Shown here one piece after another: positions 1 through 60,162 of a DNA stretch of 60,162 nt. Origin of the DNA: Hysterium pulicare CBS 123377 (taxonomy: Eukaryota > Ascomycota > Dothideomycetes > Hysteriales > Hysteriaceae); NCBI GenBank assembly GCA_000467715.1, contig AJFK01000548.1, positions 1 to 60,162 on the forward strand, read 5' to 3'. Both the position numbers and the translations under genes were made by a program. Each line of letters opens with the position of its first letter. Positions within the stretch are counted from its first letter, which is position 1. The notes under the pieces were generated by a model, which saw nothing but the letters and a program-made list of their open reading frames with translations, was not told the origin of the DNA and made no database searches.

Positions 1-3000
1 ATGTATCATCGAAAGGAAAACCCGTAGGGTGATGATCATCGACAACGGACCCAAGCCTTCGTCTGTTATTAAAATTCACATGAAGATGGTCGTCTTCATC
101 ACCGCTCCTCCGCTCCTCCGCGTCCAACTTTCCTTTCTATCTCAGCTCTCAAAACAAAGCATGAAGTGCTGACTCTTCCCAAATGTGGTAAACTTCACAG
201 CATCCATGAAGTGTAGGGGGAAAACTGCTAGCCCCTAAGAGCTACAGATTGGGTTGTCTCGGAATATGACTTCGGGGAGCCCATAAAAGAGTCCAAAGTC
301 CCATGGTCCTTATTGTCTGCTTGATTTTGGAAGCCAGGAGGCCGGTCCCAGCCATAGCTTTGAAGATGTGAGTAAGGGAAAAAAGAAGAGGGGAGGGCGG
401 TTTTATATCACAAAAGGAGTTAAAGATGAGGAAGCATGGTCCACTTAGCTGAGAGTGTCCGTGGCTTGGGAGAGAGGGAAAGAAACGAAAAGTAGAATCA
501 GACATTGAGAGCGGTGATGGAGAGCATCACTACCCTTCACCGTTCTTCCTTATCTTCTCTACGAAATAAAACCAAAGCCTTTGAACTTCCATCATACCCA
601 ACACCCACAAACTACTCAAAGCATATTTTGATCGTGGTAGCTGTTGGAATATTCTAGTCCTATGAGCAAACAGCAGCAGCAAACAGTGATGATGGGCTAT
701 ATCAACTCACCCATATCTTATATCAAGGAATCACGGCTTCCAACCAACAGTAGCTGATTTGAAAATACCAATCCCACATCAAGCGTATAGAAGTGTCGAT
801 TTAATCCTTCAGAGCCCATTATGATCTCGTGCTCTCCGATTTGAACTTCAGGTGCTCCCAGACAAGAAAACAAACTCCCATGAAACCATCCTCGGTTGGG
901 TTTTTGAAGCCCAGCGGATCTGCTTCAGCCTTAGCTTTGAAGATATGATTTAAATTTGAGCGTAGGAGCATGAAGGGTTTTTATATCTTGAAGAGGTAGA
1001 AGGACGAGTAAGCGCTTTGTGGAGCGGGTAAGTTCTAGAAGAAAATAGCATTCAAGAAATTAGACATCGAAAGTGGTGAAGGATATCATCATCTTCACTC
1101 CGCTCTCCGCGTACAATAACCCCGATATACTATTAACTTGACACGCGAGACCAACCCCACAGTATCGGCTAGCTGCTTTTTCCAATTTAAAAGCACACAT
1201 ACGTTGACTACTGCTGCGTTTTGGGATTCTAAATCTATGGCCGTTCGCAGCTGTGTATATTACATTTTGACGACGGTGTCCCCGGCACAGCAGCCTCTCC
1301 CATATAGCTTTCCGATCGGTCATTTTTGGACCGTCGCTGATGGATTGTGAAAAGAGAATTGAAAGAACGGAGCAAAAGGGAGTTTATATATTTTATGAAA
1401 GGCAACAGAGAATGTGGGAACATGAGTAAGCATACTCAACAAACCCCTACCATCGATCTATAGCGCGATAGAGTGAGTGGGTTTCGCACAGATAGACGTC
1501 GAAAGCGGTACTGAAGACCATCACCACCCTCACCTCTCATCACTCCCCAAGCAATAAAACCCCTAAGCTTCCAAAGTTCTATTGTACTTGACGGCTCGAA
1601 TACCCCCACAACATCGACGCTAAACCTTCCTCGAGTTTGGAATCACCAAATCCCATATGTAGGAGAAAGAGCACCTAACGATGGATCCCAGAGCCATGAT
1701 ACCTCGCGGCGTAGCAATTCGAAATTCCTGTTCCCCAAAATAGCCCAACAACCATATAGGATGAGTTTGGAAAGGTTTAGACTGTTGCATGAACCATCTT
1801 TCTTTGTGCGTGTAAGGAGGAAAGCAAGAAGATGGAACATAAGAGGGTTTACACAATTTGAATGAAGTGGAAGGAGGAGTAAGCAGAGATGTAGAAATCA
1901 AGTATGACGTAGAGCAATCGAAGAGCAGAGAATATTTTATCAAATGGGTAGAAGTGAGTATTGAGAGCGGTGAATCTGTGATGGAGATCATCATCTTCAT
2001 TCCGCTCTCCGCCCAATACTACCCCACGCTCCACTAACTTGAACACCCATGTTGAACAGCGCGCACACCCCCATAGCATCAGTTGTCTGTTTGGCTGAAT
2101 TTGGAAACTTCACGGCATATGGAGCTGATGAAAAGAAGATTTTAGCAATCCGAGCCATCGTGCCTCGTCTCCCCATTTTCTGAATCTCCTGATCTCAGTA
2201 CATGGGGCGACCCCCGTAGAGAGAATAGCTCATGACTTTTGTGCGTTTAGTGTGAGTGTGGCACGGTTTTAAAAGGGAAGGGAATAGCTTATATATCTCA
2301 ACGAAAGAGGTGGAGGAAGTGGAATGATGAGTAAGCAGAAGCAAAAGTGAAGTAAAGCGCTTACAAGTAGGGGGAGTATCGAAAACCAGTGAATATCATT
2401 AGCGGTGTTGAATCGTTGTCACCATCACTCCCTTCGCTACCTTCTCTTCCAAATCCAAGACCCTCGGAAGCCTGATCATGCACACACACCAACATTTTTC
2501 TTCCAAAATTTGAAAACCCAATCCCGCATCATAGATATCTTTTGAGTGTTTTTGGTTCCCAAGAGCCACAATGCCATGTACTTTGGCGATGTGGACTTTG
2601 GGTGATCCAGGGAAGAGACCAACTCTTATCGATCTACGTACATCAAGAAATTGTTCCAGCCTCTTGGATTCTGGACTCTTTCTGTGCCGAGTGTGAGGAG
2701 AAAAGCCAAAAAGACGGAGCAGAGGAGGGTTTATATATCTTGGAGAAAGAAGTGGAGAAGGGGAAAAGATGACTAAGCCTAGTCAGCTAGGTGCATACAA
2801 ACCGTACCTGATGGTGAGAAGGAAGAAGAAGTATTTTTCGCATCAAGAGCAGTGATGGAGAGTATCATCGCCTCGCCCTTCTCCGTGTAATAAGCCTCCG
2901 AGCCACTGACTTCCCCCTTACCCAAAAACCACAAACTCCCGAACCATGGTGAAGCCTGAGAGTGGCTTTGTAGATTTGGAAACAGCAAATCCCGCATGAA

Positions 3001-4950
3001 TCGATGCCAGTAGGGACTATAGTTCTCCAGAGCCATGATGACTTTCTATTTGGCATTTCGAAGGTCTTTATCCCAGCGCAGTGGACATCTCCCAAATGCC
3101 TCCATGCAGTCTCTTTTCGACTGCAGTTTGAACAAGTTCATGTTGAGTGTAAGGAGAAAACGTAGAGGATGGAGCAGAGAGGGTTTTTATATCTTTAGTA
3201 GGAGCGAGAGGTTAGAGATGAATAAGCAAAAGAAAGGAAGCAAACTTACAAAAGACCTGCGGAGAAGGATCTCTCGCAATCAAAGTAGTTTGTAGCAAGT
3301 CTGATAGGTATCATCATCGACTCCACTAATGATTTTCAACCGAAGAAAGAAGCAGTTTTCGCCTCGGAAGCAGCGATAGAGAGAATCACTACCTCACTTC
3401 ACCACTCACCGCACTTCCTTATCATCCCCCTACAACACTTTTCTCAAATTTCCATTCTGGAAATCTTCACCATAACCTGAGCCCACAGACCGCCAAAACA
3501 TCTGCCCTCAGGTGTCCGACTGTCGACAATCTGGAGACAGCAATCCCATGAAACGCTTTACATAGCTATCTTTATAGCCATGATAAGCCGTTGCATGGAT
3601 TTCGAAAGCACTTCCCCAATAGCAAAACAACGGCCAAGGCTCTCATATTTTCAGGCAAAGTACGAAATCTTTTGTACTACTGCTTGAGAAATTCCATGCT
3701 GAGTGTAAGGAGAAAAAAGAAAAGACAGAGCAGAGAGGGTTTATATATCTTCGGAAGGGATGGAGAGATTCTGGGGATGAGTAAGCTAAGTGAAAGAAAA
3801 CGAACGAGCCTATGGAAGACGTGTTGGAGAGATCAATATCTCTCGTTCGAAGTAGTCTTTAGGAATACTGGTGAACATCATTAGCAATGCATCATCCCTC
3901 CCCTCATTATACTTTTCACAGTAATAGTCACCATCACCGCCCTTCAACTTCCGATCCATCCTCACTTCCCCATCTGGCCTAAGCTCCGACAAACTCTCAC
4001 AAATCCTGCAAAACATAAAGGGGTTATCTGTCATGGATGTAAACCACCAAATCCCAAATTGCATCTTTTTGCAAGATTTTTTTTAGCTCCCTCAGAGCTC
4101 ATGCAATATTACTTCTTCGCGGTTCGAAGGCAGTTTGCCCAGCACAGTGGGCATCTCCATCAACATCAATGCTATGGTTTTTGTGTTGAGCCCGTACGAG
4201 TACGACAGCCGAAATCCCCATGGAAGTTTTTCGATAATTCTTTGGATTGCCGCTTGAGCATTTCCATGCCGAGTGTGAGGAGGAGAAAACCAAAAGGACG
4301 GAGCAAAGAGAGTTTATATATCTTAGCAAGAGGTAGGTGAGGTAGAGATATTGTGGATGAGTAAGCAGAGGAATGGAGTTGGGCTCATGAAAGAAATATG
4401 GTGAGAAGAGTATTTTTAACGATCCGGAGCGGGGAGGATGTAGGAAAGTAACGAATGGCATCATCGACAGCCGAACAAGACCTTCTTCCTCGTTGTGATT
4501 CTCTCGATAATACTCATCACCGCCATCTCATCCCTCAATTTCATCAGTCTCCCATTCCACATCCCCGACCCTGGAAGCTTCCTTCGCACACCCAACTTCC
4601 CCCAGCAAGACCCATTGCAGTTAAGCTTTCACATTTGGAAGCTCCAGATCCCATGTGTTTTTTAACCCAAATTTTATTTTTGTCCCCTAGCGCCCATAGT
4701 AATCTTTGATTTTCATTTTTTTGAAACCCGTCATCCCAGCCACAGCGAGCGTCTGCCATGCTGCGACATGTTGAAGTTTTAAGACTGTCCCAGCTCGACG
4801 ACCGAAGCCCCATACAATGTTTTGAGGTGATGATTTTTGGACTGTCTTTTGAACTTTTTGGTGTTCGGTAAGTGGAAGTTGGATGGAGGAGGGGAGGAAG
4901 GGGTTTTTATGTTCTTCAAGGAGGCGGATGATGGCGGCGATGAGTAAGCG
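1..4950 (-). repeat. tandem array of about ten diverged TATA-bearing modules
   Basis: Read on the minus strand, each 400-600 bp unit contains, in order: a site close to GCTTACTCATC, a TATA box (best form GATATATAAACCCTC), a pyrimidine-rich leader, a CACTCAGCATG-like start, a GGCTCTG-containing box, a GGGATTTG...TCCAAA box, and a box ending in GATCTCCATCACCGCT. On plus-strand coordinates the TATA boxes are near 401, 978, 1383, 1845 (decayed), 2287, 2730, 3184, 3737, 4310 and 4904. The upstream sites are near 425, 1003, 1421, 1874, 2326, 2768, 3217, 3776, 4356 and 4939. The body boxes are at about 511-530, 1073-1094, 1505-1525, 1969-1993 and 2852-2867, and at 1639-1660, 2974-2999 and 3528-3551. 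Spacing between copies runs from 405 to 594 bp. No copy has a long intact reading frame. It could be a tandem family of short genes, their decayed copies, or noncoding transcription units. Confidence 0.75.
3697..3786 (-). promoter_or_regulatory. best-preserved promoter-like module of the array
   Basis: Minus strand: the GCTTACTCATC site lies at 3786-3776, a perfect TATATAAA box at about 3745-3738, a CT-rich stretch follows, and CACTCAGCATG ends at the ATG at 3697. The order and distances (about 30 bp from site to TATA, 40-50 bp from TATA to ATG) recur in the copies at 4366-4267 and 3227-3141. The TATA orientation and the downstream pyrimidine tract favour minus-strand transcription. This is inferred from sequence only. 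Confidence 0.5.
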
Positions 4951-5209
4951 GGGATTATGTAAGATTATGCTGGGGAGATATAGATAGTGGATAGTTCAAT
5001 ACTAGATATGTTGATAAATATACAATAATCTAACGAAAGAGACGGGTATTCTAAACTCTATATAGATCAATTCGAAGGGAAGGCGTATAGTACAAGTACA
5101 ACCGGGTATCCAAAACAAATCTCCTCAATAATCTTCCACGAAATGCCAGAAACTCCAATCCCACAAAAGACTCAACCCCCTACACCTTCCCTCTTCCCCA
5201 TCTCTATCA

Positions 5210-6529
5210 CTACCTCCCAAATTCCCCCCTCCAATGCACCACCCGAACCCTCTTCCCCGCCGCCCCACCAAGAACCCTCCCAAGCCACCTCAAAACCCCA
5301 AACCCCAACCGCCTTCCCAAATCCTCCAACCGCCTCTCATTCCTTGCCCCCAAATCCCCACAAACCGCATACCCCAACGGTCTCGCATGCCTAACCATTT
5401 CGCGCCTGCGATAAACATTCGCGCCCGCCGAATCGAAAGGCGAGGCGCCGATGACGACGTACAGGAGCGTGAGCGCCAGGGCGTAGAGATCTGTTTCGGA
5501 GCTGGGGATCGGGGGAGGGGTGGATTTGGAGGTTAGGAGGGTGGGGTCGAGGAAGTCCCATGTGCCGCCTCCTAGGGGTGATTTGGGCTTTTGGGCTGAA
5601 GGGGTGGAGTCTTCCAAGGAGGATATGGTGGCGGATGAGAAGTCAGCATAGAGGGCTTTTGGGGGATCGCATGGGGATGTCGGCGGCGAGAGGAGGAAAT
5701 TCGAGGGTTTGATGTCGGCGTGGACGCAGCCTTTTTCGGAGAGCCATTCTAGGCCTTGGAGGAGGTCGAGCGCGAGAACTGGGAAGATGGAGGCGAGTTT
5801 TTCGGCGCGTTGAGACTCTGAGAGGCTGTTTAGTGAGCAGGTGACGTAGGTTTCGAGGGTTTGAGACATGGCTTCCATGATGATGGCGCCGTTTCTAGCG
5901 TCTAGGCCATAGAAGGGTACGATATGTTGGGAAGAACCGGGGCATCTGGAGAGATAGGATAGGGTGCGGGCTTCGGTTTCTAGAACGGCTTTGGCGGATC
6001 GGGAGGCTGGGACTTTGATTGCATAGGCGCGGGGAACAGGATGGCCCGTAGAGATGGATGAACGAGGCGTTATTGGAGGTGTGGGGAGGCTCTTTGGTGT
6101 GGCAGATTGTTTCGGCAGGGAAGGAGCTGCGAGATAGACGTCACTCCATAGCCCACTTCCAAGGGGTTTTGCGGAGCTGATCTCATAGTCGGATATCGAG
6201 TATTGGAAGTCCATAAGCTCTGTACTCGGGGACTCTATAGGAAGAATAAGGGAATCTAGGGATGCGCGACCAGTTTCTAACGACTGTCGAGCCGATGTAG
6301 GTGTGATTGGTGGTGTTATTGCGCCGCTATCGTGGAGCATTCTAGGATCGGCTATTGCCATGGACGATGATTTCGTTCGGGAAGGAGACTCCGGCGGAGA
6401 GCTGTATGTTCTGGAAGGTGTAGGTCTCTGGGTTGCGAGACTATGGTATATCGTGCCTTCCCGATGTGTGGAAGTGGTGATATGAGGAAGGATACGAGAA
6501 TGTCTCGGGATCGGGATCGATGAAGCCAT
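5210..6529 (-). CDS. divergent serine/threonine protein kinase-like protein
   Basis: A single exon encodes 439 residues from the ATG at 6529. The frame stays open upstream to 6688, but that extension reads like untranslated sequence. Residues 1-115 are Ser/Thr/Pro-rich and probably disordered. The kinase domain starts with LGSGLWSDVYLA (123-134). It has the ATP-anchoring lysine in AIKV (172), the catalytic HADIKPSN (270-277, Asp272), and a metal-binding loop reading ADFSS in place of DFG (296-298). GGTWDFLDP stands where the APE-type motif belongs, and TDLYALALTLLYVVIG matches helix F. The key Lys and both Asp residues are kept, so activity is plausible. The unusual HAD, DFS and Gly-loop forms mark a fungus-specific divergent kinase. 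The substrate is unknown. The 3' end lies about 260 bp from the repeat array. Confidence 0.8.
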   Translation of the reverse strand: MASSIPIPRHSRILPHITTSTHREGTIYHSLATQRPTPSRTYSSPPESPSRTKSSSMAIADPRMLHDSGAITPPITPTSARQSLETGRASLDSLILPIESPSTELMDFQYSISDYEISSAKPLGSGLWSDVYLAAPSLPKQSATPKSLPTPPITPRSSISTGHPVPRAYAIKVPASRSAKAVLETEARTLSYLSRCPGSSQHIVPFYGLDARNGAIIMEAMSQTLETYVTCSLNSLSESQRAEKLASIFPVLALDLLQGLEWLSEKGCVHADIKPSNFLLSPPTSPCDPPKALYADFSSATISSLEDSTPSAQKPKSPLGGGTWDFLDPTLLTSKSTPPPIPSSETDLYALALTLLYVVIGASPFDSAGANVYRRREMVRHARPLGYAVCGDLGARNERRLEDLGRRLGFGVLRWLGRVLGGAAGKRVRVVHWRGEFGR

Positions 6530-8335
6530 TTTGCCGTGGTGAAACGTGGAGCATATGCAGTGAAGATAAAATAAATGTAGGAGATAAAGAAATCCAAGTA
6601 GGCATCCGTGATCTAGGTAACGACGCCGAAATGCACTCTGTCCTACAGAGTCCACTTCCAGTATACCAGAAAGCACTAAGATAAGCAACGTGCTCTAGGT
6701 GTAACAGTAATTATAGACAAGCGAGAACGTTACAAGTCAAAATCGATAGAAGTACAGTAGTGTCGCAAAGAGAAACAAGAAAGAGCAAAGGCTATAAAGT
6801 CTGAAGCGTCATGATGGATGTTAGAGCCGAGGGGACTTTTGGGGATGTGGATGAAGTCACAGAGGCAGCTTCCAGAAGACAGCTTCCTAATATAAGTAGC
6901 ATTAGCTCTGCACTCCACTCCCGTCGCATGCCGCGATGCGCGTTGCAGTGATAAGGCGGACAAAGCCACCAGTCAAAGGTGAACGTGGTACCTCCATCAA
7001 TCAATCAAGCCTTGCCTGATGACTTACTCGGTATCCGTCGAAACGGTCATGCAATTCAAGGGCCAGGTTCAATCCAGAGCCCCTCGAAGGATGCATTTTT
7101 CAACGTGGTCGAATCCATTGGTCAGTCTCGCTCGGGAAACACCGCGCATGCCCTCGTTGTTCTCCGTGCACATCGTTGTGGCATAATTCGGGCGTCGACA
7201 TTATGGAGAGCCACAGCAATCCAAGCGGAATTGTCCACGGGAAAGATAAGTCTCGTTGCAACTAAACCCGGTCCGTTGGGCGAAAAAACGCACGGATGAC
7301 GTCCGCGAGGAATCAGGATAGAAGAGAGGTCTTGGCTTGGCGGGTACTTATCTCTCCAATCTACACATTCATCGAGGCTATCTCAGATAGCGCCATGCCT
7401 TGCCCATTGCTTGCATCCCGAGCGCAGGAACGGGTGCTTCCAGCAGCCTTGTCGTCCGAAAAAAGCCCCGGGATTTTCGATAGGCGTTCATTCAATAATT
7501 GCCAAGCTTGTGGGTGCGCTGAGAGGAGTCGGTGGGATGAATTGGGAATAATTTGAGTAACGTTAATGTCAGTTCTTGAGATGAGCAATTTCGGATGGCA
7601 GAGTTGACGGAAAGTTGTTGCACAATAGATGTCACAATGGAATAGATTCCATCATCCCTTTCCCACCCAATCGACACCAGAACTCCATACAACCAACATC
7701 CTCAACATCCACCGAGGGCCAGATACGCCTTTACAATCATATTACCAAGCTCAACCGTGAATGCGCCCCAGCCAAGAAGAGCCGTTACGGGGGTAATGCG
7801 CAGCTCGAATACCAACAAATCACTCCGCCCAATCTGGTGCACGAGAATTATAGAATAGTTTGTAGAAGCCCTTCTTGCATTCAAATCATCTACAGATCCT
7901 CCGTTCGTGCCTTCAAGGCGCTGAATGATTCCTTTCCTCCATTGTTTTCCACCGCAATCACGACGACCTGCCTATGCATGGTTGTAACTTTGAAATAGAA
8001 GTCCCACTATTCAAGCCCATCCAGAGTAACAAGATAAACAAAAACGCCTCCTATTCAAGCCAGACACTAAGGAGTAAAGAAGAGGTTCGAAATACTATCG
8101 AAATTATATATCAATAATCCTCAATCCTCTAGAACACCATCTCAGTAAGATGGATGTTAATAAAAAGCATTTAATACGCCTTTCGTTCCCAACCAACGAT
8201 CCCCAGATAACCGAGGGGATTTTGGGTTTATGCACAATATGCGTTTCATTTCAAACAAGACGACCAACCCGCCAAGCTTCTTTACTCTCTTCCACGCCGC
8301 TCGTACAAATCGATGATCTTTTCTTGTTCCTCGCG
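6530..8335. other. intergenic, no gene recognised
   Basis: About 1.8 kb between the kinase start and the 3' end of the TRP-like gene. Open frames exist (for example 7615-7998 on plus), but none shows a domain, a signal peptide or matching splice signals. It presumably holds the kinase promoter and the 3' UTR of the next gene. Confidence 0.5.
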
Positions 8336-10724
8336 TCAATGGTCGTAACCCGCTCCTCTTTGCCATGGGCTGGTGTTGTTCTGTGCTCGGTAGTTCTCGC
8401 TTCGGAGGCTACCTGTGCGGCCGTGTGCTTGCTGGCCACCATAGGGGTTGGCTCCTTGACTATACACACTTTCACCCCCTCTTGACGCCGGGCTATTGCG
8501 ACCGTAGTATGATGGCGGTGGTGGTGCTCCAGGACCGTTCTGCGCTGGGAACATTGGCATCGACGGGTCTACTGGGCTTCGGGGTGGTTGTTGGAAGTGG
8601 TCGTGTGCCATCAAGCCGCCTTCCTTGGTAGGTGGTAAGTTGGCCGAGCTGGATGAGAAGGAGTCATCATCGTCGTCGATGCCGCTGCGTGGCTTGTAAT
8701 GACCCTTGGCCTCACCACGAGCCGTTGCACCGAGCGCATCGAGTTCGGTCGTAAGCTGGGTTTGTGATTTGATGAATGAACCGCGATCATCACGCATTGG
8801 CTGGTATCGCGTATCCGGGTTCTTAGTGAAAATGGCGAAACCGGAAGAGACGAGAACCATGATAAGGAGGACAAGGGCAAAGACCGCGTTATACGCGAAG
8901 AAGACGACGCCCATAACACCAGTTACAATACCCTGCTGAGATTAGAGGAGAACATTTGATTGATGTTGAACGAACTTACAGGTTGGCTGAAGATGTTTGA
9001 GAATATAAGCAGGAAGATTGCGCTCAAGAAGTTGACAGCCGAGATGGAGATGTTGAAAGCATTGGTCTTCTTGTCCATGTAGGGTCGAAGAACGCTGACT
9101 GCGATGAGAAGTCCAGCCTCGATCAAGACGAGTGCGATGGCCTGAACAACGCCACTTCCTTGCGCCAGTCCGATGAACATGCCCTTAATGAGTAGGTAGC
9201 CGAGTATGGGAACGATGAAGTAGTAGGCTGTAGCTTTGAACTGCACGTAGAGGAAGCCCCACTTGTTGAGGGATACTGGGTCGGAGTACAGAATGTAGGC
9301 TGGGTTCTTGTGCATCGTGATGGAACGTTTCGCAATTCGAATGACCTTGGACGATGCCCATCCGAGAATGCAGATCATGGAGATGATGGTGAAAATGGCC
9401 AAAACGACCTCAGCCGCCGAGTCGCGAACCGTCAGTTCCCAGAAGCAAAGGACAACCATCTGCGGGAAACCGATAAGAATGATTCGGTAAAGAATCCCCT
9501 TCAGCACAGTCCGCCAGCCGTTGCGGAAATCCACGAATTTATCGCTCTTCATCTTACCCGTCTTAACAAGCCCTTCACAGATGTACTTGAAGAGGATAAC
9601 AACCAAGACGACGATAATGACAAAGATGATGAAAAACGCGTATCCGGTGAAGAAAATATTCGTCGTCTCAATTTTGGCACGGAATCCAACGCGGTCAATA
9701 CCACGAAGAATGGTTCGGCTCGATGCTTCAGCGGTGGAGGCACTGTTGCTTCGCGGGGCAAGTCTGCCCATAGCGCGCATAGCCTCTCCAGCCTGTCCAG
9801 CCAGCCCGGTGATTGCACGTTTGACCTTCTGGACTTCGACAGACGTGGTTGACAGGTCGGAAAGGTAACTGGTCGGCGTGCCGCCTGTAGAACGCTGGTA
9901 CCAAGTAGCCATCTGCTGCAGAAACCCGATCCGAATAATACCCATACTCCACTGGAAGTTCTGAGTCCATGATGCAACGATTGGTGGTAGCGAGACGGCA
10001 GACATGCCAATGAATGCTTGAGCCTGGAAGTACCCGAATAACGAAAGTGCGTTGGCAGCAACGTGTGCGGCCGTGTTCGAGTGTCCCAAGCCAGATGTGA
10101 TGGCCGATGCCACTAGACCGATACCTGCAATGATAGCAGTGGCCCACCCAACAGCCTTTTGGTATACTGAATTGCCGTTTGATAGATCGGCTTCCACACA
10201 AGCGAGCGGGGTTCCAGTGTCGGAGTCATTAATGTATATCCTAACTTTACCATCCAGGTCAGGAACGGTAAACACAATGCCTTGCTTGATGTTAGTGCTG
10301 CTGAAGGAAATGGAATGGACTAGTCTACTAAAGACCTACCAGGAATCCTCTTGACAGTATCCGGGTCAATGTCGATCCATGAAGTCAAATCAATGGGACC
10401 TGTGTTCATGGGACAAAGACTGGCCTTGAGTTTGTCATCGTTGCATGGATTTAGCTGCTGTTTCACGGCCGAATATCCGTAAAAGATGCCTTCAATCGAA
10501 GCCGTGACATTTCCAGAAATGGCAGACACTCCCTTGATGGCAAAGCTGAGGGTAGAATTATCCGGAGTGAATGCAACGTTGAAGAGAGTGGCGGAGAAGC
10601 TCGAGTTCGACTGGCAAGGGTTGAGCGACTTTGATTCTATTATGCGCTCGGCGGAGGCGAAAGGTGTGAGGGCGAGGGCGGCGGTGAGGAGAGAAACGGG
10701 AGATTTCGATAGCGAGTGGAACAT
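8336..10724 (-). CDS. TRP-like / flavin carrier (FLC, Pkd2-type) membrane protein
   Basis: Three exons read by eye: 10724-10340, 10280-8980 and 8935-8336. Donors are GTAGGT and GTAAGT, acceptors are CAAG and CTCAG or the adjacent CAG, giving about 761 residues. Residues 1-26 form a signal peptide (hydrophobic run ending in FASA). The Cys-containing luminal domain of about 140 residues matches the ML-like TRP_N region of fungal flavin-carrier/TRP proteins, with IPGIVFTVPDLDG closing it. Eight to ten hydrophobic segments follow, typical of the TRP domain. The cytosolic tail is acidic, then Pro/Gly/Ser-rich. Family members act in the ER or plasma membrane in calcium response, FAD transport and cell-wall integrity. 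Which role applies here cannot be told from sequence. Confidence 0.87.
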
Positions 10725-13088
10725 GGTGATTATGTATCGTAGGGTTATTAGAGTAGGTATGCAGTTGAAGGCGACAAGCCCTCAGATGTCCAGGTGCGGT
10801 ACTCCGGGTGAGTACGGGTACGGTGAAAGAGCCAAACCAGCAGGCGGAGAGTCGACCTTCAGCGAGTGTAGGTTGGAATAGGGCAGGTCGAGAATGGCGT
10901 AGGTGCGCAGTGGTGAACGAGAGTGGGTGTGGTGAAGGGAGGCTGTTGCTGCGACGACGTAGGGTGTGAAGTCGTCGTCGAAAACCGGGAAGCAGGGAAG
11001 CGACGACTGGGCAGAGACAGACTAAAGTAGGGGCTCTTGGAGATTAACGATCGTGATGCGATCAGCGGACCTCGCAGTTGGCCGCTTTCGCCGCCGGAAT
11101 ATGGGCAAAAGACGTCTGTTGAAGTTGTTTCGCGACTTGGAGTTGGAGTTGAACGAGCGAAATGGCCGTGACAGCGAGCAGACTTGGCTAGGTGGAATGC
11201 AGCTGCAAGGTGGTGAGTGGTGCAGTCGTACTCGTCTCACGGAAAGGGGTCGAGACAGGAACCGTCACGGGCTCGGCGTGCTAAATCAGAACACGCGGCT
11301 ACCCAGCAAACTGTGGAGAATCGGCGCAAAAGGTGGTGCAAGGGATCAAGAGCATGGTGTTGAGCACTGCGCGGAGGATTATGCTTCTCTCTCGAGGGAT
11401 TAGACGGTGCAATTCTATTATCCTCTGCGGTTCTGCTCTTTGTTTTGTTGTGGGTGCCATTCGTCGCTCGAGATTCTGTCGCCGTTCCCGGCCAGCGTCG
11501 AGGGGTGCCGTCGTCACAAAGGCCTGCTCCGCCACACTGAGTTCAGGCACAATCTTCTCACAGGCCAGCTACCAGCGCCTGCAATTGGTTCATGCCATTT
11601 TCAGCTTCGTCATGGTTGCCGATTCGCTGGCTGCCCATCTTCAGCAACCAAAGTTCACTTTTCCGTGCTGTTTTCAGAGTTTCGAATCACCGGAACGGAA
11701 TCGTTAGAATCATTGTGCATCACGCTTTCATCGCAGAACCACCCTTCCATCTCGCATTCGCTCATTCATTTCGCTGCATAAGGCTCCATCCAGGCTCAGC
11801 CTCGCTCTTGCGTTGCATCGTGTCGTGTTGTTAATAAAATGCAATACGGGCTGGGCAACAACCTGCCTCTTCTGCTGTCCCCCCAGCGGTTGCAACTTGC
11901 CAGCCACTCGCTACGGATTTCTTCTTGCTAATCGGCAAGTTCATCGTATTTTGCCCAATCCTTTCTCCACCGTCCACAAATCCTGAGACATGGTTGCGGG
12001 TACTTGCATCTCCGAGTCAGCCTCCTGTTGCGCGACGTGTTTTGGCCCCGTTAGAGACCGCAACAACTGACAGCGAGGAGAAATCTCCGCGACCTCCATC
12101 CGTGCACATGCATGAGCGCCACAGCAACAGCCTCGTGCATCGACTGTTTGATAGACCACGAGTCTTCCTTTAATATTGAAAGGTGTTGGTGAAGCTCGAT
12201 CACCTATAAGCGGTGACATTTGAAGCTGTCCTTATAGGTTGATTTTGTCGTGGATTATCGTGAACTTAAACTATAATGAGAGGTTTAAATATAATCACCG
12301 CTTACGCCTAGTTGAGCTCTACCAACCTCTTCTACCTTTTAATTAAAGTTTTTTGCTAGACATGATATTTTTGCTAATCATTACACTAACCTCCAGTCGG
12401 TTGCTTTTGAGCTCGATGACATGCGCGATTTCGTCTCGCAGTGTTTTAAAATTTCTCTGTACAGCTAATGGTTGTCTTGAAGAGATCAATGAATCCCATT
12501 GGAGGTGGAATTAAGATCTAGCATCCCCGATGATCATAACCAGGTGCTCTGTGCCTTTCTTCCTTGCATACGGACCGCATAGGAAGTGAGGCTCTTTCCA
12601 CGGTTCAAGATTGCTACCTACGCTTGAGAGCTCAGACTGGCAAACAGACGAAGAATGATGCAAGCATTCATGCTGAAGTATTTCGTATTTTTCTTATCCT
12701 ATTACAACATTATCGGTAGACACCGTCACCAAGATTTACTATGTCTGCTTCCCATTTTATAGCTGAAAGCACATACCTCTAACATCGTCATCATCACTCA
12801 TCCGCCCCATCATTGCCGATGCGATCTCTTTCTAACCCATAACAACATGCACAAGTGCCCCACTGCGACATTATTCCAGAATCGTCGACGTCTTGACCAC
12901 GGATCAAACCACCTTCGTTGAAAAGATAGGGCGTCAAGACTGCCGCAGAACCCATGAATTCGATTCTTCTATGTTCTGGTTTCGCCACTGTAGATGTCGA
13001 ATACGAGTGTCTCGTATCAAGGAAAAACCACCCCCATGGCACGTTCGACTCGTTCATTCTATCGTACTGCACTCCATTCAAAATGATC
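10725..13088. other. long intergenic region, no gene recognised
   Basis: Contains GC-rich promoter-like sequence upstream of the TRP-like gene and several overlapping open frames at 11.0-11.8 kb that lack recognisable domains. A MITE-like inverted-repeat element lies at 12181-12330 and is listed separately. Confidence 0.45.
12181..12330. repeat. MITE-like 150 bp inverted-repeat element
   Basis: The left arm at 12181-12215 is the reverse complement of the right arm at 12295-12330 at roughly 25 of 36 positions, including a perfect TCACCGCTTA decamer and the GAGCT and ACCAAC blocks. The AT-rich centre has no coding potential. The right arm with its inner flank (12276-12330) recurs at 19665-19720. 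I see no clear target-site duplication. It could be a short nonautonomous DNA transposon or the end of a larger decayed element. Confidence 0.5.
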
Positions 13089-15114
13089 TCATTCGAGAGT
13101 TATCATTTCGCAGACCTGAACATTGGGAACATCCATCAATTCCCCATCCGTCACTCCATGATAGTAGCTCTCTCCTATTAAGATATAGCGCGATGGTTTA
13201 ATCTGACGCAAGACTTGAGGCAGCATACATCCAAGAAGAACGTAGGCAAAATCACCAACAATGGCGTGGCTCGGCGCCAATCCAATGAATCCACTGTCGA
13301 GGATCGCTAGACGCTTGCCCCAGCAGACTTGAATGCAAGAGCGGAAGCCATTCTGCGTCATGCTAAGCATATCCGCTGGACTGAAGAGTAATTTGCCATC
13401 GTTTTCCTCTGACATTTGCTCGTCGGAATTCTCTTCGGCGTCATTACTGTTCTGCTCTATTTCCATATCAGGAGATTCTTCACTGGAAAGCCTTTAGCCA
13501 CAAGACTGATCTAATATCTTAGATCTTTGGAAGAGTGCACTATCCTCACCTCCCATCCGACGACGTATCTCCAGCATCCTCCGGAGGCGGCCTCGTCATT
13601 CGATTATTACGATTCGCCACAAGCGTGCGGCAAAATGCATCAAGAACGTTCTCCGGACCACCATATCTTTTTTCGATCTCCAACCAGATTGGAGAGTCAA
13701 GAATCATATTAAGCCAGCTATTAAAAGTTGCCGAGTCGCTCGCGCTCTTCCCATTTTCATCGCTCCTTCCAAAAGTTTCCATATCTTCAAAGGTCATTCC
13801 TTCGTCAAGTTCGCCAAGAGCTACGATGTGGCCGAAGGAAAACCCGGCGACCGACATCTGCATCCCAGCGTCCGAGAACTCTACTTTGGCGACTGAAGAA
13901 CCGGCAGTCCTATACTTCTCAAAGTGCGCAATGGGCGAGCCGGTGAAGTTATCACCACCGCAATATCTTTCGTTGATACAGAGGCCCGGGACGATCTGAT
14001 CAGTACTCCAATCCGGAACCCACGTCGGCATTTCATCAAAGTTCCTCGGAAATCTGCATGCGCATATCATATCGAGCGACGCTGTTGCAGCCACATGCTT
14101 TCGAAAAAGATCAGCGTATACCTCTTGCGGAGAAGCGTTATAGTCTGGCCTGATACGCATATCCACACCATCTCCAGACAAACCGAGCAGTCCGAAAACG
14201 TGATCTCTAGCATCTGTTGCTTCACAGTCTCGATGTTGATGTAGTAATTCGAGGACCCTGAAGCGTGGATCCGTTGGCTTCACGTGGCGACATTGTGCCA
14301 TGCGAATCCCGTTCTGGAAGCCGTTCAGCGGCTCATCTGGATATTGCGTCCAGAAGTTGGAGTTGGCTGTGAACCAGCATTCCTCGATCGCATACGCCAC
14401 GACTAGCATGTCGAGCCATCGCAAGGTTCTATCGCCGCACGTTATGAGAGCGTTTGCTTGGTTAGCAAGGGAGAGTTCCTGCACGACCCAGACTCTCGTC
14501 CACCACGGCCGCTGAAATATGTTATTGAGTGCTTTTATGATCTCCGGAGAGCTTTGCTCGAACTCCTCTTCCCATAGATCTCGATAGCCACTTTGCGACC
14601 CTTGAGCCAGCATATCTTCTGGGTCGGAAACCACAGCGGCTAGTCGACGGATGATGTCCATTGCCGCGTAACAATTTTCATCTGCTTTCCCCAACCATAC
14701 TTCCACTGTGTCGGCCAAGGAATATATGTCGCGCATCCGGAGCACCTGCTTGCCACGTTCGTCCAAATCATTTTGATTAATACAGACGGCATCAACCCAG
14801 AGCGTTCGGCATTCGTTCGGATGTCGCAAGTGCTGTAGAGCATCATACAGGTTTGCAGTCACATGTACTTCGTAGCCATCTATGAGGATCGACCTCGTGT
14901 TGCTTGGATCACCCCATGTGTATGATAGTGCGGTATATTTAGGTGCTGCATGGAGAGGAGCGTGTCGCAAAGTACAATGAATCTGCTGATCGGCAGCATC
15001 TGCATTGAGCTCGAGCAGACGGATTTCATTATTCCTAGTCGAGAGCTCTTTGTATGGATATCCAAATGTCATCTCGGAGGTGTTGATGTATTGTTGAAGT
15101 AGTAAACGGTCCAC
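13089..15114 (-). CDS. HET-domain (heterokaryon incompatibility) protein
   Basis: Two exons, 15114-13550 and 13482-13089, joined by a GTGAGG...CCAG intron of 67 bp that restores frame and gives about 652 residues. The HET signature is clear: IRLLELNA (31-38), YTALSYTWGDP (60-70), LWVDAVCINQND (105-116), then a conserved DIYSLADTVEVWLG block. The C-terminal exon carries the usual tail of this family, GLAPSHAIVGD followed by a GESYYHG segment. HET proteins trigger cell death when incompatible hyphae fuse, often downstream of NLR-type receptors. A NACHT-ankyrin gene lies about 4.6 kb to the right on the same strand. The ATG at residue 15 is an alternative start. Confidence 0.92.
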
Positions 15115-15740
15115 AGCTTAAGTCTGGTTAGTAAGCAACTTCTCCGCTAATAATCTTCTAAATTGGACGACCAGGCATCGGTTACATGTCCTGATGAGAG
15201 CACTCGATGAGAGACACGTAAGCTAACCAATTATTCCTTGATATATTGTTGAATTCCCACGTCTACACACCCCCGCATGTCCGCCCCCAATTCCAAGCAC
15301 GCGAAGGATTTACGCCCCGTTATAGGGTGGATGTGGTCCAAACACCATTCAAAAACGCACCTATTGCCGAAACTCTGCATCGTCTATCTCATCAAAGAGA
15401 AGTCTGCCTCGAGATGTATTTTGGGTATCTCGTCTTGGTCTCGTGGTCCGACGCAACAATATCTCGTTACTCGAAGCTTCATTGACTACGAATTTGCAAA
15501 GCGCGCTCTCAACGTCGAAGGAGGCTCGGTGCATCTAAGTCTATGGCCCAATGGAAGAGCGTGGCATGGTTCAGTATGAAGTGATACCCGCGCGCTAGCT
15601 TTCCCTGTCGAGGTAGTTGCATCTCGCGCATTATGCTGGTGAGGCTGGATTTCGATCTACGGCGATAGATAAACACTCCAGCCTGGCCACAAAAACGCAG
15701 GCATTCTCTCTCTAAACATCTCCTTTCAGCCTCGTTCAAA
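15115..15740. other. intergenic between HET gene and surface-protein gene
   Basis: Divergent upstream region of about 625 bp serving the minus-strand HET gene and the plus-strand surface-protein gene. No RNA gene or repeat was recognised. Short open frames have no visible support. Confidence 0.4.
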
Positions 15741-16742
15741 ATGCACCGTTTACGAGCGTTACGTTTCTTGGGTCTTCTTCTCGGTCTCTCCGCACGAGTT
15801 TCCTTCGCTCAGACATGCCATTGGCCAAATGGGGACGTGGATACAGCAAACCAGCCTTGTGGGAACTTCAACTCGTTTCAGAATTGCTGCGGAGTGGGTT
15901 ATGCGTGTATGAGCACGACGCCTTTTTGTCTGTGGCTGGGGGATTGGCAGATGGATAGGACGTCCTTTACGGGGGATGTGGATTTAAGCTCTGTACCGTG
16001 TGCTAGAGGTAAGTCGATATGTTCGCGATGCAAGCTGCACCTGCTTCCGTTAAAGTACTCGATTCTCGGTCGTAGAAAGGTACTGATAGACTTTGTCCTA
16101 GAACCTAATGATGGACACGCCGACATGACACCTTGCGCCCCCAACTCCACTGATGGATCTATCACCTATTGCTGCGGCACATCTCTAGACTGCTGTCCTG
16201 GGAACTCGAATCCCAATGGCCAGGGCTCGTGGATATTGTCGTCGCTGCCGATGGGCGATCTGTCGGTCGTGGGCTCGACCGCTAGCACGGTCACTCAAAC
16301 TGTCAATGTGGCATCTGGCACTACGCTTCCGCAAGCCACCACGACCGCGACGACGACCCTCGCGCAGACGGCTCAGCAAAGCCAACTTATCACTTCGACG
16401 AATAGCGCGGGCCAGGCGGTGGTGACATGTGCGATTGGCGACCGCTCGAGCCATGATTCGAACAGGGCTCCTGTAGGTGCTATTGTGGGAGGCACTATTG
16501 GTGGCGTGGCGCTCCTGTGCTGTACGGCTGCTTTCCTGTTCATAGGATCTCGAATGGGATGGTTTACGAGGAAGGGGACTGGGGAAGGGAATCTGTATCA
16601 AGGACATGGGCAATTTGAAGTACCACCGAAGCCGTACGATGCCAGCCGTGTCTCGTCGCCGCCTCATTATAATTATCCGTATCAGGCGCCGCAGATGGGA
16701 TTGAATGAGATGGCGGTGCAAGGGCATCAGCGGTCAGTTTAG
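15741..16742 (+). CDS. secreted Cys-rich single-TM cell-surface protein
   Basis: The frame is open for 333 codons, but a GTAAGT...CTGATAG...CCTAG intron at 16009-16101 (93 bp, a multiple of three with no stop) probably makes the protein 302 residues, joining CARE to PNDGHADMTPC. Residues 1-23 are a signal peptide ending before QTCHWPNGD. A Cys-rich ectodomain follows (NCCGVGYACM, YCCGTSLDCC), then a Thr/Ala-rich stalk, a transmembrane segment (VGAIVGGTIGGVALL onward), and a short basic then Pro/Tyr-rich tail. This layout is that of fungal Mid2/Wsc-like surface sensors or mucins, though no named family is clear. Confidence 0.7.
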   Translation: MHRLRALRFLGLLLGLSARVSFAQTCHWPNGDVDTANQPCGNFNSFQNCCGVGYACMSTTPFCLWLGDWQMDRTSFTGDVDLSSVPCARGKSICSRCKLHLLPLKYSILGRRKVLIDFVLEPNDGHADMTPCAPNSTDGSITYCCGTSLDCCPGNSNPNGQGSWILSSLPMGDLSVVGSTASTVTQTVNVASGTTLPQATTTATTTLAQTAQQSQLITSTNSAGQAVVTCAIGDRSSHDSNRAPVGAIVGGTIGGVALLCCTAAFLFIGSRMGWFTRKGTGEGNLYQGHGQFEVPPKPYDASRVSSPPHYNYPYQAPQMGLNEMAVQGHQRSV

Positions 16743-18251
16743 AGAAACTCGGTGATATGAGGAGGGATGGCCATTGTCTTCGTCTGGTTCTAAAATAGGC
16801 GACTATTTCTAGAGCCTTCAAGTTTCATTTCGCAGAGGCTTTTGAAGATCACCCATTTCGATCACAGATCTTCTCTCTTCATTGTTTCACATGACTAGAT
16901 ACCTCTGCTTACTCATCCCTCTGTCCCTTTTTCATATTATTCAAGCCCCTCTCCTGTTCGTCTTTGAACTTCCCTCACACTCACAGCTAGCACACTCAGT
17001 GGCGGGATTCCAAAAACCCACCGACATCGCGACCGAGAGCACATTGCCATGTGCTGTAGCGACAAGGACAGGATGGTTATGCGGACCGAGTGCCTTTGCG
17101 GGAATACCTCAATCTGTGAAATTCGCCATCAACATGGAAACTACAAACGAACTCCCAAGCACCGTCATGGGCGCGGTCGAGTCCAAAAAATCCAGATTAG
17201 ATGCTAGTGCCGTGCTGCGCAGAGATCCGGCTGTGGTTTCAAGTGTTGGACTGGGCTTAACTATACTTGGAAATCGCAAGGAGTGGTAGCGAATAGAGGA
17301 GGTGATGAGAGTGTAATCTCGGTGATGAAGACGCTTCCGATGTACGTTGGAAGTAGCAGGGATATAAAGCAGCATTCGGGGACGGTGATAATCTTCACTA
17401 GTATTTCAAGAGTCTGATAATTTCCCAGGCAGCCTTTCATTTGTATTCCTCTTCTCAACCGCCCCAAGCAGCTCGCTCCATTGGACGGCCAGAGGAAATC
17501 GAATTGTTGGTATGCTTCTTTTGAACCACACATGAGTGGCAACGTTGTTTCAAGTAGGAGAAGACATCGGCACAAGATGCCCAAACACTGGAATCTTTGT
17601 GCCGGGCGTCTAGCAGTAAAGAACAAGAAGACAGAGGGAAGAAGGGTTTATAAGTACGAAAGGAGGCGATTAATGAGGGCCACGTGATCGACTAAGGTAT
17701 ATGGATATTAGATGTTTGCTCATCTTTCCAAGACTTTCTGTCACGTTGTGTAGTCTAAAAACCACTACTTTCCCTCCTCTTTCACAACCTTACAGGGTAC
17801 TCAAGTCCTCAACCAGCAACTGTGTTTTGCTCTTGGACACAAGAAGCGGACGGGAAATCACTCAATGGAGCCCGGCGCGGGGTAAATCGTGAGAGCAGCG
17901 GAGAACATGGCGGGATTTCGAGATCGGATTTGAGCGCTGGGATCTAAGAGATGGGATGAGTAAGAAATGAAGTGGAAGAGCTTGGTTAGATCTTGCTGAT
18001 GATCCTTATCAGCACACCAGGAGTTGACTTATCTTCCAAAACTACCATCTCCCTCTCCGTGGATACCGCACCGAACCCACCCGCATTGGGGCCCGGATCG
18101 ACAAGGTGTCGTCGGAGGTCTGGCGGGTTCTAGGGGATAGTGGAGGGTTGGTTGAAGGGAATTGTAAGGAAGTAAGATGATTTGTATTTCCTGTCGCTGA
18201 TGATCCTCATTACCTCTGGTGTGAAGTGTTCAGCATCCTTCTTCAATCATC
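16743..18251. other. intergenic with solo copies of the array module
   Basis: A plus frame at 16882-17289 (135 codons) begins with a hydrophobic signal-like run but has no recognisable domain. On the minus strand the 17.2-17.7 kb segment resembles one unit of the left-edge array (listed separately). A further site-like sequence, gggatgagtaag, lies near 17953. Confidence 0.4.
17261..17690 (-). repeat. solo diverged copy of the left-array module
   Basis: Minus strand: a TATAAACCC box at about 17652-17644 is followed by a pyrimidine-rich leader, as in the array. A 121-codon frame (17626-17261) then runs through a segment resembling the array body, including FDFLWPSN where array copies read WDLVIPN or RDLLFPN. 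A VKIITV stretch stands where array copies read MMISIT. The similarity is weak and partial, so a pairwise alignment is needed to confirm it. Confidence 0.35.
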
Positions 18252-19292
18252 ATGCCTCAATCCGTCACACTCTTTAACACCCTAACCGCATCATTGACTT
18301 CTTCCTCAATATCTACAGGTCTCCTATACAAGTCACCTCCACAGGTCTATTACATATACTACATAGAAAACTCCAACTTCAGATTAATCCATGGAATAGT
18401 CAAGATCCCTATATTCGAAGAGCACCTCTCTATCTGTACCAAAGCACATCGCGCGTTGGAAAGGTCAGACTCGTTCTCAGCTAAGGTGTGCACGCAATGA
18501 GGCTGTCGATGCGATGGCACGAAGAGCCCAGCCTATCCGGCTTATTTCATACAAGCAATCCTACCCTATCTCTCATCGAACGTCTCGCTCAACACCCCCA
18601 TCGAGCCCAACGTTTCCCGGGGGCTATATCAACGACATCCCCAGCGACTCTCACAGCGCTGAGCACCTGCATCGACTGAAATGGCTTACCTCCCAACAGC
18701 AAAGTCGTGGACGTTGGCTAAGCATTTATCTAACCAACACCTTTCCGCACCAGAAGTTCGTTGTGCGAGACAAGGCCGCAGGTGATTGAGGGTGCTGCGG
18801 TGAAGATTCTAGAAGGCGTCCAAGATAGAGTTGAAGTTATGGCGCATGATTCATTTACCGAGCAGCCGATCAGGGAGGCGGATGTCTATCTTTCCCGATA
18901 CGTTCTGCACGACTGGGCCGACAAGTACTGTGTCAGTATACTGAAGAGTCTGGTTCCGAGCTTGAAAAGGGTGCGAAAGTTGCCATGCAAGATCACTTGT
19001 TACCGGAGCCGCGAACTTCATGGTTATTTCAACAGATTCACATCCAGTAGGTAGCTTAAAGCTTTTCGGAATAGTGGCGGAAATGAAGCTTTCTATTTTG
19101 CCTAAGCTCGAGGGATGCAATCATGTTCTCGCCTTTCAGTCCTTGAGAGCGCGAGTAACACTGGAGGGTATGTTTGCAGAGGCTAACACGGCATTCCTTT
19201 TCACCGCGAAACGCATTGAGAAGAATCCATCTAATGGCGTGATGGTCGTCGAGTGGAAGTCGCGGGCGATAAAGGAACATCGTAACACCTGA
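18252..19292 (+). pseudogene. broken O-methyltransferase (SAM-dependent, COMT type)
   Basis: Pieces of a fungal O-methyltransferase occur in order but in different frames. These are SNPTLSLIERLAQHP (about 18560), the SAM motif start KVVDVG (about 18703) followed by a frame break, SIYLTNTFPHQKFVVRD (about 18723-18773), then RYVLHDWADKYC in a second frame (about 18897). After another shift come GAKVAMQDHLLPEP (about 18970-19010) and the C-terminal LEGMFAEANTAF...VVEW (about 19160-19255). Family members methylate hydroxyls of aromatic secondary metabolites. At least two frameshifts and a stop separate the pieces, and not all can be removed by plausible introns. A badly interpreted multi-exon gene remains possible. 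Confidence 0.65.
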
Positions 19293-19754
19293 TCAGTCCG
19301 ATTTTGGACGGAAGCTGGGTTTCTCGAAATCCTTTCAATAGCTTCTTGTGATGTGAAAGTTTCATTGTTTGCTATCTTTCTTTTTATGGTTTTGTCTGCT
19401 CTTTAAACACTGGGTATTCTTGACCATAAACAGCATTGAAAGACTTTTTTACGTGCTACGTACTACTTATACTATTCACGTTGTACTTTGAGACGAGTAC
19501 CGTGCTATTCATGTCAAGCAAGATTATACCAAGAGATCATGTTCGACTCATTGACTCGTCAACGGTGACGATAGCGTACCAGAGCCAAAGAAACTAAACC
19601 AATGAGAACTCAACGCAAAATCAAAAAGCAACACCGTTACATCATTCAATGAAATCAACCATGAATGAGAGCTTTAAATATAATAACCTCTTACATGTGG
19701 TTGAGCTTTACCAAACTTTTCTTTATATTCATTGGGGTTGAACGGAAAAACGTT
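19293..19754. other. intergenic with half-copy of the MITE-like repeat
   Basis: Positions 19665-19720 match 12276-12330 closely: about 23 of 25 in the AATGAGAG...AATA part and about 28 of 36 in the arm. The opposite arm is not visible here. The repeat sits just 3' of the NACHT-ankyrin gene. Confidence 0.45.
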
Positions 19755-22700
19755 TCAAACTAAAGAGATGTCTTGAGTGCGACTTAATGGAACCAAAGTC
19801 CTCCAGTTCGCTTTCATGCGCTGCACACGAAGAACATACTTCCAAAGAGACTCATCATCCCGCTTGATATGACATCCTCTTAGCGGTATGCGAAGCTGCC
19901 TGATGCCTGACCAGAACTTCAAATCGTCTTCCGAAGCATTCGCCGCGATATCAATCTTTGGCTGCTCCGTGTATCTTTGAGTAAGAAGCCAATCGATAAC
20001 GATCTGATGATGTCTTGCAGCTTGTATCGCGTTTATCGTCGTGCCGTTTCTGTTGTACATTAACTTAGCGCCCTCTCTGACGAGTAATTTCACCGATTCG
20101 AGTCGACCGGCTGAGCACGCTGCCATCAAAGGACTTGCGTAACGGCGACTTGTACATTCTGGATCTGCGCCAGCTTTTAGCAGGACTTCCATCCAGCCAA
20201 TATCACCCGTCAACGCAAACTGAAACAGAGGTGGGATTGTTTGACGTGTCTCTAAGTTGAGGAGGCTGGGCAACAAATCTTTGGGGAGGCGTCTGATTAG
20301 TCGTTTGAAACTACTTATGCCACCCTCAACTGTCGCCACTATGTTGTATTCACTTTCTTCGCAAGCCTTAAGCATGTTGAAATCGAGTCCTAAGTTTAGG
20401 ACATGAGGAGAAAGTCGATAGTTTTTTGCTCCAAGATAGAGGGGTGATTCCCCGAAGGTGTTCATCTGGTGTGGGTTATAGCCTGCATCCAACAAGTAGA
20501 TAAAGAGCTCCGGATTGTCAGTTTTTGCCGACAAATCCAGGGCAGTTTTCTCTTCAAGGTCGACAGCGGATAGATCCGCATACTTGTTTAACAGTTCAAC
20601 GATTGCCAAAGCACCATGGCGGGCACCAACCATGAGCGGCGTTCTTAGGCAGTAGTCCGGAAGGGTCGGATCTGCGCCATGTTCCAGCAGAGTTCTGGCA
20701 CATGGAGTACAATTTAAACTTGCCGCATAATGTAAGGCTGTCCAACAATCTTCGCCGCGAGCGTCAACTTGCGCGCCATTTTTGAGAAGGCTTGAGACAG
20801 CGCATGGTTTATGAAGCCAAACTGCAAGATGCAAAGTAGTAGCACCTTTCAGATGGCCTTCGTTGTCAAGGACGTGTTCCAATTTGTTGTCGAGCAAATG
20901 TTGCAAAACAAGGTTCATTGTGGGCAAACGAACTAGACCAGACGGTCTAAGTACGTGGGCACTGTAATCATGATCAGCAAAAATGAACCTCTCTCGCCGA
21001 TTATGCTATGGGAAACTTACGCATACAGCTCGTGGTGGTCACGTACGTGACTCGTTACTATATCAATGGCGCCCTCGTTGAATTCAACAGCAATTTGGAT
21101 AGGGCTGAGGGTACTCCACATCCAATGGTCCTCATTTTCCAAGCACGCATCCAATAGGACCGGAAGAATATCGTCAAATAATGGGTTCCTGACGGCAATA
21201 TGGATACTAGTTGCGTTCGAATAACCGCACGTGTTGTGTGTTGGACATGGAACTCCTGAGGTACAAGCGCCTTCCTGGATAAGAAATTCTGCGATGGCTT
21301 TTTGGCCCCATGATAGCGCAAGAATCAAGGGACTGCAGCCACCGCAAGGCATTGCTAGTGTTGAGGCTTTGGCAAGTGCCCCTTGCTCGACAATTGCCCG
21401 ACACGCCCCGAGATCTCCTCGCTCTATCGCATTACTCAGAGCATAGAGCAAAGCTGTTTTGAATTCGTTCAGGCCTGTAGCTTTTGAGATGGTGTTTTCT
21501 TGTGCTACCCGAAGAATTTCTGCGATCCCCAATCGTTTTTCCTGGAGTGCTAGAATTTGTGGGCTCCTCCCTGCGCCGTCAGGAACCTGCTCAGCGCCAG
21601 CTTCCACGAGTATTGAGACTGTAGTTTCATCGTCTGCATGAACAGCAAAGTGCAATGGGGTTTCTTTGTCGCCGAAAGACTTTGTATTAACATTTGCTCC
21701 ACTGCCGATGAGATAGCAGACGATATCGTTGCGGCCCTTCAAGGCGGCAATATGCAGCGGAGTGAACCCATCCTTACTGAATTCATCAATGTTGACATAG
21801 TAGCCCGTGCCAGCAAGGAACTGGAGTGCGTCCAGATACCCGACCGCTGCTACTAGGTGAAGAGCGTTACCTTGAAGCGGAACGGAACCCCCTACATACA
21901 ACGGGAAATGCACCGTCCAGTCCAGAGTCTCGTGAGCATAATCGGCTAACTTCTGTAGAATAGCAATACTTCCACTATATGCCGCCCAGGCCATCACTCC
22001 CATTCCCGAAGGAGGCATTTCATTCAACCGAGCCATCTCTGCATGTTCGAGCAAAGTGGTGAACACGTCGATGTCACCTCGTTGACATGACAATTCCAGC
22101 GCCGATTGTTCATCGTGATGGAAGCTTCTGGAGTGCACGTTGATGCCGCTTTCCAACAGGAGTTTAATTAAGTCAACCTGCTGCAGCTCAATTGACCATC
22201 CAAAAGCTCGGATCACTTGAGCGTGATTCATGCTAGGCTTGAGCAAGGACGTCTCAGATAGGACATGGTGCAACAGCTTTGTTATAGCGCTACAGACCTC
22301 GGAATCGTTCACGCGTGAATACATGTCGAAGCAATTCTCCGCTAAGATGATGAAGCCTGATTGCTTCTCAACTCTCTCATAATCTGACACGACTCCATGA
22401 TCCATCAAAGTCTTCTCAAGTGATTCCAATAACTCATAGTGACCCGGCCCGACGCATTGATTAACGCAACTCGAACAATAATAGTGCCAGGCCGTCTTGT
22501 CCTTGCTGTCTTTTGAAGCTCCCGCATCTCCGGACGCAAGTTGTCGCAAGACTTCACGAGCATTTGTGAGAACCCATGCATCGAAGTGCGTGCTTGAAGA
22601 GATCGTTGCAAAGCCAGATCCTCCCTCAAGGAATGAATGCAACGGTGTTTGACCGTCCTGTCGGGTTTCGCCTGGATCCAAACCGGAGGACAACAACGTG

Positions 22701-25700
22701 GCTACGAGCTCTGGTGGAGACCATGCACTTAGAAAGTGCAGGGCATTGGAACCATCACTACTTTTGATTCCAGGATCGACTCCGTATTCTATTAATCTCT
22801 TGACCAAGGTAACAAGCCCCGCCCGGGTGCACTGGTGAACTAAACGGCAGTCTTGTAGCGTGTCATGAGTAGAGTGTGCTTGGTCCAGTAAAAGTAGGCT
22901 CGTTGACTCTTTGCCGGCAATAATTGCTTCCAACAATGGCGTATTACCTTCACCAGATGGCTTTGATAATTCCGGGCTAGATGAACCATACTTTTCAATG
23001 AGGATCTCGAGGGTTCTCACTGCACCACAGCGAGCCGCCTCATGCCAAGCGGTCCGGCCCGAACTGTCCTCGCTCCTGGAACATCCCTCGTTGTTTACGA
23101 GCATCCGAATGATATCGTCGTGCATTAATGTAACACACTCGTAGAGGGGCGTCCTTCCAGTAGTGGTAGTAATCCCGGCATCAGCTCCGCTGCCTAACAA
23201 GAACTTCATGACCTCGATTGAATGATGCTTAGCTGCAAAATGAAGTATAGTTCCCTCGGTATTTGGGACCGACATGTTCACATTGTATCTGGGATCCCCG
23301 CGAAGTTGCTCCAATAATTCTCGTTGGTCAAATTTAATCATATGATGTATCCTTTCATAAAACAAAGAGTCGGATATATCCAAGGCAGTATCGTGGTGTT
23401 GATGTTTCAAAAGTTTTTGGTTCGCTTCCACCCCCTTTTCACGCGCCAGCTTCAGCAGCTCTATTTTGGCACCAGATGAAATACATACATCATCAATACC
23501 GTCTAAAAAATCAAAAAGTTGCAGTAGCTCCTCCTTTGACTCCATTAATCCCATGAAGCTAATGAAGTCATGACGTAGGGGTGCTCCATGGCTGATAACC
23601 TGGAATAAAATGCAAGATTCGTCAAATACTCCCACACTGGCCCCCCATGCAAGAGAGTACCCTCCGTGTGGGTCCTCAGTGCCACAATTAGCCCCGGCAT
23701 TGATGAGGAGGCTAACAGTCGATTTTGCATCTGAGGAGTCTATGTTGTGATCGTGGTCAGCGTCGTAGTCTTCAATACCAAAAATGTTACACCCTAATAC
23801 GGCACACCGTAGTGGTGAACCAATCTTGGAGATTTGATTAACGTCGCATCTTTCTTCATTCAAGAGCCATTGACAGAGGATTTGCACATGTAAAAGTGCG
23901 GCGAAGTGAAGTGGCCGAAAATCGCCAGCCGAGGTCTTGGATAAGATCTCTGCGTACATATGTTCATATTGGGGGTCAGAACATCTCCAGGCACCCCAAA
24001 AGTACCCCAGGGAAGCGTTGATAAAGTTCAAAGACTTTTTGGGATGGAAAAGCCGTTTTCCCAGGATTAGGAAGTTACTATCCTCCCAGGCTCCGTGCGC
24101 ATAGTCTGGCCATGCGTTCGCTGCGTGTTCATAGAAAGGGTTTTTATCATCTCTTTCTTTTATGGCCTGGAATGTAGATAGGGGCGGTACCCTGAATTCA
24201 GGAAAGTTCAGGTATCTCAGGCATGTTTTCGCAAGGTAAGTCTGATCCGAAGGGCATATGTGAAATTTCCTTAGAAACGAATCTTCTGATCCAATGGTCT
24301 GGAGATATTCCTGGACACTGAAGTGAGCGAGTTCGAGGAAGTCTCCTGATTTTCGTACTAGACTACTACAGGCACGTAGAAGCTCCTCCTCCTCTGGCTT
24401 CGCCTCTTGGTCAAGGCATTCCATGTCATCTTCGATTGAAAGTGCTTCCAAAAGAGCTGAAGTTTTCAGGCATGGAGTTGCATGAATAATCCATCGCAAG
24501 GTCGTCTGCACGAGATGAACTACGGGCTCTTTCTCGCGAATCCTCCGTAATATCCTCTCGTACGTCGCGTTGAGAGTTTTGGGAAGCTCATTTAATGCCT
24601 TTCGTTTGCTAGCATCAGTGGGTAGTTCGCATAAGTGGTCAAGCTGGCAAGCGACCCAGCGAAACCTAGACACGGTCAAATTACTACTAGAAGCATTTTT
24701 TATGACAAACTTCAGGATCAACTTACATTCCAGCCGCTTTTGAGATCAAGTGGTCCACGATTTCGTCCTTCAGTGCAGGATTCCGTATCCGGAGCTTTTT
24801 GGCCTTACTTCGCTCCTCAATTTCGGCCCTAACGTAGTGTTCGATGTCTTCGGTATGTGCAGCGACCTCTATATGCTTACAATCCTGCCCTAACGCGTTA
24901 CAGATCTCTGGCTCAGGCCTACTTAGTAGAGCAATTGCTATGTTACCGTGGGTCTCAGATACTAAACGTTTTAATGCAAGCGCGGCTTCTTCAGTGTTGT
25001 CGCCGCATTCGTCCAGCCCATCGATCACAATTCGCACGTCGTCAAAACTGGAAGTAATTGCTTTCACGACTGAAACTAATCCTTCGACATTTGGCTTCTT
25101 GGCAAGTTGATCTTTTGGGTGTAGAACATCATGATATCTCTTCAAACATTCGAAGCTTTCTTCCTGCTGCCGAGCGATCTGAGACGCCAACGACGCGAGT
25201 ATATTGACTACGGTCTGACTATCCGGCTTTTTGTAGTCGCAGAAAAAGTAAGCAACCGCTCTGGATGAGCTCGCTCTTGTACGGCATTCCTGGATGATTA
25301 AGCCGGACAGGACTGTCTTGCCGGCACCAGGAATGCCGGTCAGCCATATGCTTGAACCTCGATCCTGCATCCATTGACGAAAGATATCGCCCTCGGTAAG
25401 CCAGAATCCAGTAGTCGGGTGACGGAGTTTCAAACTGGTCTGGTAATTTTCTGAAGGATCGAAATAGAGAAAGAAGCGGAGAATGCGCTGGCGCTCTTCG
25501 TCTAGCCTAATCCGGGTTTCCAATTTCTGTTTGGTGCGAAGCATGTCCTGCATCTCGATGAGGTTCTCGGTTATGTCTTTTTGAGCCGAAAGTAATTTGA
25601 AAAGTGTCACTATGCTGTCTGCGGAAAGAGCAAGGCTGAGGATCTGTTGGTGGCGCCTAAGATCCTCAAGAATAGATTCCGTTTCCTGCGATGAGAAAGG

Positions 25701-26036
25701 CCACTTTAACTTTCGTACGGAAGCGAGAAGTTTTCGGTCTTTTGGGAGGTCGAACTCGTCGAGTTTTGTCTTGACTTTGTGGAGTAAGGCACGACAGGAG
25801 TTGACATGATCCATTCGAATCGAGGTCCTCAGTGTCCCATCATTTTCAAGTTCTTCAGCGACTACACGAAGATTGTGAAGAACACCGTTCAGGGACCCAA
25901 TCTCTTCTTTGAAATCGGTTATTTCTTTCTTCGCATTTTTGACCGATTTTACATAGTGAAAGATTCTTCGAAAGACTGTGTCTCCAAGAGATGTCAATCC
26001 CGCGATAGAAGCAGCCACGGAGAGGGGGTCAGCCAT
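19755..26036 (-). CDS. NACHT-ankyrin STAND (NLR-like) protein
   Basis: Three exons: 26036-24727, 24665-21021 and 20961-19755. Donors are GTAAGT and acceptors are TCTAG and ACAG, phases agree, and the product is about 2,053 residues. The N-terminus (MADPLSVAASIAGL...) is the fungal STAND N-terminal (Helo-like) domain. The NACHT module has Walker A GIPGAGKT (234-241), Walker B RIVIDGLDEC (335-344) and a sensor-like ALLSRPE (369-375). A winged-helix-like region follows (KAAGMFRWVACQLD across the first intron). The remaining roughly 1,500 residues are ankyrin repeats with intact cores such as TPLHIAALKG and TALHYAA. In this family NTP binding couples ligand sensing by the repeats to an N-terminal death or signalling domain. 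No frameshift is seen, so the gene appears functional. The HET gene is nearby. Confidence 0.92.
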
Positions 26037-26719
26037 AATGTGGATCGATCTAGTAACCTAGGTTGTTTGTCTGCAGCACACAAGTTGACGTGCGATTATA
26101 ACGAGGCGGAAAGGAACCGCAATGAAGTAGCCTACCCTGAGAAATTCGACCAAGAGATCATATTCAGCAGGGCTGGACTCAGGCTTAAATGCTGCTGTCT
26201 GCCAAGGCCAACGAGGCTGATTACTGAAGCCTGGAAGCATTTTGCAGTCTGAACAGCCAATTGAGAACGAGTGTGACCTGACAGTATGCACCTGCAGAGC
26301 CAGAAGACAGATCAACTCGAAATTGCTCGGTTCCTAAGGCACAAATACCCAGCGGAAATACGCCTGGGGAACCTTGGAAAGGATATGAGTGGTTTGAATG
26401 TTACGCCCCACATAGGACCTTGCTCAGCCTTGCATGTATTTCAGCTGAACAGGCCACCAAAAAGTGCCTTGCGAGCCAGAGGGTGTAGGACCAGAAAATC
26501 GAGTGGTGCGGTCAAGCATATTGCTGAAAGCAAATTCACGGAAGGGAGGGCCTGACAGCGACAATCGCGGAAGTCAGGCTAGGATCACGTGAAACGAACA
26601 CACTGACCGCTCGTCGAATAGCATTCGAACTGTAACTGCAAATAGGGACTGATTAAGAGGAGTAAAGATCCCAAGCAGTTTATCTTTTCAAAGCAACTTT
26701 CTTCTTACTCCATAGCCTT

Positions 26720-27215
26720 CTAAATGTGAGGACGGAGGGTTTGGGAAGATAACGAGTAGTAAGTTGTGGTGTAGATCACCTCCATCACTACTATTCCCTT
26801 CTTATTAAGAATCCTTTGTGTCTCTTGAAAGTTCATCTCACAATGATATGACCTTCCACATTCAACCGTTTTTCGCCACGTCCTGGTTCTCTTCCTCCCC
26901 CGAATACATGCCCATACCATTTGGGAGCCCATGGATCCTCCGAGGTGGGATTCTCAAACCAATAGCCTCGTCTTTATTCGAACGACCGAAAAGTCATCGT
27001 TTGATAAATCCCCGACTTTTGGTTACCCAGGAAGGTAGTCCATGATGCCATTTATTGCCATTGCCGTACAAGGGGCATATCGCATACTAGTGGCTTGCTT
27101 GAATTCAGGTCTCGGACTCGGTGGCATGCTGTGAGGAGCGGGAGAAGTCCGAGTAAGATAGGGCTTTTATAAACGAGAGATTCTCTTGCGGAGCAGCAGG
27201 TGATGATTATGTAAG
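26720..27215 (-). repeat. solo copy of the left-array module
   Basis: Minus strand: TATAAAAG at about 27171-27164, then a leader ending in CTCACAGCATGC (about 27135-27124), which matches the CACTCAGCATG start of array copies. Downstream the body includes the GATGGAGGTGATCTAC-type box at about 26788-26766. A 70-codon frame (26932-26720) carries KKGIVVMEVIYTT, resembling EKGEAMILSITAL of the array copy at about 2850. The order of boxes is the same as in the array. Confidence 0.5.
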
Positions 27216-27816
27216 ACTGGGCTTGCAATTACTACCCCTTCTCTCCTGCAACGATATAAATCCCGATCTGATTCGCGATCGCAGGTACCGAAAATAACAT
27301 GGGCTTTTTTGTCTAGGCGGATCTAGATTGCTACAATCTCCATCGCTATGGGGCTCTGTCGGCTTTCAGGAGATTTTTTAAGGTGGTGTACGGCACTGAG
27401 GTGGCGAGATATGACAATACTAATCCATTAAGGGTGAATTCGAGCATCCGAAGGTGCTGATAATTATCCTCTTCATCAAATGCTTTTGATCGTTTGGAGT
27501 ACTCGGCTCCAAACCAGTTTCTATTCCACTACATGATCCATCTTGCTTCTGGTTGTTGAAGCTGTTCGGTGCGCCGGACTACCAATACCACATAGCACGC
27601 AAAGTAGCACATCGATATTGATGCGCACAATCAACGTGACTCCGACGAGAACATCAGGCATTTTCGGCCCCCGATTTGGGCAAAACAGTCATAAAGTGGT
27701 CGTCACGGAAGTTGGCTCGCAAGCACGCGTCAAGTGAATCTTTCACGTTTTCTGATTTACCACGAAAATTTGCGACGTGATGTAAGGAAACAATAATTGG
27801 TTCGGCGGGGAGGAGA

Positions 27817-27880
27817 GTGTTTTATAGACCGAAGAGATTCCGCGAACGTCCTGGAGATTATATACTCTGCGTGAGTTACT
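27817..27880 (-). promoter_or_regulatory. isolated array-like TATA module
   Basis: Minus strand: a GTAACTCACGC-like upstream site (about 27880-27870), GTCTATAAAACAC (about 27829-27817), then a pyrimidine-rich CTCTCCTCCCC leader. A similar but weaker GTCTATAATACC box lies at about 28623-28612. No body boxes are convincingly aligned. Confidence 0.3.
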
Positions 27881-29410
27881 AATCTCTCCACATTTGCTTT
27901 AAGAAGCCATAAAAAAGCTCCTATTCCTTTGACTACAATCCGCGCAAACTTTAGCAGATGCTCGCTTTTCATGATCAGAAACTAGCCCGTCGCATGACAG
28001 CCAATTCGTTGTGCTGGATTGGAACTTAGGAAGCTGTTCTACAACACCTTCAAAGCGCAAACATGTTCTTTCGGGGATCCAAAAATTCACAGCGACTTCT
28101 CTATGGGATCGTGTTTGAACTAAGCTTTCGAATATGGAGTTGTGAGGAGGTCGGACTTGCTGGATGGCAAGAGCAAAAGCAGTCTGCGCGTGGCGATATG
28201 ATCCGCGGCGAACGGGGAAACCGATGCGGACCATTTCTGTAGAAAATAATGATACTGAGCTTCGACATCAGATACTTCTCTGTTCTCAATAGCAATGAAC
28301 TTTTCGAGGTAACGAGCTGATCTTTCCAATCAAGCGTGGGTCTTCCCTCCCGTCCACATCAGCCGTTTCCCAGGCGATTTTGAGAACTGTTAGATATCCT
28401 TTCTTTCAGTGGAATGCAGAGCTTTCTGGCTCCTGTTGGTAACCCGCAACACACATGTAGGGATTCTCCAACGCACCATAGCCAGATTTACTGAGCGCTA
28501 CTGCATGGAAAGCACATCAATTCTTCGGTGACCTGTTGATGCCGAACAGGCATTAAGAACCCAGTGAGATGCTATGAAGAAATATAAGGTAGGGTTGAAA
28601 GTGAAGGTGGAGGTATTATAGACTCACTGATAGATAATGTATGAACATTTCAAATTTGCTTACCAATCATATACTTCCTACGCACCGTAGGAAGATATAT
28701 TAATTCTTACATAGTACAGCTTCATCATCGCAGCAACAGGTGTTCGATGATCGAAGCTAGACCTGTGGTTGATACCGTTATTACTGAATCGCCATAGGAC
28801 TGGTAGCTCTTCGGAAACACAAAGATACCAGGCCACACGGCCACAATTCCATGCATTGTGTTCTGGGGGGATCAATTGTGTAGAAAAATGGAGGTTGCGA
28901 TGCTCTTGTACGATCGAACTTTTGAGCTGAGAGTGGGTGGAAGCAAGCTATAATAATGAGACGCGTATTGAATGTGATGAAGCTTCGCAGCATATGCTCC
29001 CTATAACCTTTTTCAGAGAAAGGTCTCCGCAACCGTATGACACTTCCCAACATCAGTTTTTTTCAGGCTTTGACACGAGTTTTTGAGCCTGCAACGTATG
29101 ATTCGTGTACCTTGCCCGCTTTGGACATGGCTTCGCCTAAGTCTCGATTGTCTACATGCAAGAGCTGATGGGCATTGAGAGATACCACACCAAGCCGGGA
29201 ACGGACTAGACTATCTTGCGAACACGTGATGCCGAGACTAGTCCCTGTCAAATCTCCCTTCGCGTCACGAACTTTGGCTCTTTACGCGGAGTCTCAGTTC
29301 GAAAAGTTTAGAAATGCACTCAACCACATAATTCACTTCTGCCGAGTCTGTCTTCTTAGACACTCTTACACAGGAAGCACACCTAATAGTTATCCCCTCC
29401 AGCCCTCAAA

Positions 29411-30743
29411 ATGGGATCCCGGCTCCACAATGCCCCCATCGTCCTCGACAACGGGAGTGGAACGATTCGAGCAGGCTTCGCCGGACAAGATGTGCCAAAA
29501 TGCTACTTCCCATCATTTGTTGGACGGCCGAAGCACGTACGAGCAATGGCTGGAGCTTTGGAGGGAGATGTCTTCATTGGGCCACAAGCGCAACAGTATA
29601 GGGGGCTCTTCAAGATCAATTACCCGTTAGAGCATGGCATTGTCACCGATTGGGACGATATGGAGAGGATATGGCAGTACGTGTACACGGAAGAGTTGAA
29701 GACAGTCAGCGAAGATGTAGGTTTTGGATTCCACTCGACATTCACATGGAGCAGACGCAGAGTCCAAGACTAATACGATTTCTATTTGCTTGACAGCATC
29801 CAGTCCTCCTCACAGAACCACCTCTGAACCCGCGCGAGAACCGCGACACGGCTGCACAGATTCTATTCGAGACCTTCAACGTCCCCGCACTCTACACCTC
29901 CGTCCAAGCCGTCCTCTCACTATACGCCTCTGGGAAAACAACAGGAATTGTCCTAGACTCTGGCGATGGGGTATCCCACGCTGTGCCAGTATTTCAAGGA
30001 TTCGCCATTCCCAACAGTATTAGACGGATAGACGTGGCGGGAAGGGATGTAACAGAACATTTGCAGCAACTGCTGAGAAAAAGTGGAAAAGTATTCCACA
30101 CCAGTGCGGAGAAAGAGACGGTCAAACAAATCAAAGAGCAGACGGGCTATGTTGCGTTGGACCCCGCTAAAGAGGAGAAGGAGTGGTCGGGTAGTGCCGC
30201 GCGGACAGACGGGAAGAGCGTCGAGTACACATTGCCAGATGGACAGAAGCTGAAGGTAAGCCTATGGAGCTGTGGAATGGCATGTCGCATACGCTGACAG
30301 AGACAACCTAGATTGGCGCAGAGCGGTTTCGCGCACCAGAAATTCTCTTCAATCCTGAAATCATTGGGCTTGAGTATCCTGGCGTGCATCAAATTGTCGT
30401 CGAGGCCATACACCGGACAGACATGGACTTGCGCAAGTCGTTATATGGAAATATCGTTCTCTCCGGAGGTTCCACGTTGACTAAGGGATTCGGTAACAGA
30501 CTTCTTCACGAAGTCCAACGTCTGGCGGTGAAGGACATGCGAATCAAAATACTGGCACCTCCTGAGAGGATCTACACTACGTGGACTGGCGGAAGCATTC
30601 TCGCTGGTCTGAGCACGTTCAAGAAGGTTAGTTTCCAGTCATCGACAGGGGCTCGAATGCATCGCTAATGTTCAAATCAGATGTGGGTTGAGAAGGACGA
30701 ATGGCAGGAGAATCCAGACATCATCCACACCAAATTCGCCTAG
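29411..30743 (+). CDS. ARP1: actin-related protein 1 (centractin), dynactin subunit
   Basis: Four exons, 29411-29716, 29797-30255, 30312-30626 and 30681-30743, all joined at codon boundaries, give 380 residues, the usual Arp1 length. Visible signatures are [13 protein letters not shown] (13-25), the centractin-specific [16 protein letters not shown] and [21 protein letters not shown] at the first junction, [13 protein letters not shown] for nucleotide binding, [14 protein letters not shown], and the C-terminal [17 protein letters not shown] joined to MWV. Arp1 forms the short actin-like filament of dynactin, the cofactor of cytoplasmic dynein, and in hyphae it supports nuclear migration and vesicle transport. 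A CTAAT branch site is visible in the first intron. Confidence 0.96.
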
Positions 30744-32204
30744 ACGAATCGTGCGGTACCGCAATCGCTAATTCGTCTGGAACGCCAACCTCCACAATAG
30801 GAGTGCAGACCGTCTTCCGCCTCCGCAAAACCTCAACACCTTCGGGAAGGCTGCATGACGCTTGCGACGGGCTTTAGTCATGGAATCGGACTTGCTGTCC
30901 CGGGAGGTTCAAAAGTCACGTAACCGGCAACCACAATAGCGCATGTTGGAGGATCTACGTGTCATCTCAACATCTTCGCGCTTCCTCTAACGGCTCGGAG
31001 AGCACCTGCGGGTACTAAAATAATGTTTATTTCCCCGCATTCTGACTGCAAATTTTCTGATTTCTGTTACTAACCCCCTACCAAGCTGCATTGTCTAGAT
31101 GTAAGGAGCTTCGATTTTCGGTTGGCGTGCATTTATGGCGTTACAGTCCGGCTGTTCCATGGCTTTGGGATACCCTTTGGCAGCATGTGTGGTTCAAGCG
31201 TGTTGATCGATGGGATTGTTGTGGGGCGACTATGGGCTTCTCGACTCCGTGCCAAGCATCGTGAGATTCCTTCGGGATTGTCAGCACCCCAAGACCTGAT
31301 GACGGATGTCAGAGTTGAGTCATTTGAGGCGAGGTTGCCTTGCTTAGACAGACACCAGACAACTAAGCAGCTAAGAATAATCTACTCGAAACAAATCACG
31401 TCTTTCATTTGGCTCATTTCATCATTATTCAGCTCGAGTCCGACAGGCTGGGAAGGCAATGAAGCCAGCTTTTTCGCTGTCGCCGAGCATGAGTAGAGCC
31501 CTGTGACCTCGCCTCAATTTCGGAATCGACGAGCAACGTCACCGCCCAATTCGCTTCGGTAACCGGCATGCTGCACTTTCTGATTTGTCTACAGACAATC
31601 CCTTGCAATGTGAGAATTGTTCCTGCAGAAGCGAACAAAGCAAAATTGTACAATATGCACTTGAGAAATCCCGTCACGTTCAAGACACACGGAGCCCGAG
31701 ACAAGGCGACGAAAGGCGAGGTGAAAATCTTTTCAGCCGCCGGCCTCTTGGGCTGCCGACAAGCAAGCGATGGCACGTTTCGCAGCTTGCTTGGTCGGTG
31801 GACAAGATGGTCTCTGCTGTCGCAATTGCGCTCAAACATCGCGATGGCGGCTTTATGCAGCATTTCTGTTACCCCCAGGAAACTGCGGTGGTGATCATGT
31901 GTGGTGAATCGGCCAGTAGGAGGTCGAAGCACCGGGACGCTATTACGAAACGTCGACGCTGCCAAGCCCAGCTGCGGTTCCATTCTCTCTCTTCGCTGCA
32001 CTCCGCCCCAGAGAAATGAATGGCACTTTGGACGCGCCTGACCTTCATCATGCCGTTAACTGCAAAGCGTGCGCAGAAACTATTATTGCCCAGCCAAGGT
32101 TACCAACACGCTGACCCTGCCTGCGTGACATGCAATTTTCAAGTTCCTTTGTGTCATTGACTCTTCGGCTCCCCTGCAGAAATTCCACGATGCTGCCTTG
32201 CCCG
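30744..32204. other. intergenic, no gene recognised
   Basis: About 1.5 kb between Arp1 and the TATA box of the next gene. Several overlapping frames on both strands at 31.1-32.0 kb lack domains. This is consistent with a long fungal upstream region. Confidence 0.45.
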
Positions 32205-32212
32205 TATATAAG
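32205..32212 (+). promoter_or_regulatory. TATA box of the GRGGAGN-repeat gene
   Basis: TATATAAG lies 176 bp upstream of the ATG at 32388, followed by a C/A-rich leader (CACATCAACACACACC) typical of a strongly transcribed fungal gene. Confidence 0.6.
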
Positions 32213-32387
32213 CCCCAGACGGGCTGCCGACTCTAGACCTTACATTCACATCAACACACACCAAGATTAACTGATTCTTCTGCCAAACAACTTGACTATT
32301 TCGTGTCTACCAAAGCTTCAAGTCTTGATCACACACAACAACATTCGATCAACTTCTTCACCAACCATCAAACAACCAAACTTCGAA

Positions 32388-32852
32388 ATGCCATACCAAA
32401 TCACCGAGCCACACCCGTCCGTCTCCAACACCAGCTACATCCACGCTGGTCGCGGTGGTGCCGGTAACATCGCCCGCGTCAACCCAAAGAACATCACCTC
32501 TGGACAAGACGCCACGGGACCCGCCTCTCGCATCAAGCTCACTCCTCCTCCATCCACCGCCTACTTCACTTCCGGCCGTGGCGGCGCAGGCAATGTCCAC
32601 CGCGAAAAGGAGCGCGCCATGTTCAGCTTTGACGAGGAACTCGCCCAACAGCAGCGCTTGATGGAGCACGCAGCCCCTGTCTACCACATCGGCCGTGGTG
32701 GCGCCGGAAACGCAGTCGATGAGATGCATCCACGTGCTGCGCGCCAGAACTCAGCTTCCTCCCACATGAGCGTCGACAGCAATGCATCCAACGGTGCACG
32801 ACGCAGCCTCGAGGGTGCATGGCACCGCGTCAGCAAGCAGTTCACCCGATAG
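32388..32852 (+). CDS. DUF3602 / Par32-like GRGGAGN-repeat protein
   Basis: One exon encodes 154 residues. Three copies of the glycine-rich signature GRGGAGN occur at 21-27, 63-69 and 102-108, each preceded by an aromatic or Ser/His residue (YIHAGRGG, YFTSGRGG, YHIGRGG). This is the hallmark of the fungal DUF3602 family, which includes yeast Par32, a phosphoprotein linked to TOR/nitrogen-dependent control of ammonium transporters. The rest is polar, Ser-rich and probably disordered. The ATG at 32388 has a good context and follows a long leader. An in-frame ATG at 32292 would add 32 residues of leader-like sequence and is less likely. The exact function in this organism is unknown. Confidence 0.85.
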   Translation: MPYQITEPHPSVSNTSYIHAGRGGAGNIARVNPKNITSGQDATGPASRIKLTPPPSTAYFTSGRGGAGNVHREKERAMFSFDEELAQQQRLMEHAAPVYHIGRGGAGNAVDEMHPRAARQNSASSHMSVDSNASNGARRSLEGAWHRVSKQFTR

Positions 32853-34394
32853 AGAATTCGACATCTCGACTTTTTCCATCACTGCTGCTTCGGTTCTGAG
32901 GAGTTCATCTACTGGCATTCATGGTTTACGGCATTTTCTATATGATAGCGAGCTGGTTCTGATTCTCGCATCATCTCATCAATCAAATCATCAGCAAGGC
33001 GTCTGGGGCATCATTCATCATCAGCATCAAACTTCCGGGCTATTTCAGCAACCCGGAGTTATTTTGGCATTTCATCACTCAATTCAAAAAGTATCTCTTG
33101 TTTTTTCTAAAGTTACGACAATCATCACAACCGGCGAGGAGTTCAGGGAAAAAGCACCCAGGGGACCTTTTTATACCCCAGGCAGGCACCTTGAAAAAGT
33201 CATACTCCTCGTGACGAGGGCTTCAGCATTTTGTTATCACAACCAGCGGTGGATATACCCTTTTCCCCGGTGAGGGCTTCAGATGGACCATCTGGAATAT
33301 ATTTGGGTTTCTCGTTTTGAGGTATATAATTAGCGACTATTGTTCGCAATGATAATATCAAACTTGTTCCTGCAAAACTCCTTTGACTCTTCTTGATATC
33401 TGTGATCTCTGCTTATCCTCGTGAACCACCCGGGTTTCAGAATTCGTCATTTCGGAGTATAGGTCCGCATCTACCGTCTTCTTTCCCACCAGCGTACAAA
33501 GCCGATTCAGACTCGGTACAAGGCGTTAAAGCAAGTTGCCGTCCTGGAGCCTATTCAGAAAGTACCTTGTAGAATAGCCTCTATCCATACTTGTCCGCCC
33601 ATGGAAGTTCCGTAGTACGTGAATCTGCAGGCTTTAATTGAAGCTTACCACCCAGAACCCATTAAACTACAAACCACGAGCATAGCTTCACAATACCCCA
33701 GCTTTCCACCGCAAAACCGTTGGCCCGGCACATACGCCCATCTCCCGAGCGAAAATCCAGGCGGCCCGTGCACGCTATCTACTCGCCACAGTCGCTCTTA
33801 CATCATGTGGCTGTGCGCACGTGCGAGGTGAGATTTTCTTTCTCCGTTTAGTTAACAAGCAGGGTTTGGTTCCTGATGTCATGGATTGTTGGTGTTTGAG
33901 GAAGACTGGAAATCTAGATCTTGACAAATCCCGGGGGTGATCTTGATAGTTGTTCATGTGGTCCGGGAGATGGGCCGGACCATACAGCGTGAAGGGGTGA
34001 TGGGATGAAGGATGTGTGTCTACGTTCGAAATTTTGGAGAAAATCATATTTATTTTATCTCGAGATCCTTCGAATATAACTTGTTGAAATGTTGTGAGGG
34101 CTAATTGTAGTATAGCAGAGACTTCATTCAATTATTCTCACGTTACTGGAGGTCTGAGGAACATGGCAGTATCCGTTGAAGCACCTAGGTAGCCTATCCC
34201 TGCTTTACAAGAACTCTTTATACTGCACCCATTTCCCACTCTCAATGTCACTTAGACTGATCGGACGCCTCGAGTTTGGCGAGGGGTTTGGGAGCTTTCG
34301 GACGAAGACTCGAAGTAGACTCTGACTATATTGAGCAACAGAAGTACTTATTAATGTCGCGAAACTATCCGTCAAACATACTTTGCTGCTTAAC
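32853..34394. other. intergenic holding one copy of a dispersed repeat
   Basis: No gene recognised. Positions 33463-33597 match 48984-49126 (listed separately). The remainder contains 3' UTR-like AT-rich sequence after the GRGGAGN gene and downstream sequence of the nuclease gene. Confidence 0.45.
33463..33597. repeat. dispersed repeat, copy 1
   Basis: The core at 33494-33540 (acaaagccgattcagactc ... aaagcaagttgcc) and the tail (cctctatccatacttgt) align with 49015-49066 and 49107-49126. The order and spacing are the same and similarity is high in the core. No long frame and no obvious terminal repeats are present. It could be a decayed SINE, MITE or solo-LTR fragment. Confidence 0.5.
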
Positions 34395-35651
34395 CTAGTT
34401 ATTTTGCTGATGCCGTGCAAGCAGCTGATCGAATGGTGCGCTCCTGCCTGGGACCGCCCTCTTCTTCGCCCAGGAATGGTTCTTGCATGCCAAATCCCTC
34501 CCGCAGAATCCACCGTTCGGAAGCGGGACACTGCACTGTGTTTCCACGTCGGCGGGACCACTGGGTCTTGCAGCCTTCGGTGTGGGCTCGAAGGTCCCCA
34601 TGACTCCATAGTGATCCGTAACCCATTCTTCCTCCCCTGCATCTTGCATCTCCTTTCTTTTATCCTCGGGAACTTTAACGCCCATTCCGATTCGTTCAAA
34701 TGACTTGACTTTGATGTCTCCGCAGTATAGAATCTTATCCATCCTGCTACAACCAAATCTCTCTCGCATCCATTGTGGAGATTGATAACCCCATGTATAT
34801 CCATCGTCACTATCTTCTTGCCCTCCAAGCTCTAGGTACGCGTCTCCGAGGTTGTTCTCGGAATGTAGAGTACGATCGAAGGGTTGGATAGCATTGAGGT
34901 CGCCGGCTAGGAGAGCAGAATCAACTTCTGTCTCATGGAGGTATTTAGCTGCTGCGGCGAGTTGAAGAGGTCGGACGGGTGGGTCGGCGACCAGTGATTC
35001 GAGGTGGGTGTTGCAGAGTCGAAGTGTCTTTCCAGAACCTCCTGTCTCTTGAGTACCTTCTAGAATGATGTCAACGAACAATCCATCTCGTCCAAGTTTC
35101 GATATCCAAGGGACTCTGAACACGCGCTCGATCTTCAGCCTCTTGTCCACCAACGTAGTGGTCCCGTAGTGCGGATTAATCCAATTACTCTCGTCGTACT
35201 CCGTAATATTGAATCGTGATTGTATCCATGCGGCTTCTCGTATCTGGGCTAGATCTGTTTGTCCCATCTCTTGCAAGAATATGACTAGAGGCTCGGTTGG
35301 CGGTGTCTGGGATACTAGCGTCTCCAGATGCTGCAATGCCGCTTTCATTCGTATTTCGATGCCTCCGACTAGAATGTCAATGTTCCATGATACGAGGCGA
35401 ATGCTCGAAAAATCAATGGGGGTGGTAGAACGCAATACTGAGGCGGTCGAGTTTGCTTCTTGCCATGATGTACCGTCGTGTTGCCAGTACGACTGAGGCC
35501 TTGGGGTGTAGAATGAAGCTTCCCGTTCCATTGCAGGTCCTTCCGCAAGCTTGGCAGAGAGGAGCGCAGCAATAGGACTGGGTTGGGGTCCCGACGAGGA
35601 CATCCTGACTGCAGCGAAGTGGCTTCGGGGAAAGTTTTTTAAAGTTAGCAA
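34395..35651 (-). CDS. TDP2-like endonuclease/exonuclease/phosphatase with C-terminal SCA7-type zinc motif
   Basis: A single exon encodes 418 residues. A start at residue 17 (35603) is a shorter alternative. The catalytic EEP motifs are all present: SWNID (88-92), LQEMG (127-131, Glu128), NTHLES (214-219), GDLN (250-253) and DHYGV (346-350). They resemble tyrosyl-DNA phosphodiesterase 2, which removes topoisomerase II adducts from 5' DNA ends. After a short linker the last 50 residues read [11 protein letters not shown]...CKNHS then [15 protein letters not shown]. Cys373, Cys383, Cys389 and His392 have the C-x9-C-x5-C-x2-H spacing of the SCA7 domain of ataxin-7/Sgf73. The fusion is in one uninterrupted frame. 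The biochemical role is inferred from family. Confidence 0.85.
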
Positions 35652-37520
35652 TGAGCAAAGTGACGAATTAGTTGTGCGGTTTAAACGGGCTTCGCGCCAG
35701 TAGAATCATGGCGTCAGTTGTTGCATCTTGGAGAGGATACTTCCGCTCGTCCAGGCTCCAGCTTACAGAGTACAGCACTGCGAGTGGGGATGAGTGAGGG
35801 CAGTATCGCTGAGATCGATAACTCAATGCGCTTGCCGAGAGTGGTGTGGTGCCAGTGTCAGGGTACTTGGCGAGGAACTCTATCATCACTCCCTCTGTTC
35901 ATACCGTTATTGTTTCCTTGCTTTTGAGCTCGCAATATGGCTTAACAGTCCAATGCCAGACGTATCAGACCATCACATTATCGGCTTTGATTATACTTCA
36001 TCGTCTTCGACGCGTCGTCCACCAGCTCATCCACGCTGAACGGAGGAAATTGTTCGAATCCACACTTCGAACCCAGGGAAGAGCGTGAATAAGGAGAACG
36101 ACCATGCTCTCGTGACGTAGCCCCATAGACTAGTTGCTGCGTCTCCTTTGCCGTAAAACTCGTTGGTTTGCGCGTAGAGACCCGATCTTTCGCGCATACT
36201 TTACCCATACGAGGAGCATAACCATCGTCAACCCGATGCATTCACTGCTTTCGCTCAGAACAGATGCGATAAAAGAGCTTGGTATGAAGGTATCATGATA
36301 CCTCTGCAGCCGCCGCAGCATCGCTGGCCTTTGGAGATCAGCGGGCGGCAGAGATGAAGCAACCATTGTATAATGCCCTTCTACCAATGGTTGAGCACCA
36401 GAGGTCCAGAGAAACACCAGCGGCCAGCTTCTGCGAATGTCCACCCATAATATACAGACTCAATCATTCTTAACCGATCTTCTCGACCCAGATTGTAAGG
36501 ACGGCGGCGCCCTGCCGAGACGGTTCCAGACTTCACCCCTCCTGCCTCGATGTGCGGGGCTATGTCGAGAAGCTGAAGGCAATGAAATTTGACAAATTCA
36601 TCGGGTCTCTCCAGCACGCGGAGAAAGAATTCTCTTCTATCCAGCTGAGCGATGAGTGATAACATGGAATGCTTGGTGGGCGGTTAGGATGGCGGTTTGA
36701 TTTTCTTCTCCTCGATTTATGCATGCAATTCCTAATACATTGCCTAAATCAGCTAAGATGGGCACTGGATAACGCTTTCATGAGGAACTCGGGGATAGAA
36801 GGTCACGTGCTGTCCTAATCGACTGCCTCATTCACCCAAGTGAAAGAGTTGCCGTAAGAGCTTGACGTTATGAAATGAGGTTTGAGAGTGGCCTCACGCG
36901 TCGCTGAACCAGAACAATGTTAGCTGCGAAGGCAAGCAGATGAAGAGCGTAATGTATCCCTTTCTTTTATAGTTTCAACAGGGTTTCTTCATGCATGGAA
37001 AGAACTTGTATCGAGACCCTATCAATTCAATGCCCGAGAAGCCTTCCTAGCATATCGGCATGAAGGGAAGGAGTATGCAGTCTCGGTCGATCGAAAGGAT
37101 CACGCGTTTCTCCAAAAGACGACCCAGCGCCTCATGGAACACTTCAGTCAGGAAGCAAGTGACTGGGAGCGCATCATCCCAGCAGATGTCGTACAGCAGC
37201 ATTGGGCCGGATACAAGCTCACTCGAACGGATTGTGTCGAAGCGCCATTCAAGATTCTAGCAGAAGGAAAGAAGGAGGACGCCCAAAAGCAAGGGGCGGA
37301 CGAGAGCATGGAGGTTGACAATACGCCATACGATACTGAGAAAGTCCGTCGCCAGATGGTGATCATGTATGCCTTGAATGCTCCGCAACAGCCCACTACT
37401 ACAAAGTTCTTTGCTATGGTAAGGAAGGCTAGGTACTGTGTCAATACTATCACCTGAGGGCTGGATTATTGTGGGAACTGGCAAAGAGGCGCTGAGACAA
37501 GGCTAGGTTATGCAGATAAC
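35652..37520. other. gene-poor interval with possible gene fragments
   Basis: Minus frames at 36665-36381 and 36444-36130 look protein-like (the second has a hydrophobic run ending VMLLVWVKYARK) and might be exons of one small gene, but I find no convincing splice pair. A plus segment at about 36980-37457 is listed separately. Confidence 0.3.
36980..37457 (+). pseudogene. hypothetical gene fragment
   Basis: A frame continues upstream of the ATG at 37134 through HAWKELVSRPYQFN and AYRHEGKEYAVSVDRKDHAF to an apparent acceptor (TTTCAACAG, about 36976-36984), then reads to a stop at 37457. Composition and residue pattern look coding, yet no family is recognised and no convincing upstream exon is seen. 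It borders an AT-rich decayed patch, so it may be the remnant of a larger gene or element. Confidence 0.3.
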
Positions 37521-38200
37521 CAGGTATTCAATCACAATAGATGCTTATAGCTATACCTAGTTAAGATTAATACTTACTTTAAAAACTTTTTTATAAGTTT
37601 ATCTTTTAATATACTACTTAGTGACTATCTCTACCCTACCCTTAGCATCAACCGACCTTATCCTTCTGAGTCAACCTACTGAGTGGCCATTACGACGAGT
37701 CAATTCGAACTCCGTTAAGACTATCAAATCCAGTTCACCACCCTGTACCCTTCTTCCCGCTACCTTTTGCTACAAACCTAGATGTAGAGGCTAAATCTAT
37801 TAACACTATCTCTACTCTTAATTATAAGTTTTAGTTATCTCTACTACCTACTAAACTATAGCTACTCTGACCTAGACTGAGCTTTGTTACGCGTATCAAA
37901 TCTAGTTAAAGCTGTTGTACCACTCCTCATCTCTTGATTTCTAGATCTCTAGATTTAAATACTATAGCTTATAAAAGTAAAATTTTTAAAGAGAATTTAG
38001 TAAACTCTTTCCTTTTACCTAACTACATTCAAATAGCTTAGGAACTATTTAGCAGCCTTAGCCTCCGCTCGATACATGCACCGTCCTATCTTGCCGCAAG
38101 CTTAGAGTCCAAATCCCTATTTCCAAGACTCTAGTTCTAGGGCCCTTAATAAAGAAAGTAAAGGCCCTTTCCCTTTATACCCTTTATATGTAACCCCCCA
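37520..38200. repeat. AT-rich, TpA-rich decayed sequence (RIP-like)
   Basis: Base composition changes sharply. The stretch is full of TA, TTA and CTA steps, short of CpG and dense in stops on all frames, unlike the flanking genes. This is the look of a repeat mutated by repeat-induced point mutation, but no parent element can be recognised. Confidence 0.4.
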
Positions 38201-38240
38201 TCCTAACCGCAATGTGCCACCTCATACGGCCATCTCCACC

Positions 38241-40094
38241 TCACTTCCCACAAACCCCACTCGCCGTCAAGTGACCCGCCGGATAATAAACCCTCGGCAA
38301 CCCACTCACCATCGGCACCGCCAAAGTCCCATCACTCCCCACACTCGTCGTCGTACAACTCAAGACCTCCACAACGCTAGTTCCAGCGCTCCACCCGTGA
38401 TTCCCAAGATTAAGCGTATAGGCATCTCCACTTGCACCTTTATTCGACAAGACGGTAACGATTTGCTTCCCGTCGTATCCCTTCCGCATCGCAACCGTCG
38501 TAGTATCGGAGTAAATAACCCAGTTGTTATAAGTCAGGTAAGTGGAATCGACATAGATGGCTTGATTCCGGATTTGGTTCAAGCTAGCTACATGTCTGTA
38601 TAGTACTGAACTGGTGTTGTAGCCGCTCAACCAGGTCGCTTCGCGGTTGGCGGGGTCGGCGCCTCCAGCGTAGTGTTGCTCTTGGCCGGCGTAGATGATT
38701 GGGATGCCGTCGGCTAAGATAGTGAAGGCGATGATGCTTTTGGCGAGGGACATGTCTTGTGTTAGGGAGGCGAAGCGGGGGTTATCGTGGTTTTCGCTGA
38801 AGGAGCCGAGGACGGTTACGTCTTTGCAGGTGGATTTCATGGAGGAGATTTGGGAGACGAGGGAGGAGGATGAGGAGGACGTGGATTGGAAGAACGAGAT
38901 TAGTTGATACCAGCTGTGGAAGGGATGTAAGCGGAAGAAAACGTAGCGGGGATGAGGGGAGGGAAGACGGCGGGACGGACATGGGGTAGTTTAGGACGCT
39001 GCCGATGACGTCTTGGTAGGGACAGACGTATGCTGGGTCTCCTTCGAAGACTTCGCCGGTACTGAAAACTCCGGCGGAAGATGTGAAGTTGGGCCAAAAA
39101 GGTTTGTCGACGTGTTTTGCGGTATCAATCCGGAGGCCATCAACTGCGTGGATTCGTTAGTGTCTGGTATGCCATGAAGCATTGACTCACTCGTAGCACA
39201 CGGGGAGACTCACTTGAGTAATTTGAGACTAATTGAGAAATCCAACTCCGATACATAGATGCGACAGTATCATCCTCTGTCCTCAAGTCTGGAAGTTCGA
39301 CATTAGAGTCGCCAAGCCAACAGTCTTCGACATTCGTCTGATTATTGTAGTTGGTGATATCACAAAAGGAGTGGTAATAGGTTTGAGAATTGAAAGGGTG
39401 GAATTGGGAGTAGTCTACGGTGTTCTCCGAGCCGTCCCAGCCGTTGTGATTCACGACAATGTCAACCATGAGGTACTAGATGGCAAAGATGAGCCAAAGT
39501 TCGAATTAAACGGCGTGCAGGTTCAGGTAGAGAAACTCCAAACTTAGGGATGAGTGGGATGGGAAAGGAAGCCTCACCATTCCACGGTCATGTAAGGCTT
39601 TCGCTAAAGCCTTCAGATCATCTGCCGTGCCAAAGTTTGGGTTCAGCTCATACAAGTTCTGCTGCCAGTAACCGTGGAATGCCTGCCCATACGGCGTGTT
39701 CTGCGGAAGATTGTAGGTAATCGGAGATATCCATATCTTTGAGGAAGGTCGTTAGCAGAGCCAACGGTAAATGTTATCGCCGTTTACGCACGGCAGTAAA
39801 ACCCATGTCCTGGATATAGTCTAGCTCTTTAATGATCCCTTGATAAGTACCGCCGCAGTACTGTCTATCCGACGTGTTGCATGTCGCTGACGTACTGCCA
39901 TCTGGGCGGGCGAATCTATAACAAATAAATCATTGGTGCATAGCTCAACCAAAAGAGTATACATACCGATCTGTGAGCAGTTGATAGATTGATCTTGACC
40001 TCCATTGATCGGCTGTAGCTGCATCTGCAACACCAGCACAAGCCACAACCACAGCCACAGCCACAGCTGCTCTCGCAAGGATACTTCGCTTCAT
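38241..40094 (-). CDS. secreted alpha-amylase, GH13
   Basis: Six exons: 40094-39967, 39915-39792, 39736-39578, 39475-39214, 39143-38981 and 38913-38241. Phases agree and give about 502 residues. Residues 1-26 form an Ala/Val-rich signal peptide. The mature start ([20 protein letters not shown]) is that of Aspergillus Taka-amylase type enzymes, and homology runs to the C-terminus. Catalytic residues are visible: the nucleophile Asp in [10 protein letters not shown], the acid/base Glu in [10 protein letters not shown], and the transition-state Asp in SENHDNPRF. The calcium-site region [12 protein letters not shown] is intact. It hydrolyses internal alpha-1,4 bonds of starch outside the cell. 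The protein ends after domain C, with no starch-binding CBM20. The fifth intron uses a GTCCGT donor, which is less standard. Confidence 0.94.
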
Positions 40095-41539
40095 TGCATC
40101 CCGGTCCTCAAAGAAAAGTACAACAGTACGAAAGGAATGACAAAGTAAGGATATAGAAAGGAAAAATAAACTTAAATGAAAATGAGGGAACCAAAAACTA
40201 CAAAGAGTATGTACTCCCCGAGAGATATTCCTCCAAGTCCTGTTGTTTCAGGGCGAATCAGTTCCCGCAACCCAGATCTCATTAAACTAGCGCAGCCACA
40301 AGAAACGAATCAAAATGCGAATTCAGAACAACCATCCCAACATCCGCGACTCTAAGCTAGCCAGTCAAAGTTAATATCAGGATAGAGCCGTGCCGGTACC
40401 AATGTTCCAATTTCCCTGAAGACGTTCAAGTACCGCCAACTACCGGGCTTGGGCCGATGGGCAGCATGCAGTACAGTAAAAACCTCCGGTAGCGAAGAAC
40501 GATAAATAGTACTCCGTAGCTAAGATATAGTTGTGGCCTTGTGCTCAAGTACCTCGGAGCGGCCATGCTTGTTGTACGTCAGTTACAAGGGAACGTTGCG
40601 CTGGCCGACGGTCAGAGATCACACGAGACACAGTGTGGAGTCCATGCCCTGGAAGATTCGACAGCGCTAGGATATTGTAAGCGTTGTGAATGGAAGAAAT
40701 AGATTGCTTGCATACTGTACCTGGGCGCATACCTGGTTGTGTGCCCTTCACATGAAAGAAGGCTTGCGTAAGGCGAAGCCGATGCGCCTCATAATGCGGG
40801 GTGCAGGTGCATCTAAGACGCACGTGGCCGCGGCCAGCAGAGCTGAATGAGGAAGGCGAGAAATCCTATAAGTGAAATGGTGCATCGTGATATAGGCATT
40901 GTTGTCGTTCGGCATGATGGGTGACATGTGATGGATGACGGAGCGAGAGAGGGTGGATAGGGATGGTGGTGGGAAGGCAAAGATCTAGATCTTACCTAGG
41001 TAGATCTGTGAACCTGAATCACGTTACACCAGATTCACATCACTACATCATCTCTAGTGAGGTCCTGCTCATAATGACTAGTGCTAGTAGCCCTTTTTAG
41101 TCAAGAATGGAAGTCGTTGCGTCCTTGGGAGTGACGAATCAAGAGGTAATCTCAGCTCAAAATGTTCCTTTATTTCAACGACTAAGAACTCCATAATGCA
41201 GTGCTGTACCATCGCGCTTCAAATAACCAATGTGACATCAATATGGCAAAATGTGTCTAGGCGCCAGGCCATCGACCCAAGCAACCTAGGCCAGCAACAA
41301 GCGCCGTTCGAATGCTGGATAGAACCCTCCCCGAAACGAGGACATCCCGTGAGTCCTGACGTTCATCTCGTTCCATACCTTGCATCCTCGAATCATGTAC
41401 AGGAGATAGCCAAACAGTTCTAATAACAATTCGAAAACTGAACATTTTGCAGGAGGTGATGTCAACAATACGATCGATGCTTGTCCCCTAAATCTATTCC
41501 AGTGAAACAAAGTTCTGTGCCTTGAAGACCCTCTGAGCT
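40095..41539. other. intergenic, no gene recognised
   Basis: About 1.4 kb upstream of the amylase, a secreted-enzyme gene likely under carbon control, and downstream of the MAPKK. Short frames lack support. No binding site could be assigned with confidence. Confidence 0.45.
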
Positions 41540-43091
41540 CTATTGAACATCCCGATCCCACCTTCGAGGGTTTGGCGGAAGACCTCCAGTAAGAGGGTTG
41601 CGGATTTGAGGCGAGGCATTGCCAGGCGGTGGGGCTGGCCGGATTGGCAATGACATTATGTTCTGACCACTGGACGCACTGGACGTTCTGATCGGGTACG
41701 ACGGTCGAGGCGGCGGTGCGCCAGTCCCATTTGTATCTGGGTAACTAGAGTCTGTGGAAGTTGGTGTTCGGTCGGTAGTGGAGTGGGATGATGGAGGCGT
41801 ATGTTCTCGCAATCGTTCTCTGATTGCTGGTGACTGCGCAGGTGCGAGGTGAGATTTGCGCTTGTTATGTTCTAGCATACTAATAGCCCAGGCCTCGAGA
41901 TCAACCGGTGTGCGTTTGGCAGCTAGAAGGAATGGATCGGCATCCTTTCACTATGTCAATTCCAGTCGGTGAAAGCTTAATGGAATGGGACTTACATATA
42001 GCTCTTTGGGAGTCGGCCGCTGTGCCGGATCCTTCATTAGGCATTTACCAATCATATCTTCCAATATGGACGGAAAAGCATCGCTCTTAGGGAGTTTCGG
42101 CGCAGGCTCAAGCACAATCTGTTGTAGAAGATCGAGAATGCCTTGCGGACCCCCTGGCTCATCGGCATCGTTATCGCTGTTATTGAACGGAAATTTGCCA
42201 ATCGCAAGCTCCATCAACGTCAGACCGACACTCCACACATCCGATTTCACCGTGTATGGAGAACCTTGTATCCGCTCGGGAGCCATGTATGTGCCTGTGC
42301 CTACAAACGTCTCCGCAATCGACCCCTCAAGCTCACTGGAGACGCCAAAATCACACAACTTAATATTTCCCCGAGAGTTGACAAGTATATTCGACGGTTT
42401 CAGGTCTCGATGCATGATTCGGTGGGCCGAATAAAGGTAGGAGAGGCCGCCAAGTACGGCTTCTGAGATCTTGCCGAGGACATCGACGCGAACAGGGCCG
42501 AACGTTTTCGAGACCCAGTCTAGGGAACTGTGCAGAATAGAGTCAGTCTTCGCTGAGAAAGTTCAGCGTGACGGCAGCTGCACTTACCCGACATCCATGT
42601 ACTCCATGCACATGATGACATCCCCTGTATCATTCTGAAAAGCACCATAAAACGCCACAATATACTCCGAATTGCAGTCGTGCATGATCCGTAACTCCCT
42701 GACAATCCTCTTCCGCACCTCGTTCTTTGCTTCGACGTGGATAATCTGTCACATGTCAGAGGACGAGTTCCATCGAAGCTCCTCAAGCACGAGGTCAACT
42801 CACTTTTCTTGCCATTATCACCTTAGTAGCGGCATGCTGGACTTTGCTCACTGTACCACCATTGCCTGAGCCAAGTTCTCTCACAACTAATAGGTCCTCT
42901 GCTTTAAGATCTAATCGGAATTCCACGCCGATCTCCAGTGTGTCGGCTCGTCCTTCGTCGTTTCCTAGACCACCAGGTACCTGTGCATCACCGGCGGAAG
43001 GTGTCAATGCCTTTGGCTGGGGAGCGGTTAATGCAAGGCCCTTGACATTCTTCCTCTTCATAGTCTTCGTCTTGAATGCAGATTCAGCCAT
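41540..43091 (-). CDS. MAP kinase kinase, Ste7/Fuz7 type
   Basis: Four exons: 43091-42804, 42745-42588, 42527-41996 and 41944-41540, with GTGAGT/GTAAGT donors, about 460 residues. The start at 43091 gives a short N-terminus with the conserved [11 protein letters not shown] docking-like basic patch. The kinase domain has [11 protein letters not shown] (74-84), the lysine of VIMARK (96), EYMDVGSLD spanning the second intron, [28 protein letters not shown] with the Ser/Thr activation pair, and [11 protein letters not shown]. The Pro/Ser-rich tail follows [13 protein letters not shown]. Orthologues activate the Fus3/Kss1-type MAPK for mating, hyphal fusion and infection-related growth. The full frame upstream of 43091 to 43268 is probably leader. 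Confidence 0.93.
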
Positions 43092-44189
43092 TGTGCGTAT
43101 TCGAGGTTGCCGCCCTCGTGCGGAATTCGGCGGTAGATCAAAGGAGGGTGATGCGGCCTTGAAAGAGTCGAAAGTCGCTTGCAAGCCGATGCAATGTACA
43201 GCGAAAGGGAGTCGGGGCCGGTCTACCCTATGTGTCGCGGCAAAAGGTGTATCAAGCAGTGTTGCCAATCAGATGGGCTATCGTAAAAGGAGAGTCACAG
43301 CGTTTATTGGATTAACGCTTTCGGGACAGTCGTTGTAGCGGGTTCGCAAGGAAGAAGTAATATAGGTGCCCAACGCAGATGCGACCAATATTTGGCAGAG
43401 CGAAGGTGGATGCGGAGTTGGGGGCTCACGTCGTGGTACAAGATGTTGGAAGTTGAGAAGGCTGCGTAGCGGGGGTTGTGGTGGGGAGGTGTGTTGGATT
43501 GGCGCGGAGGCGTTTATTCAAGTTATTAAAAGACACTGGCGTAGACAAGGCAAAGAAGACGAGCGAGGGATTAGTATTTACACGAGACAGCGTGTTCAGT
43601 CGTATTGTTGGTAGATGACCTATTGTACTGAATAGGAGGCTGCTATTGTTCAATGACATGCTTGCCAGGAGGGTTTCAGCTTTCGCATGACCGCCGTACA
43701 CTGCTTCACGCTGCTTCTAGTGCCTGACTTGTGCGCTTAAGGTTGTCACCGCGAATTGACAGGCGAGGACGTGTTCTGCTGCTGCATCCACCATCCACAA
43801 AGCGTGCGACAACACTGCGAGGAGCAGAGCCAGTCGGTTTCACCATGAGAAAGACGCAGAAGCCTTCGAGGTGGTCGCACCATTGGGCAAGCTTCGACAT
43901 GAGCTTATTTCACTGCGCTAAGCCTAGAAAGGATGTCGTGATTGCGAGCCTCACATAAGTCTTGACTAAGCAGGCTAGTTATGTAAGCCAACCTTCAACC
44001 TTTCGACTTTCAAAGCCGCGCTGAGCAACACCGCGACGTTCACTCCCACCCCGCCCCTCCCCTACCACAAAGAAGTCCACCATTTAGGACGTCTTTGATC
44101 TATTCTAACACCCGAGTGCAGCACCATCACCTTCTTTCCCCGCCCAACTCACCTAGCTTCCTTTGTCCTTTCTCCACAAACCGCCCAAC
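43092..44189. other. bidirectional promoter between MAPKK and SPT6
   Basis: The two genes diverge from this 1.1 kb region. Pyrimidine-rich sequence and C-rich blocks (CCCCGCCCCTCCCC-like, about 44050) precede SPT6. No TATA box stands out near SPT6, as expected for a housekeeping gene. Confidence 0.5.
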
Positions 44190-47100
44190 ATGAACCATTT
44201 GTTAGACGATATCGCCGAGCTAGGCAGTGAGGAAGATGATGAGGATTTTGATGAGGAAGCTGCTGAACGTCGAAAGAAGAAGACAAACGGCTTGAATGGA
44301 CAGGTGGAAGATTCAAGCGAGGAAGACGACGACGACGAGGATGAAGAAGCTGAACGAGCGGTAGGTCGCATCCTGGAATCGATACTGCATTAGACTGTTT
44401 TCTGACTGTCTCTAGGTTCGTGAAGGCTTCATCATTGATGACGACGAAGACGAGGAAGAACTCGAGCAGCGAAAACAACGCAAGCGGCGACGGAAAGAAC
44501 GTGAAGAGGAGGTTCTGGACGATGAAGACTTGGATCTCATAGGAGAGGCCAATCCTGACTATGAGCCCCGACAGACCTCTCAGGTATGGATATGTCTCTT
44601 TATAAGCCTCGATTTCAAATGCTAATTCTTGCTCAGTCAAAATATAAGCGTCTGAAGCGCGGCCACAAAGGGGATCGCGGCCCTCGTGAACCTCGCGGCG
44701 TTGACGACATATTTTCGGATGATGACGACGAACTGGAAGACCGCCGGAGAGAGCCCCGAGGAGGGCTTCTGGATGAATTCGCAGACTTCATCGAGGAAGA
44801 TGAATTTGAGGATGACATACAACGAGAGCTTGAGGATGACAGAGAGGTAGCTCGGCCCGGGCTTTCTGCAATCACTAATGGCTTGCAAGCTGCTGGCCTT
44901 GACGAGGGCGCCGAAGAAGATTACCGAGCCGCATTTGGGGATGGTACGGAATATGACTGGGCTCTTGAGAGGCAAGAACGGGAGGACGCTGCGATGGAGG
45001 GAGAAGGGAAGGAACTCAAACTCGGGGACGTTTTCGAGCCGTCTCAGTTAGCTGAGCAAATGCTTACCGCAGAGGATAATGAGATTCGCAACACGGACAT
45101 CCCGGAGCGGATGCAAATTGCAAGGAAACCATTCAAAGAGTTGGAGCTCACTGAGCAAGACATGGCAGCTCGAATGGAAGACGAGGCTACGTGGATAACC
45201 CAACTGATCTGGCCCAAGAAGCATCTGCCCAGCTATTTCTCAGCCCCTTTCCGAAAGGCCGTCAAGATGGTTTTACATTTCATGAACGTTGAGGAATTCG
45301 AAGTCCCTTTCATCTTCACCCATCGCAAGGACTACTTAATTCACGCTCCCGGGGATGAAAACTACGACCCCGATGATCCAGACGCACCACCACGCGATGC
45401 GAATCCAGAGCGACTCCTGGCGCAAAATGATCTTTGGGAAATTTTTGACCTCGATCTTAAATTCAGAGCGTTAGCAGAAAAGCGGGACGCATTGAAGAAG
45501 AACTACGATAACCTTAAAAGCGTCGCGCCAAATGTTACTGATACAGTCTTCGATGAGATGGTCGATAAAGCAGTGACAATCGAGGAAGTCCAAGAGCTTC
45601 AAGACTACCTCAACTTTCAGTATTCTGGCGAGATCAAAGACCTCCATGTGGGGCTGTCGAAAGACTCCGGCACACAGAAGCGTGCCCAAAGCTCGCGTCT
45701 TGCATTTGAGAGAATTCGCGCTGGTCGAGTGTATAACCTCGTACGCGGATTTGGTATAACTGCAGACGATTTCGCTCAAAATGTCCAGAATAGTCGGCGG
45801 CAGCACTACACCGAGGATCCAACGGAGCGGCCAGATGATATGGCGGACAGCCTTATTGACCCCCCAGAATATCATACAGGTTCACAGGTGCTGAAAGCAG
45901 CTAAAGCAATGTACGTCGAAGAACTCGTTACGAGTCCTCGGATGCGGAGATACCTGCGCCAGTGCTATTATCAAGGCGGCATGATCGATTGCTTCCGAAC
46001 GGAGAAGGGCCTTAGGAAGATCACAGAAGATCATCCGTACTACGAGTTCAAGTACCTCCGCCGTCAAGACTTCCATTCGCTCAGTCGAACTCCGGACATG
46101 TATCTCAAGATGCTGAAAGCTGAGGAAGAAGGTCTCATCGAGGTCAAGGTCCGCATGGATGGTTATGACAGATTCAAACAGAGCCTCTACCAGTACATCG
46201 AGTCCGATAATTTCAGCGAGGTCGCTGATGCCTGGAATACGTTACGTCGTGAAGTCCTTGATACGGCGCTGGAAAGACTGGACAAAAACATGGCTCGTGG
46301 TGTCAAAGAGACATTGAGGACGGAGTGCGAAAAAGAACTCGCTAGTCGAGCGCGCGAGAATTACTACAGCAAGCTGGATCAAGCCCCTTACAAGCCGAAA
46401 GGCCACGAACTTGGTTCTATACCTGCTGTACTGGCTCTCTCCAATGGCAAGGGATTGAGAGGCGACGCCATCTGCTGGGCCTTTGTGAGAGAAAATGGAC
46501 AATTGTCAGAAAGTGGCAAAATCTCCGACTTTCGTTTGGGCAACCCGGATCGAAATATACCAGATGGCAAAGATATCGCTACCTTTTGCGAGATTGTTCG
46601 ACGACGAAAGCCGGACGTTATCGGAGTCAGTGGGTTCGCAGTGGAGACTCGAAAATTGTACAAGGAGCTGCAAGATATAGTCGAGAAATACGACCTGCGA
46701 ACCAAGGAATACGACGACCCAGACAATGACGGCGAAGAAAAGACCGACAGGCTCGAAGTCGTTATGGTTAACGATGAGGTTGCCAGACTCTTCCAAAACA
46801 GCTCTCGGGCTGCCACAGAATTCCCACAAATTCCACCGCTTACTAGATATTGTGTTGCGTTGGCCAGATACATGCAAAGCCCTATCCAAGAATATGCCGC
46901 TCTTGGCAACGACATTGTCTCCATCCCTTTTATTCCGAATCAGAATCTTGTACCACAAGACAAATTGTTAGAGCGCCTGGAGACCGCCATGGTGGACATG
47001 GTCAACCTTGTCGGCGTGGACCTGAACTATGCCCTGCTTGACACAAAGCTTGCGGCCTTGTTACCTTTCATTTGTGGGTTGGGTCCTCGCAAAGCACACG

Positions 47101-48714
47101 AAGTTCTCAAAACAGTCCGATACAATGTAAGCTATGAACCAGACCTAGATAACCATTGGCTAACAACAATAGGGCGATGAGATTTTGTCACGCGCTGAAT
47201 TAGTCGGTTATACACACACAGAACCTCGAGAAAAGGAGTTAAAGGCTGCAGTTGGGCCTAAAGTTTTTCAAAACTGTGCCAGCTTTATCTATATTCAATA
47301 TGACGCGACAGAAGACACCTCAGACTACCTCGACAACACCAGGGTCCATCCTGAAGACTATGATCTTGCTCGCAAGATGGCCGCTGATGCTATGGAAATG
47401 GACGAAGAAGATGTCAAAGCGGAAACTGACGAAGGTGGCCCCAGCGCCGTGGTTAGGAGAATGATGAGAGAAGACGCCAACGACAGGGTCCACGATCTCA
47501 TTCTTGAAGAGTATGCTTCAGAAATCGAGAGGAATGTGCACACGCGCAAGCGGGCAACCCTCGAGACCATCCGGGCTGAATTGCTGAATGCGTTCGAAGA
47601 GATCCGGCGTCCATTCTCACTGATGTCGACTGACGAAATCTTCACCATGTTGACGGGCGAGACAAAGGAGTCCTTGGTCGATCAAATGATAGTTCCGGTA
47701 CAGATTAAACGGACCTTCCCGGATCACATCGAAGTAAAGCTTGACTGCGGGATTGAGGGCGGTGTGTCTGAATCAGAATATCCAGAAGGAGTAGGGAGCG
47801 GCGGAATGGAACCGCGCCAGGTCTATCAAATGCACCAGACCGTCAGGGCTAAGATTCTTTTCATTAACCGCAAAGCGCTCACTGCCCAGCTTACGCTTCG
47901 GGAAGATCTCCTACGCCGACCTTATCGTAGAGAGTTCGACCACGTACCCGGCGATTGGGACGAACGACAGGAGGCTGACGACAGAAAAGCAGTCGAAAAG
48001 GAAACAGAGAATGTAACAGGTCGTGCGCATCGTGTCGTCAACCATCCACTTTTCTTTGCATTCAACTCAACACAGGCTGAAGAATATCTTGGTACGAAAG
48101 AAGCCGGAGAAGTCGTCATTCGTCCATCCTCCAAAGGGCTTGATCATCTTGCTGTGACTTGGAAAGTTGCAGACGGTGTCTATCAGCATGTCGATGTTCT
48201 CGAGCTCGACAAAGAGAACGAGTACTCCTTGGGCAAGACGCTCAAGGTCGGGCGTCATACTTATACTGATCTTGACGAACTTATTGTCAATCATGTTGAA
48301 GCAATGTCCAAGAAAGTCACGGAGATTATGAAGGACGAGCGATACCAGAAGGGTAGTAAGGCACAAGCAGGTAGGTTTGCAATGGCTACAATCCACATCA
48401 AATGAAAGCTTACCTGGATCGCAGAGCAATGGCTGAAAACTTACACCGAAGCCAACCCCAAGCGTAGCATGTATGCGTTCTGCATCAATCCCAAATTCGC
48501 TGGATACTTCTTCCTGTGCTTCAAGGCGGGACACAGCGCGCCATTGGGTGCCTGGCCTGTCAAGGTTGTTCCAAACGCGTTTGAACTGCAGCATCATCAA
48601 TACCCAGACATGAAGGCCTTGAAGAACGGATTTAAACTGCTTTTTGGGAGTTCGATGGCTGGGCGTCCGGGAGCTCCAGCCGTTGGTGGTGGTGGTGGTG
48701 GCGGCAGGCGATGA
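44190..48714 (+). CDS. SPT6: transcription elongation factor Spt6
   Basis: Five exons, 44190-44360, 44416-44583, 44637-47126, 47173-48370 and 48425-48714, give about 1,438 residues, the usual Spt6 length. The N-terminus is very acidic (runs of D/E in the first three exons), as in all Spt6 proteins. The central part carries the Tex-like core: the YqgF-like region around [13 protein letters not shown] and [16 protein letters not shown], the helix-hairpin-helix region [16 protein letters not shown], then the S1-like segment [22 protein letters not shown]. The C-terminus has the tandem SH2 domains ([24 protein letters not shown]) and ends in a Gly-rich tail. Spt6 is a histone chaperone travelling with RNA polymerase II. 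Confidence 0.96.
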
Positions 48715-49306
48715 GCGCGTACGCAGTGCTGGGCAAACAAAATAGCATTGGGTCTGGTTCATCTTATTACTTCTATAACTGTCTTATCTGGTTATCTAGG
48801 TTTTGTCTTCTCTTCTACGACGGATTGGAGTTACTTGCTAAAAGCCTAATAGATTGGGACCAGGAGGGCTCTTCCGAATATTTTGAAAGTAATCCCAGTG
48901 AATAAAGCGAAAAGCATTTTCCCCTTGACTTTGTCCTTCGACTGCTGCATGAATAGATGGCTTCTTGGCATAGTTCTCCAATGAGTCTGCGCCCGCCGCC
49001 TACCTTGTTACCATTCTACAACGCCGATTTAGACTGAGTACGAGGTATGTGTCAAAGCAAGTTGCCATCATCAATGTTACCTAATTGGAAAGTGAAATAT
49101 GGATCAGGGCCTATCCAGACTTGTGGCAGTCCGCAGTCCGAGGAATGATGACATCCGCAGATCGTCTTACTTTCCGAGCTGGATGATCTCATAAAAAAGT
49201 TTTCAGTTGAAGGAGATTTCTCTAACAATATAGTAATTCAATTAATACCTGCCGTTAAAAGAAAGAAGATTAAAAGTGAGTAACACGGAGAGCTCAGTCC
49301 CTGTGA
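48715..49306. other. convergent intergenic region with dispersed repeat copy 2
   Basis: Lies between the 3' ends of SPT6 and the first RING gene. Apart from the repeat at 48984-49126 it holds only AT-rich 3' UTR-like sequence. Confidence 0.5.
48984..49126. repeat. dispersed repeat, copy 2
   Basis: Same orientation as the copy at 33463-33597. Shared blocks include gccgatttagactgagtac (against gccgattcagactcggtac), aaagcaagttgcc and cctatccagacttgt. The two copies lie about 15.5 kb apart. Confidence 0.5.
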
Positions 49307-50896
49307 CTAGTCATAATTAAGGAAGAATCTAGGTTCGCTTTCCTCAACCGGACGACGCGGACGACGGTCGCAAACGATAGCTCGACAGTTTGGACACCGA
49401 TTCCCGCTGTCGGCAGTACCATTCAGCCATACATCGATACACTCGAAATGGAAGCTATGTCCACAGACTTTCAAGCGCGCCGGCCATTCTTTTGGCTCGC
49501 GAACTTCCTTATGCAAGTCTTCGCAGCAGATCGTGCATACTTCATCCTTCGAGCTTTCATCATATGTGCTGTGCTCGACTAGTTCTTGGGTATGGTTGCG
49601 ATCACCAACCGCTTCGTACTGAACATCCGGAAAAGCCTCAAGCTCGCCCATGTCGGATTCATCTGTGTCAGACTCATAGGATTCCGACCCAATATAGCTC
49701 CATCTGAAATCTCCGCGTCCTTGTTCTGCAAAGCGCTCGAGAACTGGCACGTCAAGGTGCCGAGTGAGTCCCATCTTGCCAACGATATCCCGTATTTCTT
49801 CCTCGGGTAACTTGTCCTGGTGTATCGCAGCCTGCAGAACCCAAGACAACATGGCCGTCTCCAATCGCTGACTAGTCACATATGTGTTACTGAGGCGTTC
49901 AGCTTGATTGAAAAGAAGGTCCAAAGTTCCCCTAACGTTCACTCTCGATAATATCTGACGAATGAAAAGGGGAATCACTGAGAGAGGATCTGCGCACCAG
50001 AGGCCCCAATTCTCGGTATAATCTTGAATCATCAACTGCAGGTCTTCGCGACGGCCTCCTCGATGCCGCTCGTCAATGAGCTTAACCGCATTCTTCGCCA
50101 GATCTAGGAATTCGTTGATGATGATCATCCTCGCTCTCCACTCCTCAGAACACTGGTATAGCGCTATTGTCATTGCGGGGAGAGGGCCCCAGCCGAAAAA
50201 CTCGTTGTATAACTGAGTACCCAGATTGCTCTGTGGATTTTGGAATTCCGGTTGAGGGCCCCTCATTTCAGTTAGAACAGTACGTACCTCTCCAGATGGA
50301 TCTAGGCTTGAATTGGAAGCAGCTTCTTCAAGCCACATCGCATAACAATCCTGCTGTTGCTCCATCGACATACCCTCGTGCACGGGAATCTGATGGACCT
50401 GCGATTTGATGATTTTCCAACATTCCCAGAGATTCACAGCGGTCAATGCATGTTTCCATTCCGGGTCAACGGAAAGTGGTGTACAGATATTAACCCAGGC
50501 CTTTATGAGATCGCAAACCGAAGCCGCCTCGGACGATGGACCCGTATCTGCTGAATTGGCCCAATCGACTACATGCGTGACCATGTGTCGGAAAGCGTGG
50601 AGGATGAAGTTGATCGCTCGGCGATCGGTATGGAAGGGTTCATTGATGAAAGTCTGTATAGCCACAGTCAATGAAGGAAAGGGGACTGGTGGGTCCTGTG
50701 GGAACGAACCTGGCATTGAAGAAGACATTGTAACCCGATCCAAAGGTATCCTTCCAGAGGATGGTTTCTTAGGTTTGCTGGATTCTGCAGAGAGGCTTCG
50801 AGAGAAGTTGCGAATTCGCTGGTGATTGCTGGTTGAGATACCTTTATAATGCATTCCCTTCAACATTGTGAAGGTGGACGAGCAACATGTTTGCAC
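49307..50896 (-). CDS. RING-H2 finger protein, probable E3 ubiquitin ligase
   Basis: A single exon encodes up to 529 residues. The ATG at residue 57 (50728) is another possible start. The RING-H2 finger sits near the C-terminus (454-504): CTIC, a spacer, VCGHSFHFEC with the paired histidines, and RCPNC, all eight zinc ligands present. The upstream 400 residues are mostly helical with no recognised domain. An acidic patch (SYESDTDESDMGELE) precedes the RING. Such proteins pair with an E2 to ubiquitinate bound substrates, and the substrate cannot be inferred. The gene diverges from a second RING gene across a gap of about 230 bp. Confidence 0.85.
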   Translation of the reverse strand: MQTCCSSTFTMLKGMHYKGISTSNHQRIRNFSRSLSAESSKPKKPSSGRIPLDRVTMSSSMPGSFPQDPPVPFPSLTVAIQTFINEPFHTDRRAINFILHAFRHMVTHVVDWANSADTGPSSEAASVCDLIKAWVNICTPLSVDPEWKHALTAVNLWECWKIIKSQVHQIPVHEGMSMEQQQDCYAMWLEEAASNSSLDPSGEVRTVLTEMRGPQPEFQNPQSNLGTQLYNEFFGWGPLPAMTIALYQCSEEWRARMIIINEFLDLAKNAVKLIDERHRGGRREDLQLMIQDYTENWGLWCADPLSVIPLFIRQILSRVNVRGTLDLLFNQAERLSNTYVTSQRLETAMLSWVLQAAIHQDKLPEEEIRDIVGKMGLTRHLDVPVLERFAEQGRGDFRWSYIGSESYESDTDESDMGELEAFPDVQYEAVGDRNHTQELVEHSTYDESSKDEVCTICCEDLHKEVREPKEWPARLKVCGHSFHFECIDVWLNGTADSGNRCPNCRAIVCDRRPRRPVEESEPRFFLNYD

Positions 50897-51124
50897 GATG
50901 GTACTGTGAGTATTTTCTTTGAGCTTTCATGCACCGCGCCACTAACATTGTAAATTGCCAGATAGACCCAAACACACAATGTAGTCCATCGGGAATATAT
51001 CACCAACAGTGCGCGAAAATGCGATTTCAGGAGCATCCAGACTATACCAACACTAACTCTATGCCTCCCTATCCCCACAAACTACAGTAACACTGAGTAT
51101 TAGCAAAAGATATCTCTTAGCATT

Positions 51125-51814
51125 ATGGGTCGCACGACCTTCATCACCACTCCTCGTAGACCCTCAACACGGGTACCAAGCCTACGCACCGCTCTCTTAG
51201 AGACCTCAGCCCGCAACGATCTAAAGAACGCCGGTCTCGTAATTTCCCGATTCAGCTTCCTCGCCACATACATCGCGTCATGCCACTTCGTCGATTCCTT
51301 CAGCGCTATTACCGGATGCCGCTGGCTCTGGGCGAGGATCCTAGCCAATCCAAACCTCCCGGTAGCAGTTCAAAGGGCGCTTCAGAAGATTAACTTAGCA
51401 GTCACCGTATCAAGCTTATGGGAGCTCGTTGAAGAGATGCAGGATGGTGAACGGGACGAGCAGAAGTTGAAGTTGCGTGCTGGGTGTATAGTTGCTATGG
51501 CTGGACTCTCATTTCTGAAGCCATCGGAAGAGGATATTGATATCATTCTCGATCATTTCGAGGGCATTATATCCTTCCACAAGGAGGCGCTCGGCGTAAG
51601 CCGAATATCCGAGCCCGCGGTTGGAGAGAAGTCTGCTGCGGATAGTCATTGCGCGATCTGCATGTGCGATTTCGATGGTAGTGAGGTGGAACTAAACGCG
51701 TGCGGACATGTTTTCTGCGAATCGTGTATAGACGCTTGGGTCAATGAGTCTCTGCAGGTGAATTGCCATAAGTGTCCGATGTGTAGGGCTGACTTGGAGG
51801 GTGTCGTGGGTTGA
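51125..51814 (+). CDS. small RING-HC finger protein
   Basis: One exon of 229 residues from ATTATGGGTCGC. The C-terminal RING (176-220) reads CAIC...ACGHVFCESC...HKCPMC with C3HC4 spacing. The N-terminal 170 residues are helical and basic at the start, without a known domain. The finger differs from the neighbouring RING-H2 protein (Cys where that has the second His), so the two are not recent duplicates, though the paired arrangement suggests shared upstream control. Confidence 0.82.
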   Translation: MGRTTFITTPRRPSTRVPSLRTALLETSARNDLKNAGLVISRFSFLATYIASCHFVDSFSAITGCRWLWARILANPNLPVAVQRALQKINLAVTVSSLWELVEEMQDGERDEQKLKLRAGCIVAMAGLSFLKPSEEDIDIILDHFEGIISFHKEALGVSRISEPAVGEKSAADSHCAICMCDFDGSEVELNACGHVFCESCIDAWVNESLQVNCHKCPMCRADLEGVVG

Positions 51815-52836
51815 TTCTCGATCGAAGAGATCGTGCTGACTCTTATGGTTGATTGCTTCCGGTGTACCATGCACATTCTGGTCTCAATAAGAGGTTTCAG
51901 AGCAAGTTATCCTCTTGATAATGACTTTCAAGTACCGTAGTAGCCATGGCTTGTTTTGAAAGGTTGAGAAAGGACTGAGCTTAGACTCCTACGAAGCATG
52001 CACGCATCGTGCATCTTATACTTGGTTGCCTTTTATTGAAAGTGCTTAGATATTAAGCTTAACGAAAGGATGCTTTGGAAAGAGGTTGCGTGATGACATA
52101 GTAGGATCGCGCATCTCAAATTGGCTTAGTCCAACTCTCTAAAATCAACCTCCCATTACCACTGCATGTAAAGCCGACAGAGCGCATTTCATCACAATAC
52201 AACGAGCAGTTTTCCTCAAGACTGCTGCAATCTTCCTACCATGACACTTACTTGTCGCGCCTTTCTCCGTCCAGGTCTGAGAATGAAGTCGCTGACGCTG
52301 AACGAGGGCAGGTCCGCTGAGAGAAGCCACCCTTTCTCTTGGACTGGGGCAAAATATCCATGTGAAAGGAGCTAGTCCGACTTCGAACTTACCTGCGCAT
52401 GTCCTATGCCCGAAGGGAGTTTAACGTAGCGCTCAATACCCTTCGTTCTGTCCTTGGAGATCTCCACATTCCCTAGCTCTTTGTCTGCCTTCAAAGAGGC
52501 ATTGTTGACTTGTGCTAAATCGTTCTTTGTTTCTTACTCTTCTTCATTTGCTCTTTGTTACTCCCTTTGACTCGTTGTTGCCATGTCGCGAAGCTCGTAC
52601 CTCACAAGGATTAGCCACGAATTCAGGTTACTCAATATAAGCCAGCAAGAGTTCAATTGCCATGTGCTCTCTTGTATTTCATTTTAGCCATCTTTTCTAT
52701 TCCAATTGCTCTAACAGTCGTACAACTTTTCGCATATCCTTAAATAAACCCGTACATCATCATTATTCCTCCACTATTCCGTGACCTACCGATTTTTATA
52801 CTGCTCACATCATACTTCCACATCCTTCATTGCAAA
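51815..52836. other. intergenic, no gene recognised
   Basis: About 1 kb holding the 3' UTR of the second RING gene and the AT- and TC-rich promoter of the third. Short frames have no support. Confidence 0.45.
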
Positions 52837-54000
52837 ATGGCGTTTGATCCGGGAGCAGCTAATCAATGGCTCGTCGATTGGGAGCAGATGATCTTGTCGA
52901 CACGGCGTAATGTAAACCCCCGGCGGAAAGACATGCGTAAACCTCGCATCCAAGGCGAGCGATTCTTTGACATTCCATACCTCCGAGACTGGCTGTTGAA
53001 CGAATACGCTGGGTATACCTTTAATGCCGGTGTACTGTATGGCGCCTTCAGCAAAATAGTCAAGTACGGCGTCATGGCCTACTACGGCTTTACCCCGGAA
53101 GACAATGTCCGCGATGCCATTGCCTTTCAACTTGAGGTTGCGCGGATACGGCATACCCTCCCCGAATTTATATTCGACGATTTCACCGTCGAGGATCTGG
53201 CTGACCGCATCACCGCGCAGGTCTGGCAGATCCACATTTCCGAAATTGATAGAATCTCTATCGTACAAAAGACCAAGGTACGACTTACGTGGAAATTTAT
53301 CTGCAAAGCTCTATGGAAATCGGTCACTGAGCTCGTCGAGCTTAGGGGGTCATGTGGTCAGAGGTACTCGCCTGGCTCGGGCCCAGATCAGAGAGTAGAT
53401 GTTTGGTTTCCTGAGGAGCGTGCTCAGCTTCCCCCTGCCGTGCAACAAGGCGATCTGCATCAAGGCATCCAAGGTACGAGGTTCATCTACAATTCTGATA
53501 AAGTATTCAATGCTGGAGCCTTCTGTGGGTATTCAGACCCATTGGAGTACGAAAGGTTTTGGCTTCCGCTTCCACCTGGACCGTGGAGGCTGAGAGAACT
53601 GTTTGTCCGGTGGGAGACCGATCCTTTGTATAACTGCCCCGTATGCGACTTGCCATTTCCCAATCCCGGGCGACCCCAAACTGAAGATACTGGCCTAGAT
53701 CAAGCCGTTAGTCTTACCCAGTGTTGGATGAACGGTAACAATATCCACATTGTCTGTCGCCGTTGCGTTGACGAGCACGTTACACTTAATGGCAACAATG
53801 ACTGTCCTATATGCCCTCAACAGCTCCTTCCTCAAAGACAATCAAGATGGCCCCTCTACAGCCAGAGACATCACTTTATTCGTCTGTGGCTTGCACATTC
53901 TCATGTATTTATCCTACCTCGACTTCAGCCTCCAGCACTTGCAGGTCATCCGACTGAGGGCATGATTCGGCATTTCACGTACATCAAGCGCTGGCATTGA
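52837..54000 (+). CDS. RING-like zinc finger protein, divergent
   Basis: An uninterrupted frame of 387 codons from CAAAATGG, a strong start context. Residues 267-326 carry a RING-like array: YNCPVC, then a long spacer, QCWMNGNNIHIVCRRC (C-x7-H-x2-C-x2-C) and DCPIC. The wider Cys-to-His spacing is unusual for a RING. No other domain is recognised. A Trp/Arg-rich N-terminus and a Pro/Gln-rich segment (about 190-210) flank it. A small intron cannot be excluded near residue 147 (AAGGTACGA). It is the third RING-type gene within 5 kb, although its sequence is not close to the other two. Confidence 0.65.
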   Translation: MAFDPGAANQWLVDWEQMILSTRRNVNPRRKDMRKPRIQGERFFDIPYLRDWLLNEYAGYTFNAGVLYGAFSKIVKYGVMAYYGFTPEDNVRDAIAFQLEVARIRHTLPEFIFDDFTVEDLADRITAQVWQIHISEIDRISIVQKTKVRLTWKFICKALWKSVTELVELRGSCGQRYSPGSGPDQRVDVWFPEERAQLPPAVQQGDLHQGIQGTRFIYNSDKVFNAGAFCGYSDPLEYERFWLPLPPGPWRLRELFVRWETDPLYNCPVCDLPFPNPGRPQTEDTGLDQAVSLTQCWMNGNNIHIVCRRCVDEHVTLNGNNDCPICPQQLLPQRQSRWPLYSQRHHFIRLWLAHSHVFILPRLQPPALAGHPTEGMIRHFTYIKRWH

Positions 54001-57000
54001 TAGCCTTCAAGCGTTTTCTAGGTAAGAATTGGACGATTACTTTGAGTTTGCTTAGCTCTCGCATCCTAGACTCCAGCTGCAATCGCTATCATGGCTGGTT
54101 TTACTTTCTGCATAACGTTCTCATTTCAACTACTATATTCATATTTCATATCTCGATTTTCTAGTCAGCAAATGCATCTGTTTATCTTTGTTACGCGACA
54201 TCTACCACTAAACTATTATGTGAATTTGTAAGTCAATGCTCACAAAGTCTGCTTACGGATCATGCAGGGCTACGCGACTCCAAGCAGATTTTATGAGGAT
54301 GGTCAACTCCCAATTGCTTTAGATCATTGATGAAAACGCGTTGCACTATGACGACCGTCCGCCAATGAGGACAGGACGATAATCTTTCAGGGATATTGAA
54401 GACACGGAATAACGCAATATGTACCTGAATGATCTACGAGACAGTGCGATAGACCGTGCGATGCGATCAAGGCGCCAGATGGCACCAGCACATCTTAATG
54501 CTTCAACAGAATCCAAGGTAACGGTGATGGAGATGAGGTTCGGACGGCCGCAGATTACTCCACTCGCTTCTGGTGCACCGGTACTTTGGTTGGGATCCCA
54601 AGCAATTGTACGCCTTTTATAAGGGCCTGACAATATACTTCGCGAGTGGGAATTACGGTAAGATACTTGATGAGGGACTGCGGAATCCCACACTACGAAA
54701 CGAAAGCTGCTATCAGGCAGACTGACAAAAGGATCGCAATGCTGTTCATGACATTGCCCTGCATCTGGCCTGATCTCAACCTCGAAGCACTCTTGATGTT
54801 ACATTCCCAAGGAAGCGGTAGAGTGATCGCCCACCGTGCGTTCATCATGAAAGCCAAGCCGCGGATGTGGGTCATCTGCAACGCGGGCCATCGAAAATCA
54901 TTTAAGATGAGCATAATATAGCAGATCCAGAAAACGTGTTCGCATTGCCTATACTTGCCACGATATGTCATCGAAGTCAGGAACGCAAAGGACGCGCAAT
55001 GACCCAAAGTCTGGCGCGACTGTTCCTGAAAATGTTAAGTTCCCCCTCTTAACGTGTAGATTGTTCGAGGGATTGTGAGTGTTCGGTGCGGAGAAGTTGG
55101 TGTTTGACGGCATAGTGATGCAAGTTTTTGGGGCGTCCGTTTTGCGTACATGAAGGTGTGCCGGGTTTCGTATATTGCCGTAGAGCGAAGGCGGGGACGG
55201 GTCGTGGCAGGTGGAATGTTGGCTTGGTATAATGAGCCTTATAAGAGGAGGGTCGTCACCCATGCATCCTGGAGGATTTCTCTTGGAGCGATGTGGTGGA
55301 GAGGCTGACACGTCAACACGAACTACGACAGGAACAAGATGACAGCGAACAAATATCGGAAATATTCAAAGGGGGTGGCATCTGATTATTGCAAATATGC
55401 AGAGACGAACATTTTCGAAGCTTTGGCATCGTCATATGATTCTCTCGCACCAGCTAATTCTCCGACGGCAAGGTCAGCCTTTCCAGAGATCTCACGGGAA
55501 ACCAAGCTGGAGTATTCTGAGTGGTCAATTTTATGAAATCGAGAGATTCCCTCTGGGTATAGCCGTAATGAGAGTAACCTCGACGGATGTCATTATTCGT
55601 CGTACTGCGGACTTCCATAGCCGCACAAGTCAACATAGATCCTATTCTCTAAGCAACTTACTGAAGAATTCTCAAGGATAGTAACTTGCTCTCATGCCTT
55701 GTGCAGAGGTTAAACAAGCTTTGTAGGCTGGTAGGAAAGAAGGTGGTAGGTAGAGAGCTACCCTCTGAAAACGACGAATGATGACACCCGTGTGAACGAC
55801 ACGAGGTAACCATGACAGTGAAAGGTCTAGAATGAGACTCAGGTTCTTCCAAATCTTCCGTCTAGTTGTTTATTTGAACCATTTAGAAGAGAGAGTGGAG
55901 AATTTCGAAACAAAAAAAAGAGGGGAATTATCGAGGGCTAGTAAGAGCTTGGGATGGCCAGGAACACCCATCACCATTCAACATGAACACCGCAAGTTTG
56001 TGGCTTGCGATTGCGTGCTGAGCTTCCTGATGCAGATTATGCGAGTGGGCGATGTCGATATGATCGAGGCGCCTCCATCGTGAACTCAGTGTTTGCTCAG
56101 CTTCGTGATGGAAGCCTCGTGGGATGATGCAAGCTGAGATGTTGACAGAACTTTCTCCGACCGCACGTGGTCTGTGAGCAAGATTGCGAAGGGTGTTAAT
56201 ATTGGTCAAGGGATTTGGCAGCTAATAAAACGACATGGATGATTGAGAATTAGCCCAGTTAGATTAAGCATGGCGAAAAAGGCGAGAGGCGGCTGACCAG
56301 CTTGGGCGCAGTGCGCGGCAGGCAGGCAGGCCGTGTAAAGGATGAGACAGCCGTCAAGCCCAGGTCTGATAGATGAAGCTGCATACCACCTTTGGACGTG
56401 TAGATTGATCATGGCAACATGGGCCTTGGAATGAACAATAAGGGCTCATTATATGCCGAGATGAGAGTGCTGAGCAAGAATACTTGAAGTCGAGAGCAGA
56501 CTGCATTCGAACGTCCACAAAGTTACTCGGCTCCCCTAGCAAAAATAGATACTCGCCCTGGTGGCGTTTCTTGTACAGGCAAACAACTAGCTGGATTGGG
56601 TACTGCATGAAAGCCGCCATTTAACTTTTGTTTTCGCTCCCTTCACCTGGGGCCGAAGCCGTCAGCCCAGAGATAACACCCATCGGGCCCGTCCTCCAGT
56701 CAAACCCCCTCTTCGAAGCCTTCGAGGGCGTCGCGATACCTTTATTGCTTGTGCGCTTTCTTACGGAGCACATTCTTTGTCTCGATCCCCCTGGCGGCGC
56801 ACATCGCAGGTTCTGGCCTGTTCATCGATCGCTCGAAACACCCGCACTAGCCCGCTTACCACTGCGGCTTGCGCTCTCGTCAAAGGAGCAGCGCTTCATC
56901 TTCCTCTCTTCACCACCACACTCCTCTCCAAACTCTGCCTTGTGCAACTGGTCACACATCGAATTCTTGTCGCTCGTTACATTGGAATTCCATTCCGTTC

Positions 57001-57291
57001 TCTTCGCCGCCCTTGGCTCCTTTCCCGGCCGTCGCCGTTTGTCTATTGGTACTTTCCTAGACGCTTGTACCCTCCTTTGTCCAATTTGATCAGCTGGTCC
57101 ACCGGTTCCACGACAGCGCTTCTACCTAATCATCTTCACTTCTCGAGATAACGGCTTGTTTGGAATTGGTCGCACATCGACGGGTCGGCGTGCAACTTTG
57201 CAGTCCTGGGCCACTGGAACCCTTAACCTCTTTTTAATCCATCCGTCGCCGATCAATCCCAGACCTCAAATCGCGATAACCTTCCACCGCC
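54001..57291. other. long gene-poor interval
   Basis: In 3.3 kb no frame shows a domain, a signal peptide or consistent splice sites. Frames at 54.3-55.3 kb (minus) and 56.6-57.1 kb (plus) look random in composition. The part next to 57292 is pyrimidine-rich and probably the promoter and long 5' UTR of the Opy2-like gene. No tRNA or repeat was recognised. Confidence 0.5.
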
Positions 57292-58976
57292 ATGGCGCTG
57301 AGTAGAGGTGAGTTTTTCGATGATCACCGCATTGGATGTAATAATTTGTGGGATTCTGCTTCGTTTTCCCTACACATAACGATAGGAGGCTTTGCGGACG
57401 ACAATCTCGACGTCCGCTAAAGGCCAGAAGAGTCATCACGAAGTTGATGCGCAGTGCAGACTCCTCACGAATTACTACATCCAACACTTTATTGCCACTC
57501 AGAGCTGACAAGTAACTAGATGCCGAATACGCTCTGCGTACCATCTTTCGACGATGCGTCAAATGTCCGAACGATCAAGCTCCTTCATGTCCTAACTGCC
57601 CGTCTGGGCAGATGTGCGCTCAAACTCCCTATAACTGCGGACAGTGCGCTTCGACAACATGCGTTCCTATTTCTTCCGATCCCACCAGCACCTCCCAACA
57701 AAAGAGCGGTGGACCCAATATTGCAGCAATAGCAGGAGGGGTTGTGGGCGGTCTTGTCTTTATGGCAATTGTCACATACATCATCTGGAGATTCTGTATA
57801 AAGGGCCGACGACACCAACTCAAGGAGGAAGAATGGCAACAGGCGGACGTACCACGCGAGAAGGTTGACAACGACTTTGCTTCGCGGCGGAGTGCACGCG
57901 CATCGACACATACTGTGGGTTCCGTGGCATCGTCTATCATGACCCGAGCCTCGAATATCATTCAAATAGCCTACATTCCTGGAGTCACCAACCGATCAGG
58001 GCCTGGGTCTCCTGACCTTCTCGTGCCTCCAGTGCCACCGATCCCGATTGCTACATCCCCTGGTTCTGCACTCAGCAGCCCTTATTCGACATCGGAACAG
58101 CATTTCTTTGTCCCCGGAGAACTTCGCGACTCAACCTATTCAGGCCTGTCCGACGGTCGCAGCAGCTACGCACGTACCAGCATCACACCAAGTCTTGCAC
58201 GAAGCAGCGTGGCTACTACGATTTACCGGAATAACGCTATTGTCTCCCCTCTACCTGCCCAAACTATTGTGCGAGGGAAGGCAGCTGTGGTCAGCGTCAA
58301 ATCAAGTGGATCAAACAGCCCAGCAGAGACGCCCAACTTGTCCGAGACACCTCCTGTGCCGAAGATTGATTCGAAGTTCTCCGCAAACCCAGTTCGCGTT
58401 CAGATGCCTCGCATGGCCAGCTCCTCTTCTCTTAGTCCTCAGAACTCGGTCAGGAGTACTGCTACGTTAGGCCCGATCCGCGCACTCAACATCACCAAAA
58501 AGGGAAAAGGCACGTCCACGACGTCTGAAAACTCCACACCAAAGAGCTCTTCAACAGGGACAGAATCACAGCAAGCCACGCCGGTCGCTCCCATGAGGCC
58601 CCTCACAGAGGTTTCCATGGCATCAACCGATGATGGACTTCCGCATGCTCGTGCTCGCCAGACACAGCTGAGCATGGAATCCGACTCCGAAACTGATGAC
58701 GACGACCACTCCCGTGCTCGACGAAGCCTTCTCCGAGATTCATCCAGCCCTCGCGACTCGGAGATTACTGATATTCAAGATACACCGGGCATGCTTCAAA
58801 GTCCGTTCGCAGACTCTGCTCGCGCATCCGACTACTCTCCTGATATCCCACAACGACACACTTCGAGATCCAGCGCCGCTCACCCCGGCCTTTCAACTGT
58901 GATGGAGGAATCGCGACGCGCCAGTCGGGCATCGCGAAGGACGCAGAGTCCCTTCTCGGATGACAACGAAGTATAG
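57292..58976 (+). CDS. Opy2-like membrane anchor protein (HOG/MAPK pathway)
   Basis: A 16 nt first exon (57292-57307, MALSR) is joined across a 212 bp GTGAGT...CTAACTAG-type intron (57308-57519) to 57520-58976, giving 490 residues. The extracellular N-terminus has the Opy2 eight-cysteine signature: Cys at 18, 21, 29, 32, 38, 45, 48 and 53 in RRCVKCPN, SCPNCPSGQMC, NCGQC and TTC. One transmembrane segment (about 72-97, GGVVGGLVFMAIVTYIIW) precedes a long Ser/Pro-rich cytosolic tail, as expected for Ste50 binding. In yeast Opy2 anchors Ste50-Ste11 at the membrane for osmostress and filamentation signalling. It lacks a cleaved signal peptide, also as in the family. Confidence 0.88.
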
Positions 58977-59960
58977 GACTTTTGATCATGGCTGGGAATT
59001 TATAGGCGTTTCGGGGGCATGCAGTCTACGGACATGCTACCAATGGACTTTACCTTGTTTTTACTTCACTTCTACTCAACCTTCTAGGGACTTTTACCAT
59101 GGAGGCTTTACTGATTCACGAGAGTCTAGCGAGGGCTTTTGTTCTTTTTTGATACCGCGGATATGTGCAATGATAGCACTGAATTCCTTTGTAGCTATGC
59201 TATGTAGTTAAGATCTCACTTGAATCCAAATGGGTTTACAAGATTGAACTTGGCTGCTCCAATTACGGTGATCACGGTCTACAGAGTTCGTTTGACACCT
59301 GGGAAGAGATGTAAATGGCTTCTTCATCTTTGACGTGATACCTTCAAGCCTGCTGCTTATAACTCGGGTTTATAGTGAAGTTTATGGAGTATAATCGTCT
59401 TTCTTAGATCAACGATCCGATCGTGCTGCTCTCCCGCGGATCAACGTTTCGCATTGACCATCTGTATCGGAGATTCGTAAGGGTCGTGAAACAGTGCCCG
59501 AGCTGTTCCCCTGTGGCTGTCTGAGATGGACAAGGATGGCGGCTGATTCTTTCCCGTGCCTCTCCGACGCGAGAAGGGACTTTGATATTAAACTTTGATT
59601 TCGTAACTTCACCAAACACGGCTTCTCAGTACGATCGACGAGGCAGAAATTGCCCTAGACTCCAGATAGACTTTTAGTCTTTATCTAAGAGTTGCTTCTT
59701 TTACCTGCACGGTAGACAGCGAAACATGTCGGCCGCAGCCGAAGGTCATGGAGGACTGATAACAGAGCAGTCTCCAGTTTTCTTCAATATCTTCTACTAC
59801 TAACATTTCAAGACTCACGAAGTGAGGCTCTCTCAGACCCAGAACCTACACGTTCACGATACCGTCGCACAATCCTCCGATCCCTCGTCCAAAGCCAATT
59901 CATCCTTGAAGCAGCACAACCCATATACCCCGCCTGCAACAACCCCGCAGTCAAGGATTT
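58977..59960. other. intergenic upstream of the urate-pathway gene
   Basis: Contains the 3' UTR of the Opy2-like gene and a C-rich promoter. No gene recognised. Confidence 0.45.
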
Positions 59961-60162
59961 ATGACAGCTTCGTCAACCACACACCCAGCAACGGCACGAC
60001 TCGCAGCTCTCTCAACCCACCTGCCATCCTCCCCTCCACAACCACCAGCCAAAATGTCCACAGACAAACGTCCCCCCATAACCTGCCACGTCCTCGACAC
60101 CACGCTCGGCCGCCCAGGCGCCCACATCCCCGTAACCCTAACCCTCCTCCCCTCCTCCACCC
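59961..60162 (+). CDS. 5-hydroxyisourate hydrolase (transthyretin-like), partial, with PTS2
   Basis: Only the first 67 codons lie in the window; the gene runs off the right edge. From an internal Met (60054) the frame reads RPPITCHVLDTTLGRPGAHI then PVTLTLLP, the conserved N-terminal strand of HIU hydrolase, including the His of the ITCHVLD active-site motif. The same frame opens upstream at 59961 and adds 31 residues with RLAALSTHL, a perfect (R/K)(L/V/I)x5(H/Q)(L/A) PTS2 signal, so the upstream start is preferred. The enzyme turns 5-hydroxyisourate into OHCU in peroxisomal urate breakdown, which yields allantoin. Confidence 0.85.
   Translation, partial: MTASSTTHPATARLAALSTHLPSSPPQPPAKMSTDKRPPITCHVLDTTLGRPGAHIPVTLTLLPSST

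Follow-up and report, generated by a model that had tools for sequence, protein, structure and literature searches.

A tandem array of short promoter-bearing units in the ascomycete Hysterium pulicare that look like an undescribed family of probably non-protein-coding genes

Tandem small-RNA genes transcribed by RNA polymerase II, with an upstream element and a TATA box, include the plant-type snRNA genes and the spliced-leader arrays. In fungi, the genes of long non-coding RNAs and the cryptic unstable transcripts are polymerase II units as well, short and intergenic, in which no ORF is conserved. The units that we report here from the filamentous ascomycete Hysterium pulicare CBS 123377 resemble the former in being short, in carrying an upstream element before the TATA box in a fixed order and in forming compact arrays; however, they have no Rfam family, no conserved fold that we could find and no match at E<0.05 to five U2 loci and one U5 locus of this genome. 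With the latter they share a small size, an intergenic position, a putative transcription by polymerase II and the absence of a conserved ORF, but they differ in being related to each other in sequence, in occurring as tandem and dispersed groups and in retaining a set of boxes. MITEs are likewise short, repeated and without an ORF; unlike these, the units form head-to-tail arrays, have a conserved promoter and lack near-identical copies, as a search of the assembly (37.2 Mb in 596 contigs) with the array DNA gave, at E < 0.01, nothing unit-like outside the array. In searches of the openly licensed literature, none of the listed titles and abstract openings described such a unit family, which is weak evidence of novelty. 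With promoter signals largely intact, the remainder strongly diverged and relatives at other places in the genome, the units resemble a family of short genes, probably without a protein product, that has not been described before.

The window, by which we mean the whole 60,162-nucleotide contig analysed (AJFK01000548.1, here C408), contains, at positions 1-4953, ten units that are arranged head to tail and read on the minus strand. An initial annotation had described ten tandem units at this left edge with shared boxes in a fixed order. The count is confirmed, each of the ten being recovered by a leave-one-out profile with E of 2.3e-7 or lower, and the order is borne out across the units: GCTTACTCATC, ATATAWAAACC, TCCTCACAC, ATGGGA/CTGGGA, ATGGCTCTGG and TGATGA..TCATCA. 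Nine of the ten units measure 418-583 bp, with about 450 bp being typical; W1 is shortened to 414 bp by the end of a transposon, and the 573 bp of W2 include a 110-bp insert. The content of the modules as first drawn has to be corrected on these two points: bases 1-30 are the transposon end rather than part of the first unit, and 642-751 is a dispersed element. The features of the array are:

1..30, unstranded: terminus of a DNA transposon present in several copies (ATGTATCATCG...CCCGTAGGG); the contig breaks here
31..444, minus strand: unit W1, truncated by the transposon end, with a diverged upstream site (GCTTCCTCATC)
445..1017, minus strand: unit W2, holding the dispersed element at 642-751
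493..558, minus strand: 3' palindrome region with its flanks, example from W2
642..751, unstranded: dispersed element of about 110 bp with TGTTGG..CCAACA ends, inserted in W2 and foreign to the unit
1018..1435, minus strand: unit W3
1436..1888, minus strand: unit W4, with a degenerate TATA box (TTGTGTAAA)
1889..2340, minus strand: unit W5
2341..2782, minus strand: unit W6
2783..3229, minus strand: unit W7
3230..3790, minus strand: unit W8
3791..4370, minus strand: unit W9
4314..4321, minus strand: TATA box, example from W9, starting 46 nt from the start of the upstream site
4356..4366, minus strand: upstream site GCTTACTCATC, example from W9
4371..4953, minus strand: unit W10, the first of the array

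A promoter profile of the ten units recovered a second set in the same orientation at the right end of another contig, C59, in which nine units could be delimited. Leave-one-out profiles, each built from the other 18 of these 19 units (ten from the window and nine from C59, W2 being scored without its insert), recovered all 19 with E from 5.5e-43 to 2.3e-7, and in 20 dinucleotide shuffles per unit the best score never rose above 0 bits. When the promoter was omitted by scanning from nucleotide 110 on, 17 of the 19 still had E < 0.01, W1 and W6 being the two that missed this threshold. The outer ends of C59 and C408 share a transposon end, CCCTACGGGTTT..., flanked by TG in both; in the copies on C104 and C300, TA precedes the transposon. 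Given the same end and the same flanking TG, the two sets are probably a single array of at least 19 units and about 9 kb, split by the transposon. The units first noted at the left edge are real, but the array does not stop there: it probably continues on C59, and relatives of the units are present at other places in the genome. The break in the contig is likewise explained by the transposon, since its copies often sit at contig ends: a 248-base query from the C300 copy gave 19 matches, of which at least eight lie no more than 15 bases from where a contig ends. The MITE-like sequences of the window are this transposon and the 110-bp element, as opposed to the units.

Conservation within the units is markedly uneven. 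Across the 19 units the upstream site has a mean pairwise column identity of 0.85 and the TATA box one of 0.77; the TCCTCAC box stands at 0.59 and the body at 0.42, the box columns having been picked after inspection of the alignment; a single alignment of shuffled units gives a baseline of 0.36, and its best 11-column block reaches 0.47. The same holds at the greatest distances: in the 60 most diverged of the 171 pairs the body falls to 0.38, yet the site keeps 0.82 and the TATA box 0.73. Spacing is constrained too. The upstream site and the TATA box lie 28-46 nt apart from start to start (mean 37, 19 units), and the first TYAC follows the TATA box at a mean of 37 nt (sd 4.5) in 17 of the 19 units, within the 25-70 nt after the TATA box in which it was sought; the units thus have a TATA box and an initiator-like box at a constrained distance, as would an RNA polymerase II unit. 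The initial annotation had regarded the TATA box and upstream site as the best-kept parts and a hint of selection on transcription, and had set equal rates in TATA box, site and spacers as one result that would speak against this; the alignment shows the first and contradicts the last. Selection on the transcription signals is thus supported, the main argument being that conservation is uneven at a divergence close to saturation.

This pattern bears directly on the possibility that the units are a decayed gene cluster, as had been one of the first suggestions, or remnants of transposable elements. Their divergence is indeed high, with the 20 closest of the 171 pairs averaging only 48% body identity, and related units occur in four of the 19 loci of the dispersed element by a strict profile, or in ten of the 19 by an iterated profile trained partly on those same loci. 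Decay would, however, be even, and the site and TATA box are kept between the most diverged pairs. Furthermore, the array DNA matched at E < 0.01 only the array itself, the 110-bp element (at least 34 matches) and the transposon end (at least two). We also considered RIP as the source of the divergence and reject it, because Ti/Tv is 0.85 in the 20 closest pairs and TpA/ApT is 0.67 in the array and the rest of the window alike, so that both a transition excess and a raised TpA/ApT are absent; the second RIP index is 1.37 in the array against 1.25 in the rest, and the GC content 0.45 against 0.49. Simple decay is thus contradicted by the uneven conservation and the absence of a RIP signature, and we consider an origin from decayed genes or transposable elements very unlikely.

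To what extent does the family reach beyond the array? The 19-unit profile was run on 236 kb of loci from 42 sources, a biased sample in that most loci had been fetched for a motif or for the dispersed element. It gave 44 hits at E < 1e-3, the arrays included, and 90 after four rounds of iteration; these are hits rather than units, with split units and palindrome hits on both strands counted. Related units were found on ten other contigs by the strict profile and on 15 by the iterated one, on which the wider spread depends, and 75 of the hits, in 19 loci, bear a promoter. Reversed sequence gave no hit at E < 1e-3 in any of the four rounds (lowest E 0.0084, in round 4), and six arbitrary loci (34 kb) together with six U2/U5 loci (19 kb) gave none at E < 0.05. 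In local 30-base shuffles that keep the composition, the full profile found 0.33 hits per copy against 24 real ones outside both arrays at E < 1e-3, although one locally shuffled array copy scored E 2e-6; a body-only profile found 0.33 per shuffled copy against nine real ones. A promoter-only profile detected a single distant member at E < 1e-3 and 16 at E < 0.1, with none in shuffled copies at either threshold. With so few distant members found by the promoter, the wider family rests partly on body and composition; composition contributes to the hits without explaining the family. The related units of the window are:

16903..17456, plus strand: related unit with the GCTTACTCATC site kept and a degenerate TATA box (strict and iterated profile)
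17350..17665, minus strand: related unit, divergent partner of 17719-18055 (iterated profile)
17719..18055, plus strand: related unit, divergent partner of 17350-17665 (iterated profile)
26728..27178, minus strand: related unit (strict and iterated profile)
27434..27835, minus strand: related unit (iterated profile)

The window also encodes HET and fungal TRP-like domains. Same-strand neighbours less than 700 bp apart have a mean spacing of 514 bp (38 spacings). Four divergent pairs were seen, of which one on C550 has a single GCTTACTC between two outward-facing TATA boxes. At least six of the seven TATA letters are present in 70 of 74 promoter-bearing units, a score that is partly by construction as the selecting profile includes the TATA box. 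By eye, the clusters have in common the TATA box and, following it, a stretch rich in pyrimidines, and the upstream site is mostly shared within a cluster: GCTTACTCATC on C408 and C59; a GCTTACTAATC-like site on C536; on C136 a TTATCTAATC-like site in four and GATCTAATC in one of the seven listed units; CACATGAC in three of the four listed units of a locus on C110 (L013); and CACGTG in all three units on C107. The upstream sites thus look cluster-specific. The TTACTCA/TTACTAA core is presumably akin to bZIP sites.

Toward the 3' end of the units, roughly 50-170 bp before it, lies a palindrome around TGATGA..TCATCA, which forms one of the conserved blocks in the iterated profile. Neither half occurs exactly in the right flank of W10 (4950-5200), upstream of the first unit, which argues that the palindrome belongs to the 3' end of the units. 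A palindrome model matched at E < 0.01 outside the arrays on C536, on C136 and at 26.7 kb of the window; in other clusters its matches are weaker and do not surpass a match that it has in an arbitrary locus. The local folding energy of the 19 units has its deepest dip here (-2.0 kcal/mol in columns 405-419, the next being -0.8), but by position this dip was not seen in units outside the 19-unit alignment. Compensatory pairing is absent (70.8% of the palindrome cells paired in 14 units against 70.6% after shuffling), and pairing between the arms of one unit is not superior to that of swapped arms (p=0.24). An RNA hairpin is hence unsupported, and we speak of a palindrome only.

Such a palindrome, matching both strands at several places and showing no compensatory changes, is what might be expected if the units were an untranscribed, diverged satellite-like array kept as protein-binding sites, comprising the upstream site, the TATA box and the palindrome itself; the position of the other window units (16.9-18.1 kb and 26.7-27.8 kb) outside ORFs of at least 200 aa would also suit this. 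The fixed order and spacing of site, TATA box and TCCTCAC box, the divergent pairs and the single units away from arrays nevertheless fit promoters better, and we regard binding without transcription as doubtful.

The coding potential of the units is less straightforward. A sense ORF of at least 70 aa is present in 21 of 79 units against 6.9 +/- 2.2 in local shuffles, and an antisense one in 18 of 79 against 13.8 +/- 3.1; an ORF that starts within 110 nt of the inferred start is found in 17 of 70 units against a null of 4.2 +/- 1.8. This excess of sense frames would favour short peptide genes that evolve fast and may contain small introns, sharing a promoter while their proteins change freely. 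However, frames 0, +1 and +2 reach 70 codons in 17, 11 and 13 of 68 units, so that the ATG frame is not clearly more open than the others (Wilcoxon p=0.08 for the lengths of the open stretches). Mean codon-usage scores are -0.033 for 35 sense ORFs, -0.063 for 103 spurious and -0.050 for 25 antisense ones, against +0.074 for real genes, scored on their own training genes. Alignment gaps in the 19 units are mostly not in threes (548 of 2131 being multiples of three). There were 72 ORF matches between units; among the best 40, 39 involve the same DNA in overlapping copies and the remaining one is antisense, between W8 and W9; in Pfam none of nine tested ORFs reaches the cut-off. On unspliced ORFs, therefore, neither the conserved frame nor the coding-like codon use of a short protein-coding family is seen. 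The peptide candidate, promising by ORF length, thus failed or nearly failed on frame, codons, gaps, cross-unit matches and Pfam; the excess of sense ORF length leaves some room for coding, and we judge peptide genes to be unlikely.

Of the three candidates first put forward, a non-coding RNA family accordingly fits best, the peptide genes failing the coding tests although sense frames exceed the shuffles, and the decayed cluster faring as above. Our preferred reading, to which we assign a probability of about 0.5, is that the array is one cluster of an old family of dispersed, short RNA polymerase II units, mostly non-coding and kept for their promoters. Each unit begins with an upstream site, which in this cluster is GCTTACTCATC; it continues with a TATA box 28-46 nt on, a pyrimidine-rich, start-site-like TCCTCAC box about 37 nt past the TATA box and a body of 300-400 nt with the palindrome near its 3' end. 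As we infer it, RNA polymerase II would initiate at each unit, driven by a putative factor bound to the cluster's own upstream site, and the product would be a short RNA coding for no conserved protein. Selection would keep mainly the promoter and a few boxes, from which the function would be the act of transcription itself or an RNA with few demands on its sequence. A broader proposal is tentative: that these units represent a class of short non-coding genes spread through the genome of a filamentous ascomycete, whose clusters have their own upstream site, a common core promoter and, in some at least, a 3' palindrome, the promoter being selected and the body drifting to near saturation, to supply transcription or a freely varying RNA.

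If transcribed, the units would be a gene class missed by standard annotation, because they lack a conserved ORF and a detected fold and show one another little similarity at the BLAST level; a multi-copy profile was needed to detect them. They would also constitute a natural experiment, with many neighbouring promoters under selection and bodies free to vary, in which one could ask whether transcription itself, and not its product, is the selected trait.

As regards known RNAs, the earlier statement that the array holds no known gene stands for Rfam, ARAGORN and the nine ORFs compared with Pfam. Rfam gave no match at the gathering score in the whole window and, at E<=5 in 1-5000, one chance-level match only (E=4); ARAGORN found no tRNA. 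In the 19-unit alignment RNAalifold predicted no pair in any of seven windows, a weak test given how diverged this alignment is, and folding of single units gave a mean z of -0.56 (range -3.07 to 0.54). The idea that the promoters are those of snRNA genes was rejected: none of six loci of this genome, five U2 and one U5, matches the unit profiles at E<0.05. At one of the U2 loci the site occurs in reverse, as GAGTAAGC, 154 nt ahead of the match.

Two mobile or dispersed sequences accompany the promoter-bearing units at the left edge of the window, one lying inside the second unit (W2) and the other adjoining the first (W1):

Window 642-751, and the 19 loci L007-L025 that surround its matches: dispersed element of ~110 bp with termini TGTTGG..CCAACA.
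Window 1-30, L026 5264-5487 and L027 from position 5906 on: DNA transposon present in multiple copies, its ends reading CCCTACGGG.

The dispersed element has 34 additional matches in the genome. Related units accompany it at 4 of 19 loci by the strict 19-unit profile and at 10 of 19 by the iterated profile, the latter trained partly on these same loci. The transposon is flanked by TA, with TG instead at the window copy; a contig end lies at most 15 bases away for at least 8 of its 19 matches.

A candidate bidirectional promoter is suggested by the arrangement of motifs on contig C550:

L050 1387-1633: two outward-facing TATA boxes with one GCTTACTC site between them.

The genome holds seven U2 snRNA matches, six above the Rfam cut-off. 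Among the five examined (L058-L062, on C387, C569, C87, C180 and C40), several, read by eye, have the 5' end CTTTGCCTTTTGGCTTAG followed by a GTATGT-like sequence, with the remaining U2 further downstream; by their sequence, these genes look as though they carry internal introns.

Open reading frames in window 13546-26036 include:

Window 13546-15114: HET-domain protein.
Window 21017-24721: large ankyrin-repeat ORF.

Also in this region is a neighbouring, putatively NACHT-like ORF.
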